NCBI GenBank assembly: GCA_009701715.1 | Contig: WLJO01000017.1 | Location: forward strand, 1-46,337 | Reading direction: 5' to 3' | Length of the DNA: 46,337 nucleotides | From: Actinomycetota bacterium | GTDB taxonomy: Bacteria; Actinomycetota; Acidimicrobiia; Acidimicrobiales; Ilumatobacteraceae | Shown here: positions 1 to 46,337 of the stretch, one piece after another | Numbering within the stretch: the first letter of the stretch is position 1 | Layout: each line of letters opens with the position of its first letter | Program-made: the position numbers and the translations under genes | Notes under the pieces: model-generated | The model's input: only the letters and a program-made list of their open reading frames with translations | Database searches by the model: none | What the model was told of the DNA's origin: nothing

Positions 1-102
1 AACAACGGCGGCGGCGGCGGCGGCAACAACGGCGGCGGCGGCAACAACGGCGGCGGCGGCGGCGGCAACAACGGCGGCGGCGGCAACAACGGCGGCGGCG
101 GG
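1..102 (+). repeat. GGC/AAC low-complexity tract encoding an (Asn2-Gly4-6)n linker
   Basis: Five in-frame units of AAC-AAC followed by four or six GGC codons run from the window edge. They encode a flexible Gly/Asn linker ahead of the NlpC/P60 domain. Unit lengths alternate 6,4,6,4,4 glycines, suggesting expansion by slippage in whole codons. The tract may extend beyond the window. Confidence 0.9.
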
Positions 103-486
103 AAGCCGCCGGGCCGCGAGGTTCCGCCCCCGTCACCCGGTGCCAGCGGTGCGGTTGCTGCGGCAAAAAGCCAGATCGGGGTGCGGTACGTGCCCTTCAT
201 GGCCCGGCCCGGAATCGGGTTCGACTGCTCGGGTCTCACCGCGTGGGCATGGGGACGTGCCGGCGTGCGTCTGCCGCACCAGTCCCGGCTCCAGTACATG
301 AACACCGTGCACGTGGATCCGGCAGACGCCGAACCGGGCGACCTGTTGTTCTTCTACAGCCCGATCACCCACGTGGCGATGTACGTCGGCGACGGGTTGA
401 TGATCGATGCGGCCACCCCGCGCTGGCCGATCCGTATCCGGCGCTTCAAGTGGTCAGCCGTCGTCGGTGTCGGCCGCCCGCGCTGA
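1..486 (+). CDS. NlpC/P60 family cell-wall peptidase (C-terminal part)
   Basis: Open at the window edge; 161 residues are visible. The first ~34 residues are a low-complexity linker of Asn-Asn pairs separated by runs of 4-6 Gly, followed by a Pro-rich stretch (KPPGREVPPP). The rest is an NlpC/P60 domain: FDCSG carries the catalytic Cys, and ITHVAMYVG carries the catalytic His. The family cleaves peptidoglycan stem peptides outside the membrane. The signal peptide and any other domain lie outside the window. The Gly/Asn linker suggests a secreted enzyme with its catalytic domain tethered at the C-terminus. Family assignment is firm; the exact bond cleaved cannot be read. Confidence 0.9.
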   Translation, partial: NNGGGGGGNNGGGGNNGGGGGGNNGGGGNNGGGGKPPGREVPPPSPGASGAVAAAKSQIGVRYVPFMARPGIGFDCSGLTAWAWGRAGVRLPHQSRLQYMNTVHVDPADAEPGDLLFFYSPITHVAMYVGDGLMIDAATPRWPIRIRRFKWSAVVGVGRPR

Positions 487-561
487 CCCTGCATCGCTGC
501 AAGCAACGAGCGCCAACCCCTCGGTTAGCCCGGGCACTCGACCCACCGTTAGCGTCTCTGC

Positions 562-996
562 GTGCCCGCTGGTGAACCAACTCCCTCCGCTCAACCCGTC
601 GACGAACTCGGCCGTCCCGACTTCGAGGAACTGGCGCTCCACAAATACATCGGGGTGAAGCTGGTGGACCGGGAACAGCGATACCTCGGGTGCACATTCG
701 TCGTGACCCCGGCGATTGAGGGACGTGAGGGACAGTTGAACGGCGGTGTGCTCTCCGTCATCCTCGACGCTGTCGCGTATCTGGCGCTCGAGCCGTCGCT
801 CGCCGAGAACGAGGACGCCGTCAGCCACGACCTGCACATCTCGATGCTCAAGGCCGTCATGTCCGGCCAGACCGTTCACCTCAAGGGAGATCTCGTGCAA
901 CGTGGTCGTCGTGTTGCTTTCGTTAATGCCGAGGCGCGGGCAGACGGCCGCCTCGTGGCTACCGCTCGGATTACCAAGACGATCATTCAGCGCTGA
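562..996 (+). CDS. PaaI-like hotdog-fold acyl-CoA thioesterase
   Basis: A 144-residue protein with a GTG start 75 bases after the NlpC gene. The segment LNGGVLSVILDAVAYLAL matches the helix of hotdog-fold PaaI-type thioesterases, where the N/D-G-G pattern sits at the active site, and the C-terminal strands (RGRRVAFVNAEARADGRLVATARIT) fit the same fold. The family hydrolyses acyl- or aryl-CoA thioesters in the cytoplasm. Substrate cannot be told. The residues before about position 20 are not conserved-looking, so an internal start is possible. It converges on the DUF4395 gene across a compact hairpin. Confidence 0.75.
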   Translation: MPAGEPTPSAQPVDELGRPDFEELALHKYIGVKLVDREQRYLGCTFVVTPAIEGREGQLNGGVLSVILDAVAYLALEPSLAENEDAVSHDLHISMLKAVMSGQTVHLKGDLVQRGRRVAFVNAEARADGRLVATARITKTIIQR

Positions 997-1000
997 CTGC

Positions 1001-1017
1001 TGCGGGGCCACCCCGCA
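1001..1017. terminator. Short GC hairpin between convergent genes
   Basis: TGCGGGG and CCCCGCA form a perfect 7-bp stem with a 3-base loop. It lies between the thioesterase stop (996) and the DUF4395 stop (1029), which converge. There is no U-tract, as is common in high-GC actinobacteria. A bidirectional terminator role is inferred from position. Confidence 0.5.
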
Positions 1018-1028
1018 ACGCGTGCGGG

Positions 1029-1523
1029 TCAGACGCTGGTGGTAGTACGGCGCAGCGAGAGATCGTTGCACTCCGCGCAGACCGACTCGGGCACGATGCC
1101 AGCCCGCATCAACTGGGCGAACATCCAGCAACCGCAGCAGAAGCCGACGAACGCCTCAAGGCTGGCGGCACCGACGAGGCCGGCGGTCACAATGCGCGCA
1201 ATGCCGGCATTACCGGTGAGCACGAGGATGGACGCCGTGAGTGTGAACACGGCACCGATTGCCTGGGCGAACCGCTTCGGGGCACCGGGCACGAGGGAGT
1301 TGCGGCGGTCGAGACGCGGCGTGAGCACCTTCGTGACCACCTGGGCGAGCGGCGAGAAGCGCGGTCCGGCGGCCACGCGTGCAAGAAATCCGTACGCGAG
1401 CGGGATCAGGATCCACCGCCACCCGGTGATCACGAAAGCGAGCCCCATCGTCACCACTCCCGTGGCGACCAGACGGGCCGAGAGTTCGTTGACCTGCTTG
1501 GGGAACCCGAAAAGCCGACTCAC
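1029..1523 (-). CDS. DUF4395-like membrane protein
   Basis: About 164 residues from a GTG start at 1523. The N-terminus (SRLFGFPKQVNELSARLVATGVV) resembles the conserved FPxxVNExxARLVA opening of DUF4395 proteins, followed by about four hydrophobic segments. A Cys-rich stretch (FCCGCWM) and a C-terminal CAEC follow. The reading frame stays open to 1670, but the extra N-terminal part is Arg-rich and looks like antisense noise, so the GTG just before the conserved block was chosen. No Shine-Dalgarno supports either start. Family members are sometimes found near thioredoxin or rhodanese-like genes; none is adjacent here. Function unknown. Confidence 0.7.
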   Translation of the reverse strand: MSRLFGFPKQVNELSARLVATGVVTMGLAFVITGWRWILIPLAYGFLARVAAGPRFSPLAQVVTKVLTPRLDRRNSLVPGAPKRFAQAIGAVFTLTASILVLTGNAGIARIVTAGLVGAASLEAFVGFCCGCWMFAQLMRAGIVPESVCAECNDLSLRRTTTSV

Positions 1524-1704
1524 GAAGTCAAGTTTGCCAGGCAGGCGACGAAAGTCAAACGCCGGGCCTTCGTCTGCCCACCGCAGGGCCGGGCGAACCC
1601 CGGCAGTAGGCTGAGGACGTTGGCGGCATCGCCGCAAACGCCCCCGGGCAAGTGGTTCATGCAGTTGCATCGGACCATTTCAGCGTGGGTTTTGTGAAGG
1701 ATTT

Positions 1705-1776
1705 CGGGGAGTGGCGCAGCGGTAGCGTTCCTGCTTTGGGAGCAGGAGGTCGGGAGTTCGAATCTCCTCTCCCCGA
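1705..1776 (+). tRNA. tRNA-Pro (anticodon UGG)
   Basis: The acceptor arms CGGGGAG and CTCCCCG pair perfectly. The anticodon stem CCTGC/GCAGG encloses the loop TTTGGGA, giving anticodon TGG (proline). The T-loop is TTCGAAT and the discriminator is A. CCA is not encoded. It sits 25 bases upstream of the candidate MarR operator of the ABC operon. Confidence 0.95.
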
Positions 1777-1801
1777 CGAAGACGTACCTTTCGGTGGGTC
1801 A

Positions 1802-1823
1802 ATAGTTGGGTTTTGTCAACTAT
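1802..1823. promoter_or_regulatory. Candidate MarR-type operator upstream of drrA-drrB-marR
   Basis: Perfect inverted repeat ATAGTTG / CAACTAT with an 8-base spacer, just upstream of the ABC transporter gene. The TAGTTG...CAACTA shape is typical of MarR-family operators, and a MarR regulator is the last gene of the operon, so autoregulation of the exporter operon is the natural reading. The site also covers a TTG (1806) that would otherwise open the longest reading frame, which argues that translation starts further down. Binding is inferred. Confidence 0.55.
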
Positions 1824-1841
1824 CGGGGCAGAGTCATCATC

Positions 1842-2900
1842 GTGAACTCCTCCCCCGCCCCGGGCACCCCCATGATCGAGGTCTCCGGGATCACCAAAGC
1901 GTTCGGCTCTACAAAAGCACTCACCGGTGTGAGCCTCACCGTCGAGCGCGGAACCGTCCTCGGACTGCTCGGGCCGAACGGCGCCGGCAAGACAACCTTG
2001 GTCCGGATCCTCGCAACACTCATGCATCCGGATTCCGGTACTGCCCGGATCAACGGCATCGACGTACTCGCAGAGCCTCAGCGCGCACGTGGGCTCATCG
2101 GTCTCGCCGGCCAATACGCCGCGGTCGATGAACTGCTCACCGGTCGCGAGAACCTCGAGATGGTCGGCCGTCTCTACGGCCTCTCCCGTACGGACTCAGC
2201 AGCACGGGCGAATGAGACCCTCGAGCGCCTCACGCTCACCGAGGCCGCCGATCGTCCCGTGAAGACCTACTCCGGCGGTATGCGACGCCGACTGGATCTC
2301 GGGGCATCCCTCGTCGGGCGCCCCATCGTGCTCATTCTCGACGAGCCGACCACCGGACTCGATCCGCGCACGCGCTCGGAACTGTGGCAATTCATCACGG
2401 ACCTCGTGGCGCAGGGCACCACGGTGCTCCTCACCACGCAATACCTCGAGGAGGCCGACGTGCTCGCCGACAGGATCGTGGTACTCGACCGCGGCGGGAT
2501 CATCGCCGAGGGAACGGCTGACGAGCTGAAGGCCAAGCAGGGGGGCGACGTCGTCGACGTCAAGCCGGTCGACCCCGACAACATCCCGCGCATTGCTGAA
2601 CTGCTGTCGGACATTGCCGGGCAACCCCAGATCGATGTTCGCACCGGAAGGGTGCTCGTCCCCGTCGGGGATCTCAGGGGCGTCGACGTGCTGACCACCG
2701 TGGCGCGGATGATCTCTGACAGCGGGATCGAGCTCGACGACCTGGCGATCCGACGACCGTCGCTCGACGACGTGTTCCTCGCACTCACCGGACACGCTGC
2801 AGAGCAAACCGATGGCGGCACCGGAGCCACCGACGAGGAGACAGCCCCGTCCACGAAGCGAGCGTCGAGACGGTCCAAGCGGACGGAGAGGGCGGCCTGA
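1842..2900 (+). CDS. DrrA-like ABC exporter ATP-binding protein
   Basis: 352 residues from GTG 1842; the first ABC-like residues (MIEVSG) begin at ATG 1872, which is the other plausible start. Visible motifs are Walker A GPNGAGKT (44-51), Q-loop Gln91, signature YSGGM (143-147) and Walker B VLILDEP (163-169), followed by the C-terminal extension ending in RRPSLDDVFLALTG that marks the daunorubicin-resistance (DrrA) subfamily. The tail after ~315 is charged and low-complexity. It energises export of a hydrophobic compound with the permease that follows one base later. The substrate is not deducible; drug or lipid export is usual for the family. Confidence 0.93.
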   Translation: MNSSPAPGTPMIEVSGITKAFGSTKALTGVSLTVERGTVLGLLGPNGAGKTTLVRILATLMHPDSGTARINGIDVLAEPQRARGLIGLAGQYAAVDELLTGRENLEMVGRLYGLSRTDSAARANETLERLTLTEAADRPVKTYSGGMRRRLDLGASLVGRPIVLILDEPTTGLDPRTRSELWQFITDLVAQGTTVLLTTQYLEEADVLADRIVVLDRGGIIAEGTADELKAKQGGDVVDVKPVDPDNIPRIAELLSDIAGQPQIDVRTGRVLVPVGDLRGVDVLTTVARMISDSGIELDDLAIRRPSLDDVFLALTGHAAEQTDGGTGATDEETAPSTKRASRRSKRTERAA

Positions 2901-2901
2901 G

Positions 2902-3684
2902 ATGAGCACCGGAATCAGCCGAATGGTCACCGATTCGATCGTCGTTACCAAGCGGAATCTCATCAGGATGCGCCGACTCCCCGAGGCGATCTTCTTCAAC
3001 TCCGTGCAGCCCGTCATGTTCGTGCTGCTGTTCCGCTACGTGTTCGGTGGAGCCATCAACACCGGCGGGGAATACGTCAACTTCCTCATTCCGGGCATCC
3101 TCGTGCAGACCTCGTTGTTCGGCGGTGCCGGCACAGCGATCGGCCTCAACGAGGACATGGGCAAGGGGATCATCGACCGCTTCCGCTCGCTCCCGATGGC
3201 CCGCTCGGCAGTTCTCACGGGGCGCATCCTCGCGGACGTCGCGCGCAACGTCTTCGTGGTGCTCCTCATGCTCGCCGTCGGCACCGCAGTGGGGTTCCGC
3301 TTCAACAACGGTTTCTTCCCGGCGATCGCGGCAATCGCTGTGCTCTTGCTGTTCGGCATGGCGTTCAGTTGGATGTTCGCGCTCGTCGGGCTCTCCGTGA
3401 AGACGGCCGAGAGCGCACAGATCGCCTCGTTCCTCCCAGTGTTCCCGCTCACATTCGCGGCGTCCACCTTCGTCCCGCTCGACAGCATGCCCGGCTGGCT
3501 CCAGGTGTTCGCCCGCAACCAACCCGTGTCGCACGCCGTCAACGCCGTCCGCAAACTCACCCAGGGCTCAGCGGTGCAGGGCATCAACCTGGCAGCCGAG
3601 GTTTGGCTCACACTCGCGTGGAGCGGCGGCATCACCATCGTGTTCGCCACCCTTGCGATCCGCAAGTACCGCAAGGTGGACTGA
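2902..3684 (+). CDS. DrrB-like ABC-2 type permease
   Basis: 260 residues; ATG one base after the ATPase stop. It has about six hydrophobic segments and the ABC-2 pattern: an N-terminal KRNLIRMRRLPEAIFF amphipathic entry, a first membrane segment ending FRYVFGGAI, the loop NEDMGKGIIDRFRSLPMARS typical of the coupling region, and a late QPVSHAVNAVRKL block characteristic of DrrB-type permeases. It forms the membrane channel of the exporter with the preceding ATPase. The stop overlaps the start of the MarR gene in a TGATGA arrangement, indicating translational coupling. Confidence 0.92.
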   Translation: MSTGISRMVTDSIVVTKRNLIRMRRLPEAIFFNSVQPVMFVLLFRYVFGGAINTGGEYVNFLIPGILVQTSLFGGAGTAIGLNEDMGKGIIDRFRSLPMARSAVLTGRILADVARNVFVVLLMLAVGTAVGFRFNNGFFPAIAAIAVLLLFGMAFSWMFALVGLSVKTAESAQIASFLPVFPLTFAASTFVPLDSMPGWLQVFARNQPVSHAVNAVRKLTQGSAVQGINLAAEVWLTLAWSGGITIVFATLAIRKYRKVD

Positions 3685-4100
3685 TGAGGGCACCGACATC
3701 AGCGGCACTTCAGATCCTGAGCACCCGGATCACCGGCCTGCTCGACTGTCTCTCGCAGGGACTGCACGGTGAGTTGCGCGCGCAGGACCTCACACCCCCG
3801 CTGGCGATGACACTGCGCCTGCTCGATGAGCCGAGATCGATGCGTTCGCTCGCCGACGCGCATCACTGCGATGCCAGCAACATCACCGGCATCGTGGACC
3901 GTCTCGAGAAGCGGGGGCTCGTGGAGCGCTGTGCTGACCCGACGGACCGCCGGGTAACGGTCATCCGGCGATCCCCGGCAGGCGACGCCATGCGTGCCCG
4001 TCTCGTCGGTGCCGCGTTCGGCACCCTGGCTGGTCTCGGGACGCTTTCCGATACGGAACTCGATCAACTCAACGATCTGCTCGCCAGGCTCGTCGGCTGA
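3684..4100 (+). CDS. MarR-family transcriptional regulator
   Basis: 138 residues with a winged helix. LADAHHCDASNITGIVDRLEKRGLVER is the helix-turn-helix and recognition helix, followed by the wing DPTDRRVTVIRRSPAG, the classic MarR DxRxxxV signature. The ATG overlaps the permease stop, so it is the third gene of the exporter operon. The likely role is ligand-responsive repression of this operon through the inverted repeat at 1802-1823. The ligand is unknown. The stop abuts the convergent SDR stop with no gap. Confidence 0.9.
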   Translation: MRAPTSAALQILSTRITGLLDCLSQGLHGELRAQDLTPPLAMTLRLLDEPRSMRSLADAHHCDASNITGIVDRLEKRGLVERCADPTDRRVTVIRRSPAGDAMRARLVGAAFGTLAGLGTLSDTELDQLNDLLARLVG

Positions 4101-4883
4101 TCAGGAACTCCACCCACCGCTGAACGAGAAGAACTGCCCGGTCTGGAAGCGGGACCGGCCGTCCAGCAGCACTGCAGTGAACTCAGCAAGCTCGTCGAGC
4201 TCACCGAGCCGGTGCATCGGAACAGCAGCAAGCACGCGCTCAGCCCGGGATGCATCGGACATTCCGTTTGCGTCCCGGAAGCCCGGGAAGTTCATGAAGT
4301 TCGTGCCGATCGCGTTCACGGTGATTCCGCTATCCGCGTGCTCGAGCCCAACCGCTCGCACGAGCGCGTTCGCCCCGGCCCGGGTGGCCGAATAGAGCGA
4401 GACCTTCGGCTCGGGCCGCGCACCCGCCGCGCTCGTGAACACGATGACCTGACCGGACCGGGCCTCAAGCATCGGGGGGAGGACCGCCTGCAACCCGTGG
4501 AACACCATGTCGAGGTTGAAGCGCTTCTGCTGCTCCCACGTCTCCGGGGTTGCCTGCAGGAAGCGTCCGGCGGCGATCAGGCCGGTCACGAGGCAACAGG
4601 CATCCAGCCGTCCGTAAGTGGACAGCGCAGTCTCCACACATTCCTGATTGCCCTCAGCGGTGGAGAGGTCCGCGTCTCGGACCACCGTTGCCGCCGAACC
4701 CAGTGCGCCGAGTTCCTCCACCAGGGCCTCGACCACCTGATCGGGAGTGTCCATCGTGTTGCGTCCCGGTGCAGGGACGTGGAGCACGAAGTCATGGGCC
4801 GAGCGGGCGAGGACCCGCGCGAGCGACGGGCCGACATACGTGTGGGCATTGGTGATGAGACAAACCGGGCGGGGCGACGTCAT
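4101..4883 (-). CDS. Short-chain dehydrogenase/reductase with altered motifs
   Basis: 260 residues of Rossmann SDR fold. The overall layout is intact: Asn123 (FNLDMVFHG), Ser151 (FTSAAGA), Tyr164 and the C-terminal FSFSGGW. Two signature sites deviate. The cofactor loop reads TNAHTYVG rather than TGxxxGxG, and the catalytic YxxxK is YSATR, with Arg168 in place of Lys. The protein may therefore be an atypical reductase or a non-catalytic SDR. It stands alone on the minus strand, convergent with marR and downstream of no obvious partner. Substrate unknown. Confidence 0.85.
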   Translation of the reverse strand: MTSPRPVCLITNAHTYVGPSLARVLARSAHDFVLHVPAPGRNTMDTPDQVVEALVEELGALGSAATVVRDADLSTAEGNQECVETALSTYGRLDACCLVTGLIAAGRFLQATPETWEQQKRFNLDMVFHGLQAVLPPMLEARSGQVIVFTSAAGARPEPKVSLYSATRAGANALVRAVGLEHADSGITVNAIGTNFMNFPGFRDANGMSDASRAERVLAAVPMHRLGELDELAEFTAVLLDGRSRFQTGQFFSFSGGWSS

Positions 4884-4907
4884 GCCTCGAACCTAAACCG
4901 CAGTCCT

Positions 4908-5465
4908 TCAGGCCCCAAACTTCGGGTACGTGTCGGTCATCATCATCGAGTACGAACTCACCCGCGCCATGAACTGATGGACCTTGAGCAGGAAGTTGAA
5001 CATCCCCTGCGGGTGCTTTCCGGTAATCACGATGGTGAACCAAGAGATCGCGGTGACGATCTCCGCGCCGATCAAGACGAAGATCGCCACAATCATCGCC
5101 GGGATCACCATGATGAACCGGAAGAAGTTCGTCAGCCTGTTCGCCTTGGCGACGTACTCAAAGGAGTACGTCGTCGGTTCGCCGTTCGGCTCTGAACCGA
5201 TGTTCGGCCACTTGTCGAACATCAAGCCGTAGTAGGACCACACCCTCGCTGCATACGAAAGCCAACTGTTCTGCATGCGCCAGATGCCCTCGTTGCGCTT
5301 GCCGGTGAACAGAATGATCCACCACTGGACGAACGTGAGCAGTTGGATCAACCACTGCCACGCCGTTAGGACGATGTGATGCGGGATGACGAGCAGCAGC
5401 CGGAAGAGCGTGCTGAGCCTGCTTCGCTTCTCGAGGTTCTCGATGGAGAACGACAACGCTGACAT
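4908..5465 (-). CDS. DUF4389 membrane protein with internal duplication
   Basis: 185 residues from ATG 5465, preceded by AAGGGGATCCTC, a good Shine-Dalgarno. Two homologous halves are visible. RLSTLFRLLLVIPH...FTGKRNEGIWRMQNSWL...WSYYGLMFDKWP is echoed by NRLTNFFRFIMVIPA...ITGKHPQGMFNFLLKVHQF...SSYSMMMTDTYP. Each half has one or two membrane helices, an [F/I]TGK turn and an aromatic end. This fits DUF4389, a family of unknown function common in actinobacteria. It lies downstream of fbiC on the same strand. Confidence 0.85.
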   Translation of the reverse strand: MSALSFSIENLEKRSRLSTLFRLLLVIPHHIVLTAWQWLIQLLTFVQWWIILFTGKRNEGIWRMQNSWLSYAARVWSYYGLMFDKWPNIGSEPNGEPTTYSFEYVAKANRLTNFFRFIMVIPAMIVAIFVLIGAEIVTAISWFTIVITGKHPQGMFNFLLKVHQFMARVSSYSMMMTDTYPKFGA

Positions 5466-5566
5466 GAGGATCCCCTTCCTCTTGACGAGTAATGGTCTAC
5501 AACCGTCGGGAATATAGCCCATCGCCAGCCGTTTCGCTGGACTACTCAGGCTCCAGAGGCGGATGC

Positions 5567-7942
5567 CTAGGCCGCAGGTGCAGGATCCACGCGCCCGTAG
5601 CGCGTCGTGCGCTGAGCGAGCGTTCGCCCCATCCCCTCGATGATCTCCGCGAAGTCACCTGGCTCGAGGCCCTGACCGTGCGATGCACCGGCTGCCCTGC
5701 TGATGTTCTCGTTCATCAGCGTTCCCCCGAGGTCGTTCACACCGGCGTTCAGGAGTTGACGAACCCCCGGACGACCGATCTTCACCCACGATGCCTGGAT
5801 GTTGTGGATGTGCCCGTGGTACGCGATCCGCCCGACGGCGTGCATGAGCACAGTCTCGCGGAAGGTCGGCCCGCGACGCGCCTTGCGCTGCAGATAGATG
5901 GGCGACGCCATGTGCACGAACGGGAGTGGCACGAACTCGGTGAACCCACCAGACCGCTTCTGAAGGTCACGGGTGCGGACAAGGTGTCTTGCCCAGTGAA
6001 CCGGATTCTCGATGGACCCGAACATGATCGTCACGTTCGAGGCGAGCCCAACGGAATGGGCCACCTCGTGGCAGTCGAGCCACTGCTGCGTGTTGATCTT
6101 GTCGGGGCACAGCACGGCCCGCACCTCGTCATCGAGGATCTCGGCGGCGGTACCGGGCAGGCTTCCGAGCCCTGCATCGCGCAAGCGTCCGAGATACACG
6201 TCAAGGGGTTCACCGAGTCGGCGCGCTCCTTCGGTGACCTCGAGCGCGGTGAAGCCGTGCACGTGAATGTCCGGCGCCGCTTCCTTCACGGCCCTGCAGA
6301 CGTCGATGTAGTAGTCGCCGTCGAAATCGGGGTGGATGCCCCCCTGGAGCGTCACCTCGGTGGCCCCGAGGTCCCACGCCTCCCGCACACGCTCGGCGAC
6401 ATCCTCAAGCGTGAGCAGATAGGGCTTGCCGCGGAGATTGAGCGACATCGGCCCCTTGGAGAAGCCGCAGAACTTGCACTTGAACGTGCAGATGTTCGTG
6501 TAGTTGATGTTCCGGTTGTGAACCCACGTGACCGTGTCTCCGATCACCTCGCGACGCAGTTGGTCCGCGAACTCCGCGATTGCCACCACCTCCGGCCCGC
6601 GAGCACTGAACAGGGCCGTGAGTTCCTCGACACCGGGCTCCTGTCCGGCGCGCACTCCGGCGAGCACCTCGGCAACAACACCCTTCAACGGCGCGGACGC
6701 GTGCACCAGCAACGGCGCCGACGCGTGCACCAACAACGGCGGGGTGTCGTTCGATCCGGAATACCAGGCAGTGGAGCGCGGGCCGACGAGCACGACGTCC
6801 GCCCCATCACTCGTCTCGACCGTTCCCGAGACGCGCTCGGGGAAGTGGGCGCCCGAATCGTCCCGTCCCAGCGCCTCGGCGTCGGATCGGTCAAGCACGG
6901 GAAAGCGCATCGCGCTGTCGAGCCAGCGGAGTGGCTGGGCAGCGAACTCCGGGTAGATCGTGAGGCGCGGTGCGAGCGTGTCACCGCGGGCCTCGGTGGC
7001 CTCGCGTAGGAGGTCCAGTGCGGGCCACGGACGCTCCGGGTTGACGTGGTCTGCTGTTACGGGGGAGACGCCGCCCCAGTCGTCGATGCCGGCGTCGAGG
7101 AGCACCCCGAAATCGTCCGTGAGATTGGGGGGAGCCTGCAGATGGATCTCCGGCGGGAGGATGTGGCGCGCCGCGGCGATGGTCCAGAGGTAGTCGTCGG
7201 GCGGGCAGGCAGGGGCACGGCGCATGACGGTGAGCGGCTTGGGCAGGAAGTTCTGCACGATCACCTCCTGCACGTGACCGAAGCGGGCGTGGTGCTCCGC
7301 GATGACCCGCAGCGCGTAGAGGCGGTCAGCCCGGCTCTCGCCGATACCCACGAGGATTCCCGTGGTGAACGGGATCGCCAGAGCACCGGCGGCCTCAAGT
7401 GTCGCAAGGCGTCGCTCAGGACGCTTGTCCGGAGCACCCCGATGGCACTCCAGTTCGCCATTCAGCGATTCGAGCATCATGCCCTGGCTTGCCGAGCCGG
7501 CCCGCAGGACCGCGAGTTCGTCGTGGTACAGCGCCCCCGCGTTCGCGTGGGGCAGCAACCCGGTTGCCTCGAGCACCAACTTGCACATCGCTGCGAGGTA
7601 GTCCACCGTCGACGCATAACCACGCTCGGCCAGCCACGCTGCCGCTGCCGGATAGCGGTCCTCCGGTCGCTCGCCGAGCGTGAACAGCGCCTCGTGACAA
7701 CCGCGTCGCGCTCCTGCGCGGGCGATCTGGAGCACCTCTTCGGGTTCGAGGAACAGCGAACGGGCTTGGGACGGCGACTCCGCAAATGTGCAGTACCCGC
7801 AGGAGTCGTTACAGAGCGTGGTGAGCGGGATGAACACCTTGGGCGAGTACGTCACCCGGGTGCCGTACTGGGCTCGCTTGATCGCGCTAGCCGACGCCAA
7901 GAGGTCGGCGAGCGGGGTGTCGAAGAGACCTTGGTCGTCCAT
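5567..7942 (-). CDS. fbiC: Bifunctional FO synthase (CofG-CofH fusion)
   Basis: 791 residues carrying two radical-SAM modules. The N-terminal CofG half has CNDSCGYC (Cys44, 48, 51) and the C-terminal CofH half has CTFKCKFC (Cys485, 489, 492), with conserved EVTLQGGIHP and NVTIMFGSIE blocks. The enzyme joins tyrosine with 5-amino-6-ribitylaminouracil to make FO, the deazaflavin core of coenzyme F420. Length and order match actinobacterial FbiC. The linker contains a tandem duplication of LLVHASAP (403-418). Its divergent neighbour ribD acts in the pathway that supplies the ribitylaminouracil substrate, and an LLM-type oxidoreductase in the window is a plausible F420 user. Confidence 0.96.
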   Translation of the reverse strand: MDDQGLFDTPLADLLASASAIKRAQYGTRVTYSPKVFIPLTTLCNDSCGYCTFAESPSQARSLFLEPEEVLQIARAGARRGCHEALFTLGERPEDRYPAAAAWLAERGYASTVDYLAAMCKLVLEATGLLPHANAGALYHDELAVLRAGSASQGMMLESLNGELECHRGAPDKRPERRLATLEAAGALAIPFTTGILVGIGESRADRLYALRVIAEHHARFGHVQEVIVQNFLPKPLTVMRRAPACPPDDYLWTIAAARHILPPEIHLQAPPNLTDDFGVLLDAGIDDWGGVSPVTADHVNPERPWPALDLLREATEARGDTLAPRLTIYPEFAAQPLRWLDSAMRFPVLDRSDAEALGRDDSGAHFPERVSGTVETSDGADVVLVGPRSTAWYSGSNDTPPLLVHASAPLLVHASAPLKGVVAEVLAGVRAGQEPGVEELTALFSARGPEVVAIAEFADQLRREVIGDTVTWVHNRNINYTNICTFKCKFCGFSKGPMSLNLRGKPYLLTLEDVAERVREAWDLGATEVTLQGGIHPDFDGDYYIDVCRAVKEAAPDIHVHGFTALEVTEGARRLGEPLDVYLGRLRDAGLGSLPGTAAEILDDEVRAVLCPDKINTQQWLDCHEVAHSVGLASNVTIMFGSIENPVHWARHLVRTRDLQKRSGGFTEFVPLPFVHMASPIYLQRKARRGPTFRETVLMHAVGRIAYHGHIHNIQASWVKIGRPGVRQLLNAGVNDLGGTLMNENISRAAGASHGQGLEPGDFAEIIEGMGRTLAQRTTRYGRVDPAPAA
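6689..6736 (-). repeat. 24-bp tandem duplication inside fbiC linker
   Basis: Two adjacent 24-base units (6689-6712 and 6713-6736) differ at two positions and encode LLVHASAP twice, in frame. They fall between the CofG and CofH modules, where length variation is probably tolerated. Confidence 0.9.
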
Positions 7943-7958
7943 GCGTCAACCCTAACCT

Positions 7959-7985
7959 GAGTAAGTCTGTTTTTCGAACTCACTC
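7959..7985. promoter_or_regulatory. Candidate operator in the fbiC / hxlR-ribD divergent promoter
   Basis: GAGTAAGT and ACTCACTC are inverted repeats (7 of 8 match) separated by 11 bases that contain a T-run. The site lies between the fbiC start (7942) and the hxlR start (8010), so one bound protein could control both directions. The HxlR regulator encoded next to it is the obvious candidate. This is inferred from position and symmetry only. Confidence 0.4.
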
Positions 7986-8009
7986 CCCGGGTCCCGATAG
8001 CGTGCGGTC

Positions 8010-8465
8010 ATGGCCGAACCGCATGAGGTGCCGCCGGACCGTTCCGGAGAGGATGGCGATTGGGCCGCCGGGCTCGCCCGCGTCGTTGGGGACCGATGGT
8101 CGATCCTCGCTATCCGGGCGATCTTTCGGGGTATCCGCCGATTCGACGATCTTCAGGCAGACCTCTGCATCTCGCGGGGCGTCCTCACCGATCGCCTGCG
8201 CCGCCTCATGGATGCCGGGGTCGTGGAGCGTGTGCCGTACCAGGAGAACCCGGTTCGCTACGACTACCGCCTCACGCCCAAGGGGCTCGAGCTGTCGCCG
8301 ATGATCGTGGCCCTCCTCCGCTGGGGCTCCAAGTGGGTTGGTGGCACCCAGCACGGCCCCGTGCTGATTCACAAGCAGTGCGGGACCGAGCTCGAACAGG
8401 GATTCTGGTGCCGCACGTGCCGCACGACGTTCGGACCCCTCGGCGTCGGGGCGCGACACGAATGA
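8010..8465 (+). CDS. HxlR-family transcriptional regulator with C-terminal Cys motif
   Basis: 151 residues. The core GDRWSILAIRAIFRGIRRFDDLQ...SRGVLTDRLRRLMDAGVVERVPY...YRLTPKGLEL is the HxlR winged helix. A C-terminal extension carries Cys124, Cys134 and Cys137 (CG...WCRTC), which looks like a small metal-binding ribbon. Its stop overlaps the ribD start by four bases (ATGA), so the two are co-translated. Divergent from fbiC. It probably regulates fbiC and/or its own operon; a flavin, deazaflavin or redox signal is speculation. Confidence 0.9.
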   Translation: MAEPHEVPPDRSGEDGDWAAGLARVVGDRWSILAIRAIFRGIRRFDDLQADLCISRGVLTDRLRRLMDAGVVERVPYQENPVRYDYRLTPKGLELSPMIVALLRWGSKWVGGTQHGPVLIHKQCGTELEQGFWCRTCRTTFGPLGVGARHE

Positions 8466-9469
8466 GCGCCGAGGCCGACAGCCACTACATGGATCTCGCC
8501 GTCGCTCAGGCAGAGGCGGTGCGCCGGTACACCGCGCCGAACCCCTGGGTGGGCTGTGTCATCGTGTGCCGCACCGGTGAGGTGTACACCGGCGCCACCG
8601 AGCCGCCCGGCGGTCGTCATGCCGAGATCGTGGCCCTCAACGGGGCGGAACGAGCCGGAGTAGACCTGACCGGCGCAACCCTGTACAGCACGCTCGAGCC
8701 GTGCAGCCACCACGGGCGGACGGGCCCGTGCACCCAAGCAATCCTGCGCACCCCCATCACGCGCGTCGTGATCGGCACGATGGATCCCGACGAGAAGGTT
8801 GCCGGCAGCGGCGCCGCTGCGTTGAGGGCGGCGGGGCTCTCGGTGGACGTCGGGATCGAGGCGAGCACTGTCCAACAACAACTCCGCCCGTACCTTCACC
8901 ACCGCCGTACCGGCAGGCCGTTCGTCGTGCTGAAGATGGCCGCGACGCTCGACGGGCGGATTGCTGCTGCGGACGGCTCCAGCCGCTGGATCACCTCCGA
9001 GGCCGCACGGCACCGGGTCCACGAGCTGCGGGCGGACTCACAGGCCGTCTGCACGGGTGCCGGCACCATTCGCGCCGACGACCCGGAACTCACGGTGCGA
9101 CACGTCAACGGTCCCGATCCACGCAGGGTGGTGCTCGGGCATGCACCGGCCGGAGCGAAGGTCCTGCCCTGTCTCGAGTGGACCGGGCCGCTGCCCGATC
9201 TGCTCGAGCGGCTCGGCAGCGAAGGGGTGCTCCAGCTCCTCGTGGAGGCGGGCCCAACCGTTGCCGGGTCGTTCCACCGGGAACGGCTCGTGGACCAATA
9301 CGTGCTCCACCTCGCGCCCGCGCTTGCCGGAAGCGAGTGCCCCAGTTTGCTTGCGCAGTCCACGACACTGACAATCGCCGAGCTGTGGCGCGGACGGATC
9401 ACGCACACGTCCATGCTCGGCCCGGACCTCGAGGTGATCCTCGAACCGTTCGCACCAGACGGGCCGTGA
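8462..9469 (+). CDS. ribD: Riboflavin biosynthesis deaminase/reductase RibD
   Basis: 335 residues. The N-terminal deaminase has GRHAE (His53 zinc ligand, Glu55 catalytic) and the zinc cysteines Cys81 and Cys90 in PCSHHGRTGPC. The C-terminal reductase begins near 145 with VLKMAATLDGRIAA, ITSEAARHRVHELRADSQAV and GTIRADDPELTVR, and ends with the LVEAGPTVAGSF block. It converts 2,5-diamino-6-ribosylamino-pyrimidinone phosphate to 5-amino-6-ribitylamino-uracil phosphate. It is slightly shorter than typical RibD between the PDPRRVVL and VEAGP blocks. Coupled to hxlR by ATGA overlap. No other rib gene is adjacent. Confidence 0.92.
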   Translation: MSAEADSHYMDLAVAQAEAVRRYTAPNPWVGCVIVCRTGEVYTGATEPPGGRHAEIVALNGAERAGVDLTGATLYSTLEPCSHHGRTGPCTQAILRTPITRVVIGTMDPDEKVAGSGAAALRAAGLSVDVGIEASTVQQQLRPYLHHRRTGRPFVVLKMAATLDGRIAAADGSSRWITSEAARHRVHELRADSQAVCTGAGTIRADDPELTVRHVNGPDPRRVVLGHAPAGAKVLPCLEWTGPLPDLLERLGSEGVLQLLVEAGPTVAGSFHRERLVDQYVLHLAPALAGSECPSLLAQSTTLTIAELWRGRITHTSMLGPDLEVILEPFAPDGP

Positions 9470-9492
9470 CCCGACCCACCGCCAGGGCTGCG

Positions 9493-9523
9493 CTGCTCCC
9501 AGAACAGCCGGCTCTGGGAGCAG
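9493..9523. terminator. Strong hairpin after hxlR-ribD
   Basis: CTGCTCCCAGA and TCTGGGAGCAG form a perfect 11-bp stem with a 9-base loop, starting 24 bases after the ribD stop. There is no U-tract. Position and stem strength make a transcription terminator likely. Confidence 0.7.
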
Positions 9524-9740
9524 AGAAGGTTGCTCGGCACCGCGCGACCACCCAGATCTCCACGGCGCTGCAGGGAACCGGGGTGGCAGGCGACTGGGGC
9601 GAGCTGCAGCTCCGCCGAATGATCGAGCTTGCCGGCCGCAGGCAAGCAAGATGCGAGAACTCGGCGTCACGGCAAACAAGGAACTCGCTGACACCCCCGA
9701 GTTGGCACAGGCCTACCGGTCGGTGGCCTGGACCGACTAG
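9523..9740 (+). pseudogene. rmuC remnant (frameshifted, internally deleted)
   Basis: Two fragments in different frames resemble RmuC, a coiled-coil protein with a nuclease-like domain that limits rearrangement. At 9523-9637 the translation holds ISTALQGTGVAGDWGELQL followed by RMIELAG, matching the RmuC core pattern LxGxxxxGxWGExxLxxxLExAG. At 9651-9740 another frame reads MRELGVTANKELAD, like the RmuC C-terminus, and ends in TAG. Some 200-300 residues between the two blocks are missing. The stop overlaps the end of the convergent channel gene. The assignment rests on short motifs. Confidence 0.6.
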
Positions 9741-11635
9741 GCGCCGAGGGCGCTCGCGATCACCACAACAAGATCCTCGCGATCGAGCCGGAACGCTGCC
9801 GACTTCGATGGATTGAGCACCACCTGCCCGGTTGCCGCAGAGCGGTAGCCGATCGCCGAGACACCCAACGACGAGGCCGTTGCAACGATGTCCCCGAAGT
9901 TCCGGGCAGCCCCGCTGCCGTACCACGGTGCAGGTCGAAGCTCGACGGTGCAACCCTCGCGGTCAAAGAGGTCCTCGAACACCTGGATGAGCTCAGCGCG
10001 CTCACTCAGCTGAGCGAGCATCAGACTGGTGAGCTCGTCGGACACGATGAAGTCGTCAACACCTGATGCCTGTGCGAGCTTGGCGTTTCGCTGATCGAGC
10101 ACCTCAGCGACGATGCGCACTGCGCCAATGGACGGATCCTGCGTTACCTGCCGGAATCCAACGAGGGTGAGCAGCGTGCGCGCGTCGGCGTCGTGAATGC
10201 TCATCGCGTCGCGGTAACCGAGGACAATTGCCTCGTGGAATGGTTCCCGTGCAGCCACCGAGATGACTGCCTCCGGACCCCCGGTGACCTCCTCGAACCT
10301 CACGCGGAGATTGCGCGTCTGCAGCTCCGCACGGGCCGCTTCCACATCCATCTTCTCTGGGTCCACGAGAATGTCGACACGTGTGCCCTCGTCGAGGAAC
10401 TCGTCAAGCTCGGCAAGTACCCTTGGCCCGATTCGGCTCCATCCGGCAACAACAATGCGTCGACGCTCTGCCCCGAGCACCCGCGGCTCGGTGGCGACAA
10501 CAGAGGCGGTCACTCCACCGGGTGTCGGGACGAACAGCGAATCATCCTCGGCGATCCCGATGAGTCGGTCGCCATCGAGCAGGACCAAGGTGGGGTCTGG
10601 ATTGAGCGTGACACGTCCGCTCGTTCCCAGGACACCGACGACAGCACAGCGGTCAAAAGCAAGTTGTGCCTCGGAATACGTCCGCCCCACCAGCGACGGG
10701 AACGACTCCATGTAGAACTCATCGCCATCGAAGTCGAGCAGTTCGCGGAATACCTCGCTCAACCCTCGCTGCCGACATGCCTGCGCCGTGAGCTCGGCAA
10801 CAATGTCGGCCGAGCGGACCGTTAGCAGTTGGTCGCCAAAGAGAGTCCGGAGCGAGGCTGCGGTCTCAGCCGCTTCCACTTCCACGACGAGGCAGCCGCT
10901 GAATGACCTGCCCGGCGGAGCGGTCTGTTGGTGTGCCTTGACCGCGAGAACCGTCTTCACAGCGGCAGCATCATCGGTGCCCACGATGACCACCGACCGT
11001 GCCCCGGCAAGATTGACAAGATCCAGGCTCTCGAGCGACCAGGGATCACCGGTCCTGCAGACGATCTTGGTGGACTTCGGGTCGGAGATAGACCTTTTCA
11101 GGGTGTCCTCCATCTCCGGCTTGTCGCTGTCGGCAAGAACCACGACGGCTGCGCGTCTGCGACTCTCGTTCGCGATCACCAGTTCGGCCACGATGGGTGG
11201 CACGCGTTCGGACCAGCCGAGGATGACCGTGTGGTCGGACTCGAGCACTGTGCTGCGGCCCTTGCGGAGGTCCTCAACACGCTGATCGATGCCATTCGAG
11301 ATCACACCGATGAGGCTGCCCGCGATGAACACACCCGAGAGGGTGACGAGGAGCATCACAACCCTCGTAAACCATCCAGCGTCACCCGAGAAGGTTCCCG
11401 GGTCCAGGAGTCGAAGGATTGACTGCCAGAAGTCCTCCCAGAACCCCACCCGAGGGTCACCATGGACCCCGTCTAGATCGAAAACGGTGAGGACCAGCGA
11501 GGACACGATCACGATGCCCAGCGTGATCAGGCCAAGCCACGCGATGACCACGGCCGGCCCCCGTGACAGCGCTGCGTCAAAGCGATATCGGAGCCTTGTC
11601 TTCATGGAATGGCGTTGCTGGTTGCGGGTTGTCAC
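9737..11635 (-). CDS. CASTOR/POLLUX-like ion channel with RCK-type domains
   Basis: 632 residues from GTG 11635, which has a clear GGAGG at 11644-11648 eight bases upstream; an in-frame ATG at 11605 lacks such support. The N-terminus has a membrane helix (VVIAWLGLITLGIVIVSS), a pore-like loop (FWQSILRLLDPGTFSGDAG) and a second helix (VVMLLVTLSGVFIAGSLIGVISN). Two TrkA-N/RCK-like Rossmann modules follow (DHTVILGWSERVPPIVAEL and RRIVVAGWSRIGPRVLAEL). This is the architecture of CASTOR/POLLUX-related channels found in actinobacteria. Regulated monovalent cation or calcium permeation is the family role. Transcribed alone. Confidence 0.88.
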   Translation of the reverse strand: MTTRNQQRHSMKTRLRYRFDAALSRGPAVVIAWLGLITLGIVIVSSLVLTVFDLDGVHGDPRVGFWEDFWQSILRLLDPGTFSGDAGWFTRVVMLLVTLSGVFIAGSLIGVISNGIDQRVEDLRKGRSTVLESDHTVILGWSERVPPIVAELVIANESRRRAAVVVLADSDKPEMEDTLKRSISDPKSTKIVCRTGDPWSLESLDLVNLAGARSVVIVGTDDAAAVKTVLAVKAHQQTAPPGRSFSGCLVVEVEAAETAASLRTLFGDQLLTVRSADIVAELTAQACRQRGLSEVFRELLDFDGDEFYMESFPSLVGRTYSEAQLAFDRCAVVGVLGTSGRVTLNPDPTLVLLDGDRLIGIAEDDSLFVPTPGGVTASVVATEPRVLGAERRRIVVAGWSRIGPRVLAELDEFLDEGTRVDILVDPEKMDVEAARAELQTRNLRVRFEEVTGGPEAVISVAAREPFHEAIVLGYRDAMSIHDADARTLLTLVGFRQVTQDPSIGAVRIVAEVLDQRNAKLAQASGVDDFIVSDELTSLMLAQLSERAELIQVFEDLFDREGCTVELRPAPWYGSGAARNFGDIVATASSLGVSAIGYRSAATGQVVLNPSKSAAFRLDREDLVVVIASALGA

Positions 11636-11785
11636 GAAACTGGCCTCCAAGATCGGAGAAAAGTTAGCCGCTGGCCTCCGTTCGCTACGAAAGGTGACCC
11701 TCACCCACCCTGAGGGGCGAATTCGCGGGGCGTGGTCCTGCCGCTACGGCATCTCGCTAGGATTGAGGGGCCCCTCGGGGGGCAC

Positions 11786-11857
11786 GCGGGTGTAGCTCAA
11801 TGGTTAGAGTTCCAGCCTTCCAAGCTGGCTATGCGAGTTCGATTCTCGTCACCCGCT
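11786..11857 (+). tRNA. tRNA-Gly (anticodon UCC)
   Basis: Acceptor arms GCGGGTG and CACCCGC pair perfectly. The anticodon stem CCAGC/GCTGG holds the loop CTTCCAA, anticodon TCC (glycine). The T-loop is TTCGATT and CCA is not encoded. A GCGGC-gaa-GCCGC hairpin at 11861-11873 follows directly and may terminate the transcript. Copies of its 3' end recur twice downstream. Confidence 0.95.
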
Positions 11858-11886
11858 CTCGCGGCGAAGCCGCCGCTCCGGTTCGG

Positions 11887-11957
11887 GGCAATCGGGAGGA
11901 GCGCAGCGACGGATCTCGTCACCCGCTCTGTGCTGATGCTCGGGCATAGCCGCCGCT
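11887..11957. repeat. 71-bp direct repeat carrying a tRNA-Gly 3'-end copy (copy 1)
   Basis: Identical to 12040-12110 except at one base (11947 T, 12100 G). Inside it, CTCGTCACCCGCTCT repeats the last bases of the tRNA-Gly gene and what follows it (11845-11859). The flanks are GC-rich and contain GCCGCCGCTCC motifs also found next to the tRNA. Confidence 0.9.
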
Positions 11958-12039
11958 CCGCTTCGGCATAGCCCTCGTACGGCTCGTCGCTGGCGCTTCC
12001 CTCGCCGTGCCGCCTGCGTTCGTTACCGGTTCAGATCCC

Positions 12040-12110
12040 GGCAATCGGGAGGAGCGCAGCGACGGATCTCGTCACCCGCTCTGTGCTGATGCTCGGGCAG
12101 AGCCGCCGCT
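12040..12110. repeat. 71-bp direct repeat carrying a tRNA-Gly 3'-end copy (copy 2)
   Basis: Second copy, offset 153 bases from the first. The intervening and flanking DNA (11858-12123) has no convincing gene. The pattern is consistent with tandem duplication or successive attachment-site scars of integrative elements at a tRNA gene. No integrase is present. Confidence 0.9.
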
Positions 12111-12123
12111 GGACAGTTCGGTG

Positions 12124-13140
12124 CTACTCAGCGAGCCGAACGATGGTCTTGCCGAGATTTCGCCCCTCGAACAGGTGACAGAACGCGAGTCCCGCGTTCT
12201 CGATGCCCTCCATCAGGTATTCCGCGTTGCGAAGCCGGCCTTCCGCTGCCCACGCCAACAGTTGGGTTCGCGCCTCTGGGTAACGATCGTGCTGGAGGTG
12301 CGTCATGAAGCCCTCCATGCTCGCCTGATTGGTGACGAGGTTGAAAAGGTTGGACGGACCGGGCAGCGGGGTCGATGCGCTGTACGTAGCCACGGCCCCG
12401 CAGAGCACGATGCGCGCACCCACGGCGATGTTGTTGAGTACCAGTTCGAGCAGTGGGCCCGAGACGTTGTCGAAGTACACGTCGACACCGTCGGGACACG
12501 TAGCAGCGAGTTGCTGAGGCACGTCTCCCGTGCGGTCGATGGCTGCGTCGTAACCGAACTGCTCGATGATCTGCTGACACTTCGCTGCACCGCTGACGAT
12601 GCCGACCGTGCGTGCGCCATAGATCTTCGCCACCTGGCCGGCAATCGACCCAACGGCCCCGCCCGCCGCGCTGACGAGCACTGTCTCGCCGGCTTGGGGC
12701 AGGGCGATGTCGGTCATGCCGAAGTACGCAGACATCCCGGTGTCGCCGAGGATGCCGAGGTGATAGCTCAGCGGGCAGTCGTACTCGTCCGGGACCTTCA
12801 CGAAGAAGTCAGTCGCATCGGTAAGCGAGTACTCCTCCCAGGCCAGTCTCGCCATGAGCAGATCTCCCTCTGCGAAACCGGGGTGCTTCGACGCCACCAC
12901 CCTGCCGAGCGTGAGGCCCATCACCGGTTCGCCGATGGGCATCTCGGGGAGGATGTGGTCGCTGCTCCCTTCATCCATCCAGTGCCGAAACCCAGCGTCG
13001 AGTGAGACAAAGAGATTCTGGATGAGGACCTGTCCGGGGCCCGGAAGCACGAGCGGTCGTTCGACGACGGCGAAGTCGCTCGGAACCGGGATGCCCCGCG
13101 GCCGTGCGGCAAGAACGGTGGCTCGGTACGTCTGCTTCAC
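12124..13140 (-). CDS. NADP-dependent MDR oxidoreductase (CurA / leukotriene B4 dehydrogenase type)
   Basis: 338 residues from GTG 13140, chosen because a GGGGGG run lies upstream and the conserved N-terminus starts here. The MDR cofactor fold shows GETVLVSAAGGAVGSIAGQVAKIYGARTVGI; FDNVSGPLLELVLNNIAVGARIVLCGAV is the typical LTB4DH/CurA block. No structural zinc cysteines are seen. The family reduces carbon-carbon double bonds of enones and similar compounds with NADPH. It stands alone, downstream of the repeat region. Substrate unknown. Confidence 0.9.
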   Translation of the reverse strand: MKQTYRATVLAARPRGIPVPSDFAVVERPLVLPGPGQVLIQNLFVSLDAGFRHWMDEGSSDHILPEMPIGEPVMGLTLGRVVASKHPGFAEGDLLMARLAWEEYSLTDATDFFVKVPDEYDCPLSYHLGILGDTGMSAYFGMTDIALPQAGETVLVSAAGGAVGSIAGQVAKIYGARTVGIVSGAAKCQQIIEQFGYDAAIDRTGDVPQQLAATCPDGVDVYFDNVSGPLLELVLNNIAVGARIVLCGAVATYSASTPLPGPSNLFNLVTNQASMEGFMTHLQHDRYPEARTQLLAWAAEGRLRNAEYLMEGIENAGLAFCHLFEGRNLGKTIVRLAE

Positions 13141-13292
13141 GTGCACCCCCCAGTGCTGTGCCGTGGACACGCCACGACCACCCCATCCCAGCACGGAACG
13201 GCACAGACATCAACCGGTTGCCGGCACTGATCCACGCCTGACGCTCGAGCAGCACCGATAACCATGTCACACCCCGATGCAACACTACGAAC

Positions 13293-14537
13293 ATGAGTTC
13301 GTTCTCCGAGCTGGTCGCCAATGTCGAAGCCGCAGTCGCCGCGCTTGCGGCGGCCGTCTCCCATCCCGACTTCGATCTCTCGTTGACCGACAACGAACTG
13401 CACGAGGGCGTTGTGGCCCTGCACCGAGCCCACTCCGTTCTCGCTATCGGCTCCACGATCGTGCTGTCCCGTTGGGACGCCCGACGCGTGTGGTTGCCCG
13501 GCGGGCACCGCTCGGCCGCCTCCCGGCTGTCGCTCGACGCCAACCTCAGTGTCACCACTGCTCAGCAAGCGCTCCGTCGGGCGCGCAGCATCGCCCGGCT
13601 CGGGCGCACTGCTGCAGCCGTCGTTGCAGGCCACCTCTCCATCGACCACTTCGACCTGTTTGCACGCGCCAACCAGCCGCACCGATACGCGCTATTCGCC
13701 GAGCACGAGCATGCACTCATCGACCAATGCCGTCGACTGCGGTGGATCGACAGCGTTCGTCTCGTGGACTACTGGTGCCAGCGCGCGGACGCTACGGGTG
13801 CCGGCGACCCGGCAGCAGACCGCTCCGCACGTGCAGCGCTCTACGCCTCACGCACAGTCGATGGCTCCGTGGCCATCACTGGCACACTCGATCCGATCGG
13901 TGGCGAGATTGTGCTCACCGAACTCCTTCGAATCGAGAGGCAGCTGTATCTGCTCGACCGCTCCACTGGCACCCAGCGCACGGCCGCACAGCGGCGGGCG
14001 GCGGCACTGGTCGAGATGGCACGTCGTTCGGCAACGGCGCCGGCGCAGGGTCGCCGTCCTCGACCGCTCTTCACCGTGCACGTGGGCGACAACACGGCGC
14101 GGCACCTCTGCGAACTTGCGGGTGGCACCGTCGTCAGTCCCGCCGAGCTCGCCAAGTATTTCGACGATGCGTTGTTCGAGACCATCCTGTTCGACGGGCC
14201 CTCCACGGTCCTCAGCGTCTCGCAGCAGCGGAGTTTCACCGGCACACTGCGCCGGGCCATTGCGGCAAGGGACCGCCGGTGCCAGCACCCCAGTGGTTGC
14301 GACGTACCTGCACCGCTGTGCGATGTCGACCACATCGTCCCCTACTCCGAGGGTGGGGTCACCAGTCAGTTCAACGGCCGGATGCAGTGCCCCACCCACA
14401 ATCGGGACCACGCTCGGCACGACCTCGGGGCCAGTCCGCTACCCGAGCGTCGGGTAGAGCGGCTCGACACCTTCCGGGCCCGAATCCGGTGGGGGTTCCC
14501 TCGAGAGCCCGACGATCCTCTCGACGAATGCGCCTGA
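13293..14537 (+). CDS. 13E12/DUF222 protein with C-terminal HNH endonuclease domain
   Basis: 414 residues. The first ~290 residues are the helical DUF222 region (LHRAHSVLAIGSTIVLSRWDARRVW, TAAQRRAAALVEMARR). The C-terminus has the HNH core CQHPSGCDVPAPLCDVDHIVPYSEGG...NGRMQCPTHNRDH, with the metal-binding Asp-His pair and zinc-type cysteines. These proteins are multicopy and often mobile in actinobacteria; their target is unknown. Its position 1.4 kb from the tRNA-Gly repeats may be a hint of insertion there. It diverges from the MDR gene. Confidence 0.92.
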   Translation: MSSFSELVANVEAAVAALAAAVSHPDFDLSLTDNELHEGVVALHRAHSVLAIGSTIVLSRWDARRVWLPGGHRSAASRLSLDANLSVTTAQQALRRARSIARLGRTAAAVVAGHLSIDHFDLFARANQPHRYALFAEHEHALIDQCRRLRWIDSVRLVDYWCQRADATGAGDPAADRSARAALYASRTVDGSVAITGTLDPIGGEIVLTELLRIERQLYLLDRSTGTQRTAAQRRAAALVEMARRSATAPAQGRRPRPLFTVHVGDNTARHLCELAGGTVVSPAELAKYFDDALFETILFDGPSTVLSVSQQRSFTGTLRRAIAARDRRCQHPSGCDVPAPLCDVDHIVPYSEGGVTSQFNGRMQCPTHNRDHARHDLGASPLPERRVERLDTFRARIRWGFPREPDDPLDECA

Positions 14538-14555
14538 TCCGCGGCAACAACTCCC

Positions 14556-15272
14556 CTAGCCGAGCGTCGCCCAGAGGTCCGGATCGGACTTGCGAATCCG
14601 CCGGTAGTTGGCGTCCCACATCGTCTGGCGGAAGCCGTACTTGAGGTACGCACGACGGTACGCCTCGGCGGAGCGCTCGTCGAGCGGCGTCCCACCTACC
14701 TGCATTGCCGCCACCTGGTACCGGCAGCACAGTTCAAACACGATTGCCTCGACAACCGCGTTCTCGAGCGTGTCGCCCACATGCAGGGCCCCGTGATGCC
14801 CCATGAGCATCACTCGACGTTCCCCGAGCGTTGCTGCCATGAGATCGCCCTCGTCATCGGGGGTGAGGTCGAGGTCGTCCTTCCAGTACGCCACGTCACC
14901 GAGGAACAACGAGGCATAGTCGTAGAACACCTCGAAGGGACGCCCGGTGGTGCTGAGGACAGACTGGTAGAAGCCGTGCGTGTGAATCACGCAGTTCACG
15001 TCGGGGCGGGCACGGTAGATCGAGGAATGGAAATTCGCTCCTGCGGCCGGGGGCAGGGAACCGGCCACGCGCACCTGGAGATCGAACCCCATCTTCATTA
15101 CGTGCTCGGGCAGTGACTCGTCGAAGTACTGGTACGGGGTGACGTAAAAAGCATCCTCGTCGGCGACGCGGAGGCTGACGTGCCCGCCGATCTGGCTATC
15201 CAGTCCCTCTCGATACAGGATGCGCCGGGCGGCGGCTATCCGGAAGTGAGGACCGGACTCCGGGATGCTCAC
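14556..15272 (-). CDS. Class II aldolase/adducin family protein
   Basis: 238 residues. The start is GTG 15272, overlapping the upstream amidohydrolase stop in a GTGA; a GTG three bases earlier is an alternative. The open frame continues to 15509 only as antisense of the amidohydrolase. Class II aldolase features are DSQIGGHVSLRV, the metal-binding VIHTHGFYQS and GHHGALHVGDTLENAV. Enzymes of this fold act as aldolases, epimerases or decarboxylases on small hydroxy-acids or sugar phosphates. It is the last gene of a four-gene operon with hydrolases. Specific substrate unknown. Confidence 0.9.
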   Translation of the reverse strand: MSIPESGPHFRIAAARRILYREGLDSQIGGHVSLRVADEDAFYVTPYQYFDESLPEHVMKMGFDLQVRVAGSLPPAAGANFHSSIYRARPDVNCVIHTHGFYQSVLSTTGRPFEVFYDYASLFLGDVAYWKDDLDLTPDDEGDLMAATLGERRVMLMGHHGALHVGDTLENAVVEAIVFELCCRYQVAAMQVGGTPLDERSAEAYRRAYLKYGFRQTMWDANYRRIRKSDPDLWATLG

Positions 15273-16507
15273 CACGAGCCCTGCAGCACCGATGCAGGGA
15301 TGTCGAGGCCGTACAGCGCTGCAGCGTTCTTCCAGGTGACCTTCTGGATGATGTCGTCGGGCAGGTGCCCGATGTGCTTCTGCAGGTAGTGCTGCGTATC
15401 CGGCCAGGTGGAGTCCGCGTGCGGGTAATCCATCTCGACCATCACCTGATCGGGGTTGAGTCGGTTCATCATCTGGAACCCTGCTGCGTCGTCGAGCGCG
15501 CAGAACCAAAAGCTGTTGAGCAGCACCTCATTCGGGTGAGCAGTCTCGTGCACCCAGTTGCCCGTGAAGTCCTTGTACCGCATGCAGTGCTCGATCCGGT
15601 CCATGAGCGCCGGAAGCCAACCAATGCCGCCCTCCGAGAGCACGATCTTCAGCGTCGGGAAGCGCAACGGAATCTTCGAGAACAGCCAATCGGACGTGGC
15701 GATTGCGGCACCGGCGAAGAACAGTGACGTGATGATCTCTGCCGGCCCGTCGCTCGACCCCGAACAGATCCAGGACGACGACCCCACATGCAGGTTCAAC
15801 GAGGTGTCGGTTTCCACGCAGGCCTGGAACAGCGGGTCCCAGTAGCCGGTGTGAATGCTCGGAAGGCCTAGTTTTTCGGGTTGATCGAGGAACGAGAGCA
15901 CGTGGCACCCGCGGGCAGCATTGCGGCGAACCTCGTCGGCGGCCAGTTGTGCGTCGCCGAGCCAGGTGATGGCGAGCGGCACCATCCGGTCGGGATACGC
16001 ACCGGCCCAGTCCTCGATCGCCCAGTCGTTCCAGGCCTGCATCGCAGCGAACCCGAGGTCATGGTCCTTGGTCTCCACGAAGCGCGCACCGCCGAAGCCG
16101 GCCACCATCGACGGGAAACACACCGAGGCGTACACGCCGGCGAGATCCATGTCCGTGATGCGGTGGTGGATATCCCAACAACCGCGACGCATGTGCTCGA
16201 GCCGCGAGGAATCCATCGAGTACTCCGCCGGCGGGCGGCCAGAGACGGCGTTGGTACCGGCGATCGGGATGAGCCGGTCCTCCAGCTTCCAGTACTGGGC
16301 ACCATCGGTGTGCTCGATAATGCGCGGTGCGCTCTCGGCGAAGCGGGCAGGCATCCGCCCCTCAAAGGTTTCCGGCGGCTCGACGAGGTGGTCGTCCACG
16401 GAGATCACCGTGTAGTGGCGCGGCCGCGGTTCCGGTTCGGGCAGGAAGGTCACCTTGGACTTGTCGCGTCCGGCACCAATCGTGAGTCCCTCAAGTGTCT
16501 TGCTCAT
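15269..16507 (-). CDS. Amidohydrolase-2 family metal-dependent hydrolase
   Basis: 412 residues; ATG 16507 preceded by GAGAGGA. The TIM-barrel amidohydrolase-2 pattern is visible: VDDHLVEP near the N-terminus (the DxH metal site in this group), LNLHVGSSS, LKIVLSEGGIGWLPALMDR, and MVEMDYPHADSTWP at the C-terminus. This matches the actinobacterial family of about 400 residues related to ACMSD-type decarboxylases. It probably hydrolyses or decarboxylates a carboxylated small molecule in the cytoplasm. It lies 11 bases after the 41-aa gene and overlaps the aldolase start, so all three are co-translated. Confidence 0.9.
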   Translation of the reverse strand: MSKTLEGLTIGAGRDKSKVTFLPEPEPRPRHYTVISVDDHLVEPPETFEGRMPARFAESAPRIIEHTDGAQYWKLEDRLIPIAGTNAVSGRPPAEYSMDSSRLEHMRRGCWDIHHRITDMDLAGVYASVCFPSMVAGFGGARFVETKDHDLGFAAMQAWNDWAIEDWAGAYPDRMVPLAITWLGDAQLAADEVRRNAARGCHVLSFLDQPEKLGLPSIHTGYWDPLFQACVETDTSLNLHVGSSSWICSGSSDGPAEIITSLFFAGAAIATSDWLFSKIPLRFPTLKIVLSEGGIGWLPALMDRIEHCMRYKDFTGNWVHETAHPNEVLLNSFWFCALDDAAGFQMMNRLNPDQVMVEMDYPHADSTWPDTQHYLQKHIGHLPDDIIQKVTWKNAAALYGLDIPASVLQGSW

Positions 16508-16518
16508 TGCTTGTCCTC

Positions 16519-16644
16519 TCAGCCGATCCTGACCGGCGGTCGGCGCACCATGCGCAGGAAGCTACTGACCTGGTGGTCGGGCTCGCCGACCGCCATCTTC
16601 GGTACCCGGGTGAACAGGTGCTCGTTCGTAACGTTGGTGGTCAT
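16519..16644 (-). CDS. 41-residue conserved-context small protein, unknown
   Basis: An ATG at 16644 preceded by AGGGGG seven bases upstream opens a 41-codon frame that ends in TGA 11 bases before the amidohydrolase start. The translation begins MTTNVTNEHLFTRV and ends RMVRRPPVRIG. It is polar and basic at the C-terminus, with no signal peptide or membrane helix. The good ribosome site and the tight fit in the operon argue for a real gene, below the usual ORF-caller cut-off. I do not recognise the family. It could be a subunit or regulator of the hydrolase. Confidence 0.6.
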   Translation of the reverse strand: MTTNVTNEHLFTRVPKMAVGEPDHQVSSFLRMVRRPPVRIG

Positions 16645-16715
16645 CGCGTTCCCCCTGATGCGGTACCCACGGACAGCCTCCCCAGACCATCCACGCAAAT
16701 AGTAGCCAGCGATCC

Positions 16716-18446
16716 TCAGGAGCGTCCGTGCCTCAACAGGCGCCCCGGGGTTGCGCCGGTGCAGGCCCCGTCCTCGAACGTCACCTCACCATTGACGATC
16801 GTCCAACGCCAACCCGTGGCACGTTGAATCCGTCGCCACGCCCCGCCGGGCCAGTCGAAAGCCCGTTCGGTGGGCAGCAGCGCCAACCCCTCAAGGTCAT
16901 ACACGACGATGTCTGCGGGTTTGCCGATCTCGATCGTGCCACGGTCGTGGAGCCCGGCCACCTGCGCCGAGTAGGCCGACAGCCGCCAGTGCGCCTCCTC
17001 GAGACCCATCACGGCGTGATCGCGGACCCACGTCGCGAGGAACTCCGTCGGGTACGAACCGGTGGTGAGGAACTTGGTGTGGGCGCCGCCGTCGGAGAGC
17101 CCGGGTACCGAGTACGGCGCCGTCGAGATGTCCCGCATTACCTGCGGGTCAATCGTTCTGGGCGCACTCTGCCAGCCGGCGCGCAGGTCCGATGCGAGCG
17201 ACACATCAAGGAACGCGTCGATGGGGTGCACCGAGAGGGCCGTCGCAATCTCTGCAACGGTGTGACCCTCCCATCGCCGCAGTTCCGGGTCGTCGACCGT
17301 GACGTAGGCGAGCAGCAGGTCCGGGAGCGAAACACCCAGTCGCTCCTTCTGCGACTCGTTGCCGCCACCGGCGAGCGGAGCGCGCCCGCTCTCCCACTCC
17401 TCGTGCAGTGCCGCCCTGCGGACCGGATCACGCATCTTGTCGATTCGCTCGTCCAGGCTGCCGAGCGTTAGGTCACGCCACAGCGGCGAGGAGTCGAACA
17501 GGTTCCAGTCCTCGAGCGTGAACTCGTAGTTAATGGAGCAGGTGACGGCATGGGCGATGATGCGGTTTCCGCGCGCATTCGTCTCGGCGAGCCACGCGAT
17601 CACCTTCTGGTACGACTGGGCCGGCGCTCCGTGCTGATCGGTGGTCGGCGCGAGCACGTTGTAGAGCACGGGCCGCCCGCTCGCTGCCGCCAGTCGATCG
17701 GCGGAGCCCGGGTCGCCGATCATCTGGATCACACCCGTACCGAGCCTCCCGAGCGCTTCGGCCAGGAAGATGAGGTCCTCCTGTGCCATCAAGTCGGTGA
17801 TCATCGGGGTGCCGTCGTAGTCACGTTGGATCGACCCCCGTCCGAGGAGTTGCGCCGACCAACCGCACGCCCCGGCTGCGATCGCCTCGCCCAGCAGTCG
17901 TTCGATCTCCACCCGTTCGGAAGGTGTCATCGGGCGCGACTTGGCCGCCTCCACCGAACCCATCACCCACACGAGGAGCGGGTTCAGACCCACATACGCG
18001 AGCAGGTTCACTCCCTTGGGTGTCCGCTCCACCGAATCGAGGAACTCGGGATAGGACTCCCAGTCCCACGGCATCCCCTCGGCCATGCACTCAATGGGTA
18101 CCGCCTCGTTGCGTGCCATCGTCTGCATCGCCCGCAGTCGCTGCTCGGGCCGCACTGGGGCGAAGCCAAAGCCGCAGTTCCCGACGACGACGCTCGTCAC
18201 CCCGTGCCACCCAGAGATGGTGCACCAAGGGTCCCAGAAGACCTGAGAGTCGTAATGCGTGTGCAGGTCGACGACGCCGGGGGCGACCATCAGCCCATCT
18301 GCATCGATCTCCCGGACACCGACTCCTGCAGCGATACGGCCGAGCGCGACTACCTTGCCCTCGCAGATGCCGATATCGGTTCGATAACGGGGTGTGCGTC
18401 GACCGTCGATGAGCATTCCATTGCGGATAACGAGGTCAAACGCCAT
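16716..18446 (-). CDS. N-acyl-D-amino-acid deacylase family amidohydrolase
   Basis: 576 residues. Amidohydrolase-3 layout: DLVIRNGMLIDG at the start, the metal-site VVDLHTHYDSQVFWD (HxH), GVTSVVVGNCGFGFAPVRP (the GNCG block typical of D-aminoacylases), SDGGAHTKF (catalytic Asp region) and the C-terminal GTIEIGKPADIVVYDLE. The family cleaves N-acyl groups from D-amino acids or opens related cyclic amides. It is first in the minus-strand operon, 71 bases before the 41-aa gene, with amidohydrolase and aldolase following. The operon may break down a D-amino acid conjugate or related amide; that is inference. Confidence 0.9.
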   Translation of the reverse strand: MAFDLVIRNGMLIDGRRTPRYRTDIGICEGKVVALGRIAAGVGVREIDADGLMVAPGVVDLHTHYDSQVFWDPWCTISGWHGVTSVVVGNCGFGFAPVRPEQRLRAMQTMARNEAVPIECMAEGMPWDWESYPEFLDSVERTPKGVNLLAYVGLNPLLVWVMGSVEAAKSRPMTPSERVEIERLLGEAIAAGACGWSAQLLGRGSIQRDYDGTPMITDLMAQEDLIFLAEALGRLGTGVIQMIGDPGSADRLAAASGRPVLYNVLAPTTDQHGAPAQSYQKVIAWLAETNARGNRIIAHAVTCSINYEFTLEDWNLFDSSPLWRDLTLGSLDERIDKMRDPVRRAALHEEWESGRAPLAGGGNESQKERLGVSLPDLLLAYVTVDDPELRRWEGHTVAEIATALSVHPIDAFLDVSLASDLRAGWQSAPRTIDPQVMRDISTAPYSVPGLSDGGAHTKFLTTGSYPTEFLATWVRDHAVMGLEEAHWRLSAYSAQVAGLHDRGTIEIGKPADIVVYDLEGLALLPTERAFDWPGGAWRRIQRATGWRWTIVNGEVTFEDGACTGATPGRLLRHGRS

Positions 18447-18517
18447 CGACGAACCCTAGTGCTCGACAGGAAGGGCGTGCCCCGGGCGGTCGGCTGGAAA
18501 GGCACCGGACGAAGGTG

Positions 18518-18734
18518 ATGATGGGAATTCTCGAGGGCAAGGTGGCAGTGGTGACCGGCGCGGCTCGCGGTCAGGGGGCCGATGAGGCAGCTCGGTAGCG
18601 GTTCCATCATCAACGTCTCCCCGGTGGCTGGGCTCCGAGGAACGTCCACGCTGTTCGCGTACCCCTCGAACAAGTGGGCCGTGCGGGGAATGACGAAATC
18701 GGCGGCGGTATGTCGATCTGATCCGGCCGTGTAG
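18518..18734 (+). pseudogene. SDR remnant with central deletion and frameshift
   Basis: The 5' part (18518-18598) reads MMGILEGKVAVVTGAARGQG, the SDR cofactor site, and stops at TAG 18596. One frame over, from 18594, the translation gives GSIINVSPVAGLRG then FAYPSNKWAVRGMTKSAA, the SDR catalytic block with YxxxK, ending at TAG 18732. About 110 residues between the two are missing, and the catalytic Ser position is Pro. It was once a ~250-residue SDR dehydrogenase. It sits directly upstream of the nitronate monooxygenase gene. Confidence 0.85.
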
Positions 18735-18744
18735 GTTTCGGCCC

Positions 18745-19683
18745 ATGAGCTTCAACAATCGCGTCACCCGGATGTTCGGCGTCGAGATCCCGATCGTCCA
18801 GGCCCCGATGGGCTTCATCGCAAAACCCGCGCTCGTCTCGGCGGTCGCCAATGCCGGCGCGATCGGCCTCGTTCCCGGCTCGCTCGGGATCGACGAGGTC
18901 CGCGACGATATCCGCCGTACACGCGACCTGACGGACAAGCCGTTCGGCGTGAACCTTCCGATTGCCTTCGTGCAGGACATCCGAATCATCGACATGATCG
19001 TGGAGGAGGGAATCCGCTTCGTCACCACCTCGGCCGGCTCGCCCGAGAAGCACACCAAGACCCTGAAGGCGGCGGGTCTCACCGTCTTCCACGTGGTTCC
19101 ATCGCTCAAGGGCGCCCTGAAGGCTGTGGACTCCGGGGTGGACGGACTGGTGGTCGAGGGCAGCGAGGGGGCCGGGTTCAAGAACCCGCGGGACGTCACG
19201 TCGATGGTGCTGCTCCCCCTCATCGCAAGCCGGGTCGGCATCCCGATCATCGCCGCGGGCGGCATGGCCGACGGCCGCACCATGGCTGCGGCATTCGCGC
19301 TCGGCGCCGAGGGCGTGCAGATGGGTACGCGGATGGTCGCCACCGTCGAGTCGCCGGTGCACCAGAACATGAAGCAGGCCGTCGTCGACGCTGAGGAGAC
19401 GGACACGATGATGATCAACCAGCACAACGGTCGGCCCGTACGCGTGCTCCGCACCGCTGCAACCGCTCCGTTCGAGCTGAGCAACGAGGGCAACCCGATG
19501 GCACTGCTCCCACAGACGCTCGAGATGTACCAGAACGGTGACCTCGACTCGGGCCTGCCGCAGTTGGGCCAGGTGGCTGGCAGGATCGAGGCCATACAGA
19601 CCGCAGCCGAGATCATCCGCCAGACGGTTGAGGAGTTCGAGTCGATCCTCGGCTCCCTTGCCGACTCGTATCTCCGGGCCTGA
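18745..19683 (+). CDS. Nitronate monooxygenase (2-nitropropane dioxygenase-like)
   Basis: 312 residues. FMN barrel features are PIVQAPMGFIAKPALVSAVANAGAIG, KPFGVNLP, PIIAAGGMADGRTMAAAFALGAEGVQMGTRM and the late ETDTMMINQHNGRPVRVLRT. The usual EGxEAGGH segment with the catalytic His is VEGSEGAGFKNP here, so the class I His is absent, as in a related actinobacterial subgroup. Such enzymes may act on substrates other than nitronates. No partner gene flanks it; the neighbours are eroded. Confidence 0.88.
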   Translation: MSFNNRVTRMFGVEIPIVQAPMGFIAKPALVSAVANAGAIGLVPGSLGIDEVRDDIRRTRDLTDKPFGVNLPIAFVQDIRIIDMIVEEGIRFVTTSAGSPEKHTKTLKAAGLTVFHVVPSLKGALKAVDSGVDGLVVEGSEGAGFKNPRDVTSMVLLPLIASRVGIPIIAAGGMADGRTMAAAFALGAEGVQMGTRMVATVESPVHQNMKQAVVDAEETDTMMINQHNGRPVRVLRTAATAPFELSNEGNPMALLPQTLEMYQNGDLDSGLPQLGQVAGRIEAIQTAAEIIRQTVEEFESILGSLADSYLRA

Positions 19684-19699
19684 GGGCTCGCAATACGCA

Positions 19700-20200
19700 G
19701 GGAGCGACAGATCGAGTTACTCGACCGGGTTGCCGGGTCCGGCCCCCACCTCGTCGGGCTGCACGCGCCGTCCAGTTACACGAACGCTGCTGCTGCGTAC
19801 ACCGACACCTCGCGGTTCGACAGGGAGATGCAGGTCCTGTTCCGGGACGGGGCGACGTTCTACGAGCCATGACGTGCCCGTATCACGGACAGACGTTCGA
19901 GAGCGACGGCGCCCTTCGGGCACGCCCGTTGAGCGCGAGTGCCTTCGACGACGTCGACCGCCAGTGCAACCTCCGCCAGGTTGCTGTTGCGGAGCGGTAC
20001 GGCCTGATCTTCGTCCGCGTCGGCGGCGCCGAACCGATCGATCTTGACGCAGAACTGGCCGGGGCCGAGGATGACCTCGCGTCGTTCGCGCTCGACACGT
20101 ACCACCACAACGACAGTCGCACCGCCACGTGGGCGATGAACTGGAAGCTGTTCCTCGGCAGCGGCGCTGTCAGCGAGCTCATCTACGGCAAGAACGAGCC
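19700..20200 (+). pseudogene. Rieske oxygenase alpha-subunit remnant
   Basis: A first piece (about 19711-19872) reads RFDREMQVLFRDGATFYEP then TGA; this is the N-terminus of a ring-hydroxylating oxygenase. A second, in another frame from 19869, gives CPYHGQTFESDG (second half of the Rieske cluster site), RYGLIFVRVGG and WAMNWKLFL (typically followed by the NxxExYH iron site). The first Cys-His pair is deleted between the pieces, and the mononuclear iron half is absent after ~20160. The protein cannot be functional. Confidence 0.8.
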
Positions 20201-20414
20201 GCCGCTCGTCCACGAGTTCCTCCCGCGAGGAAAAGTGGTAATACAGGCTGCCGGTCTGGATCCCGGCGTGTCGCGCGATATCGCTCAGCCGCGCGCCGTA
20301 CCCCTGCTCGCTGAACACTGCCGCCGCAGCGTCGAGGATGCGGGTCCTCGTCCGCTCGGACTTCGTCCGTGGCTCCGTGAGGTTCGGCTCCTGAGGAGGA
20401 TCCAGCGGACGCAC
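20200..20414 (-). pseudogene. TetR regulator remnant (N-terminal HTH only)
   Basis: From a start near 20414 the minus strand encodes SERTRTRILDAAAAVFSEQG, then ARLSDIARHAGIQTGSLYYHFSSREELVDE, a textbook TetR DNA-binding domain. Homology then stops at about 20200 where the sequence merges with the opposite-strand Rieske remnant. The ligand-binding domain is missing. The frame stays open to 19860, but that part is antisense to the Rieske fragment. A deletion that joined two formerly separate genes tail to tail explains this. Confidence 0.75.
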
Positions 20415-20448
20415 CGCGCCGGGGAGCGTGCTCCGGCGACCCGAGTAG

Positions 20449-20799
20449 TCAGTAGTCGAGGCGATACCGGGCCTCGGCGAGCAGCGTCGGCTGGCTCACC
20501 TGCCAGAGGCTGACACCTGCGACCGACAGCACATCCCGGTGGGTGTCGAGCGCGCCGAGCACCGCATCGTCCCCCAGCACCCGGAGTGCACGCCTGATGC
20601 CGACCACCGCCCACGTCCGGATGACGAGGTCATCGTCGGCAAGGAGGTCGAGAAGGTCTCGAGCGGCAGCCTCGCGCTCTGCCGGCCCGGCCTCAGCGAG
20701 CTGTTCGTCGAGGATGTCGACAACGTCACCGACGAAGTCGTGGACGTCCTGCGGCCACACCTTGCCGTCGAGCACCGCCCGGACATCGATGGCTGCCAC
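20449..20799 (-). CDS. Small HEAT-like hypothetical protein
   Basis: 116 residues from GTG 20799. The sequence is acidic and helical (DVHDFVGDVVDILDEQLAEAGPAEREAAARDLLDLLADDDLVIRTW), with repeating amphipathic helices suggestive of HEAT/ARM-like packing. It ends at 20449 among eroded genes, so its C-terminus may be truncated. It follows the LLM oxidoreductase gene on the same strand by 32 bases. No function is recognised. Confidence 0.5.
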   Translation of the reverse strand: MAAIDVRAVLDGKVWPQDVHDFVGDVVDILDEQLAEAGPAEREAAARDLLDLLADDDLVIRTWAVVGIRRALRVLGDDAVLGALDTHRDVLSVAGVSLWQVSQPTLLAEARYRLDY

Positions 20800-20831
20800 G
20801 ATCCGACGTTACGCGATGGGGGTGACGGCGC

Positions 20832-21902
20832 CTAGACGAGCGGGATAACGCGCTCGGCTACCGAGCGCAGCACGCGCTCTTTCGCCTCGAGCGGGGGGAG
20901 CAGCATGATCTGTGTGAGGCCTGCCGACTCGAGGTCTCGCACTTGCGCAGCGAGCTGTTCGGCTGTGCCGACCAGACACGACCGCTCGATGAGTTCCTTC
21001 GTGACGAAGCGCTCCTCCTCCGGTTCCACCCAGCAGTTGTGACCAGCGTGGATGCGGAGATGCCGCCGATCTTCGGGGGTCTCCTCGAGCATCGCGACGT
21101 AATCGCCCCAGATGTCATCGAGATAGCGGGGCGGCCGTCTGCCGTACTGGCGGTATTGCTCATAGGTGTAGTGCAGCGCCGCGATCGCGAACGCCCCGCA
21201 TTCCTTGCGGACCCGCTCGCTGTCGGTCGCCTCGCCATCCTCGAGCACCACCATGGTGTTCAGCGAGGTGAAGGTGAAGTACTGGTCGTCCTCGGTGCGA
21301 CCCGCAGCGCGCGCAGCCTCGAGATACCGGAGTCGGATCCCGGCGATCACCTCAGGGTCCGGCGGGGACGACATCACCAAGCCGTCACCGTGCTTGGCCG
21401 CGAGCGCCGTCGCCTTGGGACCGAAGGCCGACACGTACATCGGCATCCGCGGCGTGAACGACACGAACCCAGCGTCCTGCATGAGGTGCCGAGCAGGCGC
21501 CGTCTGCCCGCGCCAGTGCACCTCGGCCTCACCGCCGTCGAGCAGCACTCGCAACGTCGACAGATATTCGTCGAACTCGGCCATCGGGATCGGCTTGTGC
21601 CCCATGATCCGCATGGCGGTGTTCCCGGTGCCAATACCGCAGAACACCCGGCCCGGGGCGATGCGGTTGATCGTTGCGTGCGCCGCCGCGGTGACGGCGG
21701 ACGGCCTCGTTCCGGCGACCGCGACACCGGTGCCGATCCGCAGGCGCGTGGTGCGTGCGGCTGCGAGCGCCATCACGGCGTAGCAGTCGGACCACAGCAT
21801 CTGACTGTCGGCCACCCAGAGGTGCGAGTATCCGAGGTCCTCCATGAGGTCGACATAGTCGAGGTCGTCGATCTTCGCTGCCATGCATACGCCGAAGTCC
21901 AT
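20832..21902 (-). CDS. LLM-class (F420-type) oxidoreductase
   Basis: 356 residues. The luciferase-like TIM barrel shows MDFGVCMAAKIDDLDYVDLMEDLGYSHLWVADSQML, TTRLRIGTGVAVAGTRPSAVTAAAHATINRIAPGR, GIGTGNTA and PMYVSAFGPKATALAAKHGDG. The N-terminus and the SxxPxxxA-like blocks match the F420-dependent branch of actinobacteria, and the window also encodes the FO synthase needed for that cofactor. FMN use cannot be excluded. Substrate unknown. It is 18 bases downstream of the TetR gene on the same strand, so it may be in its operon. Confidence 0.9.
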   Translation of the reverse strand: MDFGVCMAAKIDDLDYVDLMEDLGYSHLWVADSQMLWSDCYAVMALAAARTTRLRIGTGVAVAGTRPSAVTAAAHATINRIAPGRVFCGIGTGNTAMRIMGHKPIPMAEFDEYLSTLRVLLDGGEAEVHWRGQTAPARHLMQDAGFVSFTPRMPMYVSAFGPKATALAAKHGDGLVMSSPPDPEVIAGIRLRYLEAARAAGRTEDDQYFTFTSLNTMVVLEDGEATDSERVRKECGAFAIAALHYTYEQYRQYGRRPPRYLDDIWGDYVAMLEETPEDRRHLRIHAGHNCWVEPEEERFVTKELIERSCLVGTAEQLAAQVRDLESAGLTQIMLLPPLEAKERVLRSVAERVIPLV

Positions 21903-21920
21903 CCGGCGATTCTTGCAAAG

Positions 21921-22544
21921 TCAGGCCGAGTTGTCGTCGTCCGGGGGAAGGCCGAGCGCGTTGCAGTAGAGCAGTGTCAGTTGCTGAACGGCCCTGTCGA
22001 ACTCGTACTGCTCACCGAGGACGAGCCACACGTAGGCCGAGCGATCGACCATCGAGCCCAGCGCGCTCGCTGCATACTCGGGGTCCACTGCGGCGTCGAT
22101 GAGACCGCGCTCCCGCCAGCGACGCATGGCGGCCGTTCCCCGGTCCACCCTCGAACGACGGGCCGAACGCCGGATCTCCGCAAGCCGGGGGTTGAACGTG
22201 GCCACCTGCTCGAGCACCGCCATCATCGGCGCCAACTGTTCGTAGGCATGCAGGTAGCCGCGATTGGCCCGCTCGATTCGCGCCCGGAGACTTGCACCCG
22301 GAGCCAGTGGTGGCTCGTCCGCCGCGATCCGCTGGAAGTCCGTGGTGAGTTCGTGTGCGACCTCGCTGAAAATCTCCTCCTTCGAGGAGAAGTACGTGTA
22401 GAAGGTCCCGTGCGCCACGCGGGCCCGGAGCGCGATGTCCCCCACGTTGGTGTCGAGGTAACCCTTCGTCTCGAACAGCGCCCGAGCGGCACACACGAGC
22501 GCGGTACGCGTCCGAGCTGCCCGGGGGGTGAGCGCAGCATCCAC
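21921..22544 (-). CDS. TetR-family regulator
   Basis: 207 residues from GTG 22544. The longest frame would start at TTG 22613 inside the palindrome at 22598-22613, so the later GTG just before the conserved N-terminus (TPRAARTRTALVCAARALFETKGYLDTNVGDIALRARVAHGTFYTYFSSKEE) is preferred. The C-terminal ligand domain is intact. Divergent from the cyclase/acyl-CoA dehydrogenase genes and followed by the LLM gene, it likely represses one or both units, responding to a CoA- or acid-type ligand; that is inference. Confidence 0.9.
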   Translation of the reverse strand: MDAALTPRAARTRTALVCAARALFETKGYLDTNVGDIALRARVAHGTFYTYFSSKEEIFSEVAHELTTDFQRIAADEPPLAPGASLRARIERANRGYLHAYEQLAPMMAVLEQVATFNPRLAEIRRSARRSRVDRGTAAMRRWRERGLIDAAVDPEYAASALGSMVDRSAYVWLVLGEQYEFDRAVQQLTLLYCNALGLPPDDDNSA

Positions 22545-22597
22545 AGGCTTGATCGTACTCAACAGAGATCGCCATCGTCGCAGGTCAACAACATAAA

Positions 22598-22613
22598 TTG
22601 ACGAGACCGTCAA
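22598..22613. promoter_or_regulatory. Candidate TetR operator TTGACG-N4-CGTCAA
   Basis: Perfect 6-bp arms TTGACG and CGTCAA with a 4-base spacer lie in the divergent region between the TetR gene (start 22544) and the cyclase gene (start 22700). Size and symmetry suit a TetR dimer. The TTGACG arm could double as a -35 element in either direction. Confidence 0.55.
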
Positions 22614-22699
22614 GTTTCAGATAGAAACGGGAACGGATCGAGAAGTCGATCCCTCGTGGGGGATGCCGCGCCTTGGCGCTGCCGGATGAAAGGACAGAG

Positions 22700-23617
22700 A
22701 TGACACACGACTTCCGAGCAATCGGCAAGAAGTTGAGCAACTGGGGTCGTTGGGGCAAGGACGACGAGAAGGGCACGACGAACCTCATCACGCCCGAGCG
22801 CGTCGTTGCCGCCGCCAAGCTCGCCAAAACCGGGAAGATCTTTGACCTCGGTATCCCGTTCGACCAGAACGGGCCCCAGCCCGGCGGGGGCCGCATCAAC
22901 CCGGTTCGCCTCATGTCCGAGACCGGCCAGGACCAGGAGTTTCCCGGTGCCTTCCACTACGCCGACGACTACATCTTCATGCCGCTGCAGGCGGCGAGCC
23001 AGTGGGACGGGCTTGCCCACGTGTTCTACGACGAGGTCATGTACAACGGATTCCCCGCATCGGGCGTGAGCCCGCACGGCACGAAGTATTGCGACATCAC
23101 CAAGCAGGCCAAGGGAATCGTCGGTCGCGGCGTGCTGCTCGACATCGCCCGCCTGAAGGGCGTGAAGTGGCTCGAGCAGGGCTATGTCATCACCCCGGCA
23201 GACTTGGACGCCGCCTGCGCGAAGCAGGGTGTCACTGTGGGCGCCGGAGACGTCCTGTACTTCCGCACCGGCTGGCGCACCAAGTTCAAGCAGGAGAAGG
23301 ACGCCAACGCGTTCATGGCGGGCGAGCCGGGCCTCGGTCTCGACTGCTGCCAGTGGCTCTACGACCGCGACGTTGCCGTTATCGCCTCCGACAACTGGGC
23401 CATCGAGGTGCTCCCCGGTGAGATCGAGACCGAACTGCTCCCGGTGCACATGGTGCTCATCCGCGACATGGGCATGACCCTCGGCGAGATCCTCGACTTC
23501 GACGAGTTGGCCGATGACTGCGAGGCGGATGGCGTGTGGGAGTTCCTCACCGCATCACCGCCTATCAAGTTCACCAACGCAGTGGGTTCGCCGAGCAACC
23601 CCCTCGCCATCAAGTAA
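22700..23617 (+). CDS. Cyclase-family (kynurenine formamidase-like) metal hydrolase
   Basis: 305 residues from ATG 22700, with AAGGACAGAG upstream; an in-frame start at 22673 is less supported. It belongs to the putative cyclase family (Pfam PF04199), with FPGAFHYADDYIFMPLQAASQWDGLAHVFYD covering the region where this family places its metal site, and late blocks VTVGAGDVLYFRTGW and VIASDNWAIEVLPG. Members hydrolyse arylformamides or cyclic esters/amides. It forms a two-gene unit with the acyl-CoA dehydrogenase 41 bases downstream, divergent from TetR. Confidence 0.88.
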   Translation: MTHDFRAIGKKLSNWGRWGKDDEKGTTNLITPERVVAAAKLAKTGKIFDLGIPFDQNGPQPGGGRINPVRLMSETGQDQEFPGAFHYADDYIFMPLQAASQWDGLAHVFYDEVMYNGFPASGVSPHGTKYCDITKQAKGIVGRGVLLDIARLKGVKWLEQGYVITPADLDAACAKQGVTVGAGDVLYFRTGWRTKFKQEKDANAFMAGEPGLGLDCCQWLYDRDVAVIASDNWAIEVLPGEIETELLPVHMVLIRDMGMTLGEILDFDELADDCEADGVWEFLTASPPIKFTNAVGSPSNPLAIK

Positions 23618-23658
23618 TCGCAAACCGCCGACAACCGACACACGAAAGAACAGGAACA

Positions 23659-24933
23659 ATGGACTTCGAAATCCCCAAGGAACTCGCCGATTACCTCGTC
23701 GAACTCGACGACTTCATCGAGAAGGTCATCAAGCCGATCGAGGCAGAGGATGACAACATCCGCTTCTTCGACCACCGCCGCGAGCACGCCCGCACCGACT
23801 GGGACAACCAGGGTCTCCCCCGTCCGGAGTGGGAGGCGCTCCTGCACCGCGTGAAGCGTCTGGCCGACGACGCCGGTCACTACCGCTACCCGTTCCCGAA
23901 GGAGTACGGCGGCAAGGAGGGCGGCAACCTCGATATGGCCGTCATCCGCGATCACCTCGCCGGCAAGGGCCTCGGCCTCCACTGCGACCTACAGAACGAG
24001 CACGCGATCGTCGGCAACAACGTCGGCCTGCTCCTCATGATCCGCTACGGCACCGAGCAGCAGAAGAAGGAGTGGATCGACGACCTCAACCAGGGCCGCC
24101 GCCACTTCGCCTTCGGCATCACCGAGCCCAAGCACGGATCCGATGCAACGCACATGGAGACCACCGCCGTGCGAGACGGCGACGAGTGGATCATCAACGG
24201 CGAGAAGATCTGGAACACCGGGATTCACACCGCCTCCCACGACCTGATCTTCGCCCGCACGTCGGGCAAGGCAGGCGACGGAGACGGCATCACCTGCTTC
24301 CTCACGCCGACGGATGCCCCGGGCTTCAAGATCGAGGAATACCTCTGGACCTTCAACATGCCGACCGACCACGCGCACGTGTCGTTCAAAGACATCCGTG
24401 TCCCGGACTCGTCGATCTTCGGCGGTGAGGGCAAGGGCCTCCAGGTGGTGCAGCACTTCTTCAACGAGAACCGCATCCGTCAGGCGGCGTCCTCGCTCGG
24501 CGCAGCCCAGTACTGCATCAACGAGACCATCCAGTGGGCCAAGGAACGCAAGCCGTTCGGCAAGGCGCTTTCCACCAACCAGGGAATCCAGTTCCCGCTC
24601 GTGGAGCTGCAGACCCAGGCCGAGATGCTCCGTGCGTTCATCTACAAGACCGCATGGCTCATGGACAAGTACGGCGCATTCAGCCAGTCCGACAAGGTGT
24701 CGATGTGCAACTACTACGCCAACCGCTTCTGCTGCGAGGCCGCTGACCGCGCCATGCAGATCCACGGTGGCATGGGCTACAGCCGCCACAAGGCATTCGA
24801 GCACATCTACCGCCATCACCGCCGGTACCGGATCACCGAGGGCGCCGAGGAGATCCAGATGCGCCGTGTCGCCGGTTACATGTTCGGCTACATGAACCAG
24901 TTGGCGCCCAAGGGTGTCTCCACCCTGGACTGA
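23659..24933 (+). CDS. Acyl-CoA dehydrogenase family protein
   Basis: 424 residues; ATG 23659 preceded by CAGGAACA. Flavin-domain blocks FAFGITEPKHGSDATH, WIINGEKIWNTGIHTASHDLIFART, the C-terminal IHGGMGYSRHKAFEHIYRHHRRYRITEGAEEIQMRRVAG are typical of ACADs. The N-terminal segment is a little longer than in classical short-chain enzymes. It oxidises an acyl-CoA at the alpha-beta position, passing electrons to ETF. Coupling with the cyclase suggests a degradative route for a cyclic or aromatic acid; the substrate is not known. A hairpin terminator follows. Confidence 0.93.
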   Translation: MDFEIPKELADYLVELDDFIEKVIKPIEAEDDNIRFFDHRREHARTDWDNQGLPRPEWEALLHRVKRLADDAGHYRYPFPKEYGGKEGGNLDMAVIRDHLAGKGLGLHCDLQNEHAIVGNNVGLLLMIRYGTEQQKKEWIDDLNQGRRHFAFGITEPKHGSDATHMETTAVRDGDEWIINGEKIWNTGIHTASHDLIFARTSGKAGDGDGITCFLTPTDAPGFKIEEYLWTFNMPTDHAHVSFKDIRVPDSSIFGGEGKGLQVVQHFFNENRIRQAASSLGAAQYCINETIQWAKERKPFGKALSTNQGIQFPLVELQTQAEMLRAFIYKTAWLMDKYGAFSQSDKVSMCNYYANRFCCEAADRAMQIHGGMGYSRHKAFEHIYRHHRRYRITEGAEEIQMRRVAGYMFGYMNQLAPKGVSTLD

Positions 24934-24948
24934 CCTCCACGCCATCAC

Positions 24949-24994
24949 GGAGCCCGGCAGCCCCCCCTGGGGTTTCCGGGCTCCGGGTCGTTTT
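24949..24994 (+). terminator. Rho-independent-type terminator after the cyclase/ACAD unit
   Basis: GGAGCCCGG and CCGGGCTCC form a 9-bp stem, with an inner CCCC/GGGG extension, followed within six bases by TTTT. It begins 16 bases after the ACAD stop. Confidence 0.8.
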
Positions 24995-25009
24995 GCCCCG
25001 GTTCCGCTC

Positions 25010-25243
25010 CCTGTCCATTGGGTCAAGCACGAGAACTTCAGCCCCTCCGAGGTAGTTACCAAGCACGCAGACGTGCCCGACATCGAGTTGCACCCCACCG
25101 AGTTCCTGAATGCTCCGAGGGCGATTCTGGACACGAAGGAGGCCGACGCGAACCGCGACGAGGTCGTGTTCACCAACCCCTTCTCTTTCGACGTCGGGCG
25201 CACCCCGAACAAGCACCTGCCGATCCGCTACGAACTGGTCTGA
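25010..25243 (+). pseudogene. Cytochrome P450 C-terminal remnant
   Basis: One frame reads WVKHENF near the start and ANRDEVVFTNPFSFDVGRTP then NKHLPI near the end, matching the P450 stretch that spans the EEx-RW region and the ANRDExVFxxPxxFDxxRxPNxHLxFG segment just before the heme-binding Cys. The ExxR helix core, the Cys loop and the whole N-terminal two thirds are absent. It ends at TGA 25241. The style resembles CYP125/142-type P450s of actinobacteria. Confidence 0.8.
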
Positions 25244-25282
25244 ACCGTTCGGGGCAACTGGTTTGCGAGATTCGTGTCGGCC

Positions 25283-25876
25283 TTAATGACGTCCCGCGGT
25301 GAGATGCGAGAGCACGAGCGACCGGAGATCGTCGATGCCGACGCCGGTTGACGAACTGACCCACACAATGTCGCCCGTCTCGAGCTGACATGCAGCGGCG
25401 AGTTCCTTCTTGCGGGTGGGTCGCTTGGCAGACCGGACCTTGTCCATCTTGGTTGCCACGATGGTGTGCGGAATACCGTTGGCACGTGACCAGTCGAGCA
25501 TCTGGAGGTCCAGCTTGGTGGGGCCGATCTCGCCGTCCACGAGGATGAAGGTCTGCTCCAGGTCCTCACGGTCGAGGAGGTACCCCTCGATCATTGCGCC
25601 CCAGCCCTGCTTGATCCGTCCGGGAACCGCGGCATAGCCGTATCCGGGCAGGTCGACCACTGTTGCCCCGCTGGGCAGCACGAAGAGGTTGATGAGCTGC
25701 GTCCGGCCCGGCGTGTTGCTCACCAGTGCCAACTGCTTGCGGTTCGCGAGCGAGTTGATGAGCGACGACTTGCCGACGTTCGACCGACCGACGAACGCAA
25801 CCTCACCGGGCGTTTCGGGTAACTGGCCCACCGAGGGCGCCGAGAGGACGAACTTCAGCTGCAGCGGACTCGGCAC
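25283..25876 (-). CDS. engB: Ribosome biogenesis GTPase EngB (YsxC/YihA)
   Basis: 197 residues from GTG 25876, just before the conserved SPLQLKFVLSAPSVGQLPETPGEVAFVGRSN; the frame is open further upstream but that part overlaps the neighbouring promoter. G1 is GRSNVGKSSL, the switch region has SNTPGRTQLINLF, G3 is DLPGYGYA, G4 is TKMDK and G5 lies in VSSSTGVG. EngB is a small cytoplasmic GTPase needed for late 50S subunit assembly. Actinobacterial membership is patchy, but all motifs are intact. It diverges from the Cys-rich miniprotein gene. Confidence 0.93.
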   Translation of the reverse strand: MPSPLQLKFVLSAPSVGQLPETPGEVAFVGRSNVGKSSLINSLANRKQLALVSNTPGRTQLINLFVLPSGATVVDLPGYGYAAVPGRIKQGWGAMIEGYLLDREDLEQTFILVDGEIGPTKLDLQMLDWSRANGIPHTIVATKMDKVRSAKRPTRKKELAAACQLETGDIVWVSSSTGVGIDDLRSLVLSHLTAGRH

Positions 25877-25908
25877 CCGGGGAGTGTACGGCCAGCGGTC
25901 AAATACTG

Positions 25909-25924
25909 ATACCCTATGGGGTAT
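25909..25924. promoter_or_regulatory. CsoR-like palindrome ATACCC-N4-GGGTAT
   Basis: A perfect 6-4-6 inverted repeat of the type bound by CsoR/RcnR-family metal or sulfur sensors. It overlaps the ATG (25923) of the Cys-rich miniprotein gene. TACCCT at 25910-25915 could act as a -10 element, placing transcription start at about the ATG and implying a leaderless message. No csoR gene is in the window. Confidence 0.6.
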
Positions 25925-26108
25925 GTGCAGACGAGTGAAGTGTTCGAAATGCAGCAAGCCGAGTTGGGCCGGGTGCGGCGCTCACGTCGAGGCGGTCCTC
26001 GGCGACGTTCCGAAGAACCAGCGTTGCCAGTGCAAGTCAAACGGTCCGGGCGCCACGTCCTCGCCGAAGTCGGGCAGAGGATTGTTTTCCCGCCTGCTCA
26101 AGAAGTAG
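25923..26108 (+). CDS. Small Cys-rich (putative metal-binding) protein
   Basis: 61 residues. The N-terminus MCRRVKCSKCSKPSWAGCGA then HVEAVLGDVPKNQRCQC has seven cysteines, in the pattern of a widespread small family opening MCR-V-C-x-x-C-x-K-x-x-WAGCG-x-HV. A lysine-rich tail ends FSRLLKK. Zinc or copper binding is likely from the Cys spacing, but the family's function is not established. Its start codon sits inside the CsoR-like palindrome, suggesting metal-responsive expression. It overlaps the end of the convergent Rieske gene by 11 bases. Confidence 0.8.
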   Translation: MCRRVKCSKCSKPSWAGCGAHVEAVLGDVPKNQRCQCKSNGPGATSSPKSGRGLFSRLLKK

Positions 26109-27108
26109 CAGAGACGGCGTAGCGCACCATTTTGTGGAACGCCGCGAGCGCCGGTTCCCACTTCGGGCTCAACAGCCCGGTGTCGTAGGCACCGGACTCG
26201 AGGTTTCGCTGGACGAACGCGCTCACGCGGGCGTCCTCGTCGGCAACCTCCTCCGAGGCGGTGAAGATCGCATCGGTATCGACTGCATCGTCGGCAAAGA
26301 GGTAGTCGAAGATGACGTCGATCTCGTGGGGACCACGTGGCAGCCATCGCTCCACCGCGAACCCACCGGGCACCACGTTGAATGCGAAGCATGGCCAGAA
26401 CCATCCGAAGACGCTGAAGTAGGTCTCACCGCGTGGAGGCATCGTGTGGATGTTCCACCTGGGGTCATCACCCTGGTGAACTACGTACTGCATCGCGTCT
26501 GCGTCTCTGCTCATCGACGGATGCACGGTTGGCACGTGGTATCCCTCGAGGAAGTTGTCGGCGTAGGTCTTCCAGTTACACGCGACACGGCGGACCGTGC
26601 GTCGCACGAAGCGATAGCCCTCGAGCGGAACGTCAACTAAGGCGTCGGGGAAGCCCCCGAGCCACTCTACGAGCGGCGGGGTCGAGGGGTCGAGGCACAC
26701 GAAGACGAGCCCTCTCCAGGAGACGACCTGCACGCTCGTGAGTGCGATGCCTTGCGGCACCTCTGCACCGAAGTCGCGCGCGCTGAGCAGATCCCCGGTG
26801 GCCGTGAACGCCCATCCGTGGTAACGGCAGGTGAGATTTGCGGAATGCCCACAGCCCTCCCAGACGAGCGGGCCGGCCCGATGGGGGCACACATTGTGGA
26901 AGGCACTCAGCGAGCCGTCTGCGAGCCGCCGCACGAAAAGAGGGAATCCAGCCAAGTCCTCGGTGAGGTAGTCACCCGGCGACTCCAGTTCGCTGTCGAA
27001 ACCCACGTGGATCCAGGCCGAACGGAACACGGTGGCACGCTCACGCTCATACACGTCCGGCTGCGAGTACCAGCTCGCCGGAAGGGTCTCGACGAGGTCC
27101 ATTTGCAT
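26098..27108 (-). CDS. Rieske aromatic ring-hydroxylating oxygenase, alpha subunit-like
   Basis: 336 residues from ATG 27108 (a second ATG at 27102 is possible). The Rieske site is Cys74-His76 (CPHRAG) and Cys94-His97 (CRYHGW). The catalytic domain has NFLEGYHVPTVHP with iron ligands His191 and His196. Such proteins hydroxylate or demethylate aromatic, steroid or betaine-type substrates and need separate electron-transfer partners; none is adjacent, although a P450-type ferredoxin is encoded at 35.5 kb. Intact, unlike the Rieske remnant near 20 kb. Confidence 0.92.
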   Translation of the reverse strand: MQMDLVETLPASWYSQPDVYERERATVFRSAWIHVGFDSELESPGDYLTEDLAGFPLFVRRLADGSLSAFHNVCPHRAGPLVWEGCGHSANLTCRYHGWAFTATGDLLSARDFGAEVPQGIALTSVQVVSWRGLVFVCLDPSTPPLVEWLGGFPDALVDVPLEGYRFVRRTVRRVACNWKTYADNFLEGYHVPTVHPSMSRDADAMQYVVHQGDDPRWNIHTMPPRGETYFSVFGWFWPCFAFNVVPGGFAVERWLPRGPHEIDVIFDYLFADDAVDTDAIFTASEEVADEDARVSAFVQRNLESGAYDTGLLSPKWEPALAAFHKMVRYAVSATS

Positions 27109-27260
27109 CGACCTTAGCGGGCAGGCCGGCCGGACTGGTCCCGGCTTCCCAAACAACGGAGTCTCACGCCATGGATATCGGTAGCGTCACCCTCACTCGG
27201 CGGCACCGCTCCGCCCGCTCGGACCCACCGGTCCCCTCGTGCGACGAGTCAGGAGCCCCT

Positions 27261-28211
27261 GTGTTCGCTCTCCGCCGTTTTGTTGTCCTTGCCGTGCTTG
27301 CACCCTGTGTGCTCGCAGCAGCCCTCGCGGTAACCCTTGCTTCGGCCGGTCCACCCCCCGCACCGTCTTCTGGGCACCCAACCGTGGATCCGGAGCGACC
27401 AGTTCGCATGCTCCCCACGATCAGCCGATTCCGGCCCTCACCCATTGGCGCGGCCCGGTCGATCAAGCCGATGGAGTACCACGGCGGACCCGTGATGACC
27501 GGACCGATCAAGGTGTACGTGATCTGGTATGGAAACTGGTCACGCAAGACCAGGCGGAGGGCGATCATCACCGACTTCCTCAACAATCTCGCCGGCCCAC
27601 GGTTCGCGATCAACATGACGTATCCCGATGCCTCGGGTGCGACCGTGGCGAACTCTCTCACCCTCGCCGGCCAGCACTTCGACCGGTACTCGGCCGGGCG
27701 CACGAGCGTCACCGACGCCAAGATCGGGCGCATCGTCGCCTCGGCGATCCGCTTGGCCAAGTTGCCGTCGGACCCGAACGGCATCTACCTCGTGCTGACC
27801 AGCAACGACGTCGGCAAGCCGGGCTTCCTCACCCAGTACTGCGGGTGGCACTCGTTCCGCAGGATCGGTGCACACAGCATCAAGTACGCGTTCGTCGGGG
27901 ATCCCACCGGACCGAACCTGCTCGTGTGCGGAGCCCAGAAGGTGTCCCCGAACGCCGACGCGGGCGCTGACGCGATGGTGAGCGTCATCGCCCACGAGAT
28001 CGATGAAGCGGTCACCGATCCAGAATTGAACGCGTGGTACGACAGCACCGGAGCGGAAAATGCAGACCGATGCTCCTGGAGTTACGGGCCCACGTTCCCG
28101 GTCGGGCGCGCCAAGGCCAACGTGCGGTTGGGCACCAGAAACTTTCTGATCCAGCGCAACTGGCTGAACACCGCCCGGGGCGGGTGCGTGCTCGAGGTTC
28201 CGCCCGCCTGA
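27261..28211 (+). CDS. Secreted EXORDIUM/phosphate-induced-protein-1-like protein
   Basis: 316 residues from GTG 27261, supported by AGGAG five bases upstream; an open frame from 27171 lacks a ribosome site. The N-terminus is a signal peptide (RRFVVLAVLAPCVLAAALAV, cut near 29). The mature part has GPIKVYVIWYGNW, AHEIDEAVTDPEL followed by AWYDSTGAENADRC, the hallmark blocks of the plant EXORDIUM/PHI-1 family. HEIxE resembles a metalloprotease-type metal site. The protein should be extracellular. EXORDIUM proteins influence growth in plants; the bacterial role is unknown. A strong hairpin follows. Confidence 0.88.
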   Translation: MFALRRFVVLAVLAPCVLAAALAVTLASAGPPPAPSSGHPTVDPERPVRMLPTISRFRPSPIGAARSIKPMEYHGGPVMTGPIKVYVIWYGNWSRKTRRRAIITDFLNNLAGPRFAINMTYPDASGATVANSLTLAGQHFDRYSAGRTSVTDAKIGRIVASAIRLAKLPSDPNGIYLVLTSNDVGKPGFLTQYCGWHSFRRIGAHSIKYAFVGDPTGPNLLVCGAQKVSPNADAGADAMVSVIAHEIDEAVTDPELNAWYDSTGAENADRCSWSYGPTFPVGRAKANVRLGTRNFLIQRNWLNTARGGCVLEVPPA

Positions 28212-28229
28212 GCACATCGTCGCAGTTCA

Positions 28230-28267
28230 CCGCGGGTGTCAGCACCTTCCGATGCCGACACCCGCGG
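28230..28267. terminator. Long-stem hairpin after the EXORDIUM-like gene
   Basis: CCGCGGGTGTC and GACACCCGCGG form a perfect 11-bp stem with a 16-base loop, 18 bases after the stop codon. No U-run follows directly, only CCTTT a few bases on. A terminator role is inferred. Confidence 0.65.
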
Positions 28268-28313
28268 AACGGGCGGCCCTTTGCGGATCGGCAGCCGGCC
28301 GCTCCCCACCGGA

Positions 28314-28325
28314 CCACAATTGTGG
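28314..28325. promoter_or_regulatory. Perfect 12-bp palindrome CCACAATTGTGG upstream of a cell-wall gene
   Basis: It is the only AT-centred symmetric site in the 178-base gap between the EXORDIUM-like gene and the peptidoglycan-binding protein, 64 bases before the latter's ATG. It may be an operator; the regulator is unknown. No ydaO/c-di-AMP riboswitch core was recognisable here. Confidence 0.3.
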
Positions 28326-28389
28326 TTTCTGTAATGTGTTCGTAACCTTGGCCCTGCAAAATGGTCCGGGCTACTGCGGGGGATTGGCG

Positions 28390-29124
28390 ATGCGTACACG
28401 TTCACGGATGACACGGCGCGTTGCCGTCGTCGCAGCCGTAGTTGCGTGCTTGTCCGTCGGCTCGCCCGCCGCTGGAGCCATTGATCGGGCCCCGGCCTCA
28501 TCTTCCCGCCCGTCTGTGAGCGCGTCTGTGTCTGCGTCCGTGTCTGCGTCTGCGTCTGCGTCGTCGTTCAAGGCACTGCGGCGCGGCGACAGCGGCACCC
28601 GCGTCCGCCGGTTGCAGCACGCCCTGAAGAAACGCGGCTTTCATGTCGCCATCAACGGCAAGTTCGGACCGCTTACCCAAGCTGCCGTTCGCCGCTTCCA
28701 GCGGATCCGTCGCATCAAGGTCACCGGCACGGTAGGTGCTCAGACCTGGAGAGCACTCGGGCTGCCGCTCCCAGCGACGAAGCCGAACCCAACGACCACC
28801 ACGCGTCCACCGGGCGTGTACCGACACCCGAGCGCGGCCGTCGAGCGCTGGCACGCTGTCGCCATTCAGGTCGGCTGGGCAGAACGCGATTGGAAGCGCC
28901 TCAGTTGCGTCATCCAACGCGAGAGCAAAGGCAATCCGAAGGCCCAGAACCGGTCGACTGCTATGGGACTGCTCCAGATCCTGTACCGCGTCCACCGCGT
29001 GTGGGTCGGCCCCGACGCCACGATTCTGCTGGACCCGGCAACCAACCTGAAGTTCGGGTTGAAGATGTTCAAGGGCCGCGGCTGGAAGCCGTGGGCGTCA
29101 GTCAGCCGCCTCTGCGACGCCTGA
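28390..29124 (+). CDS. Secreted peptidoglycan-binding protein with lysozyme-like (SLT) domain
   Basis: 244 residues from ATG 28390, with GGGGG upstream. It opens with a signal peptide (TRRVAVVAAVVACLSVGSPAAGA), then a Ser-Val/Ser-Ala repeat linker (42-59). A PG_binding_1 domain follows (LRRGDSGTRVRRLQHALKKR...GTVGAQTWRALG, 63-124), then a Pro/Thr linker and a lysozyme-like transglycosylase domain (CVIQRESKGNPKAQN, likely catalytic Glu178; TAMGLLQI). It should cleave or remodel peptidoglycan outside the cell, similar in design to resuscitation-promoting or SLT proteins. Confidence 0.9.
   Translation: MRTRSRMTRRVAVVAAVVACLSVGSPAAGAIDRAPASSSRPSVSASVSASVSASASASSFKALRRGDSGTRVRRLQHALKKRGFHVAINGKFGPLTQAAVRRFQRIRRIKVTGTVGAQTWRALGLPLPATKPNPTTTTRPPGVYRHPSAAVERWHAVAIQVGWAERDWKRLSCVIQRESKGNPKAQNRSTAMGLLQILYRVHRVWVGPDATILLDPATNLKFGLKMFKGRGWKPWASVSRLCDA
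28511..28566 (+). repeat. GTCTGC/GTCTGT-type simple repeat encoding Ser-Val/Ser-Ala linker
   Basis: Imperfect six-base units (GTCTGC, GTCTGT, GTCCGT) encode an SVSASVSASVSASASAS-like flexible linker between signal peptide and peptidoglycan-binding domain. The unit keeps frame, so length can vary by slippage without disrupting the protein. Confidence 0.85.
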
Positions 29125-29184
29125 CGAGTCACACCACGCCGGCGCCGGCGCGAATGCGCACGTCGTTGCTCTGCGAACCGAGTG

Positions 29185-30096
29185 TCATGCGGCGGTGCGT
29201 GCGAACTCAACCAACACGTCAGCGAGTTCCGTGCCGCAGTCTTCCTGGAGGAAGTGACCCCCGCCTGCAATCGTGACGTGCACCTGACCGTCGCAGCCGG
29301 GAACCTCGCGCAGGAAAATCCGCTCACCGCCCTTGGTGATCGGATCGCTGTCGCTGAAGGCGAGCAGGAACGGACGGTGGAAGCGTCGTAACACATCCCA
29401 TGCTGCAGCATTGTCCGCCGAAGCCGGGTCATCGGTTGAGGTGGGCACGAGGGAGGGGAACACCCGCGCACCCGCCGTGTAGGTCTCGTCGGGGAAGGGG
29501 GCGTCGTAGGCCGCCACGACGGCAGGGTCGAGCGGGTTCACACATCCGTTGCTGACGATGCGTCCGATCTGAAAGCCGGGCGACTCGCGGGCGAACCGCT
29601 GCCACGCAAGGAACGCGTCCGTCGGCGCTCGATCGCCGACGGGCATGCCGCCGTTGCCGATAGCGACCCGGGCGAAGCGATCGGGCTCCTGCGCCACAAG
29701 TCGCAACCCGATGAGTGCGCCCCAATCCTGACCGAACAGGGTGATCGAGCGCAGGTCAAGGTGGCCGAACACGACCTGTGCCATCCACGAGACGTGTCGC
29801 GCGTAGGAATAGTCGGATTGCTCGGTCGGCTTGTCGGACTTCCCGAACCCGACGAGATCGGGGGCAATGCACCGGAACCCTGCAGCCGCGAGCACGGGGA
29901 TCATCGTGCGGTACAGGTACGACCACGAAGGCTCGCCGTGCATCAGCAGCACGACCGGCGCATCCGACTGGCCCTCGTCCACGTAGTGCACACGCAGGTG
30001 ACCCCCCTCGAAGTCGCCGATGTCGACATAGCGGGGCGCAAAGGGATAACCCGGGAGACCGTCAAACCGTTCGGGGGATGTCCGCAGAGCGCGCAT
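29185..30096 (-). CDS. Haloalkane dehalogenase (HLD-I type alpha/beta hydrolase)
   Basis: 303 residues. Closely resembles the DhlA subgroup: HGEPSWSYLYR (oxyanion region), IAPDLVGFGKSDKP, and LFGQDWGALIG with Asp124 as nucleophile next to Trp125, the halide-binding position. FSDSDPIT supplies the acid (about Asp251) and GGGHFLQED the His (281). Asp rather than Ser in the nucleophile elbow separates it from esterases. It hydrolyses carbon-halogen bonds in haloalkanes; epoxide hydrolase activity is a less likely alternative. It starts 24 bases after modC on the same strand and could be read through from the mod promoter. Confidence 0.88.
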   Translation of the reverse strand: MRALRTSPERFDGLPGYPFAPRYVDIGDFEGGHLRVHYVDEGQSDAPVVLLMHGEPSWSYLYRTMIPVLAAAGFRCIAPDLVGFGKSDKPTEQSDYSYARHVSWMAQVVFGHLDLRSITLFGQDWGALIGLRLVAQEPDRFARVAIGNGGMPVGDRAPTDAFLAWQRFARESPGFQIGRIVSNGCVNPLDPAVVAAYDAPFPDETYTAGARVFPSLVPTSTDDPASADNAAAWDVLRRFHRPFLLAFSDSDPITKGGERIFLREVPGCDGQVHVTIAGGGHFLQEDCGTELADVLVEFARTAA

Positions 30097-30120
30097 TTAC
30101 TCAGTGTCCCACAACCCTGT

Positions 30121-31191
30121 TCAGGCGGGATAGCCGATGATCTCCGTCGCCTTCACCGAGATCCACACCGTCTGCCCCACGGCGAGGTCCAGCGCAATGA
30201 GCGCTGCCGGCGTGATCTCGGCAACGAGCGGAACCGTGCCGGTCACGCGCACACGCACACGGTCGGCGCGGCGGTCGAGATCGGTCACCGTGCCGCTCCA
30301 GACGTTGCGTGCGCTCCCCTCGGGCTCGCGACGGTGCAGCGCAACGGACTGTGGGGTGACTGCCACGAAGGCAGGGCCCGACAGCGCGCTGTCGGCAGCG
30401 ACCACCTGCGTGCCGTTCGGCAGGTGCAGCACCCCGGCGCGCATCTCGCCGGCGAGCAGGTTGAGCCCGACAAGGTCCGCGACGTATCGCGATCGTGGGT
30501 GCATCGTGACCTCGTCGAGGGTGCCGGTTTGGGCCACGCTGCCCTGCTCGAGGACGACCACACGGTCGGCGAGCGCATAGGCATCCACTGGGTCGTGCGT
30601 GACGATCAGCCGCACCCCCGGGAAGGCCGCTAGTTGACGGCGGAGGTCGCTTCGCACCTCGGCGCGGGTGAGCGCATCGAGCGCGGCCAGTGGTTCGTCG
30701 AGGAGCAACACGGAGGGCTCCACGGCGAGTGCCCGCGCCAGCGCCACTCGCTGTGCCTGTCCCCCGGATAACTGGTCCGGGCGATTGTGTGCACGTTCGC
30801 CGAGCCCCACTCGATCGAGCAGTCCAAGGGCGGTTGCGCGTGCGCTGCTCGCCCGTATTCCGCGTGCCCGCAGTCCGAACGCCACGTTCTCGAGCACCGA
30901 CAGGTTCGGGAACAGCGCATAGTCCTGGAAGACGACCCCGATGCCACGGCGCTCGGGCGGCACGAACGTGTCCGATGCAGGTTCGTCCCACAGCGTCACT
31001 CCCCCTCCCTCGCCTACCACCTCGATACGTCCACCGTCGAGCGCCAACAGACCGGCCAGCACGCGGAGCACGGTGGACTTGCCGGCGCCGTTCGGGCCGA
31101 GCAGCGCGACGGTCTCCCCCGCCTCGACAGCGAAGGACACATCGAGGGCGAACGAGCCCCTCGTCACCTGTGCGTCGACCAGCAGTCTCAC
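30121..31191 (-). CDS. modC: Molybdate ABC transporter ATP-binding protein ModC
   Basis: 356 residues from GTG 31191, overlapping the modB stop (GTGA). Walker A GPNGAGKST (32-40), Q-loop Gln89, signature LSGGQ (141-145), Walker B VLLLDEP (161-167), H-loop in VTHDPVDAYALAD. The C-terminus (about 295-356) is a TOBE/Mop domain (WSGTVTDLDRR...AEITPAALIALDL...VWISVKATEI), which binds molybdate or tungstate in ModC. It drives molybdate import with ModB and ModA. The C-terminal Mop domain resembles that of the divergent regulator. Confidence 0.95.
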   Translation of the reverse strand: MRLLVDAQVTRGSFALDVSFAVEAGETVALLGPNGAGKSTVLRVLAGLLALDGGRIEVVGEGGGVTLWDEPASDTFVPPERRGIGVVFQDYALFPNLSVLENVAFGLRARGIRASSARATALGLLDRVGLGERAHNRPDQLSGGQAQRVALARALAVEPSVLLLDEPLAALDALTRAEVRSDLRRQLAAFPGVRLIVTHDPVDAYALADRVVVLEQGSVAQTGTLDEVTMHPRSRYVADLVGLNLLAGEMRAGVLHLPNGTQVVAADSALSGPAFVAVTPQSVALHRREPEGSARNVWSGTVTDLDRRADRVRVRVTGTVPLVAEITPAALIALDLAVGQTVWISVKATEIIGYPA

Positions 31192-32015
31192 GGCGCGGCC
31201 ACCGAGGTTCGCCCCGACGGCGCGCCGAGCCAGCGGTCTCGCAGGCCGAGCAATACGGCGAACGACACTGCAATGAGCGCGAGGCTGAGCACGAGTGCGG
31301 ACTCCGGGTCCGACTCGAGCGCGAGGTAGGTGGCGAGCGGCATTGTCTGCGTGCGTCCGGGAAGATTCCCGGCGAAGGTGATCGTGGCGCCGAACTCGCC
31401 GAGTGCCCGGGCCCACGACAGTACGAGGCCGGCGATGAGTGCGGGTCGAACGGCGGGCAGGGTGACCCGCCGGAAGACGGTCCAGCGGGATCCACCGAGC
31501 GTTCGGGCTGCGTCGCCGAAGCGGGGGTCCACCTGACGCAGCGCTGCCTCGACGGTGAGGACGAGGAACGGCATCGCTACGAACACCTGGGCCACCACCA
31601 CCCCGGCCGTGGTGAACGGCAGGCGGATCCCGAACCAGCGGTCGAGGTACTGGCCAAACAGCCCGCGCCTCCCGAACGAGAAGAACAGCGCAACGCCGCC
31701 GACCACGGGGGGCAACACCATCGACAGCGTGCTCAGAGCACGGACGATCGACCGACCGGGGAAGTCGAACTGGGCGAGCACCCAGGCAAGCGGCACCCCG
31801 AGTGCGAGCGAGACGACCGCTGCGAGCACCGATGTTTCCAGCGAAACGCGCAGCGCTTCCCGCACGGCCTGGTCGCCGAGTACCGACCCCACGCGGCTCC
31901 ACGGCATGCGCCAGAGGATGCCGACGAATGGCAGCGCGAAGAATGCGACGGCGAGACCGGCAAGGAGGAGGGCGAGGGTGGGCGGGCGGGATTGCCCGAC
32001 CCGGCGGCGTGTCAT
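31188..32015 (-). CDS. modB: Molybdate ABC transporter permease ModB
   Basis: 275 residues with about six membrane helices. The EAA loop is recognisable as DAARTLGGSRWTVFRRVTLPAVRPALIAG, and ARALGEFGATITFAGNLPGRTQTMPLATYLALE is a hallmark of ModB/CysT-type permeases. ATG overlaps the modA stop by four bases and its stop overlaps modC, so the three genes are translationally coupled. It is the inner-membrane channel for molybdate (or tungstate). Confidence 0.95.
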   Translation of the reverse strand: MTRRRVGQSRPPTLALLLAGLAVAFFALPFVGILWRMPWSRVGSVLGDQAVREALRVSLETSVLAAVVSLALGVPLAWVLAQFDFPGRSIVRALSTLSMVLPPVVGGVALFFSFGRRGLFGQYLDRWFGIRLPFTTAGVVVAQVFVAMPFLVLTVEAALRQVDPRFGDAARTLGGSRWTVFRRVTLPAVRPALIAGLVLSWARALGEFGATITFAGNLPGRTQTMPLATYLALESDPESALVLSLALIAVSFAVLLGLRDRWLGAPSGRTSVAAP

Positions 32016-32809
32016 GGCCGACCGAAGCCGAACCTGGCGAGGATGGCCTGCCCGGCCGGCGAGCGCACGAACGCGACGAAGCGCGCAGCGGCATCGGGGT
32101 GTTTCGACGCGGCGGGCACGGCGATCGGATACGTAGCCACCACGTTCACCGGCCCGGGGATGTCCACCCCGAGTGCCTTCGAACCTGCCGCAAGGACGTC
32201 GGTGACGTACACGATCCCGGCGTCGGCCTCGCCGAGCACCACCTTGTTCACGATGCCCTTGACGTTCGCCTCGAGCGACTTCGGTGCAGCGATCACGCCT
32301 GCAGCTGCCAACACCTGCTGCGTGTACCGGCCGATCGGAACCTGGGGCGCGGCTGAGACGAACACGACGTCGGCCCGAGCGAGATCTGCGAGCCCGATGA
32401 TCCCCTTCGGGTTCCCCGGCGCAACGATGATCTGCAGACGGTTCGTTGCGAAGTTCTCCGGTGCGCCGTTCGTGCCGGGCTCCAATCTGCCCATGCTCTC
32501 CCCGTCAGCCGAGGCGAAGACGTCGGCCGGTGCACCCTGATTGATCTGGGCAACCAGCTCTGACGAGGCGCCAACGCTGAATTCGACCTTCGCATCCGGA
32601 TAGGCAGCGGTGTACGCAGTGCCAATCACGCCGAATGCTCCGGTGAGCGACGAAGCGGCGAACACCGTGATCGGCGCATCGGGGTCGGTATCGATCGTCA
32701 CCCGCTTCGTCGAGCACGCACTCATGCCAACAACGAGACCGAGCGCGAGGCCGAGAAGCCCGAACACCCGACGGGGACGTGCCGCTGACACTGTGGTTCG
32801 GTGCCTCAT
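32012..32809 (-). CDS. modA: Molybdate-binding lipoprotein ModA
   Basis: 265 residues. The signal peptide ends in VGMSAC, a lipobox with the lipidated Cys at 32. The mature protein shows ITVFAASSLTGAF, KVEFSVGASSELVAQINQGAPADVFASAD, GEADAGIVYVTD and YPIAVPAAS, standard ModA blocks that ligate the oxyanion. It is anchored on the outer face of the membrane and delivers molybdate to ModBC. The transcript probably begins only a few bases before the ATG. First gene of modABC. Confidence 0.95.
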   Translation of the reverse strand: MRHRTTVSAARPRRVFGLLGLALGLVVGMSACSTKRVTIDTDPDAPITVFAASSLTGAFGVIGTAYTAAYPDAKVEFSVGASSELVAQINQGAPADVFASADGESMGRLEPGTNGAPENFATNRLQIIVAPGNPKGIIGLADLARADVVFVSAAPQVPIGRYTQQVLAAAGVIAAPKSLEANVKGIVNKVVLGEADAGIVYVTDVLAAGSKALGVDIPGPVNVVATYPIAVPAASKHPDAAARFVAFVRSPAGQAILARFGFGRP

Positions 32810-32819
32810 GGTCCGAGGC

Positions 32820-32840
32820 TATATTCAGATACTGACTATA
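32820..32840. promoter_or_regulatory. Candidate molybdate-regulator operator (9-3-9 inverted repeat)
   Basis: Arms TATATTCAG and CTGACTATA are inverted repeats matching at 8 of 9 positions around the spacer ATA. The site lies in the 72-base gap between modA and the PadR-Mop gene, and covers the modA promoter and part of the rightward -10 element. One dimer could repress both. ModE sites of proteobacteria also have TATA-rich arms, but spacing differs. Confidence 0.65.
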
Positions 32841-32842
32841 AT
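32837..32842 (+). promoter_or_regulatory. -10 element of the PadR-Mop regulator gene
   Basis: A perfect TATAAT lies 40 bases before the regulator's ATG (32882), overlapping the end of the inverted repeat by four bases. No good -35 is seen 17 bases upstream. GGAG before the ATG provides a ribosome site. Confidence 0.5.
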
Positions 32843-32881
32843 CAACTCATTGACTGACGTATCGCTGGAGGGGTTCTCGAG

Positions 32882-33670
32882 ATGGCAACACGACGTGACC
32901 AGCCCTCCAACCTCGCGGAACTCGTCTGCCTCACCCTCGTCATCCAGGGCGCTGAGCACGGCTGGGCCATCGGGTCGCAACTCGCGCCGGACGGCCCACT
33001 CGGTTCGATCTGGTCGCTGAGTAGACCACTGACGTACCGGGCAATCGAGTCGTTGGTGGAACAGGGGCTCGTCACGCGCTCGGGCGCCCAGCCCGGCCGC
33101 GGGCGGGAACGGTCGCTGCTGCAGCCGACCGCTGTGGGCAGAACAACGTCTGAGCGCTGGCTGGGTACGCCGGCCGAGCACCTTCGCGACCTCCGTACTG
33201 AGTTGTTGCTCAAGCTCACGCTGCGCCAACGGGCAGGCCAACCGATTGAGCCCCTGCTGGATGCCCAGGAGCGAGCGCTGCAACCCGCCTTCGACGCCAT
33301 CGCGCAGCGCGATCCGGGCGGCGATCTCATCGCCCTCTGGCGCCAGGAGAACGCCCGGGCAGCCCGGCGCTTCCTCCGACAGGCCCGAGAGGCCCAGCAC
33401 GCGCGGGACGGTGTGGCGGTTTCGCGTCGCCCCGAGGTCCGCCTCAGCGCGAGAAACCAGTTGAGGGTCACGATTGACAGCATCGCCCGCGGCGACGTGA
33501 TGACCAGCGTGAAGGCGCTGCTCCCCGACGGTCAGCGGCTGACTGCGGCGATCACCAGCGATGCCGTGGACGAACTCGACCTGGCTGCGGGGGACGAGGT
33601 GGTGATGATCGTGAAATCCACCGAGATCATGGTTGCCAAGGCCGAGGGCGCACCGGGTCCGTACGGCTAG
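32882..33670 (+). CDS. PadR-type winged helix fused to a molbindin (Mop) domain; ModE-like regulator
   Basis: 262 residues. The N-terminal ~90 residues are a PadR-like winged helix (LAELVCLTLVIQGAEHGWAIGSQL...LTYRAIESLVEQGLVTR...GRERSLLQPTAVGR), followed by helical residues to ~185. The C-terminal 188-256 is a Mop domain: LSARNQLRVTIDSIARGDVM, LTAAITSDAVDELDLAAGDEVVMIVKSTEIMV, as in ModE and ModC. Divergent from modABC, with an inverted repeat between. The natural reading is a molybdate-sensing repressor of modABC that uses a PadR instead of a ModE HTH. Overlaps the convergent SDR stop by four bases. Confidence 0.88.
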   Translation: MATRRDQPSNLAELVCLTLVIQGAEHGWAIGSQLAPDGPLGSIWSLSRPLTYRAIESLVEQGLVTRSGAQPGRGRERSLLQPTAVGRTTSERWLGTPAEHLRDLRTELLLKLTLRQRAGQPIEPLLDAQERALQPAFDAIAQRDPGGDLIALWRQENARAARRFLRQAREAQHARDGVAVSRRPEVRLSARNQLRVTIDSIARGDVMTSVKALLPDGQRLTAAITSDAVDELDLAAGDEVVMIVKSTEIMVAKAEGAPGPYG

Positions 33671-34635
33671 ACCGAGATCTGGCTGGAGCACCAGTCCCAG
33701 AGCGCTTGCCTTCGCTCCGGGGTGTCCGAGCGCTTGGTGAACCCGAGCCGGTGGATCGGTCGCCGCTCGCGATCGTGCCAGAACCCACCATTCGACTCGA
33801 GCGGCGCGCCATCGTCGGCGGCAAGCCACAGCGCGGTGTCCGCACCCTGCTCAACGGTCCGCAGCAAGGGGCGCATCACGCGCCGGAAGGCCGGGAGCGA
33901 CTCCTGCACACCGGGTGTGTCTGCCCAACCGGGATGGACGGCGTGGAAGTGGACACCCTGCCCGGGGTGGTGCTGTGCCCAGAGTTCGTTGAGGGTGACC
34001 TGTGCGCGCTTGGCCCGGGCGTACTGCTCGGCGCCGCGGTAGTCCTCGCCCATCTCGAGGTCCTCCACGCGCAGCGGTGACGCGTACATTCCGCCGGAGG
34101 ACATCGTGATCACACGTGACGGGGCACTGGCACGCAAGCGATCGAGGAGCAACGACGTGAGCAGGAACGGACCAAGCACCTGGGCCGCAACCGTGGACTC
34201 GTGCCCCTCGGAATTGAGCATCCGGGTTGGGGCAAGTGCCCCCGCGTTGTGCACCAACACGTCCACCCGCTCGTGGCGGGCCAGGAGTTCGGCTGCTCCC
34301 CGACGGATCTCATCGGGTTCGGACATGTCGGAAACCACGACATCGAGGGTGGCATTGCCGGTCGAGCGCGCGATTGCGTCGCGCGCGTCCTCTGTCCTGC
34401 CAGACGAGCGACCCCAGAGCACCACCGTTGCACCGCAACGGGCGAGGGTCTCGGCCATCGAGCGGCCGAGGCCCGAGGTTGCTCCGGTGACCACCACGGT
34501 GCGACCGGTGAGGCTGTACTGATCGACCGGGCGCCAGTGCTCGAGGCGGGAGCGCACGTCGTAACCAACCCGGGTGAAGCTCGTGACAATCGGGATCTCG
34601 ATCGCTGAGTCCGCAACATGCTTCCAGTCGACCAT
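33667..34635 (-). CDS. Short-chain dehydrogenase/reductase (retinol dehydrogenase-like)
   Basis: 322 residues from ATG 34635; the frame runs on upstream as antisense of the dioxygenase gene. The cofactor site is TGATSGLG (50-57), VLVHNAGALAP is the NAG block, and ITMSSGGMY with YARAK gives the Ser-Tyr-Lys active site. The long N-terminal lead (ahead of residue 44) and the late HAVHPGWADTPGV match DHRS/retinol dehydrogenase-like SDRs. Only 30 bases separate its start from the divergent dioxygenase start, so both messages probably have little or no leader. Substrate unknown. Confidence 0.9.
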   Translation of the reverse strand: MVDWKHVADSAIEIPIVTSFTRVGYDVRSRLEHWRPVDQYSLTGRTVVVTGATSGLGRSMAETLARCGATVVLWGRSSGRTEDARDAIARSTGNATLDVVVSDMSEPDEIRRGAAELLARHERVDVLVHNAGALAPTRMLNSEGHESTVAAQVLGPFLLTSLLLDRLRASAPSRVITMSSGGMYASPLRVEDLEMGEDYRGAEQYARAKRAQVTLNELWAQHHPGQGVHFHAVHPGWADTPGVQESLPAFRRVMRPLLRTVEQGADTALWLAADDGAPLESNGGFWHDRERRPIHRLGFTKRSDTPERRQALWDWCSSQISV

Positions 34636-34665
34636 CGTCCCAGTGTGCCCGCTACCGTCACGAAC

Positions 34666-35445
34666 GTGACGACCGATCTCATGCCGGCCGTGTTCATCGG
34701 TCACGGCAGCCCGATGAACACGCTCGAGCACAACCGCTACACCGAGCTGTGGAACTCGTTCGGCTCGTCGGTCCCCGGGCCGCGCGCCGTGCTGTCCGTG
34801 TCGGCGCATTGGTTCATCAACGCAACTGCCGTCACCGCAATGGCGCAGCCCAAGACCATCCATGACTTCTTTGGCTTCCCCGACGAACTGTTCGCCTTCG
34901 AGTATGCAGCACCCGGCTCACCCGAAATCGCGCAGGAGATCGCCGACACGGTTGCCCCGGCGTGGGTTGGCGCGGACCGGGACAGCTGGGGCCTCGACCA
35001 CGGCACCTGGTCGGTGCTCGCGCACATATACCCGAACGCCGACGTGCCGGTGCTGCAACTGTCCATCAACGCTGCTGCACCTGCCGATTACCACGTGCAA
35101 CTCGGCGCGGCGCTGGCCCCACTGCGCGCGCAGGGCATCCTCGTCATCGGCAGCGGCAATGTGGTGCACAATCTCGGTCGCCTTGACTGGGCGAGCCCAG
35201 ACGCTGCCTACGACTGGGCGCAGTCCTTCGACGAGGAGGCCGAGCGAATCATGACCGAGGAACCGGGTGACGTGCTCTCGCTGCTCGAGCACCCGGCGTA
35301 CTCGCTGGCTGCACCGACACCCGAACACTTTGTCCCACTGCTCTACCTCGCAGGGCTCGCCAATGCTGCAGGGACGACATGCGAGAAACTCATCGGCGGG
35401 TACGCGCTCGGGTCGCTGTCGATGACGTCGTACGTCGTGCGCTGA
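34666..35445 (+). CDS. DODA-type extradiol ring-opening dioxygenase (LigB/YgiD family)
   Basis: 259 residues from GTG 34666 (ATG 34681 is the alternative; both give the same core). LigB-type blocks: MPAVFIGHGSPMN, VLSVSAHWF, LDHGTWSVLAHIYP, PVLQLSINA, VIGSGNVVHNLG. The His residues in GHGSP, SAHW, DHGTW and VVHN are the expected zinc/iron ligands and acid/base of DODA-type 4,5-dioxygenases. It opens catechol-type rings between or next to hydroxyls, or acts on a related phenol. The hydratase-like gene 0.3 kb downstream would fit a meta-cleavage route. Confidence 0.92.
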   Translation: MTTDLMPAVFIGHGSPMNTLEHNRYTELWNSFGSSVPGPRAVLSVSAHWFINATAVTAMAQPKTIHDFFGFPDELFAFEYAAPGSPEIAQEIADTVAPAWVGADRDSWGLDHGTWSVLAHIYPNADVPVLQLSINAAAPADYHVQLGAALAPLRAQGILVIGSGNVVHNLGRLDWASPDAAYDWAQSFDEEAERIMTEEPGDVLSLLEHPAYSLAAPTPEHFVPLLYLAGLANAAGTTCEKLIGGYALGSLSMTSYVVR

Positions 35446-35462
35446 CCCGAAACGCCGGGCAG

Positions 35463-35657
35463 TCAGGCCTCGATGTGGATGGCGCGCTCGGGGCAATTGC
35501 CCTCGGCCCGGCGCACCTTGGCCTCGAGCGCTACCGGGATGTCCCCGGTGATCAGCACCACCGAGTTGCCGTAGTCGTCTGCCCCGAACACCTCGGGCGC
35601 TGCGATACCGCACATCTGGTGGCCCTGGCAACGATCTCCATCAACGGTTACTCGCAT
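35463..35657 (-). CDS. 3Fe-4S-type ferredoxin of P450 systems
   Basis: 64 residues; ATG preceded by AAAGGGGG. The cluster motif is CQGHQMC near the N-terminus and NCPERAI near the C-terminus. His in the CxxHxxC position is characteristic of the single-cluster ferredoxins that feed actinobacterial P450s. It may also serve a Rieske oxygenase. The P450 fragment at 25 kb is dead and no intact P450 is in the window, so its partner lies elsewhere. It converges with the dioxygenase gene. Confidence 0.93.
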   Translation of the reverse strand: MRVTVDGDRCQGHQMCGIAAPEVFGADDYGNSVVLITGDIPVALEAKVRRAEGNCPERAIHIEA

Positions 35658-35757
35658 TGGTTCCCCCTTTGAATGCCGTCATGTTACGCCGGGGGCCCGG
35701 GGTGCCGCTCCACCACGGATGATCCGGATAGGTTCGGCAGCCGAGGAGCACGAGCGG

Positions 35758-36546
35758 ATGTACGACAACAACGAAATCGCAATTGCTATCGAGGAAGCCC
35801 GGCGCAGCGCCACCACCCTGCGGCCCTTCACCGAGCAGGATCCCCTGCTCACCCTCGACGACGCCTACGACGTGATGCAGCGTGCATCCATTGCGCGCTC
35901 GATCTCCACGGGAGCACGGCCCGTCGGCCGCAAGATCGGCTTTACCAACACCACGATCTGGGACCTCTACGGCGTGTATGCGCCGATCTGGGGATGGATG
36001 TACGACGACTCGCTGGAACTCTGCAGCCAGGGCGAGGGGACCGTTGCTGCAGACACGCTGTGCCAACCGAGGTCCGAGCCAGAAATCGTGTTCCGGCTGT
36101 CGGCGGACGTCCCCTCAGGAGCGAGCACCGAGCAGATCGCGGACTCCATCGAGTGGGTGGCCTTCGGCTTTGAGGTGGTGCAGTGCCACTTCCCTGCATG
36201 GAAGGTCACCGCCATAGATTCCGTCATCGACGGATCGCTGCACGGAGCGTCACGCGTCGGGGCCCAGGTGGCACCGTGGGGAACGATGATCGAGGATCTC
36301 GAGCGCTTCACACTTCGACTGCTCCGCAACGGTTCGGTCATCGATACTGGCTATGGATCCAATGTGCTCGGCAGTCCGTTGTACGCCATCGCCCACCTCG
36401 CCCGTACCGCCGCGGTCCCACTGCACGCCGGGGAAATCATTACCACCGGAACTGTCACCGACGCAGCCTGGGCCTCCGCCGGCGAGACCTACACCGTTCA
36501 GATCGACGGCCTCCCACTCGAGCCACTGACGTTGCGCTACGTCTAG
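35758..36546 (+). CDS. 2-keto-4-pentenoate hydratase-like protein (MhpD family)
   Basis: 262 residues from ATG 35758 with GAGGAG upstream; ATG 35719 adds 13 residues but has no ribosome site. MhpD-type blocks are RKIGFTNTTIWDLYGVYAPIWG, SEPEIVFRL (metal-binding Glu pair), GFEVVQCHFPAWKV, and the C-terminal LHAGEIITTGTVTDAA. Family members add water to 2-hydroxy-dienoates or decarboxylate 4-oxalocrotonate in meta-cleavage pathways. Placement beside a DODA-type dioxygenase supports a ring-cleavage role, though the exact reaction cannot be told. Confidence 0.88.
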   Translation: MYDNNEIAIAIEEARRSATTLRPFTEQDPLLTLDDAYDVMQRASIARSISTGARPVGRKIGFTNTTIWDLYGVYAPIWGWMYDDSLELCSQGEGTVAADTLCQPRSEPEIVFRLSADVPSGASTEQIADSIEWVAFGFEVVQCHFPAWKVTAIDSVIDGSLHGASRVGAQVAPWGTMIEDLERFTLRLLRNGSVIDTGYGSNVLGSPLYAIAHLARTAAVPLHAGEIITTGTVTDAAWASAGETYTVQIDGLPLEPLTLRYV

Positions 36547-36586
36547 GACGACGTGGCTCGGCCCGGCGTCGCTTGATTGCTCGAAC

Positions 36587-37261
36587 TCACTCAGGCTTGA
36601 CGAGCAGGGGCCCGAGCGCTTCGCCCAGAACCGCCTCCCAACGCTCACCTTCGTCGGGCTCGATTCCTGCGGTCTGCAGCAGGCGCCGACCCAAGGTGAG
36701 GCACTGAGCGAAGAGTGTCAGCGAGCGGGCATCAAGATCGCTTCGGACGACACCGAATTGTTGGCCGATCTCCATGGTCTGCACGGCGCTCGCGAACATT
36801 TCCTGCACGAGATCGCTCCAGACCTGATCCGCAACAGCGCTCGACGACGCTGCCGCGAGCACGCGCACAAGATCCTGGGTCTCCTCGAGCGAGAACCCCG
36901 ATCGGAGGCCAACATAGACCGGCCCCCCGAGGATGGATCGCCTGCCGGTGCCGCTGCTCAAGCGCTCGAGCGCTTCGGGAATCTCCACCTCGTGCCGCTG
37001 CCTGGCCGCATCGCGAAGCCGACCGGCCAACGCCACAGCGAGGAGTTCGTCCATGTTTCTGAAGTTGCTATAAATCGCACCGGTGGTCACGCCGGCCGCA
37101 AGCGCGACGTCCTGCACCTTCGCGGCACCGAAGCCGTCTCGATCGATGACCTCGAGCGCCGCTTCCAGGAGGCGCTGTCGGGTGGATTCACCGGCCCGTG
37201 ATCGGGCTATTCCTCGACTCTCGTCGAGGGATTTTGGAGGAAGTTCGCGGCCGCCTGACAT
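36587..37261 (-). CDS. TetR-family regulator
   Basis: 224 residues from ATG 37261. The HTH is STRQRLLEAALEVIDRDGFGAAKVQDVALAAGVTTGAIYSNFRNMDELLAVAL, preceded by a 30-residue basic lead. The C-terminal domain is intact and ends GPLLVKPE. It converges with the hydratase gene and is divergent from thrH with a 49-base gap, so either may be its target. No clear symmetric operator was found in that gap. Ligand unknown. Confidence 0.9.
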   Translation of the reverse strand: MSGGRELPPKSLDESRGIARSRAGESTRQRLLEAALEVIDRDGFGAAKVQDVALAAGVTTGAIYSNFRNMDELLAVALAGRLRDAARQRHEVEIPEALERLSSGTGRRSILGGPVYVGLRSGFSLEETQDLVRVLAAASSSAVADQVWSDLVQEMFASAVQTMEIGQQFGVVRSDLDARSLTLFAQCLTLGRRLLQTAGIEPDEGERWEAVLGEALGPLLVKPE

Positions 37262-37310
37262 ACGAAATAACCTACCCCTTTGCCTTTGTCCGAAACGAGT
37301 GAGTTGCACC

Positions 37311-37919
37311 ATGCCCCAGCAGTCCATCGTGACCCTCGATGTCGAGGGCGTCCTTGTTCCCGAGATCTGGATCGCCGTGTCCGAGCGCACCGGCATCGCC
37401 GAGTTGCGCCGTACGACACGTGACGAGCCCGACTACGACAGACTCATGCGGTTCCGGCTCAATCTTCTTGCCCAGCACGGTCTGAAGATGTCCACGATCG
37501 CTGACGTCATCGCTGGCATGGGCCCGCTTCCCGGCGCACGCGAGTTCCTCGACGATCTGCGCAGCCGCACCCAGGTCATCCTGCTGTCGGACACCTTCGA
37601 GCAATTTGGGAGGCCGCTCATGGAACAGCTCGGCTGGCCCACCATCCTGTGCCACCAACTCGTCGTCGAGGACGACCGGATCGTCAACTACCAGTTGCGC
37701 ATGGCGGATCAGAAGCGACACGCTGTGCGAGCGTTGAAGGGGCTCAACTACCGCGTGGCAGCCGCCGGCGATTCCTACAACGACACTGCGATGCTCGCTG
37801 AGGCCGACGCCGGTTTCCTGTTTCATGCCCCCGACAACGTGATCCGCGAGTTCCCACAGTTCACGGCGCTCGACACGTACGAGGAACTCTCGGCGCACCT
37901 GCTCGCCGCCATCGCCTAG
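37311..37919 (+). CDS. thrH: ThrH: phosphoserine phosphatase / homoserine phosphotransferase
   Basis: 202 residues, the usual ThrH length. Strong matches to Pseudomonas ThrH throughout: TLDVEGVLVPEIWIAVSE (HAD motif I with Asp10 and Glu12), RLMRFRLNLLAQHGLKM, ILLSDTFEQFGRPLM (motif II), GDSYNDTAMLAEADAGFLFHAP and NVIREFPQF. It dephosphorylates phosphoserine and can transfer the phosphate to homoserine in the cytoplasm. Best known from pseudomonads; its presence in an actinobacterium next to TetR may reflect transfer. Standalone, with ATG 37311. Confidence 0.92.
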   Translation: MPQQSIVTLDVEGVLVPEIWIAVSERTGIAELRRTTRDEPDYDRLMRFRLNLLAQHGLKMSTIADVIAGMGPLPGAREFLDDLRSRTQVILLSDTFEQFGRPLMEQLGWPTILCHQLVVEDDRIVNYQLRMADQKRHAVRALKGLNYRVAAAGDSYNDTAMLAEADAGFLFHAPDNVIREFPQFTALDTYEELSAHLLAAIA

Positions 37920-37999
37920 TCCCGCCGGAGCGCAACCCCCCCCCGGCGAAGCCGACTCCCGGTCCATCACCTCCGCGCGTGGGGTGCGACAATGGGAAC

Positions 38000-39250
38000 A
38001 TGATCAACGCTGAGTCCGTGCGGTCCGAGGTGCGGGCCTGGTTGGGGGCCAACTGGGACGAGAACCGCCCCCTCCGCGAATGGCGCGACCTCCTCGCGGA
38101 CTCCGGTTGGGGTTGCCCTGCCTGGCCGGTGGAGTGGTTCGGGCGGGGGCTCAGCCCGTCGCTCGCCGCGGTGGTGGACTCCGAGTTCGATCGCATCGAG
38201 GCAGTCGGCGTGGCCGGTGGTGGCGCGATGTCCCTCGCCGCCCCCACAATCCTCGAGCACGGATCCGACGATGTGAAGTCGCGGTTGCTCCGTCCCGCGC
38301 TCACCGGTCAGCACCGCTGGTGCCAGTTGTTCAGCGAGCCGGGCAACGGCTCGGACCTCGCGGGCCTCACCACGCGGGCGGAGCTGGACGGCGACGAGTG
38401 GGTGATTACAGGCCAGAAGCTGTGGACCACCGGTGCCGTGAAGGCGGACTGGGCGATCCTCGTGGCCCGCACCAACTTCGACGTGCCCAAGCACAAGGGC
38501 ATTACCTACTTCGTCATCGACATGCACCAACCCGGTATCGAGGTGCGGCCCCTCATGCAGATGAACCGGTATGCGTCGTTCAACGAGGTGTTCCTCACCG
38601 AGGCACGCGTGCCGACGCACAACGTGATCGGCGCAGTGGGTGAGGGCTGGCGCGTTGCGTTGGCAACGCTCGCCCACGAGCGGAGCCTGCCGAGTACCCG
38701 AGCGTTCCAGGCGGGAACGAACCGCACGGGCCGATGCCGTGACGAAGCCGTTGCCGAGGCGACCGACTACTTCAAGACCTACGTCTGGTACCCACAGCGT
38801 GCCGGACGGGCGGACCTCACCATCCCCCGGGCCCAGGCGGCGGGTGTAATCGACGACCCCGTGATCCGCGATGCACTCATGCGCCTGCGCTGCCTCGACC
38901 AGACGGCGAAGTGGACGGCCCAGCGCGCCAGAGCGGCACGACTCGCCGGCAAGCCACCCGGACCCGAGGGTTCGATCGGCAAGTTGGTCGGCAGCCACAT
39001 CGCCCGGATGTCCGCTGACGTCCACGCCAGGATCGCTGGCGCAGACGGCATGCTCAGCGGGACCGATGCGCCGCTCGACGGCCTGATCCACGAGATCCTC
39101 ATCTCGGTACCCGGGCAGTCCATTGCCGGGGGCACCGACGAGATCCAGCGCAACATCCTCGGTGAACGCTCCCTCGGGCTGCCCAAGGAACCTTCGGTGG
39201 ATGCAGACATCGCCTTCCGACAGGTGCGGACCAACCCAGACCGCCACTGA
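38000..39250 (+). CDS. Acyl-CoA dehydrogenase
   Basis: 416 residues from ATG 38000. ACAD blocks: WCQLFSEPGNGSDLAGL, EWVITGQKLWTTGAVKADWAILVART, GEGWRVALATLAHER, and the C-terminal ISVPGQSIAGGTDEIQRNILGERSLGLPKEP. FAD-dependent alpha-beta oxidation of an acyl-CoA is expected; the style is that of the large-chain/steroid (FadE-like) actinobacterial group. It stands alone between thrH and the CLC channel, and shares no close sequence with the ACAD at 23.7 kb. Substrate not identifiable. Confidence 0.93.
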   Translation: MINAESVRSEVRAWLGANWDENRPLREWRDLLADSGWGCPAWPVEWFGRGLSPSLAAVVDSEFDRIEAVGVAGGGAMSLAAPTILEHGSDDVKSRLLRPALTGQHRWCQLFSEPGNGSDLAGLTTRAELDGDEWVITGQKLWTTGAVKADWAILVARTNFDVPKHKGITYFVIDMHQPGIEVRPLMQMNRYASFNEVFLTEARVPTHNVIGAVGEGWRVALATLAHERSLPSTRAFQAGTNRTGRCRDEAVAEATDYFKTYVWYPQRAGRADLTIPRAQAAGVIDDPVIRDALMRLRCLDQTAKWTAQRARAARLAGKPPGPEGSIGKLVGSHIARMSADVHARIAGADGMLSGTDAPLDGLIHEILISVPGQSIAGGTDEIQRNILGERSLGLPKEPSVDADIAFRQVRTNPDRH

Positions 39251-39271
39251 CCTGCCCTGATCCCCCGCCGG

Positions 39272-39331
39272 AGTTCCTCGTCGTCGGGGCGATCGGCACG
39301 GAGGAACTACGGTTTCCCTCATGGGAAACCG
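39272..39331 (+). promoter_or_regulatory. Two stem-loops in the leader of the CLC-type channel gene
   Basis: AGTTCCTC (39272-39279) pairs with GAGGAACT (39301-39308). Then CGGTTTCCC (39310-39318) pairs with GGGAAACCG (39323-39331) around a 4-base loop. The second hairpin ends just before GGAGG and the GTG start (39335) and would restrict ribosome access. The first could instead be the terminator of the upstream gene. Regulation is inferred from the folding alone. Confidence 0.45.
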
Positions 39332-39334
39332 GAG

Positions 39335-40576
39335 GTGGGGCCACTGGCGCTGACCGCGCCGCGCATGCGGGCACTCGGCCTGCTTGCTGTGGTGACCGTG
39401 TGCTCGGCCTACGGCGCCGCCGGTGCGGTGTACGGGGTTGAGCACCTCCTTGACGCGATCGCGCGGGGCCCGGCAGCGCTGACCGTTGCGCTCCCTGCCG
39501 CGGGTCTGCTCGTGAGCACGTTCGTGCGCTCACTCGGGCCTACCCGCTCCGGCCCGTCGAGCATCGACGCCTACATGGACGCTTACCACGGACGCCACTA
39601 CGAGGACCGGCAGTACGCAGCAAGGACGGTCGGGGCGGGGGCCACCGTCGGCCTCGGCGGCGCGCTCGACCCGGTCGGACTCGCCGTCGTACTCGGTACG
39701 TGGTTCGGTTCGATCGGACGCCGACGCCTCGACAGCACCGGCCCGAGCCTTCTCGTTGTCGGCGCTGCGGCCGGGTTCGGTGCGGCACTGCACAGCCCGA
39801 TCGCCGGTGGCCTGCTCGCCGTCGAGATCCCGTTCCGCGAAGGCATGTCGTGGCGACGACTGCCGGCCGCACTGCTCGGCTCGGCCGCCGGTTACCTCGC
39901 CCGCAGCAGTATCGACGGCTTCCGCCTGCCCTGGTGGACCTCTGTCGGTGTCGTCGGGTTGCGCGACGTGCTGCTCGCGCTCGGCCTCGCCGTCGGCGCC
40001 GGCATCGCCAGTCGCGCAGTGTCCCTGCTCACCCGCACCGCCGAGACTGGCCTCGGACCGGTCTTTTCGCGCGAGCGCCACCATGTCGCCGTCGCTGCGG
40101 CGCTGCTCGTGCTGCTCGGTGTCCTCGCACGCATCGGGTTCAGTGGCGTACCGGTCCACCTCGGGCCGGGAACCATCTCCCTCGCCTGGGCCGCAACGGC
40201 GTCCGTTGCGGGCCACTGCGCCCTGCTCGCGCTGCGAGCCGCCGCCTCCGGGGTCACCATGCTCGGGCGCGGTGTGGGTGGGTTGATCATCCCCCTCCTC
40301 GTGCTCGGCTCGATCGCCGGCCAGGTGCTCGGACGGATCTTCGACGGCAACCTCGCTCTGCTGTCCGTCATCGGGGCAACCACGCTGCTCGGTGCCGGCT
40401 ATCGGGTTCCGCTCGCCGCCCTCGTATGGCTCGCCGAGTCCACGCACAGCCTCCCGGCCGTCGCGCTCGGCTGCGTCGTCGTGCTCATCACGCAGGCCGT
40501 CGGCGGCGGGCGCTCGGTCTCAACCGCCCAAAGAATCCATCCCGTGCCACCGGGGCGGCCGAGCACACCCTCCTGA
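39335..40576 (+). CDS. CLC-family chloride/anion channel or antiporter, atypical motifs
   Basis: 413 residues from GTG 39335 (ATG 39365 possible), with ten or more hydrophobic segments. CLC landmarks: FGAALHSPIAGGLLAVE corresponds to the helix after the gating glutamate (Glu164 in the last block), and GVTMLGRGVGGLIIPLLVLG to the GIFxP region. However, the GSGIP and GREGP filter motifs are not conserved; the corresponding segments read RSLGPTRSGPSS and LGGALDPVG, so ion selectivity and coupling may differ from classical CLCs. A pair of leader stem-loops precedes it. Confidence 0.8.
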   Translation: MGPLALTAPRMRALGLLAVVTVCSAYGAAGAVYGVEHLLDAIARGPAALTVALPAAGLLVSTFVRSLGPTRSGPSSIDAYMDAYHGRHYEDRQYAARTVGAGATVGLGGALDPVGLAVVLGTWFGSIGRRRLDSTGPSLLVVGAAAGFGAALHSPIAGGLLAVEIPFREGMSWRRLPAALLGSAAGYLARSSIDGFRLPWWTSVGVVGLRDVLLALGLAVGAGIASRAVSLLTRTAETGLGPVFSRERHHVAVAAALLVLLGVLARIGFSGVPVHLGPGTISLAWAATASVAGHCALLALRAAASGVTMLGRGVGGLIIPLLVLGSIAGQVLGRIFDGNLALLSVIGATTLLGAGYRVPLAALVWLAESTHSLPAVALGCVVVLITQAVGGGRSVSTAQRIHPVPPGRPSTPS

Positions 40577-40596
40577 AGCAGGCGTAACGTACGGCC

Positions 40597-41808
40597 ATGC
40601 CCGGAGCCTTCTTGCACCCGTTCGCCAAGCCAACGCGCGAATCCTTCATCCCGATCGTGCGCGGCGAGGGCGCACTCGTGTGGGACTCAAGTGGGAACGA
40701 GTACGTCGACGGCATGGCGAGTCTCTGGTACTGCGCGATCGGTCACGGTCGCAGGGAGATGGCTGATGCAGTTGCAGCGCAGATCATGATGCTCGAGGCG
40801 TACTCCACGTTCGACCCGTTCACCAACGAGCCCGCCGAACAACTTGCCGCTGAGCTCGTGCGCAACGCACCAATGCCCGACGCGCGCGTCTTCTTCTGCT
40901 GCTCGGGCTCCGAGGCGATCGACACGGCGATGAAGCTCGCAAGGCTCAGCCACGCGATGCGCGGCGAGCCGCAACGTCAGCTGATCATCTCGCGGGCGAG
41001 GGGCTATCACGGCACGAACTACGGCGGCACGAGCGCCCAGGGCATCGGCCCGAACAAGGAGGGGTGGGGAGCGCTGCTGCCCGAGGTGGTGCAGGTACCG
41101 AGCGACGACCTCGAGGCCATCGCCTCGCTGATGGCCCAGCGCGGTAACGAGGTTGCCGCCATCATCTCTGAACCCGTTCAGGGCGCAGGCGGCGTGTTCC
41201 CCCCGGAGGACGGCTACCTCGAGGGGCTCCGCCGTCTCTGTGACCAGCACGGCGCCCTGCTCATCTTCGACGAGGTCATCTGCGGCTTCGGCCGCCTCGG
41301 CAGGTGGTTCGGGTCCGATCATTACGGCGTCACACCGGACCTCACCACCTTCGCCAAAGCAGTGACCTCGGGATACCAGACCCTTGGGGGCGTGTTCGTC
41401 GGCAGGAAGGTCCGCGACGGCATCGAGTCGGACCCGAACTACCTGATGCGCACCGGGTTCACCTACTCCGGTCACCCGACCGCGTGTGCTGCCGGCCTGA
41501 AGAACCTCGAGATCCTGCAGCGCGAGCAGTTGTTCGAGCGCTCCCTCGTGATCGGTAAGCGCCTCGAGAGCGGGCTGCAGTCGATCGCCGCGGACGGTCT
41601 CGTCGCGTCGGTCCGCGGAGCGGGTGCCGTGTGGGCCGTCGGGCACCACCCCGACCGTGACGCATTTGCCGTGCGCGACCGCATGCTCGGGCTCGGCGTG
41701 ATTACGCGGGCTGTCGGCACGGACACCAACACGTTCTGCCCGCCCTTCGTCACCACCGATGCTCAGGTGGACCGCATCGTCGACGCGCTGGCCACGGCGC
41801 TGCGCTAG
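40597..41808 (+). CDS. Class III (omega) aminotransferase
   Basis: 403 residues. PLP-site blocks: CCSGSEAIDTAMKLAR (102-), RGYHGTNYGG, ISEPVQGAGGVFPP, LLIFDEVICGFGRLG with the pyridine-binding Asp225, and TTFAKAVTSGY with Lys254 as Schiff-base lysine. Typical length for omega-transaminases acting on beta-alanine, GABA, taurine or polyamines; specificity cannot be assigned. It follows the CLC gene by 20 bases on the same strand, so co-transcription is possible. It converges with the phosphodiester glycosidase-like gene. Confidence 0.92.
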   Translation: MPGAFLHPFAKPTRESFIPIVRGEGALVWDSSGNEYVDGMASLWYCAIGHGRREMADAVAAQIMMLEAYSTFDPFTNEPAEQLAAELVRNAPMPDARVFFCCSGSEAIDTAMKLARLSHAMRGEPQRQLIISRARGYHGTNYGGTSAQGIGPNKEGWGALLPEVVQVPSDDLEAIASLMAQRGNEVAAIISEPVQGAGGVFPPEDGYLEGLRRLCDQHGALLIFDEVICGFGRLGRWFGSDHYGVTPDLTTFAKAVTSGYQTLGGVFVGRKVRDGIESDPNYLMRTGFTYSGHPTACAAGLKNLEILQREQLFERSLVIGKRLESGLQSIAADGLVASVRGAGAVWAVGHHPDRDAFAVRDRMLGLGVITRAVGTDTNTFCPPFVTTDAQVDRIVDALATALR

Positions 41809-41837
41809 CAGCCGGGCGGCACCCGCGAGCAGGTTGC

Positions 41838-43178
41838 TCAGGGCTGCAGTTCGCTGCGGCCGAAGACCGCCACGAAATCGCGGGTGTCGCGGTCAAGCCA
41901 CCGGTTGTCCGGACCGCGCATGCCGGTCAGCAAGCGCTTCCCGAAGATCTTTCCCTCGGGTGTGAGGGTGTACGTGTTGAGCTGGACCCATTCACGGTTG
42001 ATCTCCAACTGCATCGCGCGCGCCGCGCCGATGCGGACGAAGACCTTGGCGAGGCTCACGACGCTCAGGCCGTTCCCGCCCACCCAGACGATCGCGCCGT
42101 CGGCGAGGATCCCGACGCCCGAGCGCCACACGAACGAGTTGTTGTTCGGGCCGGTGAAGCCCCACTGATTGTTCGGGTCGGTCTCGAGCAACGGGTTCAT
42201 CACGCCGTCGTCCACGATGAGGTCGAGGTTCTGGCGAACCGAGTCGTACGTGCCGTTGAGGGGCACCTCGACCCCCCAGTTGCCGAGCAACGGCTTGCCG
42301 TCGAGACCGAAGGCGAACGTGGCCGCCCCCACCCGCATCGGCCGGATCTCTTTCCCGCCGAGCAACATGCCGCCGTTCGACTCATTGAGCCGAAACCCAC
42401 CGGCGAATGCGGCGAGCAGGCTCTTGCGGTCCGGGACGGGTACGTACGGAGGGCGGTCCCACGGGCGGCTGGGGCTGTTGTCCCCCGGGAAGAGGCGGAA
42501 CCGAACCGCTGCCGGGTCGAACCACACCACGCCTATCGAGATCGAACTGTGCTCGACATCGGGTCGGACGGTTGTGGCATACGCACCGGGCTCACCCTCG
42601 ATCAGCGGACCGAACCCGGTCCAGCGCCCCTCGCCCCTGAACGGGGTCGGCGACGGGCTCGTCAACGGAGTTGGCGGTGGAAGACGCCGGAGCACACCAT
42701 CGGTGGTGCTCGTTGTGGGAACCGCAGAAGACAGGCCTGTTGCGGTACCTGTGTCGGTCGGTGCCGACGTCGGCGACGGCACCGCTGTCGTCGACGGCAC
42801 GGTGGTGGGCACAGCGACGGCGCCGGCGATATTCGCTCCGACGGTGTTCGGGTCGGGTTCGCCCCCGACCTTGGCCTGGTTCTTGTCGAACCAGTGCCGC
42901 TCGGCCCAGTCCACGAATGACCCCATGTGGTGGTCCCGCGCCCATTGGACGGTGCGCGCTGCGGCGCTGTCGTAACCCGGGCCGGTGAGGGCGCGAATGC
43001 ACGAGATCGAGACAGGGATGAGCAGCGCGGCGACGACGAGCGCCGTGTACCGCAGTGCCCGACGGCGTAATGATCGCTGCTTCCGGGGAGCCGCGTCGGG
43101 GGTCGTTTCCCCGGGGTCGAGGGCCTCGGTGCCGGGCAGCAAGTCCTCGCTGAGTTGATCGTCCGTTATTCCGCTCAC
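41838..43178 (-). CDS. Membrane-anchored phosphodiester glycosidase (NAGPA)-like protein
   Basis: 446 residues. A cytoplasmic Arg-rich stretch precedes one membrane helix (YTALVVAALLIPVSISCIRAL, 44-64). A Thr/Ser/Pro-rich outer linker (115-180) leads into a C-terminal domain: SLLAAFAGGFRLNESNGGML, LDLIVDDGVMNPLL, VWRSGVGILADGAIVWVGG, AMQLEINREWVQL, as in the NAGPA/phosphodiester glycosidase family (Pfam PF09992), which may act on cell-wall glycan linkages. The anchored catalytic part would face the cell wall. The next gene on the strand lies 22 bases upstream (43200). Confidence 0.8.
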   Translation of the reverse strand: MSGITDDQLSEDLLPGTEALDPGETTPDAAPRKQRSLRRRALRYTALVVAALLIPVSISCIRALTGPGYDSAAARTVQWARDHHMGSFVDWAERHWFDKNQAKVGGEPDPNTVGANIAGAVAVPTTVPSTTAVPSPTSAPTDTGTATGLSSAVPTTSTTDGVLRRLPPPTPLTSPSPTPFRGEGRWTGFGPLIEGEPGAYATTVRPDVEHSSISIGVVWFDPAAVRFRLFPGDNSPSRPWDRPPYVPVPDRKSLLAAFAGGFRLNESNGGMLLGGKEIRPMRVGAATFAFGLDGKPLLGNWGVEVPLNGTYDSVRQNLDLIVDDGVMNPLLETDPNNQWGFTGPNNNSFVWRSGVGILADGAIVWVGGNGLSVVSLAKVFVRIGAARAMQLEINREWVQLNTYTLTPEGKIFGKRLLTGMRGPDNRWLDRDTRDFVAVFGRSELQP

Positions 43179-43199
43179 GACAGTTTCGCCCGTTATCGC

Positions 43200-43607
43200 T
43201 CAGCGGCGGGGGGCGAGGGCGCGGAACGTGAGCAACTGCTGGGGCTCACCGTTCACGCTCACGTGAATGTCGTAGGGCCCGTACATGGGCAGGTTGATGC
43301 CCTTCAACGGGACGACGAGCGGGAGCAACATCGGCTCTCCGGGCCCGAGCTTGGACGTATCACCGGAGTGGAACTGCCCCGACGCCTCACCCACCCGGGT
43401 TGCCGAGTCGGCATGAACGATCTTCACCGTGATCTGGTGGGTCTGGCCGAACTCGATTGCCTCCAGCTCCACCATCACCGTCAGTGCAACGTTGAGCGTG
43501 CCGGGGAGCTCGGTGGTGACACGGTTGATACCACCGGCGAGCAGGTACACCAAGCCATCCCGGATGTACGCCACGTCGGAGAGGATTGCTGCTTGGACCT
43601 TCGCCAC
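43200..43607 (-). CDS. Conserved hypothetical beta-rich protein (DUF6941-like)
   Basis: 135 residues with ATG 43607. The sequence is composed of short beta-type segments (KVQAAILSDVAYIRDGLVYLLAGGINRVTTELPGTLNVALTVMVE...), with the late SVNGEPQQLLTFRALAPRR. It resembles the small actinobacterial proteins grouped as DUF6941, whose function is unknown; I hold that label loosely. No signal peptide. It lies between the phosphodiester glycosidase-like gene and the sensor kinase, all on the minus strand. Confidence 0.7.
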   Translation of the reverse strand: MAKVQAAILSDVAYIRDGLVYLLAGGINRVTTELPGTLNVALTVMVELEAIEFGQTHQITVKIVHADSATRVGEASGQFHSGDTSKLGPGEPMLLPLVVPLKGINLPMYGPYDIHVSVNGEPQQLLTFRALAPRR

Positions 43608-43680
43608 GGGGAGAGTCTCTCAGGCAGGGCTCCCCCGGCGGCGGCATGCCGCTCGACGGCGTCGCTACCGGTGACACGCG

Positions 43681-45000
43681 TCAGAGTTCGTCGACCACCG
43701 TGCGGTCCGCCGGGAGCGAGAAGCCGACGATCGCCCCGCCACCCGGATGGTTCTCGGCGAACGCCGTGCCACCGTGCGAGCGAACCACCTGGTCCACGAT
43801 CGCCAGACCGAGGCCGGAACCGGGTTGTGTCCGTGCCGCCGTCGCACGGTAGAAGCGATGGAAGACGTGGGGCAGGTCCCCGGTCTCAATGCCGGGCCCG
43901 TGATCGCGCACGGCAACCCGACCGCCCCTGAGCGTCACCTCGATCGGACTTCCGGGCGGGCTGAACTTGCAGGCGTTGTTGAGCAGATTGCTGACCGCGC
44001 GGTCGAGCCCGCGCACCGAACCGTTGATGCTCGTCGGCTCGACATCCACGGAGACCTGACGGGTGAAGCGCCTACTCGTCCGGTCCGCAGCCACCTTGAT
44101 GAGGTCGTCGAGCCGGACCATGCCGGGAGAGTCATCCTCCTCCAGGTCCCCGCTCGCCAGCAGCACGAGTTCCTCGACCATCGTGCTCACCTGTGTCACC
44201 TCGCTGTGCAGGTCGTCAAGCACCTTCGAGCGGTCCTCCCCGTCGAGATTGGGGTGGCGACGCAGCACGTCCACGTTGGTGCGGATGGAGGTGACCGGCG
44301 TGCGGAGTTCGTGGCCCGCGTCCTGCACGAGCATCCGCTGGCGCATCCTTGACTCGTGCAGCGCCCCAAGCATCGACGAGAAGGCCTGGGCGAGCCGGGA
44401 GGTCTCGTCACTGCCCTCGGTATCGACCGACATGTCCAGTTCGCCGGTGGAGGCAACGTGCTCGGCGGCCTGCGTCAGTCGAACGACGGGCCGCGTCAAC
44501 CAACCGGCGAGCAGCCAGCCGAGGATCGCGCCGAGCAGCGCAACCAGGCCGGAGATCGCTGCGTACCGGCGCCGGAGGGATGCGAGCGTGGTCTCTGTCG
44601 GCTGCAGTTCCCGACCCACCTGCACCACGCCACCGACCTGCAAAGCCGCTGTCTCCACCCGATAGCGGGCCCCGTCCACCTCCACCGTGTGCGTATAGAG
44701 ACGACCGCCCTCCTTCGCGAGGTAGCGCTCCCGCCGATTGACCGGGAACCGGACCTCGCCGACCGACTGGACGATGACACCGCTGGCGTCCAGCACCTGT
44801 GCCGGCCCGGCAGCCTGCGGGAGCGACCCGTCTCCGCGGTTCAGGATGATCCTCAACGAGTTCGCACGTTCGTCAAGGGAACTGTCGACCTCCTGTCTGA
44901 TCCGGCTGTCGGTCGTGAGATAGGCACTGACCGACACGAGCGCAACCATCGTGAGGAGCAGGAAGCCCATTGACAGTGCAAGTTTCCAGCGCAGGCTCAT
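43681..45000 (-). CDS. MprB-like membrane sensor histidine kinase
   Basis: 439 residues. Membrane helix 1 at about 6-27 and helix 2 at about 147-168 (ISGLVALLGAILGWLLAGWL) flank a ~115-residue extracytoplasmic domain. A HAMP region follows, then HisKA with the phospho-acceptor His230 in DAGHELRTPVTS, N-box SNLLNNACKFSPP, and ATPase boxes DHGPGI and GSGLGLAIV. Order and the HELRTPVTSIRTN block match MprB of mycobacteria, which responds to envelope stress. It overlaps the response regulator by four bases (ATGA). Confidence 0.92.
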   Translation of the reverse strand: MSLRWKLALSMGFLLLTMVALVSVSAYLTTDSRIRQEVDSSLDERANSLRIILNRGDGSLPQAAGPAQVLDASGVIVQSVGEVRFPVNRRERYLAKEGGRLYTHTVEVDGARYRVETAALQVGGVVQVGRELQPTETTLASLRRRYAAISGLVALLGAILGWLLAGWLTRPVVRLTQAAEHVASTGELDMSVDTEGSDETSRLAQAFSSMLGALHESRMRQRMLVQDAGHELRTPVTSIRTNVDVLRRHPNLDGEDRSKVLDDLHSEVTQVSTMVEELVLLASGDLEEDDSPGMVRLDDLIKVAADRTSRRFTRQVSVDVEPTSINGSVRGLDRAVSNLLNNACKFSPPGSPIEVTLRGGRVAVRDHGPGIETGDLPHVFHRFYRATAARTQPGSGLGLAIVDQVVRSHGGTAFAENHPGGGAIVGFSLPADRTVVDEL

Positions 45001-45680
45001 GCGGGCCTCACGGTGTACCCGACGCCACGGACCGTGTGGACGACGCGGGTCTCGCCGTTCTCCTCGGTCTTGCGTCGCAGATAACCGATGTACACCTGGA
45101 GTGCCTTGGACTCCGGGCCGAAGTCATAGCCCCAGATCCGGTCGTAGATCGTGGCGTGGTCGAGCACCACCCCCACATTCCTTCCGAGGAGTGCCAACAG
45201 CTCGAACTCGGTCTTGGTGAGGTCCACCTCCCGTACGCCGCGCCAGACCCTTCGGGCTGCCTCGTCGATGCGGAGGTCCCCAACCGTCAACCCACCCGGC
45301 ACGTGATCAGGCGACGATCTCCGGATCAGGGCGCGCAGTCGGGCCAGCAATTCGTCGAGCGCGAACGGCTTGGGGAGGTAGTCGTCGGCGCCGGCATCGA
45401 GACCAGCAACCCGGTCCCCCACGTCCGCTCGCGCCGTCAGCATGAGGATCGGCGTACGGTCGCCTTTCTGGCGCAGTTGTCGGCACACGGAGAGGCCATC
45501 CAAGAACGGCAACATCACGTCGAGCACCACCACGTCAGGCTGGTCGCGGCCGACTGCCTCGAGGCCCGACATCCCATCGGCAACGGTCTGCACCTGATAG
45601 CCCTCGAGCCGGAGCGCCCGTTCGAGCGATTCCCGAACCGACCTGTCGTCCTCGACGACCAGCACCCTGGGAACACTCAT
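44997..45680 (-). CDS. OmpR/MprA-like response regulator
   Basis: 227 residues. The receiver domain has acidic Asp11/12, phospho-acceptor Asp54 (VVLDVMLPFLDG) and the Thr/Lys positions (LMLTARADVGDRVAGLDAGADDYLPKPF). The C-terminal winged helix ends FGPESKALQVYIGYLRRKTEENGETRVVHTVRGVGYTVRP, standard OmpR/PhoB. First gene of the two-component operon, translationally coupled to the kinase. Closest in style to MprA of MprAB, an envelope-stress pair in actinobacteria; target genes are unknown. Confidence 0.93.
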   Translation of the reverse strand: MSVPRVLVVEDDRSVRESLERALRLEGYQVQTVADGMSGLEAVGRDQPDVVVLDVMLPFLDGLSVCRQLRQKGDRTPILMLTARADVGDRVAGLDAGADDYLPKPFALDELLARLRALIRRSSPDHVPGGLTVGDLRIDEAARRVWRGVREVDLTKTEFELLALLGRNVGVVLDHATIYDRIWGYDFGPESKALQVYIGYLRRKTEENGETRVVHTVRGVGYTVRPA

Positions 45681-45849
45681 GCCTATCGTTCTAGCCCGCC
45701 CACGGGCCGCCTTCCGGTAATCACACCGATTCCCTACCCGGTTCTTGTTCCCCTCTTACCTTCATGGGGTTTGCTGCTCACAGGACAAGTTCCCCAAGCG
45801 CTCCAGGACTGACGGCCTGTGAGTCAAAGTTGGGTGCCTCGCTGGTCCT

Positions 45850-45867
45850 GACGGGCCCTCCCCCGTC
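45850..45867. terminator. Short hairpin downstream of the partial PLP gene
   Basis: GACGGG and CCCGTC form a 6-bp stem with a 6-base loop, 30 bases past the PLP enzyme's stop. The remainder of the 216-base gap (45681-45896) holds no gene I can support; it must contain the promoter for the response regulator. Confidence 0.35.
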
Positions 45868-45896
45868 GGGACCGGCCAAGGGCTCTCGCAGCGTGC

Positions 45897-46337
45897 TTAG
45901 GCGAGAGCGGTCTGGAGGTCCAGCACGAGGTCGTCGAGATGCTCGAGGCCGACCGATACGCGCAGCAGCCCGGCAGTTACCCCGATCGATTGCTGCAGGT
46001 CTGCGGCGAGCCCGGCATGGGTGGTGGAGGCCGGATGGCACATCAGCGTGTCTGGCCCACCGAGCGAGGTTGCGACGCGGACGAGTTGGAGTGCCTCGAG
46101 CACCCCGTGCGCCCGATCGGCATCACGTAGCTCGAACGACAGCATGCCGCCGCCTGCGGACATCTGCCGGGCCGCGAGCCCCCGTTGTGGGTGGGAGTCC
46201 AGACCCGGGTACGACACCGAGGCGACTGCCGGATGCGCCTCGAGGAACCGCGCGAGCGCCAGCGCCGTCCGCGAGCTCCGCTCGACACGGACGCCGAGCG
46301 TGCGGATGCCGCGCAGCGCGTTCCACGAGTCGAACGG
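45897..46337 (-). CDS. Cys/Met metabolism PLP-dependent enzyme (C-terminal part)
   Basis: Open at the window edge; 146 residues are visible in one frame. The block FDSWNALRGIRTLGVRVERS, then ALARFLEAHPAVASVSYPGLDSHP, GGGMLSFEL, ATSLGGPDTLMCHPASTTHAGL and VTAGLLRVSVGLEHLDDLVLDL is the C-terminal domain of the cystathionine gamma-synthase / O-acetylhomoserine sulfhydrylase / methionine gamma-lyase family. The PLP lysine is outside the window. Which reaction it performs cannot be decided from this part. Confidence 0.92.
   Translation of the reverse strand, partial: PFDSWNALRGIRTLGVRVERSSRTALALARFLEAHPAVASVSYPGLDSHPQRGLAARQMSAGGGMLSFELRDADRAHGVLEALQLVRVATSLGGPDTLMCHPASTTHAGLAADLQQSIGVTAGLLRVSVGLEHLDDLVLDLQTALA

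Follow-up and report, generated by a model that had tools for sequence, protein, structure and literature searches.

Does a protein that joins a PadR-like DNA-binding part to a molbindin (Mop) domain do the work of ModE, the known molybdate regulator, at a modABC locus? The question is raised by a 46,337-nucleotide stretch of DNA from a bacterium of the Ilumatobacteraceae, hereafter called the window, in which a sequence-only reading had described such a gene, padR-mop, and had proposed its product as a likely non-ModE molybdate sensor.

Organization of the locus

The padR-mop gene is an open reading frame of 262 codons, supported by domain matches and by full-length homologues in other genomes that are at most 71% identical. 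As the sequence-only reading had claimed, modA, modB and a modC-like gene lie opposite to it on the minus strand, in this order from position 32809 down to 30121, and the divergent genes modA and padR-mop are separated by an intergenic region of 72 bp.

32882–33670, plus strand: padR-mop gene, 262 amino acids
32012–32809, minus strand: modA, molybdate-binding protein (TIGR01256, 120.5 bits, cut-off 62.5)
31188–32015, minus strand: modB, permease (TIGR02141, 228 bits, cut-off 182.6)
30121–31191, minus strand: modC-like ATPase carrying a C-terminal TOBE domain of its own (ABC_tran and TOBE matches)
32818–32845, minus strand: TTGATT-N16-TATAGC, candidate modA promoter identified by eye

The product of the modC-like gene scored 213 bits with the modC equivalog model, below the cut-off of 285. 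A consensus promoter scan found no promoter-like site, and the candidate modA promoter rests on inspection by eye. In positions 28000–36000 of the window, an Rfam search revealed no Moco riboswitch and no other accepted RNA element, the sole match, to a microRNA model, reaching 27.5 bits against a gathering score of 96. The 2.8-Mb genome contains only two TOBE matches, the padR-mop product and ModC. It also contains eight MoCoBD_1 matches above the cut-off, which we take to be of the xanthine dehydrogenase/CO dehydrogenase type, and because of these eight matches the molybdenum demand is probably high. Elsewhere in the window, the product of positions 27171–28211 contains a domain of the Phi_1 type (phosphate-induced protein 1; E 9.5e-33). 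This is odd for a bacterium, Phi_1 being a plant-type family.

The PadR part and the Mop domain

Three domains were distinguished in the padR-mop product.

32912–33127, plus strand: PadR-type winged helix, residues 11–82 (AlphaFold2 model, Pfam PadR, Rv1176c match)
33131–33406, plus strand: PadR-type C-terminal helical domain, residues 84–175 (model, 8ioi_A match)
33446–33634, plus strand: single Mop/TOBE domain, residues 189–251 (Pfam TOBE, TIGR00638)

The AlphaFold2 model, obtained with an alignment of 61 family members (mean pLDDT 90), displays the winged-helix elements H11–21, H27–34, H48–60, E64–70 and E77–82, followed by the helices 84–95, 101–117, 123–142 and 149–175 of the helical domain (block pLDDT 85–98). 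A low-confidence linker then leads to the Mop barrel at residues 193–252. The sequence-only reading had the Mop domain either replacing or extending the PadR helical domain; replacement was rejected, as all four helices between residues 84 and 175 are present in the model, according to which Mop is appended behind a complete helical domain.

The match of the protein itself to Pfam PadR (PF03551, residues 17–89) has an E-value of 8.4e-4 and, at 19.7 bits, falls short of the gathering score of 27; the MarR_2 match of the N-terminal part is weaker still (E 0.027). PF03551 was found at E ≤ 0.01 in all 34 family members scanned, out of 61 then collected, with a best value of 3.3e-11. When a profile of the PadR part was compared to the PDB, the matches were AphA (7.5e-16), PadR (1.8e-12) and Rv1176c (1.6e-10). 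Comparison of the fold to PadR and ModE, which had been suggested as a check, gave Rv1176c as the top PDB match in VIA-align 2 (Z 13.8, 166 residues, rmsd 3.9), ahead of further PadR and MarR proteins at Z 10–13 (MarR about 11); the 8ioi_A match covers model residues 7–174, that is, both the winged helix and the helical domain. Foldseek also ranked Rv1176c first (E 6.4e-6), with ModE close behind (E 1.5e-5) and TM-scores near 0.22. These sequence and model comparisons support a DNA-binding domain of the PadR type rather than the ModE type, in line with the claimed PadR-like winged helix. The B. subtilis PadR box is ATGT-N8-ACAT, of which the window contains 4 matches with at most one mismatch (6.06 expected), none of them near 32800–32900. 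PadR operators vary, and this absence therefore does not rule out membership in the family.

The claimed C-terminal molbindin domain was recovered above the cut-offs of both Pfam TOBE (PF03459, residues 189–251, E 1.6e-16, 60.7 bits, cut-off 22.3) and TIGR00638 Mop (66.6 bits, cut-off 55). Pfam detected one TOBE stretch and the AlphaFold2 model contains one Mop domain. Residues S189, R191, T225 and K245 are invariant in the eight fused proteins aligned; of these, S189, R191 and K245 correspond in the alignment to S-x-R and K of S. ovata Mop. Passages of PMC11980592 name Ser4, Arg6, Lys60 and Ser40 as the oxyanion-contact residues of Tub; T225 is, by our own mapping, a candidate for the fourth contact position. 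The Mop domain is 53–55% identical to short Mop frames in genomes G060 and G064 and less close to the TOBE domain of the window's ModC (39%).

Search for ModE

In the genome of the window, the only match to the ModE DNA-binding domain (TIGR00637) scored 24.5 bits on another contig, far from the cut-off of 98.5, in agreement with the claim of a non-ModE system. None of the 60 relatives searched had a ModE above the cut-off either, making 61 family-positive genomes out of 159. Since ModE did not exceed the cut-off in any of them, the padR-mop product is the best candidate molybdate regulator. Two genomes contain ModE-like DNA-binding domains of 73–79 bits, below the cut-off (G230:C36:5192-5395 and G251:C78:1278-1493), and each also carries an unfused family member. 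According to passages of PMC545781, the ModE box is ATCGNTATATA-N6-TATATANCGAT; its core has no match with up to three mismatches in the window.

Family members with and without Mop

Homologues were collected in two rounds. A sample of 395 genomes of the class yielded 77 with a match, from which 61 loci with the PadR part (E ≤ 5.2e-22), the window included, were fetched; Mop-only matches, weak PadR matches and G278 were excluded. A sample of 221 genomes from the bacterial family, taken to be the Ilumatobacteraceae, yielded 140 with a match, of which 98 new loci were analyzed, the remaining matches being already in the first set or left unfetched. The resulting 159 homologous loci comprise 118 unfused members without Mop, 36 fused members and 5 that are cut by contig ends. 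ModA or ModB was found in the fetched stretch of 142 of the 159 loci; the other 17 include some short contigs and L036 (genome G275), a fused gene with modABC approximately 9 kb away on the same contig.

The sequence-only reading had suggested a search for the PadR-Mop architecture next to modABC elsewhere, and all 33 fused genes with a ModA match are divergent from modA. Among the unfused genes, 53 are divergent from modA and 37 lie on the same strand. A peptide-pattern scan of a species-genome collection gave 25 loci in which the match extends into Mop, with a divergent modA in 22. In a draw of 396 genomes from the phylum, 11 genomes within the class matched at 1e-54 or better (1e-68 to 1e-55) and one more at 6e-16. 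An extension of the family beyond the class was rejected, as the matches there were weak (best 3e-22) and were taken as generic PadR. Our sequence comparisons thus delineate a family of PadR-type proteins, likely regulators, that is linked to mod genes in one actinobacterial group, the class Acidimicrobiia. Three loci (L114, L120 and L123) come from public records titled Acidobacteria or Bifidobacterium breve; the titles of these MAGs look wrong, and the locus is actinobacterial.

It is not through Mop that this PadR is tied to molybdate. Because 118 of the 159 members lack Mop, the domain is not essential for the link to mod genes, and because the unfused members are mostly mod-linked (modA or modB lies within the DNA fetched for 104 of the 118), Mop appears to have been added to an already mod-linked PadR. 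Fused and unfused relatives occur even inside single genera (g9, g11, g15 and g395). A quick tree of 159 rows gives three changes of fusion state, one being possible too, and on the tree of 61 rows a single origin of the fusion is compatible with the data (p-AU 0.20). No Mop remnant was found downstream of the closely related unfused gene L258.

No TOBE match at E ≤ 0.001 was found in nine genomes, each at least 90% complete, that have an unfused member (G071, G279, G273, G039, G122, G376, G254, G251 and G201). The fused genes form a window-like clade A and a clade B, and in five clade B genomes (G153, G091, G202, G356 and G372) the fused TOBE is the only TOBE match above the cut-off, so that ModC seems to have lost its own TOBE domain in these five. 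A stand-alone Mop protein as the general partner of unfused PadR was rejected, since a short frame above the cut-off is present in only 2 of 60 genomes (G142 and G111); G054 additionally has Mop in a longer frame. In G142 (L126, 292–543 and 524–1561), a stand-alone Mop frame lies behind modABC, with operator-like copies before modA, and the unfused PadR of the family is on another contig. It is possible that G142 has a two-part version of the PadR/Mop switch.

A conserved operator upstream of modA

32822–32838, unstranded: primary operator TATTCA-GATAC-TGACTA, 11 of 12 positions matching the family consensus TAGTCA-N5-TGACTA

The 9-3-9 inverted repeat of the sequence-only reading is present as described (TATATTCAG-ATA-CTGACTATA at 32820–32840, 8 of 9 pairs), although its natural unit is 6-5-6 and a weaker copy lies 22 bp off. 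By itself it is within chance, as an equally good repeat, with spacers of 0–12 allowed, turned up in 129 of 2000 dinucleotide-shuffled versions of the 72-bp intergenic region. The upstream regions of homologous loci have a family operator of 17 bp, TAGTCA-N5-TGACTA, and the window's 11 of 12 matches to it were reached in none of the 2000 shuffles. The repeat is weak alone; its conservation in homologous loci, the absence of which the sequence-only reading had named as refuting, carries the case.

In the 61 loci (466,807 bases) we found 22 exact, 16 one-mismatch and 21 two-mismatch operator sites, as compared to 0, 0.25 and 2.95 expected from first-order Markov sequences. Positions 32822–32838 are the sole match with at most one mismatch in the genome of the window. 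At up to three mismatches there was no excess in the entire window (5 matches, 4.47 expected). A wider regulon was rejected: the genome has 10 further two-mismatch places, and the reversed control pattern gave 40 against 11, no excess. The operator lies between the -35 and -10 elements of the candidate modA promoter and shares two bases with the -10.

The operator stands upstream of modA whether the genes are divergent or in one operon. Where padR ends a modABC-padR operon, it stands before modA (L051, L054–L057, L061, L064 and L072); in L058 and L059 it lies between padR and the downstream mod genes, and in L048, where modABC and padR are apart, it occurs at both promoters. In G275, with its fused gene approximately 9 kb away, a two-mismatch operator is located at the start of modA. 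Some loci have no operator within two mismatches, for example L035, L042, L053, L062, L063, L073, L080 and L093. When the best strict match was sought throughout the fetched stretch, it reached 11 or more of 12 positions in 83 of 104 linked unfused loci versus 5 of 33 fused loci, the strict score understating clade B because its consensus has shifted.

A second site 22 bp from the operator

32844–32860, unstranded: weaker second operator-like site AACTCA-TTGAC-TGACGT, 8 of 12 positions matching, 22 bp from the primary site

A second site at this distance was suggested by the clade B fused loci together with the window's direct repeat ACTGAC at a spacing of 22. The best site of a locus served as its primary site, and second sites at distances of 18–60 bp were scored with the degenerate pattern TAGTYM-N5-KRACTA. 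The distance of 22 bp was best or tied in 7 of 8 clade A loci (contig-cut L037 counted in) and 17 of 17 clade B loci, that is, in 24 of 25 fused loci, which are related and hence not independent events, versus 5 of 51 unfused loci. Mean matches (out of 12) at 22 bp were 8.50 in clade A and 9.18 in clade B, as compared to 4.53 and 4.87 at other distances; the unfused loci had 4.43 and 4.50, respectively. Thus, 22 bp is the distance with the highest mean in both fused clades and not in the unfused loci. The prediction was fixed before further loci were fetched. Among the 11 new fused loci, 22 bp was best or tied in 7, and 8 had at least 9 of 12 matches there; among the 56 new unfused loci that have a primary site, it was best or tied in 3. 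The strict pattern gave a weaker result, with 22 bp best or tied in 7 of 8 loci of clade A, in 8 of 10 of clade B and in 7 of 10 of the new fused loci.

The first analysis left out L036 for want of a primary site, L123 because it is cut ahead of its start, and L103, L105, L108, L112, L113, L119 and L120, which are on the same contigs as first-set loci; a primary site was present in 51 of its 52 unfused loci by the degenerate pattern and in 46 by the strict one. In the second set, 27 fused loci were scored, 16 of them previously seen under other names and counted apart, with L262 unscored; four contig-cut loci, two of them best at 22 bp, were kept apart, and 10 of 66 unfused loci had no usable primary site.

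The fused loci without the pair are all window-like: L104 among the first 25 and L259, L260 and L261 among the 11 unseen. At 22 bp, 9 of 12 positions match in unfused L235 and L252, and contig-cut L246 on the same branch is also paired (8–9 of 12 across the three loci). Other unfused loci have good second sites at other distances, namely L075 and L091 at 21 bp (10 of 12), L221 and L245 at 20 bp, and L214, L247, L249, L250, L251 and L256 at 23–24 bp. The operator layout, single or paired at 22 bp, changes along with the fusion, and the pairs suggest, as far as sequence can tell, Mop-bridged PadR dimers on tandem sites.

Proposed mechanism

We consider it probable that the padR-mop product is a local regulator of molybdate uptake, which would bind the operator and shut off modABC when its Mop domain holds the oxyanion. 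A PadR-type dimer would contact the 17-bp operator directly, between the -35 and -10 elements of modA, and would also cover the start region of padR-mop itself. Binding of molybdate (or tungstate) by the C-terminal Mop domain is predicted to tighten DNA binding, such that plentiful molybdate would turn modABC off, and probably the regulator's own gene too. We infer repression by the molybdate-loaded protein from need and from the operator position.

Passages of PMC11980592 describe Tub as a trimer of dimers with oxyanion sites at inter-subunit interfaces, and its authors hold a TOBE dimer to be necessary for binding in ModC and TupC. Because Mop oxyanion sites form between Mop domains and each PadR chain has one Mop, Mop-Mop contacts would be required, either inside one PadR dimer or from one dimer to another. 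The paired operators would be accounted for if dimers two helical turns apart were in contact, and in the fused members such contacts would probably join two PadR dimers on operators 22 bp apart.

More tentatively, PadR-type regulators may do ModE's job throughout the Acidimicrobiia, descending from a Mop-less ancestor that sensed molybdenum status. Later capture of a molbindin at the C-terminus in one lineage may have led from a single strong operator to two weaker ones spaced by 22 bp and bound cooperatively via molybdate-filled Mop-Mop interfaces. The 22-bp pair in unfused L235 and L252 lowers the odds of this scenario and raises those of a second site that is not tied to Mop.

Alternative explanations

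The part played by Mop could be smaller than proposed. If the PadR part itself were the sensor, of molybdate, a molybdopterin or the state of the transporter, as it would be in unfused members, Mop would be an add-on for oligomerization or oxyanion buffering, as might be expected from the 118 of 159 members that lack Mop, 104 of which have modA or modB within the DNA fetched, and from the nine genomes, at least 90% complete, that combine an unfused member with no TOBE at E ≤ 0.001. However, the candidate Mop ligand residues are invariant in the eight fused proteins aligned and the operator layout shifts with fusion, and we find this explanation unlikely. We are less dismissive of the view that the 22-bp second site is an inherited promoter sequence or a loosely spaced helper instead of an operator tied to Mop, which is doubtful but deserves weight: the fused loci are related, the window's second site matches at just 8 of 12 positions, the pair is missing in four fused loci, 9 of 12 positions match at 22 bp in unfused L235 and L252, and good second sites occur at 20–24 bp in some unfused loci (e.g., L075 and L091). 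Against it, 22 bp has the top mean in both fused clades and not in the unfused loci, and it holds in most loci of genus g391, which were fetched after the distance was fixed.

The sign of regulation could also be the opposite, with molybdate freeing the protein from DNA or the protein activating modA under molybdate shortage. Several PadR proteins are released from DNA by their ligand, and sequence cannot show the sign. The wording for ModE differs among papers, as passages of PMC2408646 have ModE upregulating modABCD, whereas the title of a paper cited there has "repressor" and passages of PMC11980592 describe ModE, here the functional analogue, as a repressor of modABCD transcription. Together with an operator inside the candidate modA core promoter, as fits a repressor, this makes the opposite sign improbable in our view. 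We give hardly any credence to a truncated or derived ModE. It would share the overall plan, an HTH plus Mop, and Foldseek does place ModE second (E 1.5e-5, TM-scores near 0.22), but the ModE sequence match is confined to the Mop part, the DNA-binding part matches PadR/AphA and the window has no ModE box; a ModE origin of the N-terminus was rejected on these grounds.

Relation to known systems

Like ModE of the E. coli type, the padR-mop product is a one-component protein that is linked to modABC, carries Mop behind a DNA-binding domain and has the same presumed job. It differs in having a PadR-type domain plus helical domain, one Mop domain where ModE has two, and the operator TAGTCA-N5-TGACTA in place of the ModE box. 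With B. subtilis PadR, V. cholerae AphA and M. tuberculosis Rv1176c it shares the winged helix and the C-terminal helical domain, and it is set apart from them by the extra Mop, a different operator and the linkage to molybdate transport. The molbindins Mop, ModG and Tub share the Mop domain, with the S-x-R and K positions and a candidate T/S position, but are storage or homeostasis proteins without a DNA-binding domain.

Regulators with a single TOBE domain were already known: passages of PMC11980592 describe ModE-like single-TOBE and TaoR-like regulators, in which the DNA-binding domains are HTH-9 and HTH-17, with PadR not named there. Also known, from passages of PMC545781, are the lone ModE DNA-binding domains and separate Mop chimeras of Desulfovibrio, where mod operons have a conserved palindrome and a Mop-less regulator, as in our unfused members; the domain is of the ModE type, however, and the modABC cluster there encodes an integrase-Mop chimera. 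Among the matches listed in the open-access literature, judged by titles and starts of abstracts, no PadR-TOBE or PadR-modABC regulator was recognizable. Passages of PMC6147048 contain nothing on ModE, Mop or TOBE, and PMC12857756 has one mention each of PadR, modABC and TOBE. New here is the second operator-like site at 22 bp, usual in Mop-fused loci and rare in unfused ones.

Implications

The family likely does, judging from its position beside the pump genes and the common DNA site before them, what ModE does elsewhere. It thereby provides a candidate for the control of molybdate uptake in actinobacteria without ModE above the cut-off (61 genomes searched of 159), some of them from lakes according to the record titles. 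With fused and unfused relatives in one family, it also lets one compare, in nature, a regulator before and after the acquisition of a sensor domain, with an apparent change of operator layout accompanying the gain of Mop.
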